NCBI RefSeq assembly: GCF_000299935.1
Contig: NZ_AMRL01000015.1
Coordinates: forward strand, 1-64,000
Origin: Oceanibaculum indicum P24
GTDB lineage: Bacteria > Pseudomonadota > Alphaproteobacteria > Oceanibaculales > Oceanibaculaceae
Direction: 5' to 3'
Length of the DNA: 64,000 nt
Both the position numbers and the translations under genes were made by a program. The notes under the pieces are model-generated. The model was given only the letters and a program-made list of their open reading frames with translations, did not search any database and was not told the DNA's origin. How positions within the stretch are numbered: the stretch's first letter is position 1; the number at the start of each line of letters is the position of its first letter. Of this stretch, positions 1 through 64,000 are shown one piece after another.

Positions 1-109
1 CCGGCGGCCCGCCCGCCATAACGCGATTGGTCGGCAGCACCGACAGCGCCGCCGGGGCGACGCCGAAGCTGCACATCAGCATGGCCCCGGCACAGACCTG
101 CATCGCCAT
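1..109 (-). CDS. DUF4280 / PAAR-like protein, N-terminal fragment
   Basis: Only the first 36 or so codons are in the window; the gene runs off the left edge. The start is ATG at 107-109, one base after the stop of the MORN gene. The protein begins MAMQVCAGAMLMCSFG and continues with a PTNRVMAGG segment, which is the N-terminal signature of DUF4280 (PAAR-like) proteins. In other T6SS loci such proteins sit downstream of vgrG and are thought to cap the VgrG spike or carry an effector. Position after vgrG and the MORN gene supports that role here. Because the rest is missing, I cannot say whether it has a C-terminal toxin domain. Confidence 0.65.
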   Translation of the reverse strand, partial: MAMQVCAGAMLMCSFGVAPAALSVLPTNRVMAGGPP

Positions 110-110
110 A

Positions 111-476
111 TCAGCCTCCTCCTTTCACGGGTTTCAGCTTCATCGCCAGCCATTGCTTCAGCAGCTGGAACAGAGTTGGCGGCTTGGCGGGCGGCGGTAC
201 CGGTGCTGGGGCGGGCGGCGGCGGTTCTGGCGCCGGTGGCGGCGTCTCCGATACCTTGTCGCCGTCCCGATAGACCGCCTCTCCCAGCACCGCGCCATCC
301 GCGCCATAGCTCACCATCGGCCCGTCCAGTACCCCGGCCTTGTAGGTTGCCGTCATCGCCAGCCGCCCCTCGGTATAGAAGCGCACTGGCCCATCCAGCT
401 TTCCCTCCAGCGTCTGGCCCTCGACCTCCGGCCGGCCCTTGGCGTCCAGCAGCAAAAGGGGTTCGGGGCCGCTCAA
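111..476 (-). CDS. MORN-repeat-like T6SS accessory protein
   Basis: A 121-residue protein in two parts. Residues about 5-70 hold repeated YxxGxLDGPxxxY-type units resembling MORN or YwqK-type antitoxin repeats. Residues about 78-100 are a proline/alanine-rich linker, followed by a short basic tail. The start is TTG at 474-476, overlapping the vgrG stop as TTGA, so translation is probably coupled to vgrG. Small MORN-like proteins occur beside vgrG genes as adaptors or immunity proteins, but the exact role here is inferred only from position. No signal peptide or membrane segment is visible. It lies between vgrG and the PAAR-like gene. Confidence 0.6.
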   Translation of the reverse strand: MSGPEPLLLLDAKGRPEVEGQTLEGKLDGPVRFYTEGRLAMTATYKAGVLDGPMVSYGADGAVLGEAVYRDGDKVSETPPPAPEPPPPAPAPVPPPAKPPTLFQLLKQWLAMKLKPVKGGG

Positions 477-2407
477 TTGATCTTCACCATCGCGCCGTTG
501 ATCGTGACCATGCCGCTGCTCTCCAGCGCGGCCTTGCCCTGCGCGGTGTTGGTGATCGACATGCCGCCATCATTGGTCAGGCTGGTCGTCGCCTTGTTGG
601 AGATCGTCATGCCGGAGGTCTGCAGGCTCTGCGCCGCCTTCACCGTGACCCCGCCGGTACTGCTCTCGATGGTGACGGCACCGGTTGCCTTGATGGTGAC
701 GGAGCCCTGCACGGTCAGGCTGTAATTGCCCTTCACGGTCAGGCTCATATTGCCGTCCACCGTCTGGTCGAAATCCGCCTTGTTGGTGTGTGTCTCCTTG
801 CCCGTGACGGTCACGTCGCGGGTCTTCTTCACGCTGTGAGTCTCCTTCCCTTCCGAGACCTCCACCGTGCGGTCGCCCTTGGACACGGTCAGCTTCTCGT
901 CCTGCGTCACCGTGGCGGTGCGGTTGTGCAGTACCTCCTCCGTCATGTCCTTCTGGGCATGCAGGTAGATCAGTTCCTTGTCCTTCGCGTCATCGAACAG
1001 GATCTGGTTGAAGCCGCCGCCGCCCTTGGAGGAGTTGGTCTTCACCGTGCTCTTGGTCTGGTCGCCGGGCAGGGTGACGGGGACTGTCTGCTCGGCATTG
1101 TAGAGTGCCCCAACCACAAGCGGTCGGTCGGGGTCGCCATCGACGAAGGCGACCATCACCTCCATGCCGATGCGCGGCACGAACAGATGCCCCCAGCCCT
1201 TGCCGGCCCAGCCCTGCACGACGCGTATCCAGCAGGAGCTGTTCTCGTCAGACCTGCCCTGCCGGTCCCAGGGGAACTGGACCTTGATTCGCCCGTACTT
1301 GTCGGTCCAGATTTCCTCGCCCTGCTTGCCGACCACCTTGGCGGTCTGAAGGCCGGCGATGCGCGGGCGCGGCGTTGCCTGCACGGGCCGGATCACCGTA
1401 TCGGACGGCAGCGCGGTAAAACGGTTGCGGTAGCCATCCTCCGTGAAGACATGGCTGACCGAGATGATGACATATTTCCCGTTCACCTTGGCATCGCCAT
1501 AGCCTTGGATGCTGACGGTCGCCCCCGGCAACAGGGTCGGACTCGCGCTCTCCCCGGTCAGTTGCACGGCATCGGCGTCCAACGCCTGGATGCTGTGCTT
1601 GGCGATGGTCTCGCCCTCATCGCGCTTCTCGTAGCCACCGGGCCAGAGATAGCGGGTCACCTCGCTGCCCTTGCCCTTGGAGGTCACTGTCAGGTCGGTC
1701 GAGGGGGTGAGGAAGCTGTAGTCGCCGGTGGAGAAGGTACCGGTCGTCATCCGTGCCGAGCGGCTGAGGAACGACACCGCGTCCGGCTGCAACCCGCTGC
1801 CCTGCGCCATCCGGTAATTCAGTGCCGAGGGGCCGGCAATCGGCTGGAAGGCCGAGGAATCGTCGGCCAGCACCAGCGTCTCGCCCGACTCGGCATGAGT
1901 GAAAAAATAGAAGATGCCGGCACGTTCCAGCAGCCGGCTGACGAAGGCGAAGTCGCTCTCGTCGAACTGCGCCACATAGTCGAGGCTCGCATAGGTACCC
2001 GACAGCTTGTCCGATATCCGCGCCGCGCCATCCGCCTTCAGCACGGTCTTGGCGATGTCGGACAGGCTCTTCTGCTGGAAGATACGGCAGTCGCCGGCCA
2101 GCGTCAGAAGCCACAGTGCCGGGCGGATATCGAGCACATAGCTGGCGCCGCGCGGATCGGCATCCAGCTGCCCGGCCTCGGCGACGATGCCGGAGAACAA
2201 CCTCTTCGCCTTGCCATCGGCGGTCAGCGTGATTGAGGCGACCTTGCCGAGCAGGCTGGCGACATCGGCATCCGCCTTGTCGGCGCGTACCGTCGCCAGA
2301 TAGCGGAACGGCCGGGACAGGCCCTCCTCAGCCTCCAAAGCCAGCAGCGTGAAGGTAACGCCGGACAGCGTCGTCTTCACCGTGGCAGCAAAGGTGGGGC
2401 CGGCCAT
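473..2407 (-). CDS. vgrG: Type VI secretion tip protein VgrG (TssI)
   Basis: A 644-residue VgrG, the trimeric spike at the tip of the Hcp tube. Residues about 1-350 match the gp27-like base, including the FDESDFAFVSRLLERAGIFYFF stretch near residue 150. The gp5-like OB-fold follows (GRIKVQFPWD, then CWIRVVQGWAGKGWG and FVPRIGMEV). The C-terminal part from about residue 470 is a T/V/K-rich beta-helix of short repeats. Length is normal for a VgrG without a fused effector domain, so cargo is probably carried by the downstream MORN and PAAR-like proteins. The stop of tssG and the ATG of vgrG (2405-2407) abut directly, and vgrG overlaps the MORN gene by 4 bases. Confidence 0.93.
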   Translation of the reverse strand: MAGPTFAATVKTTLSGVTFTLLALEAEEGLSRPFRYLATVRADKADADVASLLGKVASITLTADGKAKRLFSGIVAEAGQLDADPRGASYVLDIRPALWLLTLAGDCRIFQQKSLSDIAKTVLKADGAARISDKLSGTYASLDYVAQFDESDFAFVSRLLERAGIFYFFTHAESGETLVLADDSSAFQPIAGPSALNYRMAQGSGLQPDAVSFLSRSARMTTGTFSTGDYSFLTPSTDLTVTSKGKGSEVTRYLWPGGYEKRDEGETIAKHSIQALDADAVQLTGESASPTLLPGATVSIQGYGDAKVNGKYVIISVSHVFTEDGYRNRFTALPSDTVIRPVQATPRPRIAGLQTAKVVGKQGEEIWTDKYGRIKVQFPWDRQGRSDENSSCWIRVVQGWAGKGWGHLFVPRIGMEVMVAFVDGDPDRPLVVGALYNAEQTVPVTLPGDQTKSTVKTNSSKGGGGFNQILFDDAKDKELIYLHAQKDMTEEVLHNRTATVTQDEKLTVSKGDRTVEVSEGKETHSVKKTRDVTVTGKETHTNKADFDQTVDGNMSLTVKGNYSLTVQGSVTIKATGAVTIESSTGGVTVKAAQSLQTSGMTISNKATTSLTNDGGMSITNTAQGKAALESSGMVTINGAMVKIN

Positions 2408-3490
2408 TTAGCGCACCGCCGGCAGGGCGAAGCGGGCCTCGCACGCATCCGAATCGGCGGCCCGGCCCAGCAGCCAGCTGGTCAACCCGAGCCGCGCGCC
2501 TTCCTTTGCTGACAGGCTGGCGCCACTGACGCCCTCGGCATGCAGCACCAGGCGCACCTCCACCGAATATCCATCGCCGAGATAGAGGCCGGCCAGCCGT
2601 CGCAGCGTCTCGTAGCCCTGCCCGCCGGGCAGCAGCCCGTCATAAGTGGCGCGGTCCAGCGGCCCGATCCACAGCCGGATTGTCCGCCCGCCATCCGACA
2701 GCCGCCCGCCCAGCACAGCGTTCTTGCCCAGTGCCTGGAACCGCCCCAACCGGAGACCGAGGGCGCTGCGCTGGTCCACGGCGACCGTCGCCATGCGCGG
2801 CACCGGCGCCTCGATGGCGACCGGCAGCGATAGGGCGCCCGTCAGCAGCTTGCGCAGCCCCTCCATTGGCCGCCGCACCCCGGCCAACAGCCCGGCAAAG
2901 GGCAGCAAGCGGCGGCGCAGATCTGCCGGCAGGCTGGCGGCAACCGCCGGCAGGGCGAAGCCCATCACCGCCTGCAGGTAGAGGGCCAGCGCCGAGTCCT
3001 CCGGCGGCACCGGATCGAAGGCCGGGCGCTGCGCCTTGCGGGCACGGTAATAGACGGCGATCAGCCGGTTCTCGAACAGCGAGAGGAAATCCGCCATCGC
3101 CGGATCGCGCTTCTGCACCGCGCGCAACAGCCTTTCGGTATCGGCCAGAGGCAGCGCGCCGACCGTGCCGGCAAGCCCGAAGAAGCTGACCGCCATATCG
3201 GCCTGCGCGACGCTGCTGCCATCCTGGCGCAGAAAACTCTCCATCGCCGAGGTGGTGAGACTTATCAGCGGCGGCGTGACCTGACGTACCGGCGCGCCCT
3301 CGAAGCCCAGCGTGGGGGCCGCGCGGAAGCGGATCGGCTCCAGCTTGGGATTACCGGATTCGCCGACCGGCTTCGGCGCGCGTACCAGCGCTTCCAGCAG
3401 CCGCACCGCCTGGCAGAACTCGAACCGCCAGGGCTGCGCGAACAGCCGGTCGATCACAGCAGCGGGCGGTCGCCGATCCGGGCCGGCCAT
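2408..3490 (-). CDS. tssG: Type VI secretion baseplate subunit TssG
   Basis: TssG is a baseplate wedge protein that works with TssE and TssF. The N-terminal motif FAQPWRFEFCQAVRLLE is the family hallmark, and an FFGLAGTVGALPL-type segment follows near residue 100, matching the conserved GxxGxLP region. I chose ATG at 3488-3490 (360 aa) because AGGTGG lies five bases upstream; a GTG nine bases further up (3499) is the alternative. The gene overlaps the 3' end of tssF by 37 bases and is followed immediately by vgrG, consistent with one transcript. Confidence 0.9.
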   Translation of the reverse strand: MAGPDRRPPAAVIDRLFAQPWRFEFCQAVRLLEALVRAPKPVGESGNPKLEPIRFRAAPTLGFEGAPVRQVTPPLISLTTSAMESFLRQDGSSVAQADMAVSFFGLAGTVGALPLADTERLLRAVQKRDPAMADFLSLFENRLIAVYYRARKAQRPAFDPVPPEDSALALYLQAVMGFALPAVAASLPADLRRRLLPFAGLLAGVRRPMEGLRKLLTGALSLPVAIEAPVPRMATVAVDQRSALGLRLGRFQALGKNAVLGGRLSDGGRTIRLWIGPLDRATYDGLLPGGQGYETLRRLAGLYLGDGYSVEVRLVLHAEGVSGASLSAKEGARLGLTSWLLGRAADSDACEARFALPAVR

Positions 3491-5250
3491 GATTTCCACC
3501 TTTCCGCCTTGATGAGCAGCCGTGCCGACAGCCGCGTGAAGCTGTTGGCACTGGCGAAGACCGGCAGCACCCGGTCAAGCACCGTGGCCAGGATGTAGAG
3601 GCTGCCTTCCGGCCGCATCGTGTCGTCGAAGCCGAGTACGATGTCGCTGCCATGGATCAGGCTGGCGCCGTCCGCCCCGCGCATCATGGCGGGGCTCGCG
3701 GTCGCATTCGCCAGCGCATCGATCAGCACATTGCTGGAAACCAGCCCGTCCAGCTCGTAGAGCTGCAACAGCTGCCGCAGCACCGCCCCGTCCCCCGCCA
3801 CCAGCGAGGCCTGGCCGAGCGCCAGCTGTGTGACCAGCTGCCACAGGGCCGACCCGTCCGTCGCCGGCTCCAGCGGCATGGTGGGGGCGGTCAGCAACGC
3901 CTGGGTGCCGGGCACCGCCGCTTCGTCCGGCTGCAGCGACTGGTTCGCCGGCAGGAAGGGGGCGAGCCGCCGGTTGGTGCACAGAAGCTGGGCATAGAGC
4001 ACCCGGTCCGCCGGGAAGGCCGGGTTGAAGGCGGGATCGACGAAGCTCAGCACCATCTCGTCACCGGGTACGCCAGCCAGCCGCGCCGGGCGGCGACGGG
4101 CGACCCAGTACAGCCCGTCCTCCGCCTGCCCGTCGGGTCCGGCAAAGCCGAAATAGGGCTTTACCCAGGCCACCGGCCGGTCGGGGTCGGGCGTGGCCGA
4201 GACCTTGCTGATCGAATGCACCTCCACCGAGGCGCGGTCACCGAGATCGGCCAAGACCGGATAATCCAGCTTCTCGCCTGTGAGCCGGATCGGCTGGCTG
4301 ACGCCGCGGAACAGGTTGACGACCGGCGTGCAGCCCAGCCGGAAGGTGCCGGGGTCGGCGTGAATCTCCGACGGCGGCGCCACGGTGACGGGAAACAGCA
4401 GGTCGATCATGCTGGCGTCGCCCGCCGCGTCCAGCCCGGTGAAGTCGAGAAAGCGGAACTTATCGGGGAACTGGAACAGCTCTAGCAGCAGCCGGTAGCC
4501 GTCAAGGCCGTAGGGCATGTCCGGCAGCACTGCCTCGTCAGGCCGGAAGCCGACCGGCTGTATGCTGCCGCGCTCCAGCCTCACCCTGCGCGCCACATCG
4601 CCATCGGGCAGCAGATAGACGCAGCGGATCTCCGAGGTCAGCATCTGGTACAGCCGGTCGGTCAGCAGCTCGATCCCGGCCAGATAGACGCGCAGCCGCT
4701 CCACACCCAGCGCAGCAAGGCCGGGGCCGGTGCTGCGCAAACGAAGGCGGAACAGGCTGCGCGCCCGCTCCGCCTGCACGATGTCGGCGTAGCTGTCGTC
4801 GAAGCCGGCATAGGTCGGCTCCAGCGGCCAGACCGTCGCCGGATAGCAGGTGCGGAAGCGCACCACCGGCGCGCCCTTCTCCCCGCTGGCGGCGAAGAAC
4901 TGCCGGCCGCGCTCCACGGTCAGGCCGGTGGTCAGCTTGCCCGCCTCCTCCGGCGGGCGGAACTGTGCGATGGCCATGGACGGAATCGGCGTCGAGAATT
5001 GCGGATAGAGGATATCCAGCAGCGCCGTCGGGATGATCGGGAATTCCTGGTCGATGACATGCTGGATGCGCGCCGTCAGGAAGGCCACGGATTCGATCAG
5101 CCGCTCGACATCCGGGTCGGTGACGGTATCGCCCGCGACATCCAGCCGGCGCGCGATCTGCGGATATTGCCGGGCGAAATCCGCCCCCTCCCGGCGCAGG
5201 AAGGACAGCTCGCGCTGATAATAGGGCAGCAGCGTCTCGTAGCCGTCCAT
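3454..5250 (-). CDS. tssF: Type VI secretion baseplate subunit TssF
   Basis: A 598-residue baseplate protein. The start YYQRELSFLRREGADFA followed by PQIARRLD is the standard TssF opening, and residues 40-75 (DPDVERLIESVAFLTARI and DILYPQF) match the family closely. Length is typical. TssF forms the wedge with TssG and TssE around the VgrG hub. It starts one base after the tssE stop and its 3' end overlaps tssG by 37 bases. ATG at 5248-5250 is the natural start. Confidence 0.92.
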   Translation of the reverse strand: MDGYETLLPYYQRELSFLRREGADFARQYPQIARRLDVAGDTVTDPDVERLIESVAFLTARIQHVIDQEFPIIPTALLDILYPQFSTPIPSMAIAQFRPPEEAGKLTTGLTVERGRQFFAASGEKGAPVVRFRTCYPATVWPLEPTYAGFDDSYADIVQAERARSLFRLRLRSTGPGLAALGVERLRVYLAGIELLTDRLYQMLTSEIRCVYLLPDGDVARRVRLERGSIQPVGFRPDEAVLPDMPYGLDGYRLLLELFQFPDKFRFLDFTGLDAAGDASMIDLLFPVTVAPPSEIHADPGTFRLGCTPVVNLFRGVSQPIRLTGEKLDYPVLADLGDRASVEVHSISKVSATPDPDRPVAWVKPYFGFAGPDGQAEDGLYWVARRRPARLAGVPGDEMVLSFVDPAFNPAFPADRVLYAQLLCTNRRLAPFLPANQSLQPDEAAVPGTQALLTAPTMPLEPATDGSALWQLVTQLALGQASLVAGDGAVLRQLLQLYELDGLVSSNVLIDALANATASPAMMRGADGASLIHGSDIVLGFDDTMRPEGSLYILATVLDRVLPVFASANSFTRLSARLLIKAERWKSWPARIGDRPLL

Positions 5251-5251
5251 C

Positions 5252-5695
5252 TCAGCCCTCCCCCGCCAGCGTCACGTTGCGCCCGTTCAGCAGGAACACC
5301 ACGGCGCGCTGATAGCCCATCAGCGTCACCGTCGCGGTCAGCCGCGCCTCCAGCGGGCGCAGCCGGTCGCGCGTTGGTTCAATGGCGATGGAGACGTCGG
5401 ACAGGCGCGGCTCGTAGCTGGCGATCGCCGCCTCCAGGCAGCGCGCCATCAGCTGCCGGTCGGACAGCGAGACGGCGGTGAAATCCACCGTGCCCGGCAC
5501 GCCATAGGAGGTGACAAGGCGCGGCCCGGCCAGATAGGAGTCGACCGAGCGGTCGGCGCGCGAGCCCAGCAGCCGGACCAGCGCGCCGCGGATCGAGTCC
5601 GCCAGCGCCGGCCCGTCCAGCACCAGCGGCGTATCGCGAGCGGACAGCCGCTCGAACAGCGGCGCGCGCTGGCCGTAGAGTTCGCGGGGCGGCAT
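5252..5695 (-). CDS. tssE: Type VI secretion baseplate subunit TssE
   Basis: A 147-residue gpW/gp25-family protein, the smallest wedge component of the T6SS baseplate. The N-terminal APLFERLS segment and the later LTSYGVPG and I..YEPRL motifs fit TssE. The C-terminal half (RLTATVTLMGYQRAVVFLLNG) resembles the beta-strand region of gp25-like proteins. The gene lies 20 bases after hcp and one base before tssF. ATG at 5693-5695 is the only sensible start. Confidence 0.88.
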   Translation of the reverse strand: MPPRELYGQRAPLFERLSARDTPLVLDGPALADSIRGALVRLLGSRADRSVDSYLAGPRLVTSYGVPGTVDFTAVSLSDRQLMARCLEAAIASYEPRLSDVSIAIEPTRDRLRPLEARLTATVTLMGYQRAVVFLLNGRNVTLAGEG

Positions 5696-5715
5696 GGCGG
5701 ATCACGCGACCCGGG

Positions 5716-6213
5716 CTACTTGCCCTGGCCGGTCGCCTTTTCCAGATCGTACTCGGTCTCGACCTTGCCCTTCTGGTCGCCTTCCTTGGTCTCGAACTGG
5801 TAGCTCCAGGTGATCTTGGTGAAGTTGAAGGTGACCGATTCGACGGGCAGCTCGTTGCCGCCGGCATTCAGCGACACGGAGGAGACCATCGCGTTCTCCA
5901 GCGTGTAGGTCATCGCCTCGATGGGTTTGTCGCCCGAGGTGCGGATCAGATAGATGTAGATCTTCCCCAGCTCCGTCGCCAGGCAGCAGGCGAGGTTCAG
6001 CTTCGGCGTCGCCTGGTCGAGATATTTCGAGACGGTGATGTCCTGCACCTGCGCGCGGCCGGTGGCACGGCCGCCGCCCGAGGAGTCGAAATGCAGCGGC
6101 ATCGCCACGCCGGTCGAATAGCCCAGGATGTTGATCTCGTCAGTGTGCTTGTCGAGCGTGCATTCGCCCTTGATGGCGTATTTGTCGGCGATCTTGAGGA
6201 CGATGTAGTCCAT
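5716..6213 (-). CDS. hcp: Type VI secretion tube protein Hcp (TssD)
   Basis: A 165-residue Hcp-family protein whose hexamers stack to make the T6SS inner tube. It begins MDYIVLKIADKYAIKGE, keeps the beta-barrel pattern throughout, and has the usual GRATGRAQVQDITVSKYLD segment near residue 50. It lies between tssC and tssE in the minus-strand operon. A small hairpin at 6249-6262 (AGCCC/GGGCT arms) sits between tssC and hcp and could affect hcp mRNA levels, though this is only a suggestion. The C-terminal 20 residues are charged and may be flexible. Confidence 0.92.
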   Translation of the reverse strand: MDYIVLKIADKYAIKGECTLDKHTDEINILGYSTGVAMPLHFDSSGGGRATGRAQVQDITVSKYLDQATPKLNLACCLATELGKIYIYLIRTSGDKPIEAMTYTLENAMVSSVSLNAGGNELPVESVTFNFTKITWSYQFETKEGDQKGKVETEYDLEKATGQGK

Positions 6214-6269
6214 GGGGGCCTCCCTGGCCGTCTGGAGCCTGTCGCTTTAGCCCTTGCGGGCTGTCGGGA

Positions 6270-8072
6270 TTACGCGGCGGCGGCCGGCGGCGGCAGCTCG
6301 GCCACCAGGCTGATCGTCACCTCCACTCCTTCGAGCTGGAAGAAGGGCTGCAGATAGACCGTCGCGGTGTAGTAGCCGGGCTTGCCGGGCACGGGCTGCA
6401 CATCGGCCCGCGCGTTGCGCAGCGGATAGCGCGCCTTCACGCTCTGCTGCGCCTCGTCATCCAGCAGCACCAGCGTGCCCAGCCAGTCATTCACCATGTT
6501 CTGCAGGGTGGCGGAGGTCTCGAAGCTGCCCACCGTGTCGCGCAGCATCACCTTGATGTACTGCGCGATGCGCGCCGCGTTCAGCATGTAGGGCAGCGTC
6601 GCCGACAGCGCCTCGCTGGCGTTCGCGGCCTGGCCGGCGGCGCTGGAATTATCCCATTTCGGCGGGTTGTGAATGGTCCGCCCGCCGAACACCACCGCCT
6701 GGTTGGTGAGCTTGCGGTTGCAGATGGCGATGAAGCCGAGGTCGTTCAGCTCCGCCTCGCGGCGGTCCGGGATCATCACCTGGGTCGGAATCTTCATCGC
6801 CTGTTCGCCGGCCGCCGTAGTGAAGGTATAGACCGGCAGGTTCTCGATCAGCCCGCCGCCCTGCTCGCCCCGGATCGCGGCCAGCCAGTTGTAGGTGTAG
6901 AAGGCGTTGGTGATCAGCGCCCCCTCGTAATAGGCGGGGTTGCCCCACAGGAAATACTTGTCGCTGCGCTGGTCGGCGCCCGCCCCCAGCGTCTCCTCGA
7001 AACCCTCGAACCCGTCCGCTGGATTGTTCACCGCGTCATAGGGCGAGCGCAGCAGCACCTGCGGCAGCACCAGCGAGACGTAGCGCGAGTCGGTGAAGGA
7101 GCGCAGCGAGTTGTAGTCGAGATAATCCAGCCCGCCGAAAATCTTGCTGAGCGAGTTCGGCTTGTTCAGGTCGGTGAAGCTGGTCAGCCCGAACATGTGC
7201 GGCGAGGCCGCGCCCACGAACGGACAGTGCGACGCGGCGGCGATCTGCGCCATGCGCTCCAGCGCATCGACATCCGGCTTGGCGGCGGAGAAGGCGGCGA
7301 AATCGCCGATCATCACGCCATAGGGCTTGCCGCCCAGCGTGCCGTATTCCTGCGTATAGACTTTCTTGAACAGCGCCGTCTGATCCCAGTCGGTCGCCTT
7401 CTTGAAGTCGGCCTTCACCTCGTCATAGCTGCAGTCCAGCACGCGCAGGATGAGATCCTGGTTGGTGTGGGTGCTCATGACCAGATAGGCGAGGCCGCGC
7501 CAGTGCGCCTCCAGCGCCTGGTAGTCCGGGTCGTGCAGGATCTGGTTCACCTGGTCGGAGACCTGGCCGGTCAGCCGGTCGATACTGGCCGCCGCGAAGG
7601 CCATCGGCTCGTCCAGCGCGATGGCCGCCTTCTGCCCGGCGACGAATTTCTGCCCCTCGGCATAGATCTGCTGCTTCAGCGCGTATTTCGCCTCGGCCTC
7701 GGCCTTTTCCTCCGGCGTCGCCGCGTCAGGGATGGTCGGCGCGGTCGGCGCCTGCGTCATCCCCCAGGCCGCCGCCAGATAGGGGTGCATCTGATAGGTG
7801 GCGAGGTCCGCCTGATACTTCTTCAACGCGGTCTGGTAGGTCTCCTTGTCCGCGGCGCTGGCATCGTCGGCAATCGGCGCAGGCGGCGTCGGTTCGGCCG
7901 GGGCCGCACCGGGATCGGCGGCGGGCGGATAGACCAGCAGCGCCTGCCCGATCAAGGCGGCCAGCATATCGAGGCCGGTCAGCATCTGGTCGGGCGTCTG
8001 GGCCAGCGCCAGATTGCCGGTGGTGAAGGCCGGCTGGAGGTCGGTGGGAAGCGACTGGATCGGTGTCGTCAT
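6270..8072 (-). CDS. tssC: Type VI secretion sheath large subunit TssC, N-terminally extended
   Basis: The 600-residue large sheath subunit, which with TssB forms the contractile sheath. The core begins near residue 145 and contains DPDYQALEAHWRGLAYLV, the PYGVMIGDFAAF segment, and CPFVGAASPHMFG. The C-terminus ends with the usual FQLEGVEVTISLVAELP. What is odd is the first ~145 residues: a short helical segment, an alanine/proline-rich linker (about 50-75) and a helical region rich in Lys, Glu and Ala. Many TssC proteins are about 490-500 residues, so this is roughly 100 longer. tssB lies 77 bases upstream. ATG is at 8070-8072. Confidence 0.93.
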   Translation of the reverse strand: MTTPIQSLPTDLQPAFTTGNLALAQTPDQMLTGLDMLAALIGQALLVYPPAADPGAAPAEPTPPAPIADDASAADKETYQTALKKYQADLATYQMHPYLAAAWGMTQAPTAPTIPDAATPEEKAEAEAKYALKQQIYAEGQKFVAGQKAAIALDEPMAFAAASIDRLTGQVSDQVNQILHDPDYQALEAHWRGLAYLVMSTHTNQDLILRVLDCSYDEVKADFKKATDWDQTALFKKVYTQEYGTLGGKPYGVMIGDFAAFSAAKPDVDALERMAQIAAASHCPFVGAASPHMFGLTSFTDLNKPNSLSKIFGGLDYLDYNSLRSFTDSRYVSLVLPQVLLRSPYDAVNNPADGFEGFEETLGAGADQRSDKYFLWGNPAYYEGALITNAFYTYNWLAAIRGEQGGGLIENLPVYTFTTAAGEQAMKIPTQVMIPDRREAELNDLGFIAICNRKLTNQAVVFGGRTIHNPPKWDNSSAAGQAANASEALSATLPYMLNAARIAQYIKVMLRDTVGSFETSATLQNMVNDWLGTLVLLDDEAQQSVKARYPLRNARADVQPVPGKPGYYTATVYLQPFFQLEGVEVTISLVAELPPPAAAA

Positions 8073-8149
8073 AGTATCACCTTCAGGCTGGTGGCGGCGT
8101 CACAGCGGGACGCTCCTGCACGCATTACGGGTATGAGGAGGACAGCCGT

Positions 8150-8749
8150 TTAAGACGGCGGCGGCAGCGCCTTCTGGTCGGCAGCAACCTCGGCCTCGTA
8201 CTGGCTGCGCTGTTGCAGCACCTCGGTCAGCAGCGCGGTCAGGCTGGCGTTGATCTTCGCCGGGTCGGTCTCCGGCTTGTTGTCATCGCCGGCCGGCTGC
8301 AGGATCGCCATCACCGTCTGCTGGAAGGCGCTGTTGCCGTCGAGCCGCGCCTGCAACCCCATCAGCGCGCGCCGGTCGGCAAACAGCGGGGCAATGCCCT
8401 CGGCGCGCGCAGCGATGGCGCCGGGGCCGAAATCGTCCATTGTCTGGAAGGTCAGCGTATCGCCCGCATCGTCGCCGTTCTGGTCGGTCCAGACCGCCTT
8501 CACGCTGGGGCCGATGCGGCCCATGAACTGGGCGAAACTGTCATTGTCGAGCTGGATGAAGTCGCGCTCCGCATAGGGCACGGCGCGTTCCGTCTGCCCG
8601 GCGAGGTCGGCCATGATGCCGGCCACGAAGGGCAGCGAGACCGCCAGCGTGGCGCCCTTGGTATAGACCTCGTAGGTGATCTGCACGCGCGGCGGATTGT
8701 CTTTGGCGATCAGCTTCTGCGCGCTGGTCTTGGTATCGACGAGAAACAT
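8150..8749 (-). CDS. tssB: Type VI secretion sheath small subunit TssB
   Basis: The 199-residue small sheath subunit, paired with TssC. PRVQITYEVYTKGA near residue 20, LPFVAGIMADLAG near residue 40, and ERDFIQLDNDSFAQFM near residue 62 are TssB hallmarks. It is slightly longer than the common ~165-170 residues because of a charged C-terminal tail. It is the first gene of the visible operon: no T6SS gene lies upstream, and ATG at 8747-8749 follows GGAGGG. The upstream region holds a sigma-54-like element and an inverted repeat. Confidence 0.92.
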   Translation of the reverse strand: MFLVDTKTSAQKLIAKDNPPRVQITYEVYTKGATLAVSLPFVAGIMADLAGQTERAVPYAERDFIQLDNDSFAQFMGRIGPSVKAVWTDQNGDDAGDTLTFQTMDDFGPGAIAARAEGIAPLFADRRALMGLQARLDGNSAFQQTVMAILQPAGDDNKPETDPAKINASLTALLTEVLQQRSQYEAEVAADQKALPPPS

Positions 8750-8794
8750 GCGGGCACCCTCCCTGGCATCATATTTCCGGGCGCGCGGAGAAGA

Positions 8795-8809
8795 GCATCC
8801 GCACAGCCA
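8795..8809 (-). promoter_or_regulatory. Possible sigma-54 promoter of the T6SS operon
   Basis: On the minus strand a TGGC ... ATGC pair has the exact GG-N10-GC spacing of -24/-12 promoters. It lies about 46 bases upstream of the tssB start. Several T6SS operons are known to use sigma-54. The match outside the GG and GC cores is weak, and no enhancer-binding regulator gene is visible in the window. Confidence 0.3.
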
Positions 8810-8855
8810 TTCACAACCAAAGCGTGTGCGTTCATTAAGCGCATAAGTTTTTTAT

Positions 8856-8876
8856 CATGCAATCTTAAATTGCATG
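8856..8876. promoter_or_regulatory. Perfect 8-bp inverted repeat upstream of tssB
   Basis: CATGCAAT and ATTGCATG flank a five-base spacer in a locally AT-rich patch of otherwise GC-rich DNA, about 107 bases upstream of the tssB start. This looks more like a protein-binding site than a terminator, since no T-run follows on either strand. The binding protein is unknown. Confidence 0.4.
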
Positions 8877-8920
8877 CGTATGCGAAATTTCACGGGAGGG
8901 GAGTTTGCCTCTCATCCTTC

Positions 8921-8998
8921 GTCATGGTCGGACTTGATCCGACCATCTAGCGAACGGTGCCGTCTCTCTGGACCCTCGGGTCAAGCCCGAGGGTGACG
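8921..8998. repeat. Intergenic palindromic repeat, GTCATGGTCGG type
   Basis: A 78-bp element made of two hairpins: GGTCGGACTTGATCCGACC on the left, and CCCTCGGGTCAAGCCCGAGGG on the right (stem bases 8972-8992). It begins GTCA and ends TGAC, like the 101-bp family nearby, but the sequence differs. It lies between tssB and the repeat at 9059, in the 435-base gap between tssB and the glutamine-synthetase-like gene. Confidence 0.6.
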
Positions 8999-9058
8999 AA
9001 TGGAGAGGTAGAGAAGAAGGCGCGAAAAGCAGCGAAGCCGGCGCAACACACACTGCCC

Positions 9059-9159
9059 GTCATTCCCGGCCTTGTGCCGGGAATCCAGGGTGCAGCCTAC
9101 TCGGGCAGGCATCCAGAAAGCGGAAGCCTGGACCCCCGCAATAAATGCGGGGGTGACGG
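9059..9159 (+). repeat. 101-bp intergenic repeat, copy A
   Basis: First of five copies in the window. The element begins GTCATTCCCGG, folds into a hairpin (CCCGGCCTTGTGCCGGG), has CCAGG/CCTGG arms around the middle, and ends with a second hairpin (CCCCCGCA ... TGCGGGGG) and TGACGG. Terminal GTCA and TGAC are inverted. It lies just downstream of the glutamine-synthetase-like gene and may act as its terminator. Non-functional ORFs run through it in several frames. Confidence 0.85.
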
Positions 9160-9184
9160 CAGGAGTGGGGGAGAGGCTGTATCC

Positions 9185-10564
9185 TCACACGTTCAGCAGC
9201 AGGAATTCGCGTTCCCACGCGCTGATGACCTGCTGATAAGCGTCGTATTCCCATTCCTTCACGGCGCAGAGCACATCCACGAAGCGGTCGCCGAGCACGG
9301 CGCGCAGCTCCTTGGAGCGGTAGAGCCCGCCCAGCGCATCCTGCAGATGGCCGGGCAGCGCGCGGCTCATGCCATAGGCATCGCCCTCCACCGGGGCGGT
9401 CGCCTCCAGCCCTTCCTCGATGCCGAGATAGCCCGCCGCCAGCGTCGCCGCGATGGCGAGGTAGGGGTTGGCGTCGGCACCCGCCACGCGGTTCTCCACG
9501 CGCCGGGACTTCGGGCCGGTGACCGGCACGCGCAGGCCGGTGGTGCGGTTGTCGCGCCCCCAATGCACATTCTGCGGAGCGGAGAAATGCGGGCCGAAGC
9601 GGCGGTAGGAATTCACATAGGGCGCCATCAGCGGCATGGCGCGCGGCAGGTAGCGCTGCAGGCCGGCGATGAAGGCCAGGAAATCCTCGCTGTCCTCGCC
9701 ATTCGGCTTCGAGAAGATGTTCTGCCCGCTCTTCCCGTCCACCACGCTGACATGCACATGCATGGAGCTGCCGGGCTGGCCCTGCATCGGCTTCGACATG
9801 AAGGTGGCGTAGATATTGTGGCGCAGCGCGGTCTGCCGCAGCGTGCGCTTGAACAGGAACACCTGGTCGGCCAGCGCGAGCGGCTCGCCATGGTTGAAGT
9901 TGATCTCCATCTGAGCAGCACCCGATTCGTGGCTCAGCGTATCGACGTCGATCTGCTGCTGCTCGCAGAAATCATAGACTTCCTCGAACACCGGATCGAA
10001 CTCGTTCACCGCGTCGATGCCGAAGGACTGCCGCGCCGTCTCGGCCCGGCCGGAGCGGCCGACCGGCGGCTCCAGCGGATAGTCCGGGTCGGTGTTCGGC
10101 TTCACCAGGAAGAACTCGACCTCCGGCGCCACCACCGGCTGCCAGCCCTTATCCTCATAGAGCTTCAGCACCTGCTTCAGCACCTGGCGGCTGGCGATAT
10201 CGACCGGGCGGCCATCGGCGTAATAGCAGTCATTGATGATCTGAGCCGTCGGCTCGTCATACCAGGGCACGACGCGCAGCGTGCTGACATCGGGCACCAG
10301 ATAGATGTCGGAATCGGCCGGGTCGATATCGACCTGATCGGGGAAATCCCCGGTGACGGTCTGCACGAAGATCGATTCCGGCAGGCGCAGGCCGCGCTCC
10401 CCCCAGCTTTGCAGGAATTTCTCGGCCGGCAGGATCTTGCCGCGCGGGATGCCCGCCATGTCCGGCACCAGGCATTCGACCTCGTCGATATGCCGTTCGG
10501 CGATCCATTCCGCCACCTCGGCGGGAAATTCCTTGCCAATATCGAAGGGGTTGTCGTCGCTCAT
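9185..10564 (-). CDS. puuA: Glutamine synthetase family protein, probable gamma-glutamylputrescine synthetase
   Basis: A 459-residue glutamine-synthetase-fold ligase. The beta-grasp N-terminal domain covers about 15-110 and the catalytic domain follows. Metal and ATP ligands are visible in PEVEFFLV (E148, E150), ESGAAQMEINF (E213, E220) and GSSMHVHVS (H269). Lack of the adenylylation-type C-terminus and the shorter length fit the PuuA/GlnA3-like group, which joins glutamate to an amine. The divergent FAD oxidase at 10890 is the usual PuuB partner, supporting polyamine breakdown. The substrate is inferred; other amines such as ethanolamine are possible. Confidence 0.75.
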   Translation of the reverse strand: MSDDNPFDIGKEFPAEVAEWIAERHIDEVECLVPDMAGIPRGKILPAEKFLQSWGERGLRLPESIFVQTVTGDFPDQVDIDPADSDIYLVPDVSTLRVVPWYDEPTAQIINDCYYADGRPVDIASRQVLKQVLKLYEDKGWQPVVAPEVEFFLVKPNTDPDYPLEPPVGRSGRAETARQSFGIDAVNEFDPVFEEVYDFCEQQQIDVDTLSHESGAAQMEINFNHGEPLALADQVFLFKRTLRQTALRHNIYATFMSKPMQGQPGSSMHVHVSVVDGKSGQNIFSKPNGEDSEDFLAFIAGLQRYLPRAMPLMAPYVNSYRRFGPHFSAPQNVHWGRDNRTTGLRVPVTGPKSRRVENRVAGADANPYLAIAATLAAGYLGIEEGLEATAPVEGDAYGMSRALPGHLQDALGGLYRSKELRAVLGDRFVDVLCAVKEWEYDAYQQVISAWEREFLLLNV

Positions 10565-10889
10565 GATGCCCTGAAAAGCTGTTGCGCCTACCTCTATGGC
10601 TACAGGGCGGCAGAAGGCTTGGCAAGCGGAGGCGGTTGTGCCGACAGTTTGGCAAGACGCAAGAGCCCCGGTGCTTCCAGGACCGTCATTCCCGGGCTTG
10701 TCCCGGGAATCCAGGGTTCAGCTTACCCGATCGACGATCCAGCGAGCGGAAGCCTGGACCCCCGCAATAAATGCGGGGATGACGGGAGGAGCGACGGCGC
10801 GGCCAGCAGATTAGATCAAACACTACGACGACCCTGCTGCGACGCCATTCCCCCTTGCCGGGCGGCCAGCGCAAGGGTATCAGCGGCAC
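10565..10889. other. Divergent intergenic region between puuA-like and puuB-like genes
   Basis: The 325 bases hold repeat copy B (10685-10785). I see no convincing -35/-10 pair or regulator operator in the remainder. Both genes must be transcribed outward from here or from within the repeat flanks. Confidence 0.6.
10685..10785 (+). repeat. 101-bp intergenic repeat, copy B
   Basis: Same layout as copy A, with the hairpin ATTCCCGGGCTTGTCCCGGG near its left end and CCCCGCAATAAATGCGGGG near its right end. It is unusual in lying in a divergent promoter region rather than downstream of genes, so it sits upstream of both start codons. Confidence 0.85.
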
Positions 10890-12176
10890 ATGACCCAGCC
10901 GGAAACGCCGCCCACCTGGTATGCCGACACCGTCGCGATGCCGTCCGCACGGCCAGCGCTGGCGGGCGATCTTGATACCGATGTCTGCGTCATCGGCGGC
11001 GGGCTGACCGGCGTGTCGGCGTCGCTGAACCTGGCGGAGCGCGGCTACAAGGTGGCGGTGATCGAGCAGCAGCGCATCGGCTGGGGGGCGTCGGGCCGCA
11101 ATGGCGGGCAGATCTGCACCGCCTATTCATCGGGCATGGGCAAGATCGAATCGGCGCTGGGCAGGGACGATGCGCAGCGTGTCTGGGACATGGCGGAGGA
11201 AGCCAAGCGCATCATCATCGAGCGCACCCAGCGCCACGGCATTTCCTGCGACCTCAGCTGGGGCTATCTCTATGCCGCGCTCAGCCGCTACCAGATGGAC
11301 GGGCTGCGCGCCGAACGCACAGATTGGCTGGAGCGCTATAGCTATGACCAGCCGGTGCGCCTGCTGGAGACGGCGGAGATGCGCGCCACCGTCGCCAGCA
11401 CGCGCTATCTCGGCGGGCTGCTCGACCCTGGTGCGGGGCATCTGCAGGTCTATGCCTATCTGCTGGGCCTCGCCCGCGCGGCGGAGGAAGCCGGTGCGGT
11501 GCTCTATGAAGGAACCAGGGCGCTGTCCGTCACGATGGGTGACCACCCCAGCGTGACCACGGAAAGCGGCACCATCCGCTGCCAGCACCTTGTCATCGCC
11601 GCCAACGCCTATCTGGGGAAGCTGGTGCCGCGCCTGCGGCCCTATGTGATGCCGGTCGGCAGCTTCGTCTGCGTGACCGAGCCGATGGACCCGGCCCGGC
11701 TGGAGGGGCTGGTGAAGGGCGGTCTCGCGGTCGGCGAGTGCAATCACATCCTGAATTATTTCCGCGCCACATCCGACAACCGGCTGATGTTCGGCGGCGG
11801 GGCGAATTATTCCGCCATCGACCCGCCCTCTTTGCGCTTCTATCTGCGCCGCAAGCTGGTGCAGGTGTTCCCGCAGCTGGCCGATATCGAGGTCGCACAG
11901 GCCTGGAGCGGCCTGATCGGCATCACCACCAGCCGCATCCCGGATTTCGGGCGGCTGGACGGCAATGTCTATTATGCGCAGGGCTTCTCCGGCCAGGGCG
12001 TGGCGCTGTCCGGTCTCGCCGGGCGGCTGATCGCCGAAGCGGTCGCCGGACAGGCGGAGCGGCTGGATATCTTCGGCCGTATCCGCCACATGCCCTTCCC
12101 CGGCGGCCCCCTGCGCACGCCGGCGCTGGTGCTGGCGATGTTCTATTTCCGCCTGCTGGATATGATCGGGCGTTAA
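10890..12176 (+). CDS. puuB: FAD-dependent oxidoreductase, probable gamma-glutamylputrescine oxidase
   Basis: A 428-residue DAO-family flavoenzyme. The Rossmann motif VIGGGLTGVSASLNLAERG lies at residues 34-52, followed by GWGASGRNGGQ (64-74), the typical FAD-binding turn of PuuB/OrdL oxidases. The C-terminal AQGFSGQGVALSGLAGRLIAEA stretch closes the FAD site. It is divergent from the PuuA-like ligase and would oxidise the gamma-glutamyl-amine to an aldehyde with release of ammonia or amine and peroxide. The aldehyde dehydrogenase (PuuC) and hydrolase (PuuD) are not in the window. Confidence 0.75.
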   Translation: MTQPETPPTWYADTVAMPSARPALAGDLDTDVCVIGGGLTGVSASLNLAERGYKVAVIEQQRIGWGASGRNGGQICTAYSSGMGKIESALGRDDAQRVWDMAEEAKRIIIERTQRHGISCDLSWGYLYAALSRYQMDGLRAERTDWLERYSYDQPVRLLETAEMRATVASTRYLGGLLDPGAGHLQVYAYLLGLARAAEEAGAVLYEGTRALSVTMGDHPSVTTESGTIRCQHLVIAANAYLGKLVPRLRPYVMPVGSFVCVTEPMDPARLEGLVKGGLAVGECNHILNYFRATSDNRLMFGGGANYSAIDPPSLRFYLRRKLVQVFPQLADIEVAQAWSGLIGITTSRIPDFGRLDGNVYYAQGFSGQGVALSGLAGRLIAEAVAGQAERLDIFGRIRHMPFPGGPLRTPALVLAMFYFRLLDMIGR

Positions 12177-12187
12177 TCTCCCAAACC

Positions 12188-12288
12188 GTCATTCCCGGGC
12201 TTGTCCCGGGAATCCAGGGTTCAGCCTACTCGACCGATGATCCAGCAAGCGGAAGCCTGGACCCCCGCAATAAATGCGGGGGTGACGG
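12188..12288 (+). repeat. 101-bp intergenic repeat, copy C
   Basis: Third copy, with both hairpins intact. It fills the 130-base gap between the convergent ends of the puuB-like gene and pepN, a position where a bidirectional terminator is expected. Confidence 0.87.
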
Positions 12289-12306
12289 GCAGAACTATAT
12301 CCCCTT

Positions 12307-14970
12307 TTACGCCACGCTCTTCGAGGCGACCTCGTACACATCCTTGGAGAGTTTCGGCGTTGCCAGCACGCGCTCGATCTCGGCCTTCAGCAGCGCCTGA
12401 CGCGCCTCGTCGAAGCGCCGCCAGCGCGCGAACGGGCTGAACAGCCGCGCCGCAACCTGCGGGTTCATCGGGTCGAGCGCGATCACCTGATCGGCGATGA
12501 AGCGGTAGCCCGAGCCGTCGGCGGCGTGGAAGCGCACCGGATTGCCTGCCGCGAAGGCGCCCAGCAGGGAGCGCACCTTGTTCGGATTCTTCACGCTGAA
12601 GGACGGATCGCCCATCAGGGCCTTCACCCGCGCCAGCGTATCCGGGCGCTTCGCCATCGCCTGGATGGAGAACCACTTGTCCATGACCAGCGGGTCATGG
12701 CGCCAGCGCTGGTGGAAGGTCGCCAGCGCGCGGTCGCCCGCCGCATCAGTGCTGTCGGACAGGCAGACCAGCGCCGCCACACTGTCGGTCATCACCTCCG
12801 CACTGTCGAACTGGGCTTCGGCCAGCGCCAGCCCATCCGCATCCAGCCCTGCCAGATAGCCGAGACACAGATTGCGCAGTGCCCGCTTGCCGATGGCGGC
12901 GCCATCCAGCTGAACGCCCGGCACGGCCATCGAATCGTAGGTCGCGCGCAGCTCCGCCTTCAGCTTACCGGCCAGATGGCGGCGCAGATGCTCGCGCGCG
13001 GCATGGATGCCATCGACATCGATGGTCCGCATCGCCTCGCCGATATCGCCCTCGCTGGGCAGGGCCAGCGCCTGCGCGCGGAAGGCCGGTGCCGCCTCGC
13101 CATCGGTCAGCACGCGGCGGAAGGCGGCGACGAAGCTGTCCGGCACCGCCATCGCGCGGCCATCGGCACGGTCCGCAACCATGCCGAGCAGCAGCTTGCG
13201 GGCCAGCGCCTGCCCGGCTTCCCAGCGGTTGAACTCGTCGCTGTCATGCGCCATCAGGAAGGCAAGGTCCTCCTCGCCCTGGCCGGCATCCAGCTTCACC
13301 GGGGCGGAGAAGCCGCGGAACAGCGAGGGCACCGGCTCCTCATCGACATCGACAAAGGTGAAGACCTGCCGCGCCGCCGTCACACGCAGCACGCGCTCGG
13401 TGCCGTGTGTGGCGTTCTCGCCGTCCAGTTGCAGCGGCAGATCGGCCTTCGAACGCTTGCCGACCAGCCCCATCGCCATCGGCAGCAGCAGCGGCTGCTT
13501 GTCCGGCTGGCCGGGCGTCGGCGCGGTCGATTGCTCGATGGTCAGCGTGTAGGTACGGGCGTCGGCATCATAGTGGCCGCTGGCCTTCACCTGCGGCGTG
13601 CCGGCCTGCTCGTACCAGCGGCGGAACTGCGACAGGTCGGCGCCATTGGCATCCTCCATGGCAAGGCAGAAATCCTCACAGGTGACCGCATCGCCGTCAT
13701 GCCGCTGGAAATACAGATCCATGCCCTTGCGGAAGCCTTCGGCCCCCAGCAGCGTGTGGTACATGCGCACCACCTCCGCCCCCTTCTCATAGACGGTGGC
13801 GGTGTAGAAATTGTTGATCTCGATATAGGAATCGGGCCGTACCGGATGCGCCATCGGCCCCGCATCCTCCGGGAACTGGGCGGCGCGCAGCGCGCGCACA
13901 TCCTGAATGCGCTTCACCGAGCGCGCATTCATGTCGGCGGAGAATTCCTGGTCGCGGAACACCGTCAGCCCTTCCTTCAGACTGAGCTGGAACCAGTCGC
14001 GGCAGGTGACGCGGTTGCCCGTCCAGTTATGGAAGTACTCGTGGGCGATGATGCCCTCGATCAGCTGATAGTCGGTGTCGGTCGCGGTGTCGGGCTTCGC
14101 CAGCACATATTTGACGTTGAAGATGTTGAGGCCCTTATTCTCCATCGCGCCCATATTGAAGTCGCCGACCGCGACGATCATGAAGATGTCGAGGTCGTAT
14201 TCCAGCCCGAACACCTCCTCGTCCCAGCGCATGGACCGCTTCAGCGAGTCCATGGCATGGGCGCATTTGTCCTCGTTGCCCTGCTCGACATAGATGCGAA
14301 GGTCCACCGTCCGCCCCGATGCGGTGACGAACTTGTCCGTCACCGGCACCAGATTGCCGGCGACCAGCGCGAACAGATAGGCCGGCTTGCGGAACGGGTC
14401 TTCCCATTTCGCCCAGTGGCGCCCGCCGGGAAGGTCGCCCGCTCCCACCGGATTGCCGTTCGACAGCAGCACCGGGCAGGACCCTTTGTCCGCCTCGATG
14501 GTGGTGGTGAACAGCGCCATATTGTCCGGCCGGTCCACGAAATAGGTGATGCGGCGGAAACCCTCCGGCTCGCACTGGGTGCAGTACATGGAACCGGAGC
14601 GGTAGAGCCCTTCCAGCGCCGTATTGGTTTCCGGGTGGATGCGGGTGCGGATCTCGACCGTGGCACGGTCGCCCACCTCCTCCACGGTCATGCGCTCCTC
14701 GCCGACCGTGTATTTGCAGGGCGGCACATCCTCGCCGTCGATCTTCAGATAGATCAGCTCCTGATTCTGCCCGTCCAGCACCAGCGGCGCGTATTTGTCA
14801 CGCCCAGGCCGGCCGATCACCGACAGCGTCGAGGTCACGATGGTCTCGCCCTCGCGGATATCGACATGCAGGTCGATGCGGTCCACCCGGAAGTCCGGCG
14901 GCGTGTAATCCTCGCGGCGGATCACCTGCGGCGCCGAATGCACCGGGGTCTGGTCGAGGCGCTCCATCAT
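12307..14970 (-). CDS. pepN: Aminopeptidase N
   Basis: An 887-residue M1-family zinc aminopeptidase that trims N-terminal residues from peptides in the cytoplasm. The exopeptidase motif GAMEN is at 274-278. The zinc site is HEYFH (H310, E311, H314) with E333 in LKEG as third ligand. The N-terminal beta domain and the alpha-helical C-terminal domain of the PepN subfamily are both present, and length is close to E. coli PepN (870). ATG at 14968-14970 follows CGGAG. It appears monocistronic, between the puuB-like gene and the glycan cluster. Confidence 0.96.
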   Translation of the reverse strand: MMERLDQTPVHSAPQVIRREDYTPPDFRVDRIDLHVDIREGETIVTSTLSVIGRPGRDKYAPLVLDGQNQELIYLKIDGEDVPPCKYTVGEERMTVEEVGDRATVEIRTRIHPETNTALEGLYRSGSMYCTQCEPEGFRRITYFVDRPDNMALFTTTIEADKGSCPVLLSNGNPVGAGDLPGGRHWAKWEDPFRKPAYLFALVAGNLVPVTDKFVTASGRTVDLRIYVEQGNEDKCAHAMDSLKRSMRWDEEVFGLEYDLDIFMIVAVGDFNMGAMENKGLNIFNVKYVLAKPDTATDTDYQLIEGIIAHEYFHNWTGNRVTCRDWFQLSLKEGLTVFRDQEFSADMNARSVKRIQDVRALRAAQFPEDAGPMAHPVRPDSYIEINNFYTATVYEKGAEVVRMYHTLLGAEGFRKGMDLYFQRHDGDAVTCEDFCLAMEDANGADLSQFRRWYEQAGTPQVKASGHYDADARTYTLTIEQSTAPTPGQPDKQPLLLPMAMGLVGKRSKADLPLQLDGENATHGTERVLRVTAARQVFTFVDVDEEPVPSLFRGFSAPVKLDAGQGEEDLAFLMAHDSDEFNRWEAGQALARKLLLGMVADRADGRAMAVPDSFVAAFRRVLTDGEAAPAFRAQALALPSEGDIGEAMRTIDVDGIHAAREHLRRHLAGKLKAELRATYDSMAVPGVQLDGAAIGKRALRNLCLGYLAGLDADGLALAEAQFDSAEVMTDSVAALVCLSDSTDAAGDRALATFHQRWRHDPLVMDKWFSIQAMAKRPDTLARVKALMGDPSFSVKNPNKVRSLLGAFAAGNPVRFHAADGSGYRFIADQVIALDPMNPQVAARLFSPFARWRRFDEARQALLKAEIERVLATPKLSKDVYEVASKSVA

Positions 14971-15017
14971 GGTCTCCGAGATTCCGGAAAGGGCAAAGAA
15001 TTCAGATAGGCGTTAAT

Positions 15018-15989
15018 CTAGCCGAATACGAGATCGACGATACGCCGGGCACGGTGTTCATAGCCATGTTCAGCCTCGGCGCGGCGTTGGGCATTGGCGC
15101 CAAGCCGCAGGCTGAGGTCACGATCCTTCAGCAACCTGTCCCATTGCGCGGCGAAATCCTCGGCATCGTCAGCCAGCAGGATTTCCGCCTCCGGTTCGAA
15201 ATAATCGAGGATTTCCAGCCCCTCCACCAGCATGATCTGCGCGGCACCGGCGAAGGCGGCCTCGAAGGTGCGCGGTCCCGGAGTCGAGGGCCGGATGGCG
15301 AAGCGCCGGTTGGCGAGGCTCTCGTCGCGCCCGACATTGGCGACCGCCAGCGACGCGGCATAGAGGTCGGGCAGCGCCGCCCCCGGCAGGCGCATGGCTG
15401 TCACGCCTGCGATGGCATCACGCTCCCAGCCGCTGCCGACGACGGTCATCGCAGCCCCCAGCACCTGGGCATGATGGGCGAGATCACCGAACAGCCGGGC
15501 GCGGTTGGCAAAGCGGTGGCCGCAGAAGAACAGGTCCGGCCCGGCCCGGCGCTCGACCGGCCGCCAGTGCGCGGCGCGACTGCCGGCCAGCGGCAGATGA
15601 TACACGGCGAGGTTCGGCGGGTAGAAATCGAGGCTCGCCCGGTCATTAGTGAAGATGGCATCCGCCATGCCGTAGATGCGGGCATTCATGTCAAACTCGT
15701 AGGGATCGTCATGCAGCCAGAAGGCCAGCTTGCCGCCGGTCCGCCGCATCTCTTCCGCCAGCGGGCCGAAATCGCTGCTGTCCAGCATGATGGAGCCGAA
15801 GACCAGCGCCAGATCGGGCTTCAGCGCGCGCGCCTGGCGCAAGCCATCTTCATAGGAGGACACAGTGACCGTCGCCCCGGGAAAGGCCGTGCGGAAGCCG
15901 TCGCCGACATGGCTGCGCAAGGTCGCATTGCTGTTCAGCGCGTCCGGCGTGCCGCTGACAATCAGGATTTTCAGGGCGTCGTGCTTCAT
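15018..15989 (-). CDS. CgeB-like glycosyltransferase (GT-B type)
   Basis: A 323-residue protein of the CgeB / DUF3880 glycosyltransferase group. It opens with LKILIVSGTPDALNSNA, has a FWLHDDPYEFD segment near residue 90, TNDRASLDFYPP near 115, and a C-terminal donor-binding half with STPGPRTFEAAFAGA and the EIL segment near 270. No signal peptide is seen. Its start overlaps the end of the next upstream gene by 4 bases (ATGA). The same TND...FY and GPR.FE landmarks occur in the first half of the 806-residue neighbour, so the two are paralogous. The acceptor is unknown. Confidence 0.75.
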   Translation of the reverse strand: MKHDALKILIVSGTPDALNSNATLRSHVGDGFRTAFPGATVTVSSYEDGLRQARALKPDLALVFGSIMLDSSDFGPLAEEMRRTGGKLAFWLHDDPYEFDMNARIYGMADAIFTNDRASLDFYPPNLAVYHLPLAGSRAAHWRPVERRAGPDLFFCGHRFANRARLFGDLAHHAQVLGAAMTVVGSGWERDAIAGVTAMRLPGAALPDLYAASLAVANVGRDESLANRRFAIRPSTPGPRTFEAAFAGAAQIMLVEGLEILDYFEPEAEILLADDAEDFAAQWDRLLKDRDLSLRLGANAQRRAEAEHGYEHRARRIVDLVFG

Positions 15990-18406
15990 GCCATGCGCAT
16001 CCGGTGCAGGATCGCCCGCAGCTTGTGCCGCGCCAGGCGCAGCGCAAGGCCAACCCCGTCGGTGCGGGCGACCACGATGAAGCGGCGGACCAGGAAGCCG
16101 ATGCCCTGTCCGCTGGTCAGGAAGGAGAGGCCGCCGCGCCGTGTCCAGAACGGGCTGTCGAGGAACTGGCCGAACTCCTGCAGCGACAGCAGCCGGCGGG
16201 TATCGAGCGTCGCACCCGGCACCAGCGCCAACCCGGCATAGATGTCCTCCAGCCCGCTGACGAAGCCATACCCATCAATGCCCGGCGTTGCCGGCAGCTG
16301 CGCGCACATCCCGTCCAGCCGGCCCCGATCTGCCATCAGCGACAGCAGGATATCGGCAACCGCCTTGCCGTCACCGACCGGCACCAGGAAGCCGTTCTCG
16401 CCGTCGCGCACCCGCTCCGCCGGCGCGCCAATAGCGGTGACGATAGGCACAAGGCCGGCGGCCTGCGCCTCCGACAGGGTGATGCCATAGGTCTCCGGCC
16501 AGGTGGACAGGAACAGCATCACATCGCATTCGGCCAGCGCCGCCGGCACCGCGCCGCCATTGAACGGACCGTGCAGCACGACATTTTTGCCGGCATGGGT
16601 TTCCAGCGGCTTCTGATAGTCTGGATCGATCCGTCCGAAAATGTGGAACTGCACCGGCTGGCCAAGGCAGCGTGCGATGGCGTCCAGGATGGCGTCGCCC
16701 CCCTTATGCCGCGCGAAATTGCCGAGATGCGCCACCTTCAGCGGCCCGCCTTCGTTCCGCGCTGCCGGCTCGACCCGGTTGACCGGCGGCAACAGCAGCC
16801 GGGTGCGTGCCTCAGTCTCCGGGTAGAGGAGATGCAACAAGCGAGCGCTCGCCTCCGACCCGGCCAGCATGATATCGATGGCCGACAGGCTCTCGCGCCA
16901 GAACCGCCGCCGCCGCGCCTGGCTGTCGGGATCGACCCTCTGGGTCAGGGCCAGGCTGATATCCCGGACACCCTCCGGCAGGTTTTCGATGTCGCAATAG
17001 CGCCCGCCGGAATCCAGCAGGTTAAAGCGCTCGCACAGAGGGTAGTAATCGTGCAGCGAATAGAGCGTGCTAGCCCCCATCGCCTTCGCCACCAGCGGCA
17101 GTGAGGGGACGAAGCCCAGCAGATGATTGAAATGCACGGCGGCGAAGCCGTATTCCGCCAGCAGCTTCTGGAAGGCGATCTCCAACTCCGGGTGGGTCAG
17201 CAGATCGGGATGGCTGGGCCGCGCCAGCCGGATCGTCTGGCGCAGGCGCATATCGCCGTCATAGAGCAGGAAGCCGCGCCCGTCCGGCTTGCGCGTATCG
17301 GGCACCAATATCCAGGGCTCCACCGCGCCGATGTGCTGGCGGATTGCCTCCAGATAGGTCTCCGCCCCGCCGAAGCGACCATGCTGGACGACATTGTGGG
17401 TGACGAACAGCACCCGCGGCTTGCCCTCGCTCACCGGCAGGGGTTTCGCTGGCAGGTCCGCCGCCCGGTCGAGAATCGTCGCCACCCGGTTGGCATAGAG
17501 GTGGTTTTCCGCCACATGCGCCTGCGCCGCCCGCGCGATGGCCAGCCGCCTGTCGTCATCCGCCAGCGCCGCGTCGATCTGCGCCAGGCATTCCTCCATC
17601 GTGCGGAAGCCGAGATAATGCGCGCCCTCCTCGAACAGGCCGGACGCCGCCTTCGTGGTCTCCGCATCGACGATCTGGCAGGAGCCGGCCAGTGCCACCT
17701 CGAAGAAGCGCGGCCCCGGCGTGTCGCTGGCAGCCTCCGGATCGGCGTCGGAGGTGGAGAATTTGCGCGGCAGGGTCAGGGTCAGCTTCGCGGCGTTCGC
17801 CAGCCGGCAGAAATCGCGGATCGACACGCCCGGCGTGAAGCTGAACCCGTCACGCAGATCGCCCAGATGCGGGTCCAGCGCGTCATTCGTCACCAGCACG
17901 AACTTGCAGCGCAGATCCGGCCGGTGCTGCTTCAGCGCGCGCAGGAATTTCAGCCGGTTCGGCCAGGCCGTGCCGGCGAAGAAGATGTCGTAGCGCGGCG
18001 GCGTCCCGCATATCTCGAACCGGTGCCGCACCGGATCGGCGGCCAGCGGCAGATGGATGCCGCGCCCGTCATAGAATTCCGCGCTCGACCCGTCATTGGT
18101 AAAGATCAGGTCGAACTTACGGGCCAGCGGCAGATTCACGCCGCGCTCATAGGGGTCCTCGGTGAACCAGACCAGGCTGCGCGGGACCAGCTGCAGCAGC
18201 CGGTCAATAACCGGGTTGCGCGCCTCCTCCCCGTCGAAGGCGAACAGCAGGTCGAATGGCGTTGCCTGCGCCAGCGGCACAGCGTCGGCATATTCCGCCC
18301 ACACCGCCTCAGCGACGCGCGGATCGGCGGCCAGCGCCTCGAACACGGCGCGGGCGATATAGCGGTTGGGATTGAAGGGCTTGGTGTCGATGAACAGGAC
18401 GCGCAT
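15986..18406 (-). CDS. Two-domain glycosyltransferase: CgeB-like plus GT4
   Basis: An 806-residue fusion. Residues about 1-325 are CgeB-like (FTEDPYERGVN near 80, then TNDGSSAEFYDG, DIFFAGTAWPNRLKFL and GPRFFEVALAGSCQ). From about 330 a GT4 enzyme follows, with GRFGGAETYLEAI in the acceptor half and a donor half holding AHLGNFARHKGG and PETYGITLSEAQAAG (about 637-651). It probably adds two sugars, one per domain, to a surface glycan. It is translated just before the shorter CgeB-like gene and 12 bases after the GT2 gene, so the three form an operon. Confidence 0.78.
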   Translation of the reverse strand: MRVLFIDTKPFNPNRYIARAVFEALAADPRVAEAVWAEYADAVPLAQATPFDLLFAFDGEEARNPVIDRLLQLVPRSLVWFTEDPYERGVNLPLARKFDLIFTNDGSSAEFYDGRGIHLPLAADPVRHRFEICGTPPRYDIFFAGTAWPNRLKFLRALKQHRPDLRCKFVLVTNDALDPHLGDLRDGFSFTPGVSIRDFCRLANAAKLTLTLPRKFSTSDADPEAASDTPGPRFFEVALAGSCQIVDAETTKAASGLFEEGAHYLGFRTMEECLAQIDAALADDDRRLAIARAAQAHVAENHLYANRVATILDRAADLPAKPLPVSEGKPRVLFVTHNVVQHGRFGGAETYLEAIRQHIGAVEPWILVPDTRKPDGRGFLLYDGDMRLRQTIRLARPSHPDLLTHPELEIAFQKLLAEYGFAAVHFNHLLGFVPSLPLVAKAMGASTLYSLHDYYPLCERFNLLDSGGRYCDIENLPEGVRDISLALTQRVDPDSQARRRRFWRESLSAIDIMLAGSEASARLLHLLYPETEARTRLLLPPVNRVEPAARNEGGPLKVAHLGNFARHKGGDAILDAIARCLGQPVQFHIFGRIDPDYQKPLETHAGKNVVLHGPFNGGAVPAALAECDVMLFLSTWPETYGITLSEAQAAGLVPIVTAIGAPAERVRDGENGFLVPVGDGKAVADILLSLMADRGRLDGMCAQLPATPGIDGYGFVSGLEDIYAGLALVPGATLDTRRLLSLQEFGQFLDSPFWTRRGGLSFLTSGQGIGFLVRRFIVVARTDGVGLALRLARHKLRAILHRMRMA

Positions 18407-18418
18407 GGTTCTGGCGCT

Positions 18419-19492
18419 CTATCTCCTGCCGGTCAGACGCTTCGCCATTCGGATGGCCCAGCGCAGCGGCGCCGTTACCTGCCAGCTGGTCGAGCGATGG
18501 ACAGCTTCGAGACGCTGGTTCAGGTCCTGCGCCAGGGTTTCCATGGTCTGCTGGCGCTGCTGACTCTGCTGCAGGGCGATCTCCGCCGCCTGCGCCTTGT
18601 TCCGAGCCTCGTCGATGATCAGCCGCAGCGCCGGGGCGGCACGGGCCTCGATCAGGCTGCCCGGCGCGGACGCATGGATTTCGTCACGCACCGCCGTCCC
18701 GAAATTCACCAGAAAGCCAAGGCCAACGCGCCCCTTTTCCAGATCCTCGCGCAGCAGCTGATTGCGGATCGCCGCGTCGTAACTGGCATGGCTCAGTGCG
18801 CCGCCAAGCACGCTGTTGGCGTACCCGCCCTCCGCCGCCGCCACGCGATGGTGCCAGAAGGCCAGCTTCTCCGGCAGGACCGCGATATCATGGTCGCGCA
18901 GGAAGCGCAGATTGAAGTCCCAGTCGCCCAGCACCGGCAGCTCCTCGCGGAAAGGTCCGGCGGCTTCCAGCGCCGCCCGCTGGAACAGGAACGAGATCGG
19001 CGGGAACAGGTTGCGCACCGCCATCTGCGCCAGCGGCACGGCCAGCAAGCTGGCGTTAAAATCCTCCCGGCGCTGTTCCTTGACGCTCTCGCTCTCAATG
19101 GCCTCGTGCACGAGCACGCTGTGGCAGATGGCACCGGCGACCGGCGGCTGGCTGGCCTCCAGCAGCGCCGTCATCTTTTCCAGAAAGGCCGGATCCCAGC
19201 TGTCGTCATCGTCATGGATCACGAGATAGCGGCTGGCGCTGGCGGCGATCCCCCTGTTGGAGGCCGCCTCCATCCCCAATGACTGCGGATTGTCCACCCG
19301 CACCAGCCGCCCGGCATAGCGCTCGGCATGCGGCGCCACCACCTGCTCCACCGCCGCCGGGTCACCACCATCATTCACGATGACATGCACCCAGTCGGCA
19401 TAGGTCTGGCCCAGCACGCTCTCCACCGCGCGGCGCAGCAGCAGCGGGCGGTCCTTGGTCCGCGTGATGATGGCGACAGCGGTTTCAGGCAT
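18419..19492 (-). CDS. GT2 family glycosyltransferase with C-terminal coiled coil
   Basis: A GT-A fold transferase of 357 residues from ATG at 19490-19492; a longer reading from 19534 lacks family support. AIITRTKDRPLLLRRAVESV and the VIHDDDDSWDPAFLEKM motif mark the nucleotide-sugar and metal site. After the catalytic domain a helical region (about 290-335) rich in Gln, Ala and Glu is probably a coiled coil. It ends with HRSTSWQVTAPLRW, a motif common at the C-termini of polysaccharide-locus enzymes. It leads the three-gene glycan operon and is divergent from galE. Confidence 0.8.
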   Translation of the reverse strand: MPETAVAIITRTKDRPLLLRRAVESVLGQTYADWVHVIVNDGGDPAAVEQVVAPHAERYAGRLVRVDNPQSLGMEAASNRGIAASASRYLVIHDDDDSWDPAFLEKMTALLEASQPPVAGAICHSVLVHEAIESESVKEQRREDFNASLLAVPLAQMAVRNLFPPISFLFQRAALEAAGPFREELPVLGDWDFNLRFLRDHDIAVLPEKLAFWHHRVAAAEGGYANSVLGGALSHASYDAAIRNQLLREDLEKGRVGLGFLVNFGTAVRDEIHASAPGSLIEARAAPALRLIIDEARNKAQAAEIALQQSQQRQQTMETLAQDLNQRLEAVHRSTSWQVTAPLRWAIRMAKRLTGRR

Positions 19493-19628
19493 GGGCAAAG
19501 GTTTCTTCCGGCGCGGCGAAATCGTCTGGCACACTGTTCCGGCGGCCCCTTCCCGTCAAGTCGGCAGGGGTACCGGGCTCCGTGCTGTGCTAAAGGGAAA
19601 CGCCGAAGAGAACAAGACGGGAGCCATC

Positions 19629-20627
19629 GTGGCGCACACCAAACAGCGTATCCTGATTGCCGGCGGCGCCGGCTATATCGGCAGCCAGATGGCGCTGATG
19701 CTGGCAGAGGCCGGACATGATGTCGTGGTCCTCGACAATCTCGTCAGTGGCCATGCGGATGCAGTCGCGGTCAGCGGCGCGCGGCTGGTCACCGGCGATA
19801 TCGGCGATGCGGCACTGGTCGGCTGGCTGCTGGATGAGGTGCGGCCCGATGCCGTGCTGCACTTCGCGGCCCTCATCGAAGCCGGCCAGTCTGTGCAAGA
19901 GTCGGAGCGCTATCTGGAGAATAATCACCGGCGCACGCTGGTCTTCCTCGACGCGCTGACCGCGCGCAACGTGCCGCCGCCGCTGGTGTTCTCCTCCACC
20001 GCCGCCATCTATGGCGAACCGCAGACGGTGCCGATCCCGGAAGATCATCCGGCAAAACCGATCAATCCCTATGGCCAGTCGAAGCTGCTGGTCGAGCAGG
20101 CGCTAGCAACACGGGCGGAGAGCCACGGGCTGCGCTGGGCGGCGCTGCGCTATTTCAATGCTGCCGGTGCCGATCCCGAGGCGCGGCTGGGCGAGCGCCA
20201 CGAGCCGGAGACCCATCTGATCCCGCTGGCGCTGCATACGATTTTAGGTAAGCGCGCGGAGATGCTGGTAAACGGCAAAGACTACGACACGCCGGACGGG
20301 ACCTGCATCCGCGATTATGTGCATGTGACGGACCTGTGCCGGGCGCATCTGCTGGCGCTGGAACACCTGCGCGAGGGCGGCGAATCGGGCGCCTTCAATC
20401 TGGGCGGTGGCGAAGGCCGCTCCGTGCTTGAAGTGCTGCGGACAGTGGAGCGGGTCACCGATAAGGCGCTGCCGGTCCGTCACGGTCCGCGCCGGCCGGG
20501 CGACCCGGCCCGGCTGGTCGCCGATATCGGCAAGGCAAAGCGCGTGCTTGGCTGGGAACCGGCGCTGAGCGACCTAGATACCATCGTCGAGCATGCCTGG
20601 GCGTGGGAGAAGAAGCGGCCGGGCTGA
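19629..20627 (+). CDS. galE: UDP-glucose 4-epimerase
   Basis: A 332-residue extended short-chain dehydrogenase/reductase that interconverts UDP-glucose and UDP-galactose. GGAGYIGS (12-19) binds NAD. The catalytic residues are in SST (122-124) and YGQSK (Y148, K152). I chose GTG at 19629-19631 because GGGAG lies upstream and the next residues run straight into the NAD motif; upstream ATGs would overlap the divergent GT2 gene. It would supply UDP-galactose to the neighbouring glycosyltransferases. RDYVHVTDLCRAH and the C-terminal ADIGKAKRVLGWEP are standard for GalE. Confidence 0.93.
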   Translation: MAHTKQRILIAGGAGYIGSQMALMLAEAGHDVVVLDNLVSGHADAVAVSGARLVTGDIGDAALVGWLLDEVRPDAVLHFAALIEAGQSVQESERYLENNHRRTLVFLDALTARNVPPPLVFSSTAAIYGEPQTVPIPEDHPAKPINPYGQSKLLVEQALATRAESHGLRWAALRYFNAAGADPEARLGERHEPETHLIPLALHTILGKRAEMLVNGKDYDTPDGTCIRDYVHVTDLCRAHLLALEHLREGGESGAFNLGGGEGRSVLEVLRTVERVTDKALPVRHGPRRPGDPARLVADIGKAKRVLGWEPALSDLDTIVEHAWAWEKKRPG

Positions 20628-20652
20628 CGTAAGGTCACAAGAAGCCAGCGCC

Positions 20653-22338
20653 ATGCCCGTTCTTCCCATCCTGTCCTATCTGCTGCTGGCCCTCGGCCTC
20701 TCCTGGCTGGTGGCACTGCCCTTCCGCCTGCCGACCGAATGGCCAACGCATCTGGTGGCGTTTTCGGTCGAGGCGTTGATCGTGCTGGCTGCCCTCGCCC
20801 TGGTGCCGGCACTGCAAAGCCGGCGTGTACGGCATCTTGTGGCCGCGCTGGTGGCGCTGACTGCCATGCTGGCGCTGGGCGACCTGATGATCCGGCTGGC
20901 GCTGAACCGCCCCCTGAACCTGACTCTCGACCTGCCGCTGGTCCGCGCGCTCTACGATCTGGCAACCGGTACCTTCGGCCTGTGGGGCGGACTTGCGCTG
21001 CTGGCCGGGCTGGGTCTGATCCCACTGGCGGCCTATGGGCTGACAATGCTGGCCACCCGCAGCGTGCAGCGGATGGCCCGGCATCCTGGCGTGCGCGCCG
21101 CGGCGCTGCTGCTGGCGCTGACCGGCGGCACCGCACAAATCCTGCAAGCCGAAAAGCCGGAGTATTTCGGCACCTACTGGCCGGCCTCGACCAGCGCCGG
21201 CGTGACTCTGGCGAGCCAGTGGACGCAATTCCGGACGTTGCGCACCGTCGAGCCGGCCTTCCGCGCCGCCGAGGCCGAGGACAACCTGCGCGATATTCCG
21301 CAGGGCCGGCTGCTGAGCGGGCTGAAAGGCGCGGATATCGTGCTGGCCTTCATCGAATCCTATGGCGAAAGCGCACTGACCGATCCGCTCTACACGCCAC
21401 GCATCGGTGCAAGGCTGGAGCACTTTGCCGCCACGGCGGAGACCGCCGGCCTGCATACCGCATCCGGCTGGCTGGTCTCCAGCATCACCGGCGGACAATC
21501 CTGGCTGGCGCATGCCTCCGTGCTGTCCGGCCTCACCATCGACAGCCAGCAGCGCTACGACCTTTTGACCACCGGCAGCCGCCGCACGCTGGAGCGCTAT
21601 TTCGCGAAGGCCGGCTATCGCACCGTCGCCTTTGAGCCCGCCATCACCCGGCCCTGGCCGGCCGGCGACTTCTTCGGTTTCGACGCGACGCTGTCCGCCG
21701 CCGACATGGGATACCGGGGGCCGGCCTTCGGCTGGAAGACCATGCCGGACCAGTTCACGCTGCACCGGTTCGAGCAGACAGAACGCCGCCTGCCGGCAGG
21801 GGAACGACCGCCGGTCTTCGCCAAATTCTCGCTGATCGACAGCCACGCCCCCTTCGCGCCGCTGGCGCCGCTGGTTGCGGGCTGGGAGCGGCTGGGCGAC
21901 GGCGCGCTGTTCCACGACCTGCCACCGGAGGGCGGGGAGCCGGACTCGCTCTGGCAGGATACCGGCCGCCTGCGCCAGGCCTATGCGGCATCGCTGGACC
22001 GCGCGCTGCAGGTGCTGCAATCCTATGCCGCGCGCCATGTCGATGACCGCACACTGCTGATCCTGCTGGGCGACCACCAGCCGCCGGGCATCATCGCCGG
22101 CGACACGGAGTCGCAGGCCGTGCCAATCCATGTGCTGAGCGGCGATCCCGCCCTGCTGGCCCCCTTCCTCGACTGGGGGTTCCGGCCAGGCATGACACCC
22201 GCCCCCGACCAGCCGCGGCCGCCGATGGCCGCGTTCCGCGATTTCCTGGTGCAGGGCTTCAGCCCGCAGGACGACCGGCGGATCGCCCGCAGCGGCGCGG
22301 CGGCGGTCGAACTGGACGGCGCCCGGCAATCCCATTAG
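20653..22338 (+). CDS. Membrane-anchored sulfatase-like (alkaline phosphatase superfamily) enzyme
   Basis: A 561-residue protein with four or so membrane segments in residues 1-165, then a periplasmic alkaline-phosphatase-superfamily domain. Candidate metal ligands are E235 in FIESYGE and D474/H475 in LLGDHQPPG; S283 in TGGQSWLAH is the likely nucleophile position by comparison with LTA-synthase-like and phosphoethanolamine transferases. ATG at 20653 was chosen over an upstream start because the hydrophobic segment begins right after it. It lies 25 bases after galE and may modify the surface glycan with a phosphoryl group, or be a sulfatase. The substrate is not known. Confidence 0.7.
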   Translation: MPVLPILSYLLLALGLSWLVALPFRLPTEWPTHLVAFSVEALIVLAALALVPALQSRRVRHLVAALVALTAMLALGDLMIRLALNRPLNLTLDLPLVRALYDLATGTFGLWGGLALLAGLGLIPLAAYGLTMLATRSVQRMARHPGVRAAALLLALTGGTAQILQAEKPEYFGTYWPASTSAGVTLASQWTQFRTLRTVEPAFRAAEAEDNLRDIPQGRLLSGLKGADIVLAFIESYGESALTDPLYTPRIGARLEHFAATAETAGLHTASGWLVSSITGGQSWLAHASVLSGLTIDSQQRYDLLTTGSRRTLERYFAKAGYRTVAFEPAITRPWPAGDFFGFDATLSAADMGYRGPAFGWKTMPDQFTLHRFEQTERRLPAGERPPVFAKFSLIDSHAPFAPLAPLVAGWERLGDGALFHDLPPEGGEPDSLWQDTGRLRQAYAASLDRALQVLQSYAARHVDDRTLLILLGDHQPPGIIAGDTESQAVPIHVLSGDPALLAPFLDWGFRPGMTPAPDQPRPPMAAFRDFLVQGFSPQDDRRIARSGAAAVELDGARQSH

Positions 22339-22382
22339 AAATAGCAATATTCCTGCAAACTATTGGCGTCGCCGACGACATC

Positions 22383-23534
22383 GTGTCCGCCGCAAGTGCC
22401 CTGCCTCCCCTGCCTGCCTCGCCCGCAATCCGTCCGGCGACGGCGGCGGATATCGACGGTTTGCTGGAGCTTGAAGCGCACAGTTTCGAGACCGACCGGC
22501 TGACCCGTCGGAACTTCCAGTATCTGCTGACCCGCGCCCATGCCGCCTGCCTGCTGGCGGAAGACAAACAGGGCAATCTGCTGGGCTATGTGCTGGCGCT
22601 GTTCCGGCGCGGCACCTCGCTGGCGCGGATCTATTCTCTGGCGGTGTCGGCAAAGGCACGCGGCCAGGGCATCGGTCAGGCGCTGCTGGCCGCTGCGGAA
22701 CGCGCCGCCATCGAGGAACATGCCTGGCTGATGCGGCTTGAGGTGCGGCCCGACAACCAGTCGGCGATCCGGCTGTACGAAGCCGCGGGCTACCGCCCCT
22801 TCGGGCGCTATCTCGACTATTACGAGGATCACAGCGAGGCTGTGCGCTACCAGAAGCGGCTGCGTCCCGACGTGGTGCCGCCGGAAACCCGCGTGCCCTA
22901 TTACAGCCAGACCACGGATTTCACCTGCGGGCCGGCGGCGCTGATGATGGCGATGAAGGCGCTGGACCCGGAAACCGAGCTGGGACAGCGGCTGGAAATC
23001 CAGCTCTGGCGCGAGGCGACCTCGATCTTCATGTCGTCTGGCCATGGCGGCTGCGGCCCCTATGGCATCGCGCTGGCGGCCTGGCGGCGGGGGTTCGCGG
23101 TCGATCTCTATGTCAGCGGCGAGGCGCCCTTCTTCCTGGACACGGTGCGCAGCGCGGAAAAGAAGCGCGTCATCCAGCTGGTCTCCGACGAGTTCACCGA
23201 ACAGATGGCGGAAACCGACATTGCCGTGCATAACCATGCGCTGACGCTGGACGAGATGACGGTGGCGCTGGAACAGGGCGCGCTGCCCATCGTTCTGATC
23301 AGTCTTTACCGCATGTATCGCGAAAATGTGCCGCACTGGATCGTGGTTCATGCGCAGGACGAGCGCTTCGTCTATGCCCACGATCCGCTGGTCGATCCCG
23401 ACTATCTGGATCTGATGTCCGACAAGGCCAACATGCCGATACCGAAAAGCGAGTTCGAGACAATGGCACGCTACGGCCGCAACAACCTGCGTGCCGCCAT
23501 CGTGCTGAAGCCACGGGAGCGAACAGGGTCATGA
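22383..23534 (+). CDS. GNAT acetyltransferase fused to a C39-like peptidase
   Basis: A 383-residue two-domain protein. Residues about 15-160 are a GNAT fold with the acyl-CoA loop KARGQGIGQALL (91-102) and a RimI-like LYEAAGYRPFGRY. Residues about 168-375 are a papain-like C39-family domain: Cys182 in TDFTCGPAALMMA is the likely nucleophile, His318 in PHWIVVHAQ the base and Asp334 in YAHDP a third member. The start is GTG at 22383; no good ribosome site is visible, so the exact start is uncertain. It overlaps the next gene by 4 bases (ATGA). Combined with the ATP-grasp partner it suggests making, trimming and acylating a peptide. Confidence 0.8.
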   Translation: MSAASALPPLPASPAIRPATAADIDGLLELEAHSFETDRLTRRNFQYLLTRAHAACLLAEDKQGNLLGYVLALFRRGTSLARIYSLAVSAKARGQGIGQALLAAAERAAIEEHAWLMRLEVRPDNQSAIRLYEAAGYRPFGRYLDYYEDHSEAVRYQKRLRPDVVPPETRVPYYSQTTDFTCGPAALMMAMKALDPETELGQRLEIQLWREATSIFMSSGHGGCGPYGIALAAWRRGFAVDLYVSGEAPFFLDTVRSAEKKRVIQLVSDEFTEQMAETDIAVHNHALTLDEMTVALEQGALPIVLISLYRMYRENVPHWIVVHAQDERFVYAHDPLVDPDYLDLMSDKANMPIPKSEFETMARYGRNNLRAAIVLKPRERTGS

Positions 23535-24991
23535 GCGACTGGGTCATTGTCGTTGACCGCCGGGCCGACTTCACCGGCATGGAGGAGGACCGGGCGATCC
23601 TGCGCACGCGCGAATATATCGCGCCACCGCAGAACCTGAAGCTGCAGCACCCCAAGATCATCAATTTGTCGCGCAGCTATGCCTATCTCTCCCAGGGCTA
23701 TTACTGCTCGCTGCTGGCCGAGGCGCGCAGCCACCGCGTGCTGCCCACGGTCGATACCATCCTGCAGCTGCGCCAGCGCAGCCTCTATTCCGGCGAGATC
23801 GCCGACCTGGAGGAGGAGCTGAACCGCCGGGTGAAGCGGCTGGTCAGCCCGCCCACCGAATCCTTCCGGCTGCGCATCGCCTTCGGCTATCCCTATGACA
23901 GCCGCTTCCAGGCCTTCGCCCGGCATGTGTTCGACCGCTTCCGCTGCCCGCTGCTGGAAGTCACGGTGCGGCATGGCGAATGGCTGAAGATCACCGGCAT
24001 CAGCGCGCTCGGCATCGACGATCTCGATACGGAAGAACACGTCCTGTTCAACTGGGCGCTGGACCAGTACACCCGCGCCGGCTGGCGCCAGCCGAAGACG
24101 CGCGCGCCGGCGAAATACACCATGGCAGTGCTCCATAACCCGAAGGAGGAGCTGCCGCCCTCCGACCCGGCCTCGCTGAAGAAGCTGATCCGCGTCGCCG
24201 AGGGCATGGGCGTGGATGTGGAGCTGATCGAGAAAAAGGATTATCTGCGCCTCGCCGAGTACGACGCGCTGTTCATCCGCGAGACCACGACCATCGAGAA
24301 CCATACCTACCGCTTCGCCAAGAAGGCGGAGCTGGAAGGCATGCCGGCCATCGACGACCCGACCTCCATCCTGCGCTGCACCAACAAGGTCTATCTGGCG
24401 GAGCTGCTGAAGGCCAACAAGGTGCCGACGCCGAAGACCGTGGTGGTCAACGCCATGAAGAGCCTGGAGGAACTGGAGGGCGAACTGCCCTACCCGATGG
24501 TGCTGAAGATCCCCGACGGGGCCTTCAGCCGGGGCGTGCACAAGGTCGGCGACCGGGCCGAGCTGAAGAAGATGACCCGTGAGTTGCTGGAGGAATCCGA
24601 CCTCATCCTGGCGCAGGAATTCATGCCGACCGATTATGACTGGCGGGTCGGCGTGCTGGATGGCGAACCGCTGTTCGTCTGCCAGTATCTGATGGCCAAG
24701 AAGCATTGGCAGATCGTGAAGCATAATGCCGACGGGCCGGCCACCCATGGCGGCTTCAAGAGCTTCGCCGTGGAGCAGGCGCCGCCGGAAGTGGTGGAGG
24801 TCGCGGTGAAGGCCGCGCGCCTCATCGGCAACGGGCTCTATGGCGTGGACCTGAAGCAGAACGAGCGGGGCGTCTTCGTCATCGAGATCAACGACAACCC
24901 CAACCTCGACACCGGAGTCGAGGATGCGGCACTGAAGGACGAGCTGTGGAAGCGCCTGGTGCGCTGGTTCCTGAAACGGCTGGAGGCTTAA
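23531..24991 (+). CDS. RimK-like ATP-grasp ligase with RLAN N-terminal domain
   Basis: A 486-residue carboxylate-amine ligase. Residues 1-190 match the RimK-like ATP-grasp N-terminal (RLAN) region (INLSRSYAYLSQGYYCSLLAEAR at 44-66 and GYPYDSRFQAFARHVFDRF at 119-137). The ATP-grasp module spans about 285-486, with the KIPDGAFSRGVHK phosphate loop (326-338), WRVGVLDGEPLFVCQYLM, and metal ligands in FVIEINDNPNLD (E452, N454). ATP-grasp enzymes of this kind add amino acids to peptide or protein ends through acyl phosphates. The substrate is unknown. Translation is coupled to the GNAT-C39 gene. Confidence 0.85.
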   Translation: MSDWVIVVDRRADFTGMEEDRAILRTREYIAPPQNLKLQHPKIINLSRSYAYLSQGYYCSLLAEARSHRVLPTVDTILQLRQRSLYSGEIADLEEELNRRVKRLVSPPTESFRLRIAFGYPYDSRFQAFARHVFDRFRCPLLEVTVRHGEWLKITGISALGIDDLDTEEHVLFNWALDQYTRAGWRQPKTRAPAKYTMAVLHNPKEELPPSDPASLKKLIRVAEGMGVDVELIEKKDYLRLAEYDALFIRETTTIENHTYRFAKKAELEGMPAIDDPTSILRCTNKVYLAELLKANKVPTPKTVVVNAMKSLEELEGELPYPMVLKIPDGAFSRGVHKVGDRAELKKMTRELLEESDLILAQEFMPTDYDWRVGVLDGEPLFVCQYLMAKKHWQIVKHNADGPATHGGFKSFAVEQAPPEVVEVAVKAARLIGNGLYGVDLKQNERGVFVIEINDNPNLDTGVEDAALKDELWKRLVRWFLKRLEA

Positions 24992-24998
24992 TCTTGCT

Positions 24999-25022
24999 CC
25001 CTCTCCCCTTGCGGGAGAGGGT
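24999..25022 (+). repeat. Single-arm palindrome of the CCCTCTCCCC repeat type
   Basis: The hairpin CCCTCTCCCC TTG CGGGAGAGGG lies 7 bases after the ATP-grasp stop. It matches either arm of the 144-bp element at 26140 and may end the transcript, but no T-run follows. Confidence 0.6.
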
Positions 25023-25108
25023 TAGGAAGACATCTCCACCGCCATTGATCGCGCGGACGGACGGGCGCATATAGTCGCGCAACATTATTCCCCTGACGCA
25101 ACCGGGAC

Positions 25109-26110
25109 ATGGCCATGACCGACACCGCCTCCACCGACAGCCGCGCCGCGGACATCCAGCACGCAAGGCAGGTGCTGGAGACCGAAGCGCAGGCGCTGGA
25201 GACGCTGGCGCGCCAGCTCGACGGGCCGTTCGGCGCTTCCTTCTGCCAGGCCGCCGATATCCTGTCGGGCATCAAGGGCCGGGTGATCGTCAGCGGCATG
25301 GGCAAATCCGGCCATATCGCGCGCAAGCTGGCGGCCACGCTGGCCTCGACCGGCACCACCGCCTACTACATCCATCCCGGCGAGGCGAGCCATGGCGACC
25401 TCGGCATGATCGGCACCGAGGATGCGGTGATCGCCTTCTCGAAATCCGGCGACACCTCGGAGCTGGCGGATATCCTGCATTATGCCGCGCGTTTCCGCAT
25501 TCCGCTGATCGGCGTGACCGAACGCGCCGGCAGCTCGCTGGCCGAGGCGGCGACCGTGCCGCTGGTGCTGCCAGCCTGCCCGGAGGCCTGCCCGATGGGC
25601 CTGGCCCCCACCACCTCCACCACGCTGATGCTGGCGCTGGGCGACGCGCTCGCCGTCACGCTGCTGCAGCGCAAGGGCTTCACCGCCGACGATTTCCGTG
25701 TCTTCCACCCCGGCGGCAAGCTGGGCAAGCAGCTGCTGAAGGTGAAGGCGCTGATGCGTGGGCTGGACCGGCTGCCGCTGACCGGCCCCGACGCGCCGAT
25801 GTCCGATGTGCTGCTGGGCATCAGCGCACACGGCACCGGCTGCGCCGGCGTGGTCGATGCCAAAGGCCAGCTGACCGGCATCATCACCGATGGCGATCTG
25901 CGCCGCCACATGGCCCCCAGCCTGCTGGGCGAGACGGCGGGCGCGGTGATGACCCGCGACCCCAAGACCATCCGCCCCGACGCGCTCGCCGCCGAGGCGC
26001 TGGCGATCATGAACGAGCGCCGTATCACCGGCCTGTTCGTCGTCGGCGAGGATGGCAAGCCGCAGGGCTTCGTGCATATCCACGATCTGCTGCAGGCCGG
26101 CGTGGGGTGA
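25109..26110 (+). CDS. kdsD: Arabinose-5-phosphate isomerase (KdsD/KpsF)
   Basis: A 333-residue enzyme that turns ribulose-5-phosphate into arabinose-5-phosphate, the first step to Kdo for lipopolysaccharide. The SIS domain spans about 45-190, with SGMGKSGHIARK (62-73), HPGEASHGDLGM (89-100) and SKSGDTSE. Two CBS domains follow (about 205-325), ending with NERRITGLFVVGEDGKPQG. ATG at 25109 was chosen; a second Met two codons on is possible. It stands alone between the ATP-grasp gene and a long palindrome. Confidence 0.94.
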   Translation: MAMTDTASTDSRAADIQHARQVLETEAQALETLARQLDGPFGASFCQAADILSGIKGRVIVSGMGKSGHIARKLAATLASTGTTAYYIHPGEASHGDLGMIGTEDAVIAFSKSGDTSELADILHYAARFRIPLIGVTERAGSSLAEAATVPLVLPACPEACPMGLAPTTSTTLMLALGDALAVTLLQRKGFTADDFRVFHPGGKLGKQLLKVKALMRGLDRLPLTGPDAPMSDVLLGISAHGTGCAGVVDAKGQLTGIITDGDLRRHMAPSLLGETAGAVMTRDPKTIRPDALAAEALAIMNERRITGLFVVGEDGKPQGFVHIHDLLQAGVG

Positions 26111-26139
26111 TTGGCGGAAAGTTCAGGTAGAAATTTCTT

Positions 26140-26283
26140 CCCTCTCCCCTTGCGGGAGAGGGTTGCGCAGCCTTAATCGCGAAGCGATTTAGGCGAAGCT
26201 GGGTGAGGGGTAACCGCACTGGCGGAGCCACCCCCTCACCCGGTTCGCTGGCGCTCACCACCCTCTCCCGCAAGGGGAGAGGG
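26140..26283. repeat. 144-bp palindromic intergenic element
   Basis: The outer 24-bp arms (26140-26163 and 26260-26283) are exact reverse complements, each itself a hairpin (CCCTCTCCCC TTG CGGGAGAGGG). Inner GGGTGAGGGG and CCCCCTCACCC arms also pair, so the whole could fold into one long cruciform. A small AATCGC/GCGATT hairpin lies in the left half. It sits between the convergent ends of kdsD and the S4 gene. Confidence 0.8.
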
Positions 26284-26299
26284 TTTGGGGCTTAGGTTG

Positions 26300-26325
26300 G
26301 CTTAGGGCAGCAATCTACCCTAAGC
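26300..26325. terminator. Possible stem-loop between kdsD and the S4 gene
   Basis: GCTTAGGG and CCCTAAGC form a perfect 8-bp stem with a 10-base loop, 26 bases beyond the stop of the S4 gene. No T-run follows on either strand, so termination is only a guess. Confidence 0.3.
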
Positions 26326-26350
26326 AGGGGAGAGGGTTTCCTTACCGCCC

Positions 26351-26737
26351 CTACTCGAACGGGTCGATGAGCCGGTCGGTGGCGCGGCGTTCGGCCTTGG
26401 TCGGGCGGCCGGCCCCGCGCTCGCGCGCGGCGGGGGATTGTTCCTCCGGCGGGGTTGGCGGCTTCGCTTCCGGCGGTGCAAGGTCGGCATAGAGCGTGCG
26501 CGCCTCGGTGGCCGGGCCGCGCCTTGTGCCCAGTGCCGCCACCTCGATCACCCGCACATGCGGGCCCAGCGGGAAGGTCAGCACATCGCCGACGCGCAGC
26601 ATCTGGTTCGCCTTGGCGACCGGCTTGCCGCCCAGCTTCACCTTGCCGGTCTCGCACAGCTTCGCGGCCAGGGTGCGGCTCTTGCAGAAGCGCGCAAACC
26701 ACAGCCATTTGTCGAGGCGGATGGTCTCGCCGGTCAT
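26351..26737 (-). CDS. S4-domain RNA-binding protein (HslR-like)
   Basis: A 128-residue protein with an S4 RNA-binding domain at about 6-65 (IRLDKWLWFARFCKSRTLAAKLCETGKVKLGG and the following VGDVLTFPL). The family includes Hsp15/HslR, which binds stalled 50S subunits carrying nascent chains. The C-terminal half is proline/glutamate-rich, then basic and probably unstructured. Its start overlaps the stop of the SUV3-like helicase gene by 4 bases, so the two are translated together. Confidence 0.87.
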   Translation of the reverse strand: MTGETIRLDKWLWFARFCKSRTLAAKLCETGKVKLGGKPVAKANQMLRVGDVLTFPLGPHVRVIEVAALGTRRGPATEARTLYADLAPPEAKPPTPPEEQSPAARERGAGRPTKAERRATDRLIDPFE

Positions 26738-29493
26738 TTCCGCAACAGATCCTTCAGCACCGCGAAGGGGCTGTCGAAGGCCTGCGGGCGCTTCGCGGCA
26801 GCGGACTGCCTGGGTGCGGGCTTCGGTTGACGACGCCGGTCCGGCCTGTCCTGCCGTTCATTTTTCTCCTCTGGAACGCTCTTCTTCTCTGCGCGGCCCC
26901 TGCCCTTCCGGGCGCGCTTTTCCTCCGGCTGGCCCTGTTCGGGGCTCGTCGCCTGCTGATTGACCGCTTGTTCCGCCGCCTTCGCGCGCGGCTTGCGCTT
27001 CGGCCTATTCTTGGCTCCGCCCTTGGGACGATGTTGCGCCTTGCGGAAGACGACCGTGATCGTACCATCCTCCGCCTTCTGCTCGACCGTGCGATAGCCG
27101 AGTGCCGCCAGCAGCGCCGGCAGTTCCTCCGCCGTGCAGCCGGCCAGCGACATGATCTCAGCCGAGGGTAGAAAGCTGCCCTCCCCCGCGCGTAGCAGAC
27201 GGCGGGCGGTGGCGGCGATGCGTTCGGCCATGTCGAGGCGTAGCAGGCGCGGACCCACGGCGATATAGCCGATGGCCGGCACGAAGCCTTCCGGCGCTTC
27301 CAGCTCCTCCGCCGGAACGGAGACACGGCCGGGGGGCGGCGGATGCGGGATCGGCCGCGCCTGTTCATGCACCGACCAGAGCACGGCGCGCAGCGCCACC
27401 GCCTTCGGCTTCAACAATGCTGGAAAGAACATCGATTCGGTGCCGAAGCGCACGCCGAGCCGGGCCAGCGCCTTGCGGTCCGCCTCCTGCAGCAGCTTTA
27501 GTACCGGCGCCAGCGGTGCTGCAGGCAGGCTGCCCAGCCCCTCGCCCAGCTGGAAGACAATGCCGCGCGCCGTGCCGGACAGGCTGTCCTCCGCCAGCGC
27601 CTTGGCCAGCGGGCCCAGCGCGTCGCCGATGGTCGCGGCCAGCCAGGCGGACAGCCGCGCCTCCACCCGGTCACGCAGTGCGGGCGTCAGCAGATCGTCG
27701 CCCAGCGCCTCGACGCGCGGCTTCAGCATGGAATCGCCACGCCGCAGCCGGCCAACCGCCGCCTCGTCGCCCTCCTCCCGCTTCCAGCCGATGCGCCCGT
27801 CCGGCATCAGGCGGAAGCCGGTATCGGGCGTTTCCTCCAGCTTGCGGACCAGCGCCGGCATCTCGCCAGCCAGCGCCCGGCGCGCAGCGGTGCGCAGCGC
27901 CTTTGCCTCATCGCCCACAGCCTTGTCGTCAACGATGAAGCCCAGCCCTTCCAGACGGCCGATGGCATGGCCTTCCACCAGCACCTCGCCATCGGCGCGC
28001 ACGGCGGCGACCAGATCGTCCTGATCCTTCAGCCGCTTCACCAGCACGGCGCTGCGCCGGTCCACGAAGCGCTGGGTCAGCCGGTCATGCAGCGCGTCGG
28101 ACAGCTTCTCCTCGATACCGCGCGCGCGCTCCTGCCAGTACGCCGGATCGTCGATCCAGTCGCCGCGATGGGCGATATAGTTCCAGGTACGGATATGGGC
28201 GATGCGCTCCACCAGCGTCTCGATATCGCCCAGCGTGGTATCGATCTGTTCCAGCTGCTTCGCCACCCAGTCCTGCGACAGCTTGCCCTTCTCGCCATCG
28301 GTCAGCTGCAGGAAGATGCGGGCCAGCAGCGCCGTGTGATGGTCGGTCAGCAGCTTGCGAAAATCGGGAATCTGACAGATTTCCCACAGCAGCCGCACGG
28401 TCGCCGGATTCTGCGCGCGGGCCAGCACCTCCTCATTGCACGACAGGATTTCCAGCGCCGCCATGTCGTCGGCATCGCGCTGGCGCATCAGGAAGGGCTG
28501 CGGCGGCCGCTCCTCCAGGCTGCGGCGCAGGCTGCCGACGCTGCGATAGTCGAGCCGGCTGGCCCGCCAGGTCAGCGCCTTCAGCGGCTCGAAGGCATGG
28601 GTCTCGATCTGCTCGATCAGCTCTTCCTCGATGCCGGTCACCTCGGCAGTGACGCCGAAGGTGCCGTCGCTCATATGCCGGCCGGCGCGACCGGCAATCT
28701 GCGCCAGCTCCGGCGCGGTCAGGCGGCGCGGGCCACGCCCGTCGAACTTGCCCAGCCGCGCGAAGGCGACATGGTCAAGGTCCATGTTGAGGCCCATGCC
28801 GATGGCATCGGTCGCCACCAGATAATCGACCTCGCCGGCCTGGTACATCTCCACCTGCGCGTTACGCGCGCGCGGGCTGAGCGCGCCCAGCACCACCGCC
28901 GTGCCGCCGCGCTGCCGCCGCACCAGCTCGGCAAGCGAATAGACATCGGCGGCGGAGAAGGCGACCACGGCGGAACGACGCGGCAGCCTTGTGACCTTCT
29001 TGTAGCCGGTATAGCTCAGCGTCGAGAAGCGCGGCCGGGTGACGAAATGCGCCTCGGGGATCAGCCGCTTCAGCAACGGGCGGATGGTCTCTGCCCCCAG
29101 GAACATGGTCTCGTCCAGCCCGCGCGCGTTCAGCAGCCGGTCGGTGAAGACATGGCCGCGCTCGCGGTCGGCGCAGAGCTGGATTTCATCGACGGCGAGG
29201 AAGGAAACCCGCCGGTCCAGCGGCATCGATTCGACGGTGCAGACGAAATAGCGCGCATGCGGCGGGACGATCTTTTCCTCGCCGGTGATCAGCGCCACCT
29301 GGTTCGCCCCCCGGATGCGCGCGATACGGTCGTAATTCTCCCGCGCCAGCAGGCGCAGCGGAAAGCCGATCATGCCGGTGGAATGGCCCAGCATGCGTTC
29401 GATGGCGAGGTAGGTCTTGCCGGTGTTGGTCGGCCCCAGCACGGCGGTAACGCGCGGACCGCCCTGAGCGGGATGGGAGGTATGCAGGGTCAT
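26734..29493 (-). CDS. SUV3-like DExH RNA helicase
   Basis: A 919-residue superfamily 2 helicase of the SUPV3L1 type, a bacterial relative of the mitochondrial RNA degradosome helicase. Walker A is GPTNTGKTYLA (20-30), and VDEIQLCADRERGHVFTDRLL is motif II and beyond. ATDAIGMGLNMDLDHVAFA is motif V, and QIAGRAGR is motif VI. I chose ATG at 29491-29493 because the longer reading adds 25 residues without family support. The last ~90 residues are Lys/Arg/Pro-rich and probably bind RNA. Overlap with the S4-domain gene suggests a joint role in RNA or ribosome quality control. Confidence 0.88.
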   Translation of the reverse strand: MTLHTSHPAQGGPRVTAVLGPTNTGKTYLAIERMLGHSTGMIGFPLRLLARENYDRIARIRGANQVALITGEEKIVPPHARYFVCTVESMPLDRRVSFLAVDEIQLCADRERGHVFTDRLLNARGLDETMFLGAETIRPLLKRLIPEAHFVTRPRFSTLSYTGYKKVTRLPRRSAVVAFSAADVYSLAELVRRQRGGTAVVLGALSPRARNAQVEMYQAGEVDYLVATDAIGMGLNMDLDHVAFARLGKFDGRGPRRLTAPELAQIAGRAGRHMSDGTFGVTAEVTGIEEELIEQIETHAFEPLKALTWRASRLDYRSVGSLRRSLEERPPQPFLMRQRDADDMAALEILSCNEEVLARAQNPATVRLLWEICQIPDFRKLLTDHHTALLARIFLQLTDGEKGKLSQDWVAKQLEQIDTTLGDIETLVERIAHIRTWNYIAHRGDWIDDPAYWQERARGIEEKLSDALHDRLTQRFVDRRSAVLVKRLKDQDDLVAAVRADGEVLVEGHAIGRLEGLGFIVDDKAVGDEAKALRTAARRALAGEMPALVRKLEETPDTGFRLMPDGRIGWKREEGDEAAVGRLRRGDSMLKPRVEALGDDLLTPALRDRVEARLSAWLAATIGDALGPLAKALAEDSLSGTARGIVFQLGEGLGSLPAAPLAPVLKLLQEADRKALARLGVRFGTESMFFPALLKPKAVALRAVLWSVHEQARPIPHPPPPGRVSVPAEELEAPEGFVPAIGYIAVGPRLLRLDMAERIAATARRLLRAGEGSFLPSAEIMSLAGCTAEELPALLAALGYRTVEQKAEDGTITVVFRKAQHRPKGGAKNRPKRKPRAKAAEQAVNQQATSPEQGQPEEKRARKGRGRAEKKSVPEEKNERQDRPDRRRQPKPAPRQSAAAKRPQAFDSPFAVLKDLLRK

Positions 29494-29622
29494 GATCGGG
29501 AGTCTCGGCTGTTCCGGCGCGCACGGCAAGGGCAGTATGGCGAGAAGCCGGGCCGCGACCCTCCACATATGGCCTGCAAGCTGTGTCGTGACAATGCCGC
29601 AAACGGTACCTACATAGTCGCC

Positions 29623-31032
29623 ATGAACCGGATCAAGCCCTTCCTCGCCGCCTTAATTCTGCTGGTCGCCGCGCTAGCGCCCGGCGCGTCCTCCGCACAG
29701 CAGCGCGCGGTACCGCCCGATGCCCAGACGCTGCGCTATTCCTTCGCGCCGCTGGTGAAGGAGGCCGCCCCCGCGGTGGTCAACATCTTCACCCGCAAGG
29801 TGGTACAGCAGCGGATGTCGCCGCTGTTCAACGACCCGTTCTTCCGGCGCTTCTTCGGCGACAGTTTCGGCGCCCCGCGCGAGCGCGTGCAGAATTCGCT
29901 GGGCTCCGGCGTCATCGTGCGGCCGGACGGGCTGATCCTCACCAACCACCATGTCATCGACGGCGCCGACGAGATTCGCGTCGTGCTGTCCGACCGGCGC
30001 GAATTCCCCGCCAAGCTGGTCTATGACGAGGAGCGCACCGACCTCGCCGTCCTGAAGGTCGAAGCCAATGGCGAGGCGCTGCCGCATCTGGAACTCGGCG
30101 ACAGCGACCGGGTGGAGGTCGGCGATCTGGTGCTGGCCATCGGCAATCCGTTCGGCGTCGGCCAGACGGTGACCAGCGGCATCGTCTCGGCGGTGGCACG
30201 CACCCAGGTCGGCATCACCGACTACAGCTTCTTCATCCAGACCGACGCCGCCATCAACCCCGGCAATTCCGGCGGCGCCCTCATCACGCTGGATGGCCGG
30301 CTGGTCGGCGTGAACACCGCCATCTATTCGCGCAACAATGCGGGCTCCGTCGGCATCGGCTTCGCGGTGCCGTCGAACATGGTGCGCACTGTTATCCTGG
30401 CCGCCGAGACCGGCAGCGCCGCCCGGCCCTGGATCGGTGCCGGCGGGCAGAGCGTGACGGCGGACCTGGCCAGCGCGCTGGGCCTGCCGCGCCCCGTCGG
30501 CGTGCTGATCGGCGAGGTGTATCCCGGCGGACCGGCGGACCGCGCGGGGCTGCGCCAGGGCGATGTTGTCACCCATGTGAACGGCATCGAACTGCAGGAC
30601 GCGCAGGCGCTGCGTTACCGCATCGCCACGCAGCCGATGGGCGGCACCGCGGAACTGACCGTGCTGCGCAAGGGGCGCGAGACGAAACTCACCTTCGATC
30701 TGCAGCCGCCGCCGGAGACACCGCCGCGCGACGAGACCGTGCTGGAGGGCACGCACCCCTTCGCCGGCGCACGGGTCGCCAATTTGAACCCCGCCTATGC
30801 GGAAGAACTCGGGCTGGACGGCTTCGCCACCGGCGTCATCGTCTCCGGCGTGGCGCGCGGCTCCCCCGCTGAGCGGCTGTCGCTGCGCGCCGGCGACATC
30901 GTGCTGCAGGTGAACGGCCGCAAGATCGGGCTGGTGCGGGAGCTGCAACAGGCGCTGTCCGGCCGCGCCCAGCAATGGCAGCTTTCCATCCGCCGCGGCG
31001 ACCGCGTGCTGGAAACCACCGTACAGGGGTAG
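29623..31032 (+). CDS. Do/DegQ-family periplasmic serine protease
   Basis: A 469-residue trypsin-like protease. Residues 1-26 are a signal peptide (cleavage near ASSAQQ). The triad is His110 in TNHHV, Asp140 in RTDLAVLK and Ser216 in NPGNSGGAL. Two PDZ domains follow (about 260-345 and 365-460), giving the DegP/DegQ layout. It degrades or refolds damaged periplasmic proteins. I took ATG at 29623 because a signal peptide begins there; the much longer open frame upstream is antisense to the helicase gene. DegP or DegQ cannot be told apart from sequence alone. Confidence 0.92.
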   Translation: MNRIKPFLAALILLVAALAPGASSAQQRAVPPDAQTLRYSFAPLVKEAAPAVVNIFTRKVVQQRMSPLFNDPFFRRFFGDSFGAPRERVQNSLGSGVIVRPDGLILTNHHVIDGADEIRVVLSDRREFPAKLVYDEERTDLAVLKVEANGEALPHLELGDSDRVEVGDLVLAIGNPFGVGQTVTSGIVSAVARTQVGITDYSFFIQTDAAINPGNSGGALITLDGRLVGVNTAIYSRNNAGSVGIGFAVPSNMVRTVILAAETGSAARPWIGAGGQSVTADLASALGLPRPVGVLIGEVYPGGPADRAGLRQGDVVTHVNGIELQDAQALRYRIATQPMGGTAELTVLRKGRETKLTFDLQPPPETPPRDETVLEGTHPFAGARVANLNPAYAEELGLDGFATGVIVSGVARGSPAERLSLRAGDIVLQVNGRKIGLVRELQQALSGRAQQWQLSIRRGDRVLETTVQG

Positions 31033-31070
31033 TTGTCAGGAAATCTCCCCTCCCCCGCCATCCACTCCAT

Positions 31071-31184
31071 CCGTCACCCCCGCACTTGTTGCGGGGGTCC
31101 AGGCTTCCGCTCGCTAGATCGTCGGTCGAGTAAGCTGAATTCTGGATTCCCCGGACGCCCATGGGGGACAAGCCCGGGAATGAC
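31071..31184 (-). repeat. Intergenic repeat, copy D (inverted, 13-bp insertion)
   Basis: The 101-bp element in the opposite orientation. It begins CCGTCACCCCC and ends CCCGGGAATGAC. In the CCCGGG hairpin it has about 13 extra bases (ending CCCATGGG), which breaks that stem into a larger one. It fills most of the gap between the Do protease and rarA. Confidence 0.82.
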
Positions 31185-31237
31185 AAAGGAGGGAACGCCC
31201 ATTCCCCCACGCACCGGGCCGCATTAGAGTAGCCGCC

Positions 31238-32536
31238 ATGTCGCTGTTCGAATCCCAGGCTCCGCGTCCGCTGGCCGACCGTCTGCGCCCCGCCCATATC
31301 GGCGAGGTGGTCGGGCAGGACCATCTGCTCAGCCCCGATGCGCCGATCGGGCGGATGCTGGCGGCCGGGCGGCTGGCCTCGATGATCCTGTGGGGCCCGC
31401 CGGGCTGCGGCAAGACCACAATCGCCCGGCTTCTGGCCGACCGTACCAGCCTCTATTTCGAGCCGCTGTCCGCCGTGTTCTCCGGCGTCGCCGATCTGCG
31501 CAAGGTGTTCGAGTCTGCGAAACACCGCCGGCAGGGCGGCGGCCAGGGCACGCTGCTGTTCGTGGACGAAATCCACCGCTTCAACCGGGCGCAGCAGGAC
31601 GGCTTCCTGCCCTATGTCGAGGATGGCACGGTGACGCTGGTGGGGGCGACCACCGAGAACCCCTCCTTCGAGCTGAACGCCGCGCTGCTGTCGCGCTGCC
31701 AGGTGATGGTGCTGCGCCGGCTGGACGATGCCGCGCTGGAGCTGCTGCTGTCCCGCGCAGAGGCGCTGGAAGGCCGCCCGCTGCCGGTGACGCCGGAGGC
31801 GCGCGAGGCGCTGCGCGCCATGGCCGATGGCGATGGCCGGTTCCTGCTGAACCTGGCGGAGGAGGTGTTCACCCTGCACGCGCCGGAGCCGCTGGATGCC
31901 GCAAGGCTGGCCGCCACGGTGCAGCGCCGCGCGCCGGTCTATGACAAGGACCGGGAGGGGCACTACAACCTTATCAGCGCCTTGCACAAATCCTTGCGCG
32001 GCAGCGATGTGGACGCGGCCCTCTACTGGTTCGCGCGCATGCTGGATGGCGGCGAGGACCCGCTCTATATCGCCCGCCGGCTGATCCGCTTCGCCGTGGA
32101 GGATATCGGCCTCGCCGACCCGCAGGCCGTGGTGCAGGCGATGGCTGGCACGGAGACCTATGAACGCCTCGGCAGCCCGGAGGGCGAGCTGGCGCTGGCG
32201 CAGGTGGTGATCTACCTGGGCACCGCGCCGAAATCCAACGCCGGCTACAAGGCCTATGGCGCGGCGCGGCGCTCGGCCAAGGAGACCGGCTCGCTGATGC
32301 CGCCGATGCATATCCTGAACGCGCCGACGCGGATGATGAAGGATATCGGCTATGGCAAGGGCTACCAGTATGACCATGATGCCGAGGAAGGCTTTTCCGG
32401 CCAGAATTATTTCCCCGACGGCATGCCGCGGCAGCGCTTCTACAACCCGCCGGAGCGCGGCTTCGAGCGCGAACTGGTGAAGCGCCTGGATTATTGGGCG
32501 AAGCTGCGCGCGAAGCGGCAAAGTGGCGATGCGTGA
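31238..32536 (+). CDS. rarA: Replication-associated recombination protein A
   Basis: A 432-residue AAA+ ATPase of the RarA/MgsA/WRNIP1 family, acting at stalled replication forks. Walker A is WGPPGCGKTT (52-61), Walker B/DEIH at 108-113 (FVDEIHRFNRAQQD), and sensor residues lie in GATTENPSFELN. The C-terminal tetramerisation part contains KDREGHYNLISALHKSLRGSD and ends with the family's YGKGYQYDHD and NYFPDGM segments. ATG at 31238 gives MSLFESQ, a normal opening. Just past its stop lies a 14-bp tandem duplication. Confidence 0.95.
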   Translation: MSLFESQAPRPLADRLRPAHIGEVVGQDHLLSPDAPIGRMLAAGRLASMILWGPPGCGKTTIARLLADRTSLYFEPLSAVFSGVADLRKVFESAKHRRQGGGQGTLLFVDEIHRFNRAQQDGFLPYVEDGTVTLVGATTENPSFELNAALLSRCQVMVLRRLDDAALELLLSRAEALEGRPLPVTPEAREALRAMADGDGRFLLNLAEEVFTLHAPEPLDAARLAATVQRRAPVYDKDREGHYNLISALHKSLRGSDVDAALYWFARMLDGGEDPLYIARRLIRFAVEDIGLADPQAVVQAMAGTETYERLGSPEGELALAQVVIYLGTAPKSNAGYKAYGAARRSAKETGSLMPPMHILNAPTRMMKDIGYGKGYQYDHDAEEGFSGQNYFPDGMPRQRFYNPPERGFERELVKRLDYWAKLRAKRQSGDA

Positions 32537-32552
32537 GCGGCGATGCGTGAGC
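32525..32552 (+). repeat. Exact 14-bp tandem duplication at the rarA / next gene junction
   Basis: The unit GGCGATGCGTGAGC is repeated twice without a mismatch. The first copy holds the rarA stop and the second holds the ATG of the next gene. With one copy only, the two genes would overlap as ATGCGTGA, so the duplication has replaced an 8-base overlap with a 6-base gap. Confidence 0.9.
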
Positions 32553-33412
32553 GGTTCGACTGCTATATCGGCATCGACTGGTCAGGGGCGAAGGGCCGCT
32601 ACAGCGGCATCGCCCTCGCCGAATGCCGCGCCGACGGACCGGGCCCGCGCCTGATCGCGCCGGAGGACAGCCGCTGGACACGCAGCACGGTCGCAGATTA
32701 TCTGGGCCGACGCATCGCGGCGGGCGAGCGGCTGCTGGCCGGTTTCGACTTCGCCTTCGGCTTCCCCTGGATCGAAGGCGAGGGCTATCTGGCCGGGCGG
32801 ACAAAGCACATCACCGACGCCTTCGCCCTGTGGGAACTGATCGAGCAGGCCAGCGCCGAGGCACCGGATTTCCATGCCGGCCCGCTGGTGACGCACCCGG
32901 CCTTCGCCCCCTCCTACTGGGTCAGTGGCACGCAGAAACCCGGCTGGCGCAACGACAAGCGTGTGACCGAAACCGCCTGCGGCGAGGCAACCTCCACCTA
33001 CCCTGAGACCGTGTTCAAGTTGATCGGGGCGAAGCAGGTCGGCAAGGCAGCGCTGGCCGGCATCCGCACGCTGCGGGCCATCCGGCGGGCGGCACCGGCA
33101 CAGGTCGCGGTCTGGCCGTTCGAGGATGCGGACAAGCCCACTGTGCTGGCAGAAATCTACCCCACCCTGTTCCGACGGCAGGCGCTGGGCAGCACGACCA
33201 AGATCAAGGACCGCGCCACGCTGGATACGGCCCTCACCGCACTGGAAAGCGCCCCAGCAGCAGGGGCGCCAGAACGGCTCACCGATCATGAGGGCGATGC
33301 GCTGATCTCGGCGGCAGGGCTGCGCTGGCTGGACCGTGCCGGGAAGCTGTTCACGCTGCCGGAAGAGGCAGAACCACAGGCCCGCCGCGAAGGCTGGATC
33401 GTAGGCGTTTAG
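32543..33412 (+). CDS. DUF429-like protein, RNase H-like fold (hypothetical)
   Basis: A 289-residue protein of unknown function. It opens with YIGIDWSGAKG (8-17) and has a FDFAFGFPW segment near 67-75, the pattern seen in DUF429-type predicted nucleases with an RNase H-like fold; the acidic residues at D11, D68 could be metal ligands. No signal peptide or membrane segment is visible. It is 6 bases after rarA and so may be co-transcribed, which would place it with DNA replication or repair, but that is inference. I do not recognise a named homologue. Confidence 0.6.
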   Translation: MRERFDCYIGIDWSGAKGRYSGIALAECRADGPGPRLIAPEDSRWTRSTVADYLGRRIAAGERLLAGFDFAFGFPWIEGEGYLAGRTKHITDAFALWELIEQASAEAPDFHAGPLVTHPAFAPSYWVSGTQKPGWRNDKRVTETACGEATSTYPETVFKLIGAKQVGKAALAGIRTLRAIRRAAPAQVAVWPFEDADKPTVLAEIYPTLFRRQALGSTTKIKDRATLDTALTALESAPAAGAPERLTDHEGDALISAAGLRWLDRAGKLFTLPEEAEPQARREGWIVGV

Positions 33413-33436
33413 TCAGGGGCGTTTAATCGGGGGCGT

Positions 33437-34216
33437 CTAACGCCCAAGAAGCCGGTCGAGCCAGGATTTCGGCGCCGTTCCCATCGCCCGGTCGTTCGCT
33501 TCCAGCCAGGCCGACAGGTCGCGCTTCAGATAATCCTGCAGGGCAAGAATCTGCGGCCGGTACAGCCGTGCCAGATAGGCATGCAGCGAAGGGCGGATCG
33601 GCACGCCCGTCCCCTCATTATAGCGGGCGTTCAGCTTCTCTTCCGGCAGGTCGCGGAAGAAGCCGGGATCGACGCCCAGATGGTCGGCGCAGCCCATCAG
33701 CACGGCGCGGGGATCTGCCACCACCTCGTCATAGAGGAACCAGCGCAGCCGCTCCCCCTCGAACTGACGCAACCAGGCCTGCATGCAGGATTTGTAGTCG
33801 CCCCTACAGCGCGAGCCGGCGGAATTGAAATGGTCGATGAACCACTGGTCGGAGGCTTCCTCGACTGTCATTTCGGCGCGCGGCACGGCCATCAGCGCGC
33901 CGGACCAGGCGCGCTCCACCGGGTTGCGCATCAGGTAGAGCAGCCGGATATCGGGAAATTCGCGCCGCACCTCGGCGATCAGCTCATGCGAGAGGATGGC
34001 ATAGGCCGGGGTGATCTCCCCCGCCTTGGTGCCTGCCGGCGCCGGGGCAAACTGCGCGCGGTACCAGTCGAGTCCGAGCGCCCGGTCGCGGTCCCAGAAA
34101 TGCAGCTCCTTCACCGGCGGCAGATAGAGGCCGGGATGCTCGCGCAGCATAAAATAGAGCCAGGTGGAACCGCTCTTCTGCGCACCCAGCCCGAGGAAGG
34201 AGAGGCTGCCGCTCAT
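33437..34216 (-). CDS. Sulfotransferase family protein
   Basis: A 259-residue cytosolic-type sulfotransferase. The 5'-phosphosulfate loop GAQKSGSTWLYFMLREHPG is at residues 12-30, and the 3'-phosphate motif RNPVERAWSGALM near residue 97. The KELHFWD segment near 37 is typical of N-sulfotransferase-like and heparan-type bacterial enzymes. It uses PAPS to sulfate a sugar or protein acceptor. It overlaps the upstream sulfotransferase gene by 4 bases, so the two are one operon. Both are divergent from the ABC permease gene. Confidence 0.82.
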   Translation of the reverse strand: MSGSLSFLGLGAQKSGSTWLYFMLREHPGLYLPPVKELHFWDRDRALGLDWYRAQFAPAPAGTKAGEITPAYAILSHELIAEVRREFPDIRLLYLMRNPVERAWSGALMAVPRAEMTVEEASDQWFIDHFNSAGSRCRGDYKSCMQAWLRQFEGERLRWFLYDEVVADPRAVLMGCADHLGVDPGFFRDLPEEKLNARYNEGTGVPIRPSLHAYLARLYRPQILALQDYLKRDLSAWLEANDRAMGTAPKSWLDRLLGR

Positions 34217-35028
34217 GCTGCCCGCCTGGCCTCGAACAAACGCGTCGCATGCTCGTAGAGCGCGATATCCAGCCGGTTGATCTCCTCCAGCCGGTGGATC
34301 GTCGCCGCAGAGAGGTCGGCGCGCGACAGGGCATTCGGCTTGCCGGTATCGGGATTGAAGGCGGACACGTTGCGGCGCGGCGCAGGGCCGTCATACGGCA
34401 CGCCCAGCCACCGCCCCAGCCAGCGCACCGATTCATCAAAGCGCTCGGCCAGCCCGACCATCGCGCAGCGGTCCAGCGTCTGCTTCGCCTGTACCAGCAG
34501 CGCCTGCGGATCGGCATCGCGCGCGGCCTCGGCGGTCAGTTCCTGCAGCCCCCGGAAGGGCGGCCCCTGGATCTTCAGCGCCGCCAGGTCGAGCGGCAAC
34601 CCCAGCGAGCGCGTCTGGTAATCCGCCAGCATATGCGCGATCTCCGGCTCCGCCAGGCAGGCCGTCACATCGCCGCGCCGCGCCACCACCGCCTTGTGCA
34701 GCGCCGTGCCGGGATTGCGGAAATGCGCATTGATCTGCGAGATGGTCCGGTCCACAGGGTCGCGCAACAGGGTGAAGATCGTCAGCGACTCCGCCTGGGC
34801 GCGCGGCAGCAGCGACAGCAGGCCAAGACCGAAATGCCCGCGGAAATAATCGTAGCTCTTGATCCGTGGCGCCGGCAGCGACAGCAACTCCGGCACCAGC
34901 CCCGCCGGGCAGGTTCGCTCCATCGCAAAGGCGCGCTGCGCCACCGTGGCAAAGGAGGTGCCCGCCGTCTTGTTGATGTGCAGGAAATAGACCGGCGGCT
35001 GCGGGGCGAGAGCGGCGGCAAGAGGCAT
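34213..35028 (-). CDS. Sulfotransferase family 2-like protein
   Basis: A 271-residue protein beginning with PVYFLHINKTAGTSFATVAQ, which is the PAPS-binding opening of the sulfotransferase-2 (heparan-sulfate 2-O-type) group. TLLRDPVDRTISQINAHFRN near residue 90 is the 3'-phosphate site. The acceptor is unknown. It is upstream of and coupled to the 33437 sulfotransferase gene; its start is 191 bases from the divergent ABC permease start. Family assignment is good; substrate is not deducible. Confidence 0.78.
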   Translation of the reverse strand: MPLAAALAPQPPVYFLHINKTAGTSFATVAQRAFAMERTCPAGLVPELLSLPAPRIKSYDYFRGHFGLGLLSLLPRAQAESLTIFTLLRDPVDRTISQINAHFRNPGTALHKAVVARRGDVTACLAEPEIAHMLADYQTRSLGLPLDLAALKIQGPPFRGLQELTAEAARDADPQALLVQAKQTLDRCAMVGLAERFDESVRWLGRWLGVPYDGPAPRRNVSAFNPDTGKPNALSRADLSAATIHRLEEINRLDIALYEHATRLFEARRAA

Positions 35029-35219
35029 GGCGGGCGGCGGTCCCGGCTGTTGGGATAGGGTTACGATACTGCGTCCGGGTTTAACGCGGTCCGGGCATCA
35101 GGGGAAGGGGAAGGTCGCTGTGCTGCCGTCCCTCCCGGCTTGCCATACGGCAGCGCACGGCCTATGCATGGCCGCTGACGCGCGCGAAACCGCCTGCAAA
35201 CGCTTAAGGAACAGCACCG

Positions 35220-36092
35220 GTGAGTGTCCCTGCCAGATCCGATGAACCGGCGATCCTGCGGTCGCGCCTGTTGCAGGCACCGGCTGGCGTGTTCGGCAGC
35301 CTGTTCGGCCACCGCCAGCTGATCGGCCAGATGGCGATGCAGGAGGTGCGGTCGCGCTATCGCGGCTCGGTGCTGGGGCTGTTCTGGTCCTTCGGCAATC
35401 CGCTGCTGCAGCTGGCCATCTATACGCTGGTGTTCGGCTATATCTTCGAGGCGCGCTGGGGCATCGCGGCGGACAGCGAGGCCGGCGGCGGCAAGCTGGG
35501 CTTTGCCGTCATGCTGTTCAGCGGGCTGGTGCTGCATGGCTTCATCGTCGAATGCCTGACGCGCGGCCCGACGCTGCTGCACCAGCACGCCAATCTGGTG
35601 AAGCGCGTGGTGTTCCCGCTGGAGGTGTTGCCCTGGGTGCTGGTGGCCTCCGCCCTGTTCCATCTGGCGGTCGGCCTCGGCGTGCTGGTGCTGGCCGTAC
35701 TGGCGGTGTTCGGCGGCCTGCCCTGGACGGCAATTCTGGCGCCGCTGACGCTGGTATCGCTGGTGCTGATGGGCGTCGGCGTGGCCTGGTTCCTGGCATC
35801 GGTGGGGCTGTATTTCCGCGACATCGTGCAGGCGACCGGCCCGCTGTCGATGATCCTGCTGTTCATCGGCCCGATCCTGTTCCCGGTGGAACGGCTGCCG
35901 GGCATCTTCCAGAAGCTGATCCTGCTGAACCCGCTGACCATCCCGGTGGAGCAGCTGCGCGCCGTGCTGGTGCTGGGCCGCCTGCCCGACTGGACCTTGC
36001 TGGGCTGGCACCTGCTGGCCGGCCTCATTGTCGCCTGGATCGGCTATTACTGGTTCGCCCGCACCCGCAAGAGCTTCGCCGACATTCTCTGA
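35220..36092 (+). CDS. ABC-2 type polysaccharide export permease (Wzm/KpsM-like)
   Basis: A 290-residue inner-membrane permease with about six membrane helices. The N-terminal GHRQLIGQMAMQEVRSRYRGSVLGLFWSF region before helix 1 is the signature of Wzm/KpsM export permeases. The start is GTG at 35220 with AAGGA eleven bases upstream. Such permeases need an ATPase (Wzt/KpsT) to form the exporter; none is encoded in this window. It is followed by a sulfotransferase-like gene and a GT4 in the same direction, so the exported material is probably a glycan. Confidence 0.85.
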   Translation: MSVPARSDEPAILRSRLLQAPAGVFGSLFGHRQLIGQMAMQEVRSRYRGSVLGLFWSFGNPLLQLAIYTLVFGYIFEARWGIAADSEAGGGKLGFAVMLFSGLVLHGFIVECLTRGPTLLHQHANLVKRVVFPLEVLPWVLVASALFHLAVGLGVLVLAVLAVFGGLPWTAILAPLTLVSLVLMGVGVAWFLASVGLYFRDIVQATGPLSMILLFIGPILFPVERLPGIFQKLILLNPLTIPVEQLRAVLVLGRLPDWTLLGWHLLAGLIVAWIGYYWFARTRKSFADIL

Positions 36093-36100
36093 TTCTGCCC

Positions 36101-36934
36101 ATGACCGCGCCCGTCACCTTCATCCTCGGCATGCACAACAGCGGCACCTCGCTGCTGGCGCGACTGGCCGCCCTGCTGGGGCTGGAGCTGGGACCGGAGG
36201 TACTGACCCGCGACAGTTTCGAGGCGAAGCCCGCCTATGATTACTGGGAACATGCCGGCATCGTGGAATTGCAGGATGAGGCGCTCCACCTGCTGAACCG
36301 GCACTGGAGCACGCCGCAGAGCCACCTGCCGATCCCGCAGGATGCTTGGGACGGGCCGGAGATAACCCGCATCGCCGGGGCGCTGGGCGCCATCCTCGAC
36401 CGCGAACTGACAGCCGCCGTTGGCAAGCCCTGGGGCTTCAAGGACCCGCGCACTGTCCGACTGCTGCCCCTGTGGCGCCGGCTGCTGGCAAGGCGCGGGC
36501 TTGCGGCACGCTATCTCATCAGCCTGCGCGATCCGGCCATCGTCACCGCTTCCTTCGCCGACAAGGGGCGGGTCACCCCGGCCGATGCGGAGGCGCTGTG
36601 GCGGCGCAGCTATCTGGAGGCGCTTTCCTACAGCGAAGGCGCGCCCCGGCTTGTCGTCGATTACGATGCCTGGCTGGACCAGCCAGAGCGTCAGGCCGCC
36701 GCCCTTGCCGCTTTCCTCGGCCAGCCGCAGGCGGCAGACGACGCGCTGGCTGCCGTGCGCGATGCCATCGACCCATCCCTGCGCCGCACCCGCGCCAGCC
36801 AGCTGCGCCTTGCCCCCTTCACCGTGGCGACCGCGGAATGCCTGCGCGCCATGATCGGCGGGCGCGAGCCGGCAGCGCGTATCGCCGCCCTGCTCGACCG
36901 GGCGGCTGCTACCGACCGCCGCAGCGCCGCATGA
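36101..36934 (+). CDS. Sulfotransferase-like protein
   Basis: A 277-residue protein. FILGMHNSGTSLLARLAALLGLELG at the N-terminus resembles the P-loop-like PAPS site of sulfotransferases, and GFKDPRTVRLLPLWRRLL near 105 and SLRDPAIVTASFADKG near 140 match the 3'-phosphate region. ATG at 36101 was chosen because it opens directly into the P-loop. It lies 8 bases after the ABC permease and overlaps the GT4 gene by 4 bases. It could sulfate the chain exported by this locus. The family match is weaker than for the two minus-strand sulfotransferases. Confidence 0.65.
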   Translation: MTAPVTFILGMHNSGTSLLARLAALLGLELGPEVLTRDSFEAKPAYDYWEHAGIVELQDEALHLLNRHWSTPQSHLPIPQDAWDGPEITRIAGALGAILDRELTAAVGKPWGFKDPRTVRLLPLWRRLLARRGLAARYLISLRDPAIVTASFADKGRVTPADAEALWRRSYLEALSYSEGAPRLVVDYDAWLDQPERQAAALAAFLGQPQAADDALAAVRDAIDPSLRRTRASQLRLAPFTVATAECLRAMIGGREPAARIAALLDRAAATDRRSAA

Positions 36935-38232
36935 CGCGCTATCCGCTGCTGGCCGACGACACGCCCGCCCTTGGGCCGGAGGACGCACAGGGCGCGCCAC
37001 GGCACCGCATCATCATCGTCACCGCCGAGATCTTGGGGCCGGTCCGCAATGGTGGCATCGCCACGGCGCTGACCGGCCTTGCTGAGGTGCTGGCGGAAGC
37101 CGGGCATCATGTCACCGTGCTGTTTATTGATCTGGCCGGCACGATGCAGCAGGAAGACAGGCAGGACCGCTGGGCCGAGCTGTATGGCAGGCGCGGCATC
37201 CGCCTGGCCTTCCTGCACGAGGATGCCTACCGGGATCGTAGCCCGCTGGCCCTGTCGCTGCAGGTCACCAGCTGGCTGGCCGGCGAGCGCGCCGACATCG
37301 TGCATTTCCACGACTGGATCGGACTGGGGCACGAGACGGTCCGGACCATGCGGATGGGCCAGGGCTTCATCGACACACTGCTGGTGATCGGCGCGCACGG
37401 CCCCAGCGCCTGGGCGGCGGAAGGCAACGGCCTGCCGAACGACCCGGAGCAGGAACGGATCGAACGCTACGCCATCGAACAGGCCGATGTGCTGATCGCC
37501 CCCAGCCATTACCTGCTGGGTTGGATGGAGGCGCGCGGCTGGCAACTGCCAAAGCGTCATTACGTGCAGCAGAACCTTCTGCCGCGCGGTGAGGGCACCG
37601 GGGCGCCGGTACCGCGCCAGGGCCTGCCAGTCAGGGAACTGGTCTTCTTCGGGCGGCTGGAACCGCGCAAGGGCGTGCTGCTGTTCTGCGACGCGCTGGA
37701 CCGGCTGGCCGCGAATGGAATTTTTGCCCGGCATGACGGGCTGAAAATCACCTTCCTCGGCAAATCGACCCCCATCGAAGGCATGGAGGGACGGGATTAT
37801 GTCGCCGGCCGCGCCGCCGGCTGGCCGGTCGGGACAGACTTTGTCAGCGATCTCGACAGCACCGATGCGCTGGCCTATCTCGAGGCACCCGGCCGGCTGG
37901 CCATCATGCCGTCGCTGATCGAGAATTCGCCCTGCACCGTGCTGGAATGCCTGCTGGGCAACATTCCCTTCCTGGCCGCCGATGTCGGCGGCGTGGCCGA
38001 ACTGATCGCCCCGGAGGACCGCGACCGGCTGCTGTTCGCGCCCTCCGCCGAGGCCCTGGCGAAAGCGCTGACCGAACGGCTGGCAGCAGGCGCCGCAACC
38101 GGTCGTCCGGCGATCCCGCAGGAGGAAGTCCGGCGCGTCTGGACCGGCTGGCATATCCGGCCCAGCCGGCCGCATCAGGCGCTGATTGCCCGGCTGCTGC
38201 TCAGCCTGCGCAAACTGTTGCGGCGGAAATAG
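36931..38232 (+). CDS. GT4 family glycosyltransferase
   Basis: A 433-residue GT-B enzyme. The N-terminal half has IIIVTAEILGPVRNGGIATALTGLAEVLAEAGHHVTVLF (acceptor side), and the donor half has LVFFGRLEPRKGVLLFCDAL and IENSPCTVLECLLGNIPFLAADVGG, with the E..L pattern of GT4. It has no membrane helix. It starts inside the stop of the sulfotransferase-like gene (ATGA) and ends the short permease operon. It probably builds the glycan handled by the permease. The sugar is unknown. Confidence 0.82.
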   Translation: MTRYPLLADDTPALGPEDAQGAPRHRIIIVTAEILGPVRNGGIATALTGLAEVLAEAGHHVTVLFIDLAGTMQQEDRQDRWAELYGRRGIRLAFLHEDAYRDRSPLALSLQVTSWLAGERADIVHFHDWIGLGHETVRTMRMGQGFIDTLLVIGAHGPSAWAAEGNGLPNDPEQERIERYAIEQADVLIAPSHYLLGWMEARGWQLPKRHYVQQNLLPRGEGTGAPVPRQGLPVRELVFFGRLEPRKGVLLFCDALDRLAANGIFARHDGLKITFLGKSTPIEGMEGRDYVAGRAAGWPVGTDFVSDLDSTDALAYLEAPGRLAIMPSLIENSPCTVLECLLGNIPFLAADVGGVAELIAPEDRDRLLFAPSAEALAKALTERLAAGAATGRPAIPQEEVRRVWTGWHIRPSRPHQALIARLLLSLRKLLRRK

Positions 38233-38304
38233 CCGCCACCTTTCTTCCTTTGCCCGGACCGTTTACCCTGCCGCGAAATCCATTCCGCCGCAGGAGCTGA
38301 CGCG

Positions 38305-38982
38305 ATGAGCGAGACGATGAAGCAGCAGATCGAACTGACCGCCGCCGATGGCCACAAGTTCGATGCCTACATGGCCGGGCCGGCCGGCAAGCCCAGGGGC
38401 GGGCTGGTCGTCATTCAGGAAATCTTCGGTGTGAACCCGCATATCCGCAGCGTCTGCGACGGCTTCGCCGCCGATGGCTATCTGTGCGTGTCGCCTGCCC
38501 TGTTCGACCGCACCGAGCGCAAGGTGGAGCTGGGCTACGACCAGGCCGGCATCGCGCGCGGGCGGGAGCTGCGGTCGAAGGTCAGCTGGGACGAGGTGAT
38601 GCTGGACATGGCCGCCGCCGTCGAAGCCGCGTCCGCCGCCGGCAAGGTCGGCACAGTCGGCTATTGCTGGGGCGGCTCGGTCTCCTTCCTGTGCGCGACA
38701 CGCCTGCCGGTGCAGGGCGCCGTGGTCTATTACGGCGGGCAGATCGTCCCGTTCAAGGACGAGACGGCCAACGCCCCGCTGCTGATGCATTTCGGCGAGG
38801 CCGACAAGGGCATCCCGCTCAGCGATGTGGACCAGATTCGCAAGGCGCAGCCACAGGCCGCGATCCACATCTACCCGGCCGATCACGGCTTCAACTGCGA
38901 CGCCCGTGGCTCCTTCGAGCCGACCAGCGCCCGCATCGCCCGCGACCGCACGCTGGATTTCTTCAAGCAGCATATCGGCTGA
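38305..38982 (+). CDS. Dienelactone hydrolase family protein
   Basis: A 225-residue alpha/beta hydrolase. The nucleophile is Cys121 in GYCWGGS, with Asp near residue 168 and His in ADHGFNC near residue 196 completing the triad. The KFDAYMAGPAGKPRGGLVVIQEIFG opening and length fit the DLH family, whose members hydrolyse dienelactone or other esters. No aromatic-degradation genes are nearby, so a general carboxymethylenebutenolidase-like role is all that can be claimed. It stands alone, 72 bases after the GT4 gene. Confidence 0.87.
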   Translation: MSETMKQQIELTAADGHKFDAYMAGPAGKPRGGLVVIQEIFGVNPHIRSVCDGFAADGYLCVSPALFDRTERKVELGYDQAGIARGRELRSKVSWDEVMLDMAAAVEAASAAGKVGTVGYCWGGSVSFLCATRLPVQGAVVYYGGQIVPFKDETANAPLLMHFGEADKGIPLSDVDQIRKAQPQAAIHIYPADHGFNCDARGSFEPTSARIARDRTLDFFKQHIG

Positions 38983-39009
38983 TTTTTAGGAGCCTTCTTC
39001 TCCCGGTCT

Positions 39010-39043
39010 TTGACAGGCTTCATATAAGTTGATATCAACTTAT
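39010..39043 (+). promoter_or_regulatory. Promoter and 20-bp palindromic operator of the DUF1428-VOC operon
   Basis: TTGACA at 39010-39015 is followed by 17 bases and TATCAA at 39033-39038, a plausible -35/-10 pair. A perfect 20-bp palindrome, ATAAGTTGATATCAACTTAT, at 39024-39043 covers the -10 element. A bound repressor would block RNA polymerase. ArsR- or MarR-type dimers commonly bind sites like this. No regulator gene is adjacent. Confidence 0.55.
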
Positions 39044-39069
39044 TAAGATCGCCTAACCGGAGAATGAAA

Positions 39070-39423
39070 ATGAAATATGTGCAGGGTTTCGTGGCCGCCG
39101 TGCCGGCCGCCAACAAGGAGATTTACAAGGCCCATGCCAACGAGGCCGTTGCCCTGTTCAAGGAATTCGGCGTCACCCGCATGGTGGAATGCTGGGAAGA
39201 CGATGTGCCGGACGGTCAGGTCACCGATTTTCGCCGCGCCGTGCAGGCGAAGCCTGACGAGAAGATCGTCTTCAGCTGGTTCGAATTCCCGTCGAAAGAA
39301 GTGCGTGACGAGGCTAACCGCAAGATGATGTCCGACCCGCGCATGCAGCAGATGGGCGAGAAGATGCCATTCGACGGCAAGCGCATGATCTTCGGCGGCT
39401 TCGTGCCGATCCTGGACCTCTGA
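39070..39423 (+). CDS. DUF1428 family protein
   Basis: A 117-residue protein of the DUF1428 family, which has a ferredoxin-like (dimeric alpha/beta barrel) fold and no settled function. MKYVQGFVAAVPAANKE opens it and YKAHANEAVALFKEFGVTRMVECWEDDVPDG follows; the C-terminus ends KRMIFGGFVPILDL. I chose ATG at 39070 because GGAG lies seven bases upstream; ATG at 39064 is too close to that site. It is two bases before the PhnB-like gene, so they are an operon. The palindrome upstream suggests stress or ligand control. Confidence 0.9.
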   Translation: MKYVQGFVAAVPAANKEIYKAHANEAVALFKEFGVTRMVECWEDDVPDGQVTDFRRAVQAKPDEKIVFSWFEFPSKEVRDEANRKMMSDPRMQQMGEKMPFDGKRMIFGGFVPILDL

Positions 39424-39425
39424 CC

Positions 39426-39902
39426 ATGGCCAGGGTCAGCCAACATCTGTGGTTCGAGAAGGATATGGAGGCGGCGCTGCGCCTCTATGTCTCGCTCATC
39501 CCCGGCTCGTCGCTGGACTGGCTGTCCGGCCTGCCCGCCGACACGCCCAGCGGCCCGGCAGGCAGCGTGCGCCTTGCAGGGTTCACGCTGGGCGACCAGC
39601 GCTACATGGCCATCGAGGCCGGTCCGCTCGACCCGTTCAACCACAGCTTCTCGATCATGCTGGAATGCGCCGACCAGGCGGAGATCGACCGGCTTTGGGC
39701 GGCACTGTCCGACGGCGGCAGCACCGAGCAGTGCGGCTGGCTGCGCGACCGCTGGGGGTTGTGTTGGCAGATCGTCCCGAAGCGGCTGGGCGAACTGATG
39801 AGCGACCCGGACCCCGACCGGGTGAAACGGGTGACCGAGGCGATGCTGCGCATGACCAAATTCGACATCGCCGGGCTGGAACAGGCCGCCGCCGGCAACT
39901 GA
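39426..39902 (+). CDS. VOC family (PhnB/glyoxalase-like) protein
   Basis: A 158-residue protein of the vicinal oxygen chelate superfamily, PhnB-like group (MARVSQHLWFEKDMEAALRLYVSLIPGS at the start; FNHSFSIMLECADQAEIDRLWAALSDGG; and GWLRDRWGLCWQIVP near 100-115). Such proteins may bind or modify small molecules and are often paired with DUF1428 proteins. No clear metal triad can be confirmed by eye. It is the second gene of the operon and converges with mtnP. Confidence 0.85.
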   Translation: MARVSQHLWFEKDMEAALRLYVSLIPGSSLDWLSGLPADTPSGPAGSVRLAGFTLGDQRYMAIEAGPLDPFNHSFSIMLECADQAEIDRLWAALSDGGSTEQCGWLRDRWGLCWQIVPKRLGELMSDPDPDRVKRVTEAMLRMTKFDIAGLEQAAAGN

Positions 39903-39906
39903 CGTC

Positions 39907-40791
<885 letters not shown>

Positions 40792-40838
40792 TCTCTTGCT
40801 CCCCAGATATCGCAAGCGCCGCAGTTTGGTCGCTCGAG

Positions 40839-40863
40839 ACCAGTGGATCAAGTCCGGGCACCA
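40839..40863. repeat. Degenerate half copy of a CGGACTTGATCC-type repeat
   Basis: GTGGATCAAGTCCGG here shares the 12-base core GGATCAAGTCCG with the element at 8921-8998 on the opposite strand. The matching hairpin arm is lost. It lies upstream of mtnP, between mtnP and the petC terminator. Confidence 0.4.
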
Positions 40864-40864
40864 C

Positions 40865-40893
40865 AAACGAAAAGGGCGCCGTCGCCGGCGCCC
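40865..40893 (-). terminator. Rho-independent terminator of the petABC operon
   Basis: On the minus strand GGGCGCCG and CGGCGCCC form an 8-bp GC stem with a 4-base loop, followed by TTTTCGTTT. It lies 26 bases past the petC stop. Confidence 0.85.
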
Positions 40894-40918
40894 TCTCCGT
40901 CACGCATGAGCGGTGTGC

Positions 40919-41686
40919 TTACTTCTTCACATCCGCCCAGATCTTGCGCATCGAGCCGTAGGCAAGGCCAGTCAGCACGATCAGGAACAGCATGACGCTG
41001 ATGCCCATCTGCTTGCGGCGCTCCATCTCCGGCTCGGCGGCCCAGGCCAGGAAGGTCGTGATGTCACGGGCCTGCTGCTCAATGGTCGCCGCGGTGCCGT
41101 CGGCATAGGTCACGCCATCGGGGTAGATCGGCTGCGCCATGGCGATCTGATGGCCGGGGAAGTAGGCGTTGTAGTTCATCCCCTCCATCATCGTCACGTC
41201 AGCCGGCGCTTCCTGATAGCCGGTCAGCAAGGCATAGAGGTAATCCGCCCCGTTCGGACGGGCCTTCACGATCAGCGACAGGTCCGGCGGATAGGCGCCG
41301 CCATTGGCGAAACGCGCTGCCTTCTCGTTGGCGAAGGGCCGGGCGAACTTGTCCGACGGCTCGGCGGGACGCTCGAACATCTCGCCATCGTCGTTCGGGC
41401 CGTCCGTCACCGTATAGCCGGCGGCGATCGCCTTCACTTCCGCCTCGTTGAAGCCGAGGTCCGCAAGATTGCGGTAGCTCAGGTGATAGGCGCCGTGGCA
41501 GGTCGAGCAGACTTCCTTATAGACCTGGAAACCCCGCTGGGCGGCGGCACGGTCGAAGGTGCCGAAGATGCCCGAGAAGCTCCAGTCCTGCTTGGGAACC
41601 GCAACGCCCTCGGCGGCATTGGCCCCGGCCGGCAGGGCCAGCAGCAGCGCGATGGCAGTCAGGCTACGCGATACGAGCTTACGCAT
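40919..41686 (-). CDS. petC: Cytochrome c1 of the bc1 complex
   Basis: A 255-residue membrane-anchored c-type cytochrome that passes electrons from the Rieske protein to cytochrome c. A signal peptide (1-24) precedes the mature protein. Heme is held by CSTCH (C60, C63, H64); a Met in GHQIAMAQP is the likely sixth ligand. One membrane helix near the C-terminus (about 228-248) anchors it. It starts one base inside the petB stop (TAATG). Confidence 0.96.
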   Translation of the reverse strand: MRKLVSRSLTAIALLLALPAGANAAEGVAVPKQDWSFSGIFGTFDRAAAQRGFQVYKEVCSTCHGAYHLSYRNLADLGFNEAEVKAIAAGYTVTDGPNDDGEMFERPAEPSDKFARPFANEKAARFANGGAYPPDLSLIVKARPNGADYLYALLTGYQEAPADVTMMEGMNYNAYFPGHQIAMAQPIYPDGVTYADGTAATIEQQARDITTFLAWAAEPEMERRKQMGISVMLFLIVLTGLAYGSMRKIWADVKK

Positions 41687-42936
41687 TACTGCTTCTCCAT
41701 CGGGGCTGCGGGCGCGGAGGCGAAACCGGAACCCGTCACCGGCTTGGAAATGCTTGCCGGCAGGGGTTTCGGCCGCTCGATGACGCTGAGCAGCGGCAGG
41801 ATGATCAGGAAGTGGATGAAGTAGTAGGCGGTGGCGATACGGCCGATGACGATATAGATGCCCTCAGCCGGCATGGCGCCGATATAGCCCAGCACGATGC
41901 AGTCCAGCAGCAGAATCCAGAAGAACTGCTTGTACAGCGGCCGGAAGGCGGCGCTGCGCACCGGCGAGCGGTCGAGCCAGGGCAGCACGAACAGCACCGC
42001 GATGGCCGCGAACATCAGCAGCACGCCACCCAGCTTGTCCGGCACCGCGCGCAGGATCGCGTAGAACGGCAGGAAGTACCATTCCGGCACGATGTGCGCC
42101 GGCGTGACCAGCGGGTTGGCCGGGATGTAGTTGTCCGGATGGCCCATATAGTTTGGCGCGAAGAACACGAAGCCGGCGAACACCAGGAAGAACACGCACA
42201 GGCCGAAGAAGTCCTTCACCGTGTAGTACGGGTGGAAGGGGATCGTGTCCTGCGGGCCCTTGGCCTCGATGCCGATCGGGTTGTTCGAGCCAAAGCGGTG
42301 CAGCGCCACCAGGTGCAGCACGACCAGCCCGACGATCACGAAGGGCAGCAGGTAGTGCAGCGCGAAGAAGCGGTTGAGCGTCGGGTTATCGACCGAGAAG
42401 CCGCCCCACATCCAGGTCACGATGCTCTCGCCGACCAGCGGGATGGCGGAGAACAGGTTGGTGATGACGGTGGCGCCCCAGAAGCTCATCTGGCCCCACG
42501 GCAGCACATAGCCCATGAAGGCGGTCGCCATCATCGCCAGCAGGATCAGCACGCCCAGACCCCAGAGGATCTCGCGCGGCGCCTTGTAGGAGCCGTAATA
42601 GAGCCCGCGGAAGATGTGGATATACACCACGATGAAGAACATCGAGGCGCCGTTCATGTGGATGTAGCGGATCAGCCAGCCATAATTCACGTCGCGCATG
42701 ATCCGCTCCACGCTCTCGAAGGCGTAGTCGGTGTGCGCGGTGTAGTGCATCGCCAGCGTGATGCCGGTGATCAGCATGACGACCAGCGTGATGCCGGCCA
42801 GCGAACCGAAATTCCAGAAATAGTTCAGGTTCTTCGGCGTCGGGTATTCATGCAGCTCATGGTGCATGAAGGTGAAAACCGGCAGCCGGTGGTCGATCCA
42901 CCGAATGACCGGGTTCGTCGTCGTGAAACCGCTCAT
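41686..42936 (-). CDS. petB: Cytochrome b of the bc1 complex
   Basis: A 416-residue integral membrane subunit with eight helices, holding both b hemes and the quinol sites. [38 protein letters not shown] near the first heme ligands, [19 protein letters not shown] (Qo site), and the later [13 protein letters not shown] (PEWY motif) are all present. I chose ATG at 42934-42936 as the start. It lies between petA (11 bases upstream) and petC. The longer open frame upstream is out of frame with petA. Confidence 0.96.
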
Positions 42937-42947
42937 CGAAGGAACTC

Positions 42948-43514
42948 CTAGCCGATGCGGATGCGGGTGTCGCTCAGGAACTGGTACTCGGGAACCGGCA
43001 GGTTCTCCGGAGCCGGCCCCTTGCGGATTCGACCCGACGTATCGTAGTGCGAGCCGTGGCACGGGCAGAACCAGCCACCGAACTCGCCGCGCGGCTGGGT
43101 CGAGCTCTGGCCCAGCGGGATGCAGCCCAGATGCGTGCACACGCCAACGACGACCAGCCATTCCGGCTTTTCCGTCCGGGCGGTATCGGCCTGCGGATCA
43201 GGCAGGTCGCCCAGAGGAACGGCCGTCGCCTCTTCGATCTCCGTCGCCGTGCGGTGGCGGATGAAGACCGGCTTGCCGCGCCAGCTGACCGTGATCGCCT
43301 GACCTTCGGCAATCTTGCTGATATCGACTTCGGTGGAGGCCAGGGCCAGCGTATCCGCCGCCGGGTTCCACTGGTCGATGAACGGCCAAGCGATCGCCGC
43401 GGCGCCTACAGCGCCAACACCGACCGTCGCCAGATGCAGGAAATCACGCCGGGTGCCTTCGCCGTGCGCACCCTGTGCGCCGCCTGCGGTGCCCGACTGT
43501 GCGGTTTGCGCCAT
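42948..43514 (-). CDS. petA: Rieske iron-sulfur protein of the bc1 complex
   Basis: A 188-residue Rieske protein. [26 protein letters not shown] (21-46) is a twin-arginine-type N-terminal anchor. The 2Fe-2S cluster ligands are Cys126 and His128 in CTHLGC, and Cys150 and His153 in [10 protein letters not shown]131 and C152 form the disulfide. GGWFC and the conserved GPAP loop follow. It leads the petABC operon and is divergent from trmL, an arrangement common in this group. Confidence 0.96.
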
Positions 43515-43696
43515 TACTTTCCCCCGTACAGGCCTGTCTTATAGGCTTCACAAAATACTACGGTGCCGCCAGGGGACATCGCGACACTCTGTCGCATCGT
43601 GCCAACCGCGATCCCCACCCCTGCCGGGCGCGTCGGGTATAATGCAATCCGACACGATTGCAAAGCACAACACAGCCCAGGCGAAAACCTACTGCC

Positions 43697-44179
43697 ATGC
43701 ACCTTGCCCTGTTTCAACCGGATATTCCACAAAACGCAGGCGCCATCATGCGTCTGGGCGCCTGCCTCGGCGTCCCGGTGGACCTGATCGAACCCGCCGG
43801 TTTCATCCTCGACGACCGGCGGATGCGGCGTGCGGGCATGGATTACATCGACCGGCTGACGCTGATCCGCCATGCCTCATGGGAACGGTTCCTGGCCGAC
43901 CGCGCGCCGGGACGGCTGGTGCTGCTGACCACGAAGGCGGCCACGCCCTATACCGGCTTCGACTTCCGGCCTGACGACATCCTGATTCTGGGGCGGGAGA
44001 GCAGCGGCGTACCCGATCATGTGCATGAGGCCGCCGATGCGCGCCTTGTCATTCCCTTGCTGCCCGGCCTGCGTTCGATCAATGTCGCCCAGGCAGCCGC
44101 TATGGTGCTGGGCGAGGCGCTGCGGCAGACTGGTGGCTTTCCCGCCGCCCAAACGCTCGCCAATCAGGCCGGAGGATAA
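43697..44179 (+). CDS. trmL: tRNA (cytidine/uridine-34) 2'-O-methyltransferase TrmL
   Basis: A 160-residue SPOUT methyltransferase that methylates the wobble base of tRNA-Leu. [23 protein letters not shown] opens it, with [17 protein letters not shown] near 105-121 and [22 protein letters not shown] near the C-terminus forming the knot that binds SAM. ATG at 43697 was chosen, giving the standard MHLALF start; upstream codons are not conserved. It is divergent from petA and 8 bases before hemF. A TATAAT at 43638-43643 lies upstream but has no good -35. Confidence 0.93.
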
Positions 44180-44187
44180 GAAGAAAC

Positions 44188-45039
44188 ATGAACGACACCC
44201 TGACCGAATCCCGCAAGCAACAGGCCACCGACTGGTTCCGAGAGCTGCGCGACCGCATCTGCGCCGCCTTCGAGGCGCTGGAGGACCGCTATACCGGCGC
44301 GCTCTCCGACCTGCCGGCCGGCCGCTTCGAGCGCAAGGAATGGGACCGGCCGGAAGGCGGCGGCGGCGTCATGTCCGTCATGCGCGGCCGGGTGTTCGAG
44401 AAGGTGGGGGTGAACATCTCCACCGTGCATGGCGAGTTCTCCGAACAGTTCCGCGCGCAGATACCGGGCGCGGACAAGGACCCGCGCTTCTGGGCCTCGG
44501 GCATCTCGCTGGTGGCGCACATGCGCTCGCCGCTGGTGCCGGCGGTGCACATGAACACCCGCCATATCGTGACCACCAAGGCCTGGTTCGGCGGCGGCTC
44601 CGACCTGACGCCGATGGTGCCGGACGATGAGGATACCGCCTTCTTCCACGGCACGCTGAAATCCGCCTGCGACCGCCATGGCGCCGACTATTACGAGCGC
44701 TTCAAGAAATGGTGCGACGAGTATTTCTTCCTGCCGCACCGGGGCGAGCCGCGCGGCGTCGGCGGCATTTTCTATGACTACCTCGACAAGGACTGGGAGA
44801 AGGATTTCGCCTTCACCCGCGATATCGGCCTCGCCTTCCTGGAGGCCTATCCGGCCCTGGTGGGCAAGCATATGGAGAGGCCCTGGACCGAGGAGCAGCG
44901 CGAGCACCAGCTGGTGCGGCGCGGCCGCTATGTCGAGTTCAACCTGCTGCATGACCGCGGCACCAAGTTCGGCCTGATGACCGGCGGCAACACCGAGGCG
45001 ATCCTGATGTCGATGCCGCCCGTGGCGAAGTGGCCGTAA
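44188..45039 (+). CDS. hemF: Aerobic coproporphyrinogen-III oxidase
   Basis: A 283-residue oxygen-dependent enzyme that decarboxylates two propionates of coproporphyrinogen III during heme synthesis. [27 protein letters not shown] (52-78), [23 protein letters not shown] and the C-terminal [20 protein letters not shown] near 250 are hallmarks of HemF. Length is typical. It follows trmL by 8 bases and supplies heme for the cytochromes encoded next door. Confidence 0.96.
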
Positions 45040-45126
45040 GGCTGCCCTGCATCGAAGGTGCTTTGCCGCCGCCGGCTCATGCCCTAGATTCCCGGCAAAA
45101 CCAATCAAAGCCCTGAGGAAACGACC

Positions 45127-46338
45127 ATGACCCGCCTGACCGACGCCCAGCTTGCCTTCCGCGCCCGCGCCCGCGAGCTGGCGCAGACCGTGATCGCCCC
45201 GCGCGCCGCCGAGGTGGACCGCAGCGAACAGTACCCCTGGGACAATGTGGCCGCGATGCGCGATGCCGGCTTCTTCGGCATGACCATCCCGCAGGCCTAT
45301 GGCGGCCAGGGGCTGGGCTATCTGGAGACCTGCCTGCTGATCGAGGAAATGGCAAAGGTCTGCGGCGTCACCGGCCGCATCGCGGTGGAAGCCAATATGG
45401 GCGCCATCGGCGCGATCATGGCCTATGGCACCGAGGCACAGAAGAAGCTGGCCGCCAGCCTAGTGCTGAAGGGCGACAAGCCGGCCATCTGCATCACCGA
45501 GCCGGACGCCGGCAGTGCCGCCACCGAGATGACGACCCGCGCCGAAAAGAAGGGCGACCGCTACACCATCAACGGCAAGAAGCACTGGATCACCGGCGGC
45601 GGCATCTCCAAGCTGCACCTGATCTTCGCCCGCGTGTTCGAGGATGGCGTGGAACAGGGCATCGGCGGCTTCATCGCGGTGCGCGACCCAGAAAATGGCA
45701 TCGAGCCGAAGGGCCTGCGTATCGGCAAGCGCGAGCCGACCATGGGGCTGCGCGGCATCCCCGAGACCGAGGTCATCTTCGAGAATCTGGAAGTCCCCGC
45801 CGACATGGCGCTGGTCCCGCCGGAGGGCATCCGGCGCGGCTTCGCCGGGCTGATGAACGCCTATAACAGCCAGCGCGTTGGCGCCGCCACCGTGGCGCTG
45901 GGCATCGCGGCCGGCGCCTACGAGACGGCGCTGGAATTCGTGAAGAAGCGCGAGCAGTTCGGCCGGCCGATCTTCGAGTTCCAGGGGCTGCAATTCATGC
46001 TGGCCGACATGTCGATCAATGTGGAGGCAGCGCGCGCCCTGATCCACAACGCCGCGATCAGCGACCACCCCTTCCCGGAGCCGACCGCCGCTGCGCAGGC
46101 CAAGGTCTTCGCCTCCGAAATGGCGGTCACCGTGACCAACAACGCCCTGCAGCTGCATGGCGCCGCCGGCTATTCGCGCAACAACCCGCTGGAACGCATG
46201 GTGCGCGACGCCCGCATGTTCACCATCGGCGGCGGTACCGCACAGGTGCTGCGCACCATGGTCGCCTCGCGCATCCTGGGCAAGAAGCTGCCGCAGACCC
46301 GCGACGGCTATCTGAACCAGCCGCGAGCTGCAGAATAG
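45127..46338 (+). CDS. Acyl-CoA dehydrogenase family enzyme, candidate 3-sulfinopropanoyl-CoA desulfinase
   Basis: A 403-residue FAD enzyme with the acyl-CoA dehydrogenase fold: CITEPDAGSAATEM (122-135) and KHWITGGGI (152-160) bind substrate and flavin, and KKREQFGRPI follows. It lacks the catalytic glutamate at both usual places: where medium-chain enzymes have YEGTAQ it has GGGTAQ, and where isovaleryl-type enzymes have Glu it has Gln249 in NSQRVGAATVALG. Arg84 and a Gln at this position are, as I recall, diagnostic of 3-sulfinopropionyl-CoA desulfinase from Advenella. So it may release sulfite from a sulfinyl-CoA instead of dehydrogenating. Monocistronic. Confidence 0.7.
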   Translation: MTRLTDAQLAFRARARELAQTVIAPRAAEVDRSEQYPWDNVAAMRDAGFFGMTIPQAYGGQGLGYLETCLLIEEMAKVCGVTGRIAVEANMGAIGAIMAYGTEAQKKLAASLVLKGDKPAICITEPDAGSAATEMTTRAEKKGDRYTINGKKHWITGGGISKLHLIFARVFEDGVEQGIGGFIAVRDPENGIEPKGLRIGKREPTMGLRGIPETEVIFENLEVPADMALVPPEGIRRGFAGLMNAYNSQRVGAATVALGIAAGAYETALEFVKKREQFGRPIFEFQGLQFMLADMSINVEAARALIHNAAISDHPFPEPTAAAQAKVFASEMAVTVTNNALQLHGAAGYSRNNPLERMVRDARMFTIGGGTAQVLRTMVASRILGKKLPQTRDGYLNQPRAAE

Positions 46339-46461
46339 GGCAGCGGAATAGCCGAGTTATGACAACGACGGCATAGCTCCCCCGCCCTACCGGAGGGTGC
46401 ATTCGTTTTTCTGGCAACCCATATGTCCTTGCAATCGTTTCGCAAGGACCATGAGGATGTC

Positions 46462-47883
<1,422 letters not shown>

Positions 47884-47889
47884 GGAACC

Positions 47890-48114
47890 GTGAGTGCGAC
47901 AACCATCCGCAAGCGTTCGGTCGTGATTGCCGGCCACCGCACCAGCGTTTCGCTGGAGGATATCTTCTGGGAACAGCTGCAGTCGCTGGCCAAGCGCCAA
48001 CGCCTGTCCGTGAACGCGCTGGTCGAAAGCATCGACCGTGACCGCGCCGCAAACCTGTCCAGCGCCATCCGCGTGTTCGTGCTGGAACAGCTGCTGGAGC
48101 GCGAGGCCAGCTGA
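47890..48114 (+). CDS. Ribbon-helix-helix domain protein
   Basis: A 74-residue DNA-binding-type protein starting at GTG (47890). The HRTSVSLEDIFWEQLQSLAKRQRLSVNALVESID segment (17-50) is the ribbon-helix-helix core. Such small proteins are often repressors of their own operon, but here no toxin partner is present and the only neighbour is fumC. Co-transcription with fumC is likely. It probably regulates DNA binding, target unknown. Confidence 0.85.
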   Translation: MSATTIRKRSVVIAGHRTSVSLEDIFWEQLQSLAKRQRLSVNALVESIDRDRAANLSSAIRVFVLEQLLEREAS

Positions 48115-48134
48115 GGCTTGGCTAAGCCGCCTGG

Positions 48135-48827
48135 TTAATTGACGTCCGGCAGATCCCGGTACAGGTAGATCGCGAAATCGCTGTAGAAATATTCGTGCCG
48201 TAACAGCAGGCGTGGCGTCAGGCCGCGGCAGAATTCCAGCGTGCGCAGCGGGTCGAGCCGGAGGAACCCCTCTTCATTCTCCGACCGGTCCCAGCTCGAT
48301 AGCGAGGTAAAGGCGACCCCCCGGCGGCAGGCCCGGAACAGCGCGGCGATGGTCTCCCGCGCCTCCTCCTCGGTCATTTCCACGAAAATGCCGCTGGCGA
48401 CCACAATGTCCGCCTGCCAGCGTTCCGGCGCATCGCGGATATCGGCACAGTCGAAACTTACATCGAAACCATCGGCGAAGCGGGCGCGGCGCGCACGCTC
48501 AACCATCTGCGGCAGCATATCGATGCCGATATACCGGCCCTGAAAATCATGCTCGCCCAGATAGGTCGCGAAATCGCCAAGCCCGCAGCCGGCATCCAGC
48601 ACCGTATCATCCGGCTTGATGCCGATATCGGCCAGTGCGATGAAGCGGACGGACTGCTCGAAGATATTGGGCCATGCCTGGGCTTCCGGCCCAATGCGGT
48701 GGCGGTCCAGCCGGGGCAGGTACAGCGCCTCCAGCCGGCGCCGGTACTCGCTGTCGGCTGGCGCCTTCAGGCCACCACCTCGACGGAATAATTCTCGATC
48801 ACCGTATTGGCCAGCAGCTTGCGGCAC
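48135..48827 (-). CDS. Class I SAM-dependent methyltransferase
   Basis: A 230-residue methyltransferase. Motif I is VLDAGCGLGDFATYLG (about 75-90), and GIDMLPQMVERAR follows. The first half holds the NIFEQSVRFIAL region; no membrane segment is visible. The start is GTG at 48825-48827 with GGAGGA just upstream, so its first 20 codons overlap the 3' end of purS by 61 bases. No other ATG lies before motif I; a CTG after purS also has GGAGGT upstream. The substrate is unknown. It sits where purQ is expected after purS. Confidence 0.75.
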   Translation of the reverse strand: MPQAAGQYGDRELFRRGGGLKAPADSEYRRRLEALYLPRLDRHRIGPEAQAWPNIFEQSVRFIALADIGIKPDDTVLDAGCGLGDFATYLGEHDFQGRYIGIDMLPQMVERARRARFADGFDVSFDCADIRDAPERWQADIVVASGIFVEMTEEEARETIAALFRACRRGVAFTSLSSWDRSENEEGFLRLDPLRTLEFCRGLTPRLLLRHEYFYSDFAIYLYRDLPDVN

Positions 48828-49009
48828 ATCTCCTCCGCCGCTGCCTTGGCCTTCGCCGGGTCGCTCTCCGCGAGATCGAGTTCGATATACTTGCCCTGGC
48901 GGACATCGCCGATACCGGTGAAGCCCAGCACCTCCAGCGCATGGTGGATCGCCTTGCCCTGCGGGTCGAGAACGCCGTTCTTCAGCGTGATATGTACTTT
49001 CGCCTTCAC
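48767..49009 (-). CDS. purS: Phosphoribosylformylglycinamidine synthase subunit PurS
   Basis: An 80-residue protein that bridges PurQ and PurL in the FGAM synthase. MKAKVHITLKNGVLDPQGKAI opens it, with GKYIELDL and KLLANTVIENYSVEV later, all standard. It lies 49 bases after purC in the minus-strand pair. purQ and purL do not follow; instead a methyltransferase gene overlaps its end. Confidence 0.93.
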   Translation of the reverse strand: MKAKVHITLKNGVLDPQGKAIHHALEVLGFTGIGDVRQGKYIELDLAESDPAKAKAAAEEMCRKLLANTVIENYSVEVVA

Positions 49010-49058
49010 AGATTCCGCTTTCCGTTAGTCGCAGAAAAACACTACAGCAGCCCGGCGG

Positions 49059-49823
49059 CTACTGCATCACCTTCGGGCCCTTCATGTCGGTCGGGCCGCC
49101 CTCAGGCAGGATGCCCAGACGCCGCGCAACCTCCTGATAGGCCTCCTTCACGCCGCCCAGATCCTGACGGAAGCGGTCCTTGTCCATCTTCTCGTTGGTC
49201 TTGGCGTCCCACAGCCGCATATTGTCCGGGCTAAGCTCGTCGGCGAGCACGATGCGCATCTCGTCCTCATTGTACAGCCGGCCGAACTCCAGCTTGAAAT
49301 CGACGAGCCGGAGGCCGATGCCGACAAACAGGCCGGTCAGGAAATCGTTCACCCGCAGCGACAGCGCCAGGATGTCGTCGATCTCCTGCGTCGTCGCCCA
49401 GCCGAAGGCGGTGATGTGCTCTTCCGAGATCATCGGGTCGCCCAGCGAATCCGACTTGTAATAATATTCGACGATGGCGCGCGGCAGCAGCTGGCCTTCC
49501 GGCACGCCGAAGCGCTTCACCAGCGAGCCGGCGGCGACATTGCGGATCACCACCTCGACCGGAATGATCTCCACCTCGCGGACCAGCTGCTCGCGCATGT
49601 TCAGCCGGCGCACGAAATGGGTCGGGATGCCGATTTCGACCAGACGCTGCATCAGGAACTCGGAGATGCGGTTGTTCAGCACCCCCTTGCCGGTGATGAC
49701 GCCATGCTTCTGGTTGTTGAAGGCGGTGGCGTCGTCCTTGAAGTACTGCACCAGAGTGCCGGGCTCCGGTCCTTCGAACAGGACCTTGGCCTTGCCCTCA
49801 TAGATGCGTCTGCGTCTGGCCAT
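49059..49823 (-). CDS. purC: SAICAR synthase
   Basis: A 254-residue ATP-dependent ligase that joins aspartate to carboxyaminoimidazole ribotide in purine synthesis. [35 protein letters not shown] opens it (ATP site), then [31 protein letters not shown] and [10 protein letters not shown] near 180. I chose ATG at 49821-49823, the standard position. The C-terminus holds the family's [10 protein letters not shown]. It is followed by purS. Confidence 0.95.
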
Positions 49824-49957
49824 ATGGAGAAACTCCCGAGAAGGAACCCCGTACAGGGGCAGCGCACGCTGCGCGGCCGCGCGCATGTCGCTTTCGCCTC
49901 CCTATAGCAGGAAGAAGGGGGCGAAACAATGTGAGTGAATCGGCAGGGCAGCCGCCG

Positions 49958-50731
49958 TCAGTCGAGCGCTACCGGCTCATAATCCGTCACGTCCGGGGCG
50001 CCGGGGGCGAACAGCCAGACCGGCTTTAGGAGCGCCTCGCCCGGTCCGGTCGGGCGCGGCAGCGCGATCAGCGAGGAGGAGACCGTGCCGAAGCCGCCGC
50101 CATTTTCGGTACGGATGGTCATGGCGCCGCGTGGACCCGCCTTGAAGTCATGCTCCGTGGCGGCCATCAGGTCGCGCCATGCCGCCCAGTCGCCGGTGAC
50201 GGGGTCCGGCACGGCAGCCTGCTCGAACAGCGGCAAATAGCGGTCGATACGCGGGCTGGCGCGATCGTCGATATCGCGCGCGGTCAGCATGTGCAGCCCG
50301 GGCGGCAGTGGATGCAGCTCGACATGGCCGCCTTCCTCGCCAAGCCCGCGCAGCCAGTAGCCGCCATCGCTGTCGGCCAGCAGCATGTTGAAGGGGCGGT
50401 AGGCGGCGGGGTTGAGATCGGCCAGCGCTTCGGCCGCCAGCGCCGCATCGGCATGGTCCAGCGCGTCCAGCACCAGCTCGCCCCGGCTGCGCTTGCCGGG
50501 GGCCGGCCCCAGCGTGCCGACCCGGTTCAGGATCGCCGCCGCCACGCCGTGATCGTTGAGGCCGAGCCAGCTTCCGCCCGCCAGCACGTCGAGGCCGGCC
50601 ACCACATCCGGCCGGTCTTCCCAGTGCCGGGCGGGCATCTGCCAGGGGCGCCCGGACATTTCGTCGCGGTTGGCGGCGATCAGGACCGGCCAGTCATGGC
50701 CGGGGCGATGCAGAAGGACGACAGTGCACAT
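49958..50731 (-). CDS. NRDE family protein (TANGO2-like)
   Basis: A 257-residue protein of the NRDE family, related to eukaryotic TANGO2. MCTVVLLHRPGHDWPVLIAANRDEMSGRP is the family signature, and Cys2 is the likely N-terminal nucleophile. Its biochemical role is not settled; heme or lipid handling has been proposed for relatives. It appears monocistronic, divergent from the ATPase inhibitor gene. Family is certain, function is not. Confidence 0.9.
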   Translation of the reverse strand: MCTVVLLHRPGHDWPVLIAANRDEMSGRPWQMPARHWEDRPDVVAGLDVLAGGSWLGLNDHGVAAAILNRVGTLGPAPGKRSRGELVLDALDHADAALAAEALADLNPAAYRPFNMLLADSDGGYWLRGLGEEGGHVELHPLPPGLHMLTARDIDDRASPRIDRYLPLFEQAAVPDPVTGDWAAWRDLMAATEHDFKAGPRGAMTIRTENGGGFGTVSSSLIALPRPTGPGEALLKPVWLFAPGAPDVTDYEPVALD

Positions 50732-50867
50732 GGCGGGTTCCGGAAAACGTCACGAAATTGACTGTTCAGAATCGCTGGGCGATAGCGTAGATAAGGTCGC
50801 AACCCTATATGGGGAGTGAGTGGCGCGAATGCGCCGTCGGTACAAGGTAACAGAGCGGAGCAGCAGC

Positions 50868-51188
50868 ATGGCGTCTTTCAGCGAGCGCGAACAGGCCTTC
50901 GAGAACAAGTTCAAGCATGATGCGGAACTCCGCTTCAAGATCATCGCGCGGCGCAACAAGCTGGTCGGGCTGTGGGCGGCCGAGCTGCTGGGCCATACCG
51001 GCGAAAAGGCCGATGAGTACGCCAAGAGCGTTGTCGCCGCGGACTTCGAGAAGCCCGGTCATGACGATGTCATCGAAAAGCTGATGGGCGATTTCCAGGC
51101 CGCCAAGGTCGAGATGAGCGAGCACCGTCTGCTGAAGAAGATGGAAGAGATGCTCGATGAGGCCCAGCGCCAGGTCACGACGGAGTAA
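50868..51188 (+). CDS. F1-ATPase inhibitor zeta subunit (DUF1476)
   Basis: A 106-residue helical protein of the DUF1476 family. In Paracoccus its relative, the zeta subunit, binds F1 and blocks ATP hydrolysis. SFSEREQAFENKFKHDAELRFKIIARRNKLVGLW (3-36) is the inhibitory and core region; the rest is helical with VVAADFEKPGHDDVIEKL. ATG at 50868 was chosen, since the standard MASFSERE start begins there. A TTGACT element at 50758 could be its -35. It is the marker that best fits an alphaproteobacterial host. Confidence 0.92.
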   Translation: MASFSEREQAFENKFKHDAELRFKIIARRNKLVGLWAAELLGHTGEKADEYAKSVVAADFEKPGHDDVIEKLMGDFQAAKVEMSEHRLLKKMEEMLDEAQRQVTTE

Positions 51189-51206
51189 GGCAATCCCACT
51201 CAACAT

Positions 51207-51307
51207 GTCATTCCCGGGCTTGTCCCGGGAATCCAGGGTTCGGCTTACTCGACCGACGATCCAGTAAGCGGAAGCCTGGACCCCCGCAACAAGTGCGGGG
51301 GTGACGG
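51207..51307 (+). repeat. 101-bp intergenic repeat, copy E
   Basis: Fifth copy, same orientation as A-C, with hairpins ATTCCCGGGCTTGTCCCGGG and CCCCCGCAACAAGTGCGGGG. It is in the gap between the convergent ends of the zeta subunit gene and purB, next to a separate terminator. Confidence 0.87.
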
Positions 51308-51316
51308 TCCAAGAAA

Positions 51317-51343
51317 AAATGCCCGGGTCTTGCCCGGGCATTT
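51317..51343 (-). terminator. Bidirectional rho-independent terminator, purB / zeta subunit
   Basis: An 11-bp stem (AAATGCCCGGG and its complement) with a five-base loop. On the minus strand it ends in TTTTTTCTT, a strong terminator for purB; on the plus strand GCTTTTC follows, giving weaker termination of the zeta gene. Confidence 0.88.
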
Positions 51344-51366
51344 GCTTTTCGGCTGGCTGTTCTGGC

Positions 51367-52668
51367 CTATTCCCCGAACACCCGGGCGAAGATCGTATCG
51401 ACATGCTTGGTGTGGTAGCCCATGTCGAACAGCTCCTCCAGCTTCGCCTCGGACAGTTTCGCGGTCACGTCCTTGTCGGCCTTCAGCAGTTCCAGGAAAT
51501 TGGCGCCGCGCTCCCAGACCTGCATCGCGTTGCGCTGCACGAGGCGGTAGGAATCCTCGCGGCTGGCGCCAGCCTGGGTGAGAGCCAGCAGCACACGCTG
51601 CGAGAACACCAGCCCGCCCAGCTGGTTCAGGTTCTTTTCGATGGCATCGGGATAGACCACCAGCTTGTCGATCACGCCGGTCAGCCGCGCCAGCGCGAAA
51701 TCCAGCGTCACCGTGGCGTCGGGGGCGATCATCCGTTCCACCGAGGAATGGCTGATGTCGCGCTCGTGCCACAGCGCCACATTCTCCATCGCCGGGATCA
51801 CCATGCCGCGCACGATGCGGGCAAGGCCGGTCAGGTTCTCGGTCAGCACCGGGTTGCGCTTGTGCGGCATGGCGGAGCTGCCCTTCTGGCCGGGCGAGAA
51901 ATACTCCTCCGCCTCACGCACCTCGGTGCGCTGCAAATGGCGAACCTCGATGGCCAGATGCTCGATGGAGCTGGCGATAACGCCCAGCGTCGCAAAATAC
52001 ATCGCATGCCGGTCCCGCGGGATGACCTGGGTTGAAATCGGCTCCACTGCCAGACCCAGCTTCCTGGCGACATGGGCCTCGACGCGCGGATCGATATTGG
52101 CGAAGGTGCCGACCGCGCCGGAAATCGCGCAGGTGGCAATCTCGTCGCGCGCGGCGGCCAGCCGGTCGCGGTTGCGCTTGAACTCGGCATAGAAGGTGGC
52201 CAGCTTCAGCCCGAAGGTCACCGGCTCGGCATGGATGCCGTGGCTGCGGCCCATGCAGACCACATCCTTGTATTCGTAGGCCCGGCGCTTCAGCGCGGCC
52301 AGCAGCGCGTCCATATCCTCCAGCAATATGTCCGTCGCCTCGACCAGCTGGACCGACAGGCAGGTATCCAGCACGTCGGACGAGGTCATGCCCTGATGGA
52401 CGAAGCGCGCTTCCTCGCCGACATGCTCGGCCAGGTTGGTCAGGAAGGCGATGACATCGTGCTTTACCTCACGCTCGATCTCGTCGATGCGCGCCGGATC
52501 GACCTTGCCCTGCCCGCGCTCCCACACCGCCTTGGCCGCTTCCTTCGGCACCACGCCCAGCTCGGCCAGCGCGTCGGTAGCGTGCGCCTCGATCTCGAAC
52601 CAGATGCGGAAACGGTTCTCGGGCGACCAGATGGCGGTCATAGCCGGGCGGGAATAGCGCGGAATCAT
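51367..52668 (-). CDS. purB: Adenylosuccinate lyase
   Basis: A 433-residue lyase acting twice in purine synthesis. The family signature SSAMPHKRNP is near residue 262-271; TSSDVLDTCLSVQL (94-107) and MGRSHGIHAEPVTFGLK near 138 are the other two conserved regions. Length is normal. It is divergent from mtnA and converges with the zeta-subunit gene. purC and purS lie 2 kb away in the same orientation, but are not in one operon. Confidence 0.95.
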   Translation of the reverse strand: MIPRYSRPAMTAIWSPENRFRIWFEIEAHATDALAELGVVPKEAAKAVWERGQGKVDPARIDEIEREVKHDVIAFLTNLAEHVGEEARFVHQGMTSSDVLDTCLSVQLVEATDILLEDMDALLAALKRRAYEYKDVVCMGRSHGIHAEPVTFGLKLATFYAEFKRNRDRLAAARDEIATCAISGAVGTFANIDPRVEAHVARKLGLAVEPISTQVIPRDRHAMYFATLGVIASSIEHLAIEVRHLQRTEVREAEEYFSPGQKGSSAMPHKRNPVLTENLTGLARIVRGMVIPAMENVALWHERDISHSSVERMIAPDATVTLDFALARLTGVIDKLVVYPDAIEKNLNQLGGLVFSQRVLLALTQAGASREDSYRLVQRNAMQVWERGANFLELLKADKDVTAKLSEAKLEELFDMGYHTKHVDTIFARVFGE

Positions 52669-52780
52669 GGGCTCGTCTTCGTCGTTATGGAACGATGGGT
52701 GGAATATCGGGGCCGGAGTATAGCAATCCGGCCGCCGGGGCTATACTGAATTGGGCCACGCAACAGCAAGGAGGCATCGG

Positions 52781-53890
52781 ATGAAGGTGAAGGGCACCCC
52801 GATGCGGCCGATCCAGCCGAGCGCGGACGGGCAAGCCGTATCGATCATCGACCAGACGAAGCTACCGCACGAGTTCGTGCTGGCGCGGCTGGAAACATTG
52901 GCCGACGCCGCGAACGCCATCCGCGCGATGCTGGTGCGCGGTGCGCCGCTGATCGGCGCCACGGCGGCCTATGGCGTATGGCTGGCGATGCGCGCCGACG
53001 CGTCCGACGAGGCGCTGGAGAACGCCATCGACACGCTGGCCGCCACAAGGCCGACCGCGATCAACCTGCGCTGGGCGCTGGAGGATATGCGCGGCACGCT
53101 GGCGCCGCTGCCACCCGCAGACCGGCCTGCTGCCGCCTTCGCCCGCGCCGGCGCCATCGCCGACGAAGATGTGGCGATCAACCATGCCATCGGCCGGCAC
53201 GGTCTGGAGATCATCCGCCGCCTCGTCGCCGGCAAGCGGCCGGGCGAGCCGGTGAATATCCTGACCCACTGCAATGCCGGATGGCTGGCGACGGTGGATT
53301 GGGGCACCGCAACCTCGCCGATCTATCAGGCGCATGACGCAGGCATCCCGGTTCATGTCTGGGTGGACGAAACCCGCCCGCGCAACCAGGGGGCCGGGCT
53401 GACCGCGTGGGAGCTGGCCAATCACGGCGTGCCGCACAAGGTGATCGTCGATAATGCCGGCGGCCATCTGATGCAGCATGGCCTGGTGGACATGGTCATC
53501 GTCGGCACCGACCGCACCACCGCCACCGGCGATGTCTGCAACAAGATCGGCACCTATCTGAAGGCGCTGGCGGCACGCGACAATGGCGTGCCCTTCTATG
53601 TGGCGCTGCCCTCCCCCACCATCGACTGGTCGCTGTCCGACGGGCGCGCCATCCCCATCGAGGAGCGCGACGCCGCCGAGGTCACCCATGTCTGGGGCCG
53701 AACGGTGGATGGCGAGGTGCTGCCGGTGCGCGTCACGCCGGAGGAAAGCAGCGTGGCGAATTACGGCTTCGACGTCACGCCAGCGCGCCTCGTCACCGGC
53801 CTGATCACCGAGCGCGGCATCGCTGAGGCCAGCCGCGAGGGGCTGCTCGCACTGTTCCCGGAGTATCGCGCGCGGGCGGCCGGCGAATGA
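52781..53890 (+). CDS. mtnA: S-methyl-5-thioribose-1-phosphate isomerase
   Basis: A 369-residue isomerase that turns methylthioribose-1-phosphate into methylthioribulose-1-phosphate. [13 protein letters not shown] (53-65) binds phosphate, Cys164 in THCNAGWLA and Asp244 in [18 protein letters not shown] are the catalytic pair. ATG at 52781 has AAGGAGG six bases upstream. It overlaps the aldolase gene by 4 bases (ATGA). With mtnP (39907) and the aldolase, it can feed MTA carbon into central metabolism. Confidence 0.95.
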
Positions 53891-54540
53891 GCGCTCTGGA
53901 CCTTCGGCAGGCGCTGATCGCGGCCTGCCGCCGGATGAACGCTCTCGGCATCAACCAGGGCAGCTCGGGCAATGCCAGCATCCGCCTGCCGGACGGGTCC
54001 GGCCTGCTGGTCACCCCTTCCAGCCTGCCCTATGAGGCGATGACGCCGGCAGACATCGTGGCGCTGGACTGGGACGGCAATCCCACCGGTCCGCGCCGTC
54101 CGTCCAGCGAATGGCGCTTTCATCTGGACATATTGAAGGCGCGGCCCGATGCCGGGGCGGTGCTGCACACCCATTCCATGTTCGCCGCCACCCTGGCCTG
54201 CCTCGGCAAGGGCATCCCCGCCTTCCATTACATGGTGGCGGTTGCCGGCGGGGCGGATATCCGCTGCTCCCCCTACGCCACCTTCGGCACGCCGGAATTG
54301 TCGGCCCATGCGGTTGCAGCGCTGGAAGACCGCAAGGCCTGCCTGCTGGGCAATCACGGCATGATCTGCCTTGAGGAGAATATCGAAAAGGCGCTGGCGC
54401 TTGCCGTCGAGGTGGAAACTCTTGCGGCGCAATACTGCCGCGCCCTGCAGATCGGCGAACCCCTCCTGTTGCCGGAGGAGGAGATGGCGCGGGTGCTGGA
54501 ACGCTTCCGCCGCATGCGCTACGGTCAATCGCCCGACTAA
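53887..54540 (+). CDS. Class II aldolase, probable methylthioribulose-1-phosphate aldolase
   Basis: A 217-residue zinc aldolase of the AraD/FucA family. Zinc ligands are His94 and His96 in LHTHSMF and His157 in GNHG; Glu75 in SSEWRFH is the likely acid/base. SSGNASIR (27-33) binds phosphate. Its overlap with mtnA suggests it cleaves methylthioribulose-1-phosphate to dihydroxyacetone phosphate and methylthioacetaldehyde, as Ald2 does in the DHAP shunt of Rhodospirillum and E. coli. A MtnB-type dehydratase is the alternative, but then mtnC/mtnD would be expected. Confidence 0.75.
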
Positions 54541-54557
54541 GCGAAACGGAGACGATC

Positions 54558-55880
54558 ATGGCGCTCGCGGCCGGCAGCAACATCACCCTCGACGCCGCGC
54601 TGCGCGAGGCCGAGGAACGCTTCACCGCCGCGAACCCGGAGAGCAGGCGTCTGCATGCCGAGGCGGCGAAGGCGATGCCCGGCGGCAATACCCGTACCGT
54701 GCTGTTCTACGAGCCTTTCCCGCTGACGCTGGCCAGCGGCGAGGGCTGCCATGTGCGCGATGCGGACGGGCATCTCTATACCGACTTCCTGGTGGAATAT
54801 ACGGCCGGCCTGTACGGCCATTCGCATCCGGTGATCCGGGGCGCCATCGAAGCGGCACTGTCCGACGGCATCGTGCTGGGCGGACCAAACCTGCTGGAGG
54901 CCCGCTTCGCCGCCGCTTTGTGCGACCGTTTCCCGGCGGTGGAGCGCATCCGCTTCTGCAATTCCGGCACCGAATCCAACATGTTCGCCCTGTCGGCGGC
55001 ACGCGCCGCGACCGACCGCGACAAGGTGATGGCGTTCCGCGGCGGCTATCATGGCGGGGTGCTGTATTTTGCCGGGGCGAACCCGCTGAACGCCCCTTTC
55101 CCCATGGTCATGGCGGATTATAACGACGCGGAGAATGCTGCCCGGCAGATCGCGGCGGAGGGCGACCGCCTGGCCGCCGTCATCGTCGAGCCGATGCTGG
55201 GCTCCGGCGGCTGCATCCCGGCGGAACCGGCGTTCCTGCAGGCGCTGCGCGACGCCACGGCGAAGACCGGCGCGCTGCTGATCTTTGACGAGGTGATGAC
55301 CTCTCGCCTCGCCCCCGGCGGGCTGCATGGCGAGCTGGGGATCACGCCTGATCTGGTGACGCTGGGCAAGTATCTGGGCGGCGGCCTGACCTTCGGCGCC
55401 TTCGGCGGGCGGGCGGAGATCATGGACCGGTTCGACCCGCGCCGGCCCGGTGCCTGGCCGCATGCCGGCACCTTCAACAACAATGTGCTGACGATGGCGG
55501 CGGGGCTGGCCGGGCTGACGCAGATCTACACGCCGGACACCGCCATCGCGCTGAACCGGCGCGGCGATGCGCTGCGCAACCGGCTGAACGGCATTGCCGA
55601 GGCAATGGGCCTGCCGATCCGGGCAACCGGGCGCGGCTCCATGATGTGCCTGCATGCCGCCAGCGGCCCGGTGCGCCGGCCCGCCGATGTGGCCGGCATG
55701 CCGAAGGCGCTGCGCGACCTGCTGCATCTGGACTTGCTGGAAAAAGGCCAGTACCTCGCCCGGCGCGGCATGATCAATTTGTCGCTGCCGATGGAAGCGC
55801 CGGATCTGGACGGGCTGGCCGCCGCCTTCGCGGAAGTGCTGGAAGCCCGCGCCGGCCTGATCGAGGCGTCAGTCGCCTAG
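54558..55880 (+). CDS. Class III (GSA-aminomutase-like) aminotransferase
   Basis: A 440-residue PLP enzyme. The NSGTESNMFALSAARAAT segment (near 138), FRGGYHGG and LIFDEVMTSR hold the cofactor, and Lys274 or so in TLGKYLGGGLTFGAFGG is the PLP lysine. It is similar to glutamate-1-semialdehyde 2,1-aminomutase but with a longer N-terminus and different substrate loops. It lies 17 bases after the aldolase gene, so it is in the mtnA operon. It may aminate an aldehyde such as methylthioacetaldehyde, but this is inference. Confidence 0.85.
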   Translation: MALAAGSNITLDAALREAEERFTAANPESRRLHAEAAKAMPGGNTRTVLFYEPFPLTLASGEGCHVRDADGHLYTDFLVEYTAGLYGHSHPVIRGAIEAALSDGIVLGGPNLLEARFAAALCDRFPAVERIRFCNSGTESNMFALSAARAATDRDKVMAFRGGYHGGVLYFAGANPLNAPFPMVMADYNDAENAARQIAAEGDRLAAVIVEPMLGSGGCIPAEPAFLQALRDATAKTGALLIFDEVMTSRLAPGGLHGELGITPDLVTLGKYLGGGLTFGAFGGRAEIMDRFDPRRPGAWPHAGTFNNNVLTMAAGLAGLTQIYTPDTAIALNRRGDALRNRLNGIAEAMGLPIRATGRGSMMCLHAASGPVRRPADVAGMPKALRDLLHLDLLEKGQYLARRGMINLSLPMEAPDLDGLAAAFAEVLEARAGLIEASVA

Positions 55881-56060
55881 CTTCGCCGCCCTGATCTTCT
55901 CGTCCGTATTATACTGGGACAGCGCGTAGATCGCCCAGAGAGCGGCCGGAATCCAGCCGATCAGCGTGATCTGCAGGATCAGGCAGATGATGCCGGCAAT
56001 CGGCCGCCCGATGGTGAAGAACAGCAGGAAGGGCAGGAAGATCGCGATGATAAGGCGCAT
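55869..56060 (-). CDS. Pmp3/YqaE family small membrane protein
   Basis: A 63-residue protein with two membrane helices (about 2-24 and 27-48), of the Pmp3/YqaE family. LLFFTIGRPIAGIICLILQITLIGWIPAALWAIYAL is the family core. Yeast Pmp3 affects membrane potential under salt stress, and bacterial members are stress-induced; the role here is unproven. Its stop overlaps the aminotransferase end by 12 bases in a convergent fashion. Confidence 0.9.
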   Translation of the reverse strand: MRLIIAIFLPFLLFFTIGRPIAGIICLILQITLIGWIPAALWAIYALSQYNTDEKIRAAKLGD

Positions 56061-56143
56061 CGGGCCGGCTCCTTTTTGAGCGATTAAGGCTTTGGCCTCC
56101 AGAATAGCCGCAGCCGCCCCGGCAATCTATCCGAATACCGCCC

Positions 56144-57103
56144 TTACGCTGCCTTCGGCAGCCGGTCGCGCCCGTGCGGCGCGTCATGGTCCAGCACCGG
56201 CCCCAGCGGCACGATCCCGCTGCCGTTGATCTTGCGGTGGCTTTCATAATAGTGCCGCTTGATGTGCGTGAAGTTCACCGTCTCGGCCACGCCCGGCACC
56301 TGATACAGCTCGCGCGTGTAGCCCCACAGGTTGGGGTAGCTGGCCAGCGTGCGCAGATTGCATTTGAAGTGGCCGACATAGACCGGATCGAAGCGGATCA
56401 GGGTGGTGAACAGCCGCCAGTCCGCCTCGGTGATCCGGTTGCCGGCGATATAGCGCTGGCGCGCCAGCCGGTCCTCCAGCATGTCGAGCGCGCCGCACAG
56501 GCTGGTGACGGCCTTCTCGTACTTGTCCTGCTCGGTCGCAAAGCCGGCCTTGTACACGCCGTTATTCACCCGGTCATAGACCATCTCGTTGATCGCATCG
56601 ATCTCGGCGCGCAGCGGCTCCGGGTAGAAATCCAGGCCGGGATTTTCCGCCACATCATCGAATTCGCTGTTCAGCATGCGGATGATCTCGGCGGATTCAT
56701 TGTTCACGATGGTCTGCTTCTGCTTATCCCACAGCACCGGCACGGTGACACGGCCGGTATAGTCGGGCTTCGCCTTCAGATAGACCTCGTAGAGCCGCTT
56801 CGCCCCGGTCAGGTCGTCAGGCTCGGAAAATTCCCAGCCTTCCTCCAGCATCAGCGGATCGACGATGGAGAGGGTGATGGCCTTCTCCAGCCCCTTCAGG
56901 GCACGGAAGATCAGCGTGCGGTGCGCCCAGGGGCAGGCCAGCGAGACGAACAGGTGATAGCGCCCGGCCTCGGCGGAGAAGCCGGAGGAGCCATCGGCCG
57001 TCACACTGTCGCGGAAGGAGGATTCCTCGCGCTTGAAGGCGCCGCCGGTCGATTTCGTATCGTACCAGACATCCTTCCACTCACCGTCCACCAGCATGCC
57101 CAT
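56144..57103 (-). CDS. Glutathionyl-hydroquinone reductase (YqjG type)
   Basis: A 319-residue Xi-class glutathione transferase that reduces glutathionyl-hydroquinones. Cys57 in SLACPWAHRTLIFRALKGLE is the catalytic residue, as in E. coli YqjG. IVNNESAEIIRMLN (about 140-153) is the glutathione site, and the C-terminal helical domain holds DWRLFTTLIRFDPVYVGHFKCN. I chose ATG at 57101-57103. It appears monocistronic and is divergent from a small lipoprotein gene. Confidence 0.93.
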   Translation of the reverse strand: MGMLVDGEWKDVWYDTKSTGGAFKREESSFRDSVTADGSSGFSAEAGRYHLFVSLACPWAHRTLIFRALKGLEKAITLSIVDPLMLEEGWEFSEPDDLTGAKRLYEVYLKAKPDYTGRVTVPVLWDKQKQTIVNNESAEIIRMLNSEFDDVAENPGLDFYPEPLRAEIDAINEMVYDRVNNGVYKAGFATEQDKYEKAVTSLCGALDMLEDRLARQRYIAGNRITEADWRLFTTLIRFDPVYVGHFKCNLRTLASYPNLWGYTRELYQVPGVAETVNFTHIKRHYYESHRKINGSGIVPLGPVLDHDAPHGRDRLPKAA

Positions 57104-57209
57104 CGGCCATTCTCCCTCTTGATTATGATGGTGCTGATGTTTGGCGGTACGCCGCGATTGCAAGGGATGCTAGGGTAAATGCCTCGCCATTGCCTTGATC
57201 CGGGACGTC

Positions 57210-57380
57210 ATGCGCCTTCTGGTCCTTTTCGCCATCCTGCTCAGCCTGTCCGGCTGCGGCGTGGCCGCCGCCCCCTGCCGGGGCGTTTCGCTGGTGCTGA
57301 AAATGATCCCCTATGTCGGGCACACGGCGGCACAGCCGACCGACGCCTGCGCCGCAGCCATCGACCCCGAGCTGATCTAG
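57210..57380 (+). CDS. Small lipoprotein, DUF6726-like
   Basis: A 56-residue protein with a short signal peptide ending in a lipobox, LSLSGC, so Cys16 would be lipidated. The rest, VAAAPCRGVSLVLKMIPYVGHTAAQPTDACAAAID, resembles small proteobacterial lipoproteins that I recall as DUF6726. I took ATG at 57210; a TTG at 57195 gives five more residues. No function can be assigned. It converges with the DUF1513 gene. Confidence 0.65.
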   Translation: MRLLVLFAILLSLSGCGVAAAPCRGVSLVLKMIPYVGHTAAQPTDACAAAIDPELI

Positions 57381-57389
57381 GGACCTTCG

Positions 57390-58508
57390 CTAGCCCGTAA
57401 AGATGTGATTGTCCCAGCGCGCGTCAGCAAAACCGCTATTCAGCGCGCGGGTCCGCCCGGCAATGGGGTCGTACTCGACCAGCGCGCCCAGCCCGTTGCT
57501 GACGATGAAGCGGCCCGGCACCGGCGCGGCAGCAAGACCGCACCCGTCCGCCAGATCGAGCGGCTGCAGGGGCCGGCGCGTCGCCGCTTCCCAGAACAGC
57601 GCCCGTCCGCCGCGCGGCGAGGTAACGCCAAGGATGGTGCCCCCGGCATCGACGGCGGCACTGCCGCAATAGTTGCGCAGCCGCGACCAGGCGGCGTCCG
57701 GCATCTCCAGCAGCTCGATCTCCCGGCCCGGTCGCGCCAGCCCGACCAGCGGCACCAGATCGCTCGAGGGGCCTTCATACTGCATGGCGATCACCGTCTC
57801 GCCCGCCACCGTCACCGCCATATGACGCAGGCTGAGCTGGAAGAACTCGCCCGGCAGGCGGCGCTGCTCAATCAGGCTGCCGTCGCGGATATCGATGAAG
57901 GCAACGGAAGAGTCCATCGTATCGAGGTTCAGCTTCATGCGCTGCACCTCGGGATGGGTCAGGATACCGCCATTGGCGACGATCAGCGTGCGCCCGTCCG
58001 GCAGCAGGCGCAGATCGTGCGGGTCCATGCCGCCGGTCTGCCATTCGCCGATGCGGCGGTAAGAGTCAGTGGCATCATACAGGCCGATCAGCCCGCGCTT
58101 GCCCTCATAGTCGATCTCCGTCGCCAGCAGCAGCCGGCCGCCCTGCACGAACAGCCCATGCCCGGCAAAGGCCCGGTCCTCCATCGCCGGGATGGTGTGC
58201 GCGACCGTGCCGCGGGCGGCATCGACCACCAGCGCGAACCGGCCGGGCCGCCGCCCGAAGAACACGCCGTAGCGACCGTCCGGGCTGACCGCCGAGCCGT
58301 GGCCGCGCGCCGGCATCGGCAGGTCGAACTGCTTCGCCCCGGTCGCATCGAAGCCGCTGGCGTAGAAGCGCCCCTTCCGGTCGGCGCGGGCGCTGAGGAA
58401 CAGCGACTCCCTGCCGCGTGCCAGCGCCTCGACGCCCGGCAAAGCCCCGGCGGCGGCGAGGCCAGCCAGCGCGGAGCCTGTCAGGAAGAACCGTCGGGAG
58501 ATCGGCAT
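57390..58508 (-). CDS. DUF1513 domain protein, Tat-exported
   Basis: A 372-residue periplasmic protein, last in the imelysin operon. ISRRFFLTGSALAGLAAAGALPG is a twin-arginine signal. The mature part is a beta-propeller-like series of WD-type repeats (SPDGRYGVFFGRRP, SLRHMAVTVAGETVIAMQYEG, and PGRFIVSNGLGALVEYDP). DUF1513 genes regularly accompany imelysin genes; the function is not known. It follows the second imelysin by 10 bases. Confidence 0.88.
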   Translation of the reverse strand: MPISRRFFLTGSALAGLAAAGALPGVEALARGRESLFLSARADRKGRFYASGFDATGAKQFDLPMPARGHGSAVSPDGRYGVFFGRRPGRFALVVDAARGTVAHTIPAMEDRAFAGHGLFVQGGRLLLATEIDYEGKRGLIGLYDATDSYRRIGEWQTGGMDPHDLRLLPDGRTLIVANGGILTHPEVQRMKLNLDTMDSSVAFIDIRDGSLIEQRRLPGEFFQLSLRHMAVTVAGETVIAMQYEGPSSDLVPLVGLARPGREIELLEMPDAAWSRLRNYCGSAAVDAGGTILGVTSPRGGRALFWEAATRRPLQPLDLADGCGLAAAPVPGRFIVSNGLGALVEYDPIAGRTRALNSGFADARWDNHIFTG

Positions 58509-58518
58509 GATTTCTTCC

Positions 58519-59613
58519 TCAGTCTCCGTCGAGCGCGTTGAAGCCGAGCGGGATATCCAGCGCCCCGGTCAGCCGTGTCGCCAGCAGCTGCTTCAGCGCC
58601 ACTGTCTCCTTGGCCAGTTGCAGCAGCTTCACACGCTCCGCTTTGTCCTTCACCGCCTCCTTCAGCGGCAGGGACACCGAATCGGCAGTGGCGATGGTCT
58701 GCTTGAAGGCACGCCGGAACAGGTCGTCCAGCTTCCTGTCGCCGGCCACGTCGCGCACGAAATGGCCGAAGCCCTGGCCGCCGCCCTCGCCGAGATAAAG
58801 CGCTTCGGCGGCGCGCAGATTCACACGGATATTCTCCATCGAGCGGCCGCTGCGCCAGGATTCGCCAAGCTGCGGCTTCGCCTCCTTGGCGCTGCCGCCC
58901 AGCGGACGCGCCAGCTTGTGGTCGGCCACCAGTTCGACCGCCGTATGCAGGCTCTTGAACAGGTCCAGCGTGGCCTCGCTGGCGCTCTGGTAATGGGTGC
59001 CGGCCTCACCCGCCCTGGCCACGGTCTGCGCGTAATCCCCGCGCCAGGCGCGCAGCACATCGGTCGCCATGCCGGCCATGTTGCCGGATATCGCGGTCAC
59101 CGTCTCGCAAGCAAAGCCGGCGGGCGGCGCATCGTCATACAACAGCCGTTCCAGCGCCGGCAGTCCCTGTACGGCAACGCTGCCGGTCTCGAAGGCGTGC
59201 TGGCTGATACGCTCCCGGTCGCCGGACTTCAGCATCTCGCCAAGCTGCCGTCCCACCGTGTTGCGGGTGTCCGGCCACATGGCAAAGCGCTGCAGCCGCA
59301 TGAACAGATCGACCGGGCCGAAGCGGATATGCTGGACGCCCTGCCAGGCATCGGCCGCTTCGCCATAGGCCGTCCGCAGCGCTGCGAAGCCGGCATTGGA
59401 CGGCGCGCCGCAATAGGCCCGCGCGGCCTTGTCGAGCCCGGCCATCGCCGTCTCCAGCGCCGCATAGCGCGGGATCACATGATGCTCGACCAGATCGGCA
59501 TTGAGCTGCCGGTAGGCGCCGGCATCGATGGCCTGGGCAGGCCGGGCAGCCGGCAGGGCGGCCATCGCCGCCAGCGCCAGCATGGCCAGGACGGGCAATA
59601 TCCGCAGTCGCAT
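58519..59613 (-). CDS. Imelysin-like protein with altered GxHxxE motif
   Basis: A 364-residue secreted protein with a signal peptide (1-28) and an imelysin-type helical domain. The GxHxxE motif of the family appears here as GLPALE (150-155), so His is replaced by Pro while Glu remains. The FGPVDLF and RLLYD regions are otherwise standard. It may bind iron or another metal in the periplasm with a changed site. It lies between the di-heme gene and DUF1513 with gaps of about 10 bases. Confidence 0.85.
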   Translation of the reverse strand: MRLRILPVLAMLALAAMAALPAARPAQAIDAGAYRQLNADLVEHHVIPRYAALETAMAGLDKAARAYCGAPSNAGFAALRTAYGEAADAWQGVQHIRFGPVDLFMRLQRFAMWPDTRNTVGRQLGEMLKSGDRERISQHAFETGSVAVQGLPALERLLYDDAPPAGFACETVTAISGNMAGMATDVLRAWRGDYAQTVARAGEAGTHYQSASEATLDLFKSLHTAVELVADHKLARPLGGSAKEAKPQLGESWRSGRSMENIRVNLRAAEALYLGEGGGQGFGHFVRDVAGDRKLDDLFRRAFKQTIATADSVSLPLKEAVKDKAERVKLLQLAKETVALKQLLATRLTGALDIPLGFNALDGD

Positions 59614-59623
59614 GATCTTTCTC

Positions 59624-61168
59624 CTAGAGCGAATGCAGGAAGGCCAGCAGCGCCTCGCGGTCGGCCTTGCTCATCTCCACCACCTTCTGCTTCGCCGCCT
59701 CGGCCTCGCCGCCATGCCACAGGATCGCCTCCAGCAGATTGCGGGCGCGGGCATCGTGCAGGAAGTAGGTGTGGCCGCTGACCGTCTCCGTCAGGCCAAT
59801 GCCCCAAAGCGGTGGGGTGCGCCATTCGCGGCCATCCGCCTTGGCTTCCGGCCGGTTGTCGGCCAGCCCCTCGCCCATATCGTGAAGCAGCAGGTCGGTA
59901 TAGGGCCAGATCAGCTGGAAGAACTGTTCCTCGCCGTCGAAATCGCGGGCCGTGACGAATTTCGGGCGATGGCAGGCGGTGCAGCCGCTCTCATAGAACA
60001 TCTGCTTGCCGCGCAGCACCTTCGGGTCGTCCACATCGCGCCGGGCCGGCACGCCGAGATTGCGGGCATAGAAGGTGACGAGGTCCATCATCTGCTTCGT
60101 GACCTCGGTGCCTTCCAGCGCATCGTCGCCGGTCGGCGCCTCGCGGCAAGCCTTCTGCGCCGGTGTGCAATCGCCCCAGGAGGCCGGCACCATCGGTGTC
60201 GAGATACCGATATCGCCAGCAAAAGCGTGCGCCGATTGCTGGCGCACCGTTGGCTCGCCCGCCTTCCAGCCGAAACGGCCGAGCGACAGCCCGCCCTTCA
60301 CGCTGTCCCACACGAGGTTGGGCCGGCCGGAAATGCCGTCGCCATCCTTATCGTCGGGGTCGGCCCAGGCGAGGATATCCTCCTCCGGTATCGCCTCCAG
60401 CAGGCCAAGGCCGATCATCGGCGAGGCCACGCGCGGCGACAGCATGATCTCCGGATGCATCGGCCCGTATTTCAGATTGGCAACGCTGTAGGTGGGTTTG
60501 CGCAGAGTGACGACCTCACCATCGGCCAGCGTGACCGGCACATCCTCATACTCGACGACCATCTCGCCTTCCGGCTGATGGCCCTGGATCGCGAAATTCT
60601 GCAGCTGCGTGCCATAGGTCGGATCGCCGATCAGCGCCGCCTCGCCCTTCGCCAGCAGGGAGCGCTGCGCCTCGTCCTGTGGCGGGATCGACAGGCGCAG
60701 AAACATCGAGACAGCCTGCTCCCCCACGGCCGGCGGGCCGCCGCGCCCGTCCTTCAGATGGCAGCCCTGGCAGGAGCGCGAATTGAACAGCGGCCCCAGA
60801 CCGTCTGAAGATTCTGTGGAGCTGGGAGCCGACACCCAGATCTTGCGGAAGATGCCATCGCCGACCTTGAAATCCAGCTGCTTCTCGAATGCCATGTTGC
60901 CGGACGGATGCGAGAAGATGCTGGTGTTCAGCGGCTTGTAGACCGTTGCCGCCCCACCCTGGTTCTGCTCGAACTTCTCCGCCTCGGAGAAATCCTCCGT
61001 AGGCTTGGTGACGGCGGCGATGCGCGCTTTTTCCGCCTTGCTGCCCGGCGCGGCCGCGCCGGCCGTGTTCACCGCCAGCCCGAGAAACGAAACGACTGTC
61101 CCGGCAATCAACCCCAGCGAAACGGCACCCTGCACACCCGCCACAAAACCCGATCGATACATGCTCAT
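59624..61168 (-). CDS. Di-heme oxidoreductase (DUF1111, thiol oxidoreductase-like)
   Basis: A 514-residue periplasmic protein with two c-type heme sites, CQGCH (133-137) and CTACH (396-400), the layout of the DUF1111 di-heme family. A signal-type segment lies at about 15-38. GDGISGRPN with Asp/Asn near 275 may bind calcium. I chose ATG at 61166-61168; the next Met is two codons on. It is in the imelysin operon, and may pass electrons to a periplasmic iron-reduction step, which is inferred. Upstream is a hairpin (61192-61230). Confidence 0.9.
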   Translation of the reverse strand: MSMYRSGFVAGVQGAVSLGLIAGTVVSFLGLAVNTAGAAAPGSKAEKARIAAVTKPTEDFSEAEKFEQNQGGAATVYKPLNTSIFSHPSGNMAFEKQLDFKVGDGIFRKIWVSAPSSTESSDGLGPLFNSRSCQGCHLKDGRGGPPAVGEQAVSMFLRLSIPPQDEAQRSLLAKGEAALIGDPTYGTQLQNFAIQGHQPEGEMVVEYEDVPVTLADGEVVTLRKPTYSVANLKYGPMHPEIMLSPRVASPMIGLGLLEAIPEEDILAWADPDDKDGDGISGRPNLVWDSVKGGLSLGRFGWKAGEPTVRQQSAHAFAGDIGISTPMVPASWGDCTPAQKACREAPTGDDALEGTEVTKQMMDLVTFYARNLGVPARRDVDDPKVLRGKQMFYESGCTACHRPKFVTARDFDGEEQFFQLIWPYTDLLLHDMGEGLADNRPEAKADGREWRTPPLWGIGLTETVSGHTYFLHDARARNLLEAILWHGGEAEAAKQKVVEMSKADREALLAFLHSL

Positions 61169-61191
61169 CACAAAAAGTTGCGGAAACGAAA

Positions 61192-61230
61192 GGCGGAGCA
61201 CCCCGCAGCGATACCGCAAGATGCTCCGCC
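61192..61230 (-). terminator. Intercistronic stem-loop between imelysin and di-heme genes
   Basis: GGCGGAGCA and TGCTCCGCC form a perfect 9-bp stem around a 21-base loop that can itself pair. On the minus strand TTTCGTTTCC follows, so this could be a leaky terminator. It would make the first gene more highly expressed than the next three. Confidence 0.5.
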
Positions 61231-61252
61231 GGCCTTTGGCCGTCTTGTCGGC

Positions 61253-62539
61253 TTACTGGAAGACGGCCGCCGGATTGTCGAGGCTATCGGACCCCTCGAA
61301 GGAGATCGGCTGCAGCTCCAGCAGCGCCACCGCGCGCTCGAAGGAACGGGTCTGCACGGTCAGCGCATCGATGACCGCCTGCAGCGTCGCGGCGCCTTCC
61401 TCATTGCCGGCGGCCAGCATCTGGTCATAGGCCTCCACCGTCTCGGCGCGCTGCTTCATCGCCTTCGCCGTCTTCAGCGTGGCATCCAGTGCCTGCCTGG
61501 TTTCGGTCGCCAGCGCCGGGTCGGAAGCACGCACCAGATCGTGCAGGCTGCGGCCGTTCACCACGCTCTTGCCGTCGATGCGGCTATAGCTGCCGAAATA
61601 GACCGCACGCATGCCGACGATGTCGTAATAATGCGAATTGTGGGTGTTGTCGGAGAAGCAGTCATGCTCCTCCTCCGGGTCGTTCAGCAGCAAACCCAGC
61701 TTCATGCGCTCGCCCGCCAGTTCGCCATAGGACAGGCTGCCCAGTCCGGTCAGAATGATCGACAGCCCGCCTTCCGGGCCAGCGTCCATCACCGCCTTGC
61801 GCGCCTCGCCATCGGCATCCCAATTGGCGACCATCTCTTCCAGATCGTCCAGCAACAGGTCGGTTGCCACGGTCAGGTACTGCGCGCGCCGGTCGCAATT
61901 GCCGTTGGTGCAGGCTTCACCCCTGGCATAATCGGTCCAGGGGCGGTTACCGGCACCCGGACCGGTGCCGTTCAGATCCTGGCCCCAGAGCAGAAACTCG
62001 ATGGCGTGGTAGCCGGTGGCGACATTCGCCTCGACGCCGCCGATCTCCTGCAGCTTTTCGGCCAGCAGCTCCTTGGTGATGGTGGAGGCGTCGATCTCCT
62101 CCCCGCCATGGGTGATCTTCGGATTGCCGATCACGTTGGCAGTGTAGAGCGGGTTCTCATCGGAATCGGTGCCGTAGGAAGAATCGACATAATCGATCAG
62201 CCCCTCATCCAGCGGCCAGGCATTCACCTTGCCTTCCCAGTCATCGACGATGGCATTGCCGAAGCGATAGACCTCGGTCTGCTGGTAAGGCACACGCGCG
62301 GCCAGCCAGGCCCGCTTGGCAGCCTGCAGCGTCGCGGCGCTGGGCGCATCGGTCAGCGCCTGGACAGCAGCCTTCAGCTCCTTCGCCCGGACGAGGGAAT
62401 CCGCATACATCGCCTCGGCAATGTCGGCATAATTCGTCAGCACGGCACGCACCGCGCCCTCGCTGGAAGCTGCCGATGCCGGCGCTGCCGCAAAGGCCAG
62501 CAAACCGGCCGCCGCGATGTCCAGAAAACTCCGTCTCAT
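61253..62539 (-). CDS. Imelysin family protein (M75, iron-regulated)
   Basis: A 428-residue secreted protein with a signal peptide (about 1-23) and an imelysin domain. The family motif GxHxxE is GYHAIE (G176, H178, E181), followed by FLLWGQDLN. Members include IrpA and ICMP; they bind iron or heme and are iron-regulated. ATG at 62537-62539 was chosen as it opens directly into the signal. It leads the four-gene operon and has a Fur-box-like site 103 bases upstream. Confidence 0.92.
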   Translation of the reverse strand: MRRSFLDIAAAGLLAFAAAPASAASSEGAVRAVLTNYADIAEAMYADSLVRAKELKAAVQALTDAPSAATLQAAKRAWLAARVPYQQTEVYRFGNAIVDDWEGKVNAWPLDEGLIDYVDSSYGTDSDENPLYTANVIGNPKITHGGEEIDASTITKELLAEKLQEIGGVEANVATGYHAIEFLLWGQDLNGTGPGAGNRPWTDYARGEACTNGNCDRRAQYLTVATDLLLDDLEEMVANWDADGEARKAVMDAGPEGGLSIILTGLGSLSYGELAGERMKLGLLLNDPEEEHDCFSDNTHNSHYYDIVGMRAVYFGSYSRIDGKSVVNGRSLHDLVRASDPALATETRQALDATLKTAKAMKQRAETVEAYDQMLAAGNEEGAATLQAVIDALTVQTRSFERAVALLELQPISFEGSDSLDNPAAVFQ

Positions 62540-62641
62540 GCGTAAATCCCTTCCTGTATTTCGCTGGGCGTACGCCCGCTTCCCGCACAGTCCAGCGACC
62601 GGCTTCCATGACGGGCAACGCCCCAATGCTCATTGATCGGA

Positions 62642-62668
62642 TGATAATGAGAGTGATTTATAATCTCA
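62642..62668. promoter_or_regulatory. Fur-box-like site
   Basis: TGATAAT followed by GAGAGTGATTTATAATCTCA resembles the Fur consensus (GATAATGATAATCATTATC), with about 12 of 19 positions matching for the first 19. It sits in an AT-rich patch 103 bases upstream of the first imelysin gene, where control by iron would be expected. Confidence 0.55.
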
Positions 62669-62820
62669 ACAAATACCGGGTCATACCCGTAAGGACACAT
62701 GGCCGCACCGCGTGCCTGCCATGCAAATCCGCGCTGCGGCATGGACAAGCACCGGCTTAGCCCCTAAGCAAGATTGGCTGGCCTGTCGCCAGCGCCCCCA
62801 GCCGCAACCGCCGGAGACGG

Positions 62821-63711
62821 ATGGACGCGATCAAGAGCCAGTGGGCGGGTTTGCCGCCGAACGTGCGCGGCATCCTCTGGGTTGTGCTGTCCGGCCTGCT
62901 GTTCGCCAGCTTCATGGCCATCGTGCGCTATGTCGGCACGACCATGAATCCGATCCAGATGTCCTTCATCCGCTATGCCTTCGGCATGATGTTCATGCTG
63001 CCCTTCTTCATGCGCATGCAGCTGTCGGACTTCCGCGCCGCGAATATCAAGCTGCATGCGACGCGCGGCATCCTGCACGGACTGGCGGTGATGATGTGGT
63101 TCTATGCGATGAGCCGCATCCCCATCGCCGAGGTGACCGCGCTGGGCTTCACCTCGCCGATCTTCGCCACCATCGCCGCCGTGCTGCTGCTGGGCGAGCG
63201 CATCCGGATGCGCCGCATGATCGCAGTGGCGGGTGGACTGCTTGGCGCCCTGATCATCCTTCGGCCCGGGGCGGCGATCATCGACCCCGGCGCCATCGCC
63301 ATGCTGGTGGCAGCGCCGATCTTCGCCTTCTCCGACGTCATGGCGAAGCTGCTGACGCGCAAGGAGAGCGGGCCCGCCGTCGTCGGTTACCTGTCGATCT
63401 TCGTGACGCTGGTGACGATGGTGCCGGCGATCTATGTCTGGCGCTGGCCGACACCGGAGGAATGGGCGCTGATGGCGCTGACCGCCTTCATCGCGACGCT
63501 GGGCCATCTCGCAATGGTGCAGGGCTTCAAGCTGGCCGATGTGTCGGTGACACAGCCGGCCAAGTTCCTGCAGCTGATCTGGGCGACGCTGATCGGCTTC
63601 CTGCTGTTCAGCGAATTTCCGACAATCTGGACCTGGATCGGCGCCGCCATCGTGGTTGCCGCCGTCAGCTATATCGCCCACCGCGAGGCCGTTGCCCGGC
63701 GGCACGAATAG
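62821..63711 (+). CDS. EamA/DMT family transporter
   Basis: A 296-residue membrane protein with ten predicted helices in two EamA repeats, the layout of drug/metabolite exporters. GILWVVLSGLLFASFMAIVRYVG opens repeat 1, and PSFFMRMQ and RGILHGLAVMMWFYAM follow. RRMIAVAGGLLGALIILRPG begins the second repeat. The substrate is unknown. It is divergent from the imelysin operon and separated by 281 bases with only the Fur-like site recognisable. Confidence 0.88.
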   Translation: MDAIKSQWAGLPPNVRGILWVVLSGLLFASFMAIVRYVGTTMNPIQMSFIRYAFGMMFMLPFFMRMQLSDFRAANIKLHATRGILHGLAVMMWFYAMSRIPIAEVTALGFTSPIFATIAAVLLLGERIRMRRMIAVAGGLLGALIILRPGAAIIDPGAIAMLVAAPIFAFSDVMAKLLTRKESGPAVVGYLSIFVTLVTMVPAIYVWRWPTPEEWALMALTAFIATLGHLAMVQGFKLADVSVTQPAKFLQLIWATLIGFLLFSEFPTIWTWIGAAIVVAAVSYIAHREAVARRHE

Positions 63712-63787
63712 ACAAATATAATTTTCGCTACTTTGAATCGAATTTCCGTGCGCCCATATCTCTCAGACGCACTGATAAAGGCAGCCG

Positions 63788-64000
63788 ATGACGGTCTTCG
63801 ACACGAGCCGTACTGAGACTACCTACAGCCTCGGGAATGTCGCCTCGACCGATATACCCGACGAGCGACTGCGCGATCTCGCGGCCTACTGGCGCGAACA
63901 GCGCGGCGGCAACCTGCTGCCCGGCCGGGACGATGTGGACCCGCTCGACCTGCCGCACAAGCTGCTGCCGAGCATGATCCTGCTGGATATCGTCGGGTCG
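63788..64000 (+). CDS. PAS domain protein (PAS_5 type), N-terminal fragment
   Basis: The first 71 codons of a gene cut by the right edge. LRDLAAYWREQRGGNLLPGRDDVDPLDLPHKLLPSMILLDIV is the opening of the PAS_5 family common in alphaproteobacteria, often with a role in motility or cell envelope signalling. ATG at 63788 follows GGCAGCC. Nothing can be said about its downstream domains. Confidence 0.8.
   Translation, partial: MTVFDTSRTETTYSLGNVASTDIPDERLRDLAAYWREQRGGNLLPGRDDVDPLDLPHKLLPSMILLDIVGS

Follow-up and report, generated by a model that had tools for sequence, protein, structure and literature searches.

A conserved GNAT and RLAN ATP-grasp ligase core with a dispensable DUF3335 domain in Oceanibaculum indicum P24 and other Pseudomonadota

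RimK targets a ribosomal protein, LysX and ArgX a carrier protein; the acetyltransferases nearest to the one described here act on proteins. RLAN and DUF3335-GNAT systems were reportedly noted by Iyer, Abhiman, Burroughs and Aravind in 2009 and comprise the same Pfam families as the present locus. DUF3335 is described as a papain-like family that lies near Guanylate_cyc_2 rather than with the transporter-linked C39 peptidases; its members are often fused to a GNAT domain, for which the 2009 paper of Iyer et al. is cited (PMC10318531). Glutathionylspermidine synthetase/amidase (GspSA) is a known case in which a ligase is joined to an amidase that depends on a Cys (PMC6272389). No functional study of the pair was found in the literature searched, and a GNAT and ligase core with repeated loss of the C39-like domain was not found in the accessible papers. 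Sequence surveys had already brought out these families and the fusion of DUF3335 to GNAT; the present analysis adds the conserved core, the exclusion of NAGGN as the product and the weakening of a RiPP reading.

The pair is found in a window of 64,000 nucleotides (positions 1 to 64,000 of contig NZ_AMRL01000015.1 of O. indicum P24). Both genes and the features within them are on the + strand. The first gene (22383..23534; GTG start, 383 aa) encodes a fusion of a GNAT domain and a DUF3335 domain (C39-like, papain-fold). The second gene (23531..24991; 486 aa) encodes an RLAN domain followed by a RimK-like ATP-grasp ligase. The start and stop codons overlap in an ATGA of 4 bases (23531..23534), which may couple the translation of the two genes; the -4 spacing is also found in several relatives. 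These coordinates, frames and overlap agree with an earlier note made from the sequence alone. Each gene is present in a single copy in the host genome.

The GNAT domain (22422..22868, residues 14-162) is Ard1/RimI-like. Its CoA-binding loop reads ARGQGIG, it shows the YY.D...A motif known from N-terminal acetyltransferases, residues 35-137 match Acetyltransf_1 (Pfam, 64 bits), and the best matches in the fold search are Ard1 and RimI, with Z about 22 (Ard1 4pv6, Z 22.6). The NCBIfam cut-off for RimI (TIGR01575) is not reached (76.1 vs 86.4 bits); the fold is the same. The DUF3335 domain (22893..23510, PF11814 coordinates) matches the Pfam model over its whole length (residues 171-376 of the fusion, model 1-206 of 206, 285 bits). 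The predicted catalytic residues Cys182 (codon 22926..22928) and His318 (codon 23334..23336) are invariant in 64/64 fusions. The predicted third triad residue, Asp334 (codon 23382..23384), is Asp in 56/64 fusions and Glu in 8/64; Gln176, the likely oxyanion residue, shows no variation across the 64 aligned fusions. The GNAT domain and this triad had been named correctly in the earlier note, whereas its C39 label has to be replaced by DUF3335: Peptidase_C39 (PF03412) gives 13.7 bits vs a cut-off of 22, and the fusion partner is a GNAT domain, not an ABC exporter. A canonical C39 peptidase involved in bacteriocin export was rejected on these grounds. The AlphaFold2 model of the fusion has a pLDDT of 93.0 and a pTM of 0.88. 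The four domains of the two proteins have dN/dS values of about 0.08-0.32 when the window is compared with three congeneric genomes. Purifying selection acts on all of them in this genus, so the DUF3335 domain is not decaying here.

The RLAN domain of the ligase (23609..24049, residues 27-173, PF14401 coordinates) scores 139 bits vs a gathering score of 25 (Pfam). It is followed by a LysX/ArgX/RimK-like ATP-grasp module (24107..24988, residues 193-486), for which RimK/ATP-grasp_3 models give 39-43 bits (PF08443, 38.7 vs 21). In the fold search, whose matches for the two proteins came from the ATP-grasp and GNAT domains, these residues match LysX (3vpd), ArgX (3vpb) and RimK (7qyr) with Z 27-28, vs about 24 for D-Ala ligases. 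The ATP-grasp site, said earlier to be intact, consists of invariant residues: K286, K326, R372, D440, E452 and N454 are found in 77/77 aligned ligases. Three of them, D440, E452 and N454 (codon span 24848..24892), are the predicted Mg/ATP ligands. Loss of the Cys or of the ATP-grasp ligands in relatives had been raised as a possible objection; neither is mutated in the alignments, though the whole DUF3335 domain can be absent. The cut-off of TIGR00768 (RimK alpha-L-glutamate ligase) is not reached (90.8 vs 143.4 bits); the fold is the same. In place of the acceptor-side stretch of RimK and LysX the family has one of its own, HWQ...H...GG, so their amino acid specificity is not transferable to this ligase. 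The AlphaFold2 model, whose local confidence is high like that of the fusion model, has a pLDDT of 89.6 and a pTM of 0.61, the latter making the predicted domain arrangement uncertain. The nearest named ligases are those of Inquilinus, an uncultured Rhodospirillales and Azospirillum. Judged by its family, the protein is probably an amino acid ligase.

Among 299 Pseudomonadota genomes, RLAN was found in 56 and DUF3335 in 47: both families in 46 genomes, RLAN alone in 10, DUF3335 alone in 1. DUF3335 is thus present in 46/56 genomes with RLAN vs 1/243 without it (Fisher p = 4.5e-43, kinship ignored). The two genes are adjacent in 44 of the 46 genomes that have both; G194 and G366 retain both without linkage. 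The ligase of G194 adjoins a GNAT-only partner, and a GNAT-DUF3335 fusion of the same family is found at a distance (L181:6496-7701, L182:6400-8475). A GNAT gene adjoins the ligase in 77/80 named loci; one of the remaining three is a contig that begins inside the ligase. Alphaproteobacteria have the fusion gene and the ligase gene co-directional and in this order; in Pseudomonas and others the two diverge, and two genomes have the ligase first. Linkage that outlasts such rearrangement is strong evidence for a shared pathway, which bears out the pairing that the earlier note proposed to look for across genomes. Species of Pseudomonas, Azospirillum, Mesorhizobium and Bartonella are among the carriers that have a name.

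In the genomes that have RLAN and lack DUF3335, a GNAT of the same subfamily adjoins the ligase in 10/10 cases (L055; L185-L192, L196). The GNAT likewise lacks the DUF3335 domain in 22/77 named pairs. No DUF3335 domain was found elsewhere in the loci of these GNAT-only named pairs, nor in the genomes of the RLAN-only set. On the ligase tree, the presence or absence of the domain changes 10 times, and at least 8 of these changes are forced by well-supported branches. Three genomes have two RLAN systems; in the copies read, one has the fusion and the other a GNAT-only partner. The fixed core consists of the GNAT and the ligase, and the DUF3335 domain is an accessory that was repeatedly lost. Because this domain is absent from many pairs while the GNAT stays by the ligase, the cleaving step is accessory too. 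The scheme of ligation, cleavage and acylation proposed earlier keeps its pairing of ligase and GNAT but not cleavage as a required step.

The branch of stand-alone DUF3335 proteins is apart from the fused forms (SH-aLRT 94), inside which three rhizobial-type paralogues fall; a constraint that puts all unfused DUF3335 proteins together is not rejected (p-AU 0.15). The trees would suit one early fusion of GNAT and DUF3335 followed by losses. The extra DUF3335 proteins have an N-terminal part without a Pfam match (L177:5136-6194, L177:14189-15394, L178:8248-9465). In L177, from one of two rhizobial-type genomes, their genes adjoin genes for solute-binding proteins and for an oligopeptide ABC transporter, which hints at small peptides as the target of DUF3335. 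The stand-alone DUF3335 genes L020 and L022 come from one family within the class; that of L020 lies between putative dihydrolipoamide succinyltransferase and dihydrolipoamide dehydrogenase genes.

Within 1.5 kb of the pair, no short ORF is conserved across genera, the exceptions being gene overlaps among close kin; this agrees with the earlier statement that a precursor peptide gene is absent. No third gene is conserved beside the pair across genera. A larger operon was rejected: the upstream sulfatase-like gene and the downstream KdsD gene are not common to relatives. The sulfatase-fold protein (20653-22338, weak PF00884) ends 44 bases before the fusion gene and is possibly co-transcribed with it; it is not kept across genera. 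An anti-phage system was rejected, since PADLOC gave no match for the pair. Phage cargo was rejected as well, PHROG giving only generic acetyltransferase and ligase matches. NAGGN was rejected as the product: the ligase scores 23.8 vs 569 bits with TIGR03103 and belongs to the wrong family, and the host has a separate, genuine synthetase. The latter (G000:C1:187021-188649, locus L206, region L212) scores 901 bits with TIGR03103 and follows an AsnO-like (asparagine-synthetase-like) gene, so that the host is a probable producer of the osmolyte NAGGN. In the ribosomal protein S6 of the host (L205, G000:C3:153279-153545), a long repeat tail rich in Arg, Gly and Asp (ERGDRGDRGDRG...) leads up to the C-terminus EGDVA.

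There is about an even chance that the pair is a self-contained cytoplasmic module in which free small molecules are built into a capped amide conjugate. The ligase would phosphorylate a carboxylate with ATP and then couple it to an amine, most likely that of an amino acid; the bond would be a peptide or isopeptide bond, like those made by RimK, LysX and ArgX. The GNAT, of the alpha-amino acetylating type, would cap the substrate or the product using acetyl-CoA. The papain-like domain would be an accessory hydrolase that splits the product amide for turnover, proofreading or recycling. It may be likened to the GspSA amidase, ligase-coupled and of opposite action, here dispensable; it could also act on another molecule. 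We infer the chemistry from the protein families, and the order of the steps, the small-molecule substrate and the role of the DUF3335 domain are likewise predicted from sequence. A small molecule is proposed because there is no conserved short ORF and no third gene, and because divergent DUF3335 paralogues are encoded next to oligopeptide ABC transporter genes in one genome. It is conceivable, though we lean against it, that the product is an undescribed N-acetylated metabolite, a small peptide or amide other than NAGGN that is widespread in Proteobacteria, and that the pair carries its own hydrolase, discarded many times.

A protein target is a serious rival, although we consider it unlikely. 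As RimK does with S6, the ligase would extend a cellular protein by amino acids, at its C-terminus or on a side chain; the GNAT would cap the protein or the tag, and the DUF3335 domain would remove the tag. The fold of the ligase is nearest to RimK and LysX/ArgX, the GNAT is nearest to protein N-terminal acetyltransferases, no dedicated precursor gene is found, and no protein of the host genome exceeds the TIGR00768 cut-off for the RimK family; all this agrees with such a target. The RimK acceptor-site stretch is not kept, however, and the domain that would remove the tag is lost in many lineages. The end of S6, the natural candidate, lacks a terminal Glu, which argues weakly in the same direction.

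Salvage or detoxification of peptides is improbable: here the DUF3335 domain would split a small peptide that is toxic or has been imported; the peptide or one of its fragments would be acetylated by the GNAT, and the ligase would re-form or conjugate it. It would fit the oligopeptide ABC transporter genes beside related DUF3335 proteins in one rhizobial-type genome and the creatininase-like gene that adjoins a stand-alone DUF3335 gene. The conserved core is nevertheless the synthetic half and not the cleaving half, and the fused systems have no conserved transporter next to them. RiPP pathways include both ATP-grasp ligases and C39 peptidases (PMC8939145), so a graspetide-like pathway, in which a ribosomal precursor peptide, from a gene close by or at another place, is matured by the ligase and the peptidase, was also weighed. 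It is very improbable, given that short ORFs within 1.5 kb are shared only as overlaps among close kin, that there is neither a transporter nor a conserved third gene, and that the domain is DUF3335, not transporter-linked C39, and is often missing.

About a fifth of the sampled Pseudomonadota genomes (56/299) carry the RLAN ligase system. With the GNAT and the ligase as minimal unit, the compound to look for is narrowed to a ligation product that carries an acetyl group. If the small-molecule module is real, the losses of the DUF3335 domain are a natural experiment in which synthesis with turnover can be compared with synthesis without it.

Compared with GspSA, the pair has in common an ATP-dependent ligase with a Cys-His amidase of opposite action. 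GspSA differs in its families (CHAP amidase and GSP synthetase), in having both domains in a single chain and in having no GNAT. The Pfam scan (E up to 0.1) gave no CHAP or GSP-synthetase match, and the likeness would be one of functional analogy, not of membership. N-acetylglutaminylglutamine synthetase (Ngg, TIGR03103), whose product NAGGN is the best known of those made by a GNAT with an ATP-grasp enzyme, shares the combination of a GNAT and an ATP-grasp ligase; it belongs to another sequence family and is without DUF3335. RimK, LysX and ArgX share the fold of residues 193-486 and the ATP-grasp residues; the present ligase differs by its extra RLAN domain, its other acceptor-side stretch and its score below TIGR00768. 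Ard1/Naa10 and RimI share the GNAT fold (Z about 22), the YY.D...A motif and the acetyl-CoA loop; the present GNAT, below the RimI equivalog cut-off, differs in being fused to DUF3335 and tied to a ligase gene.
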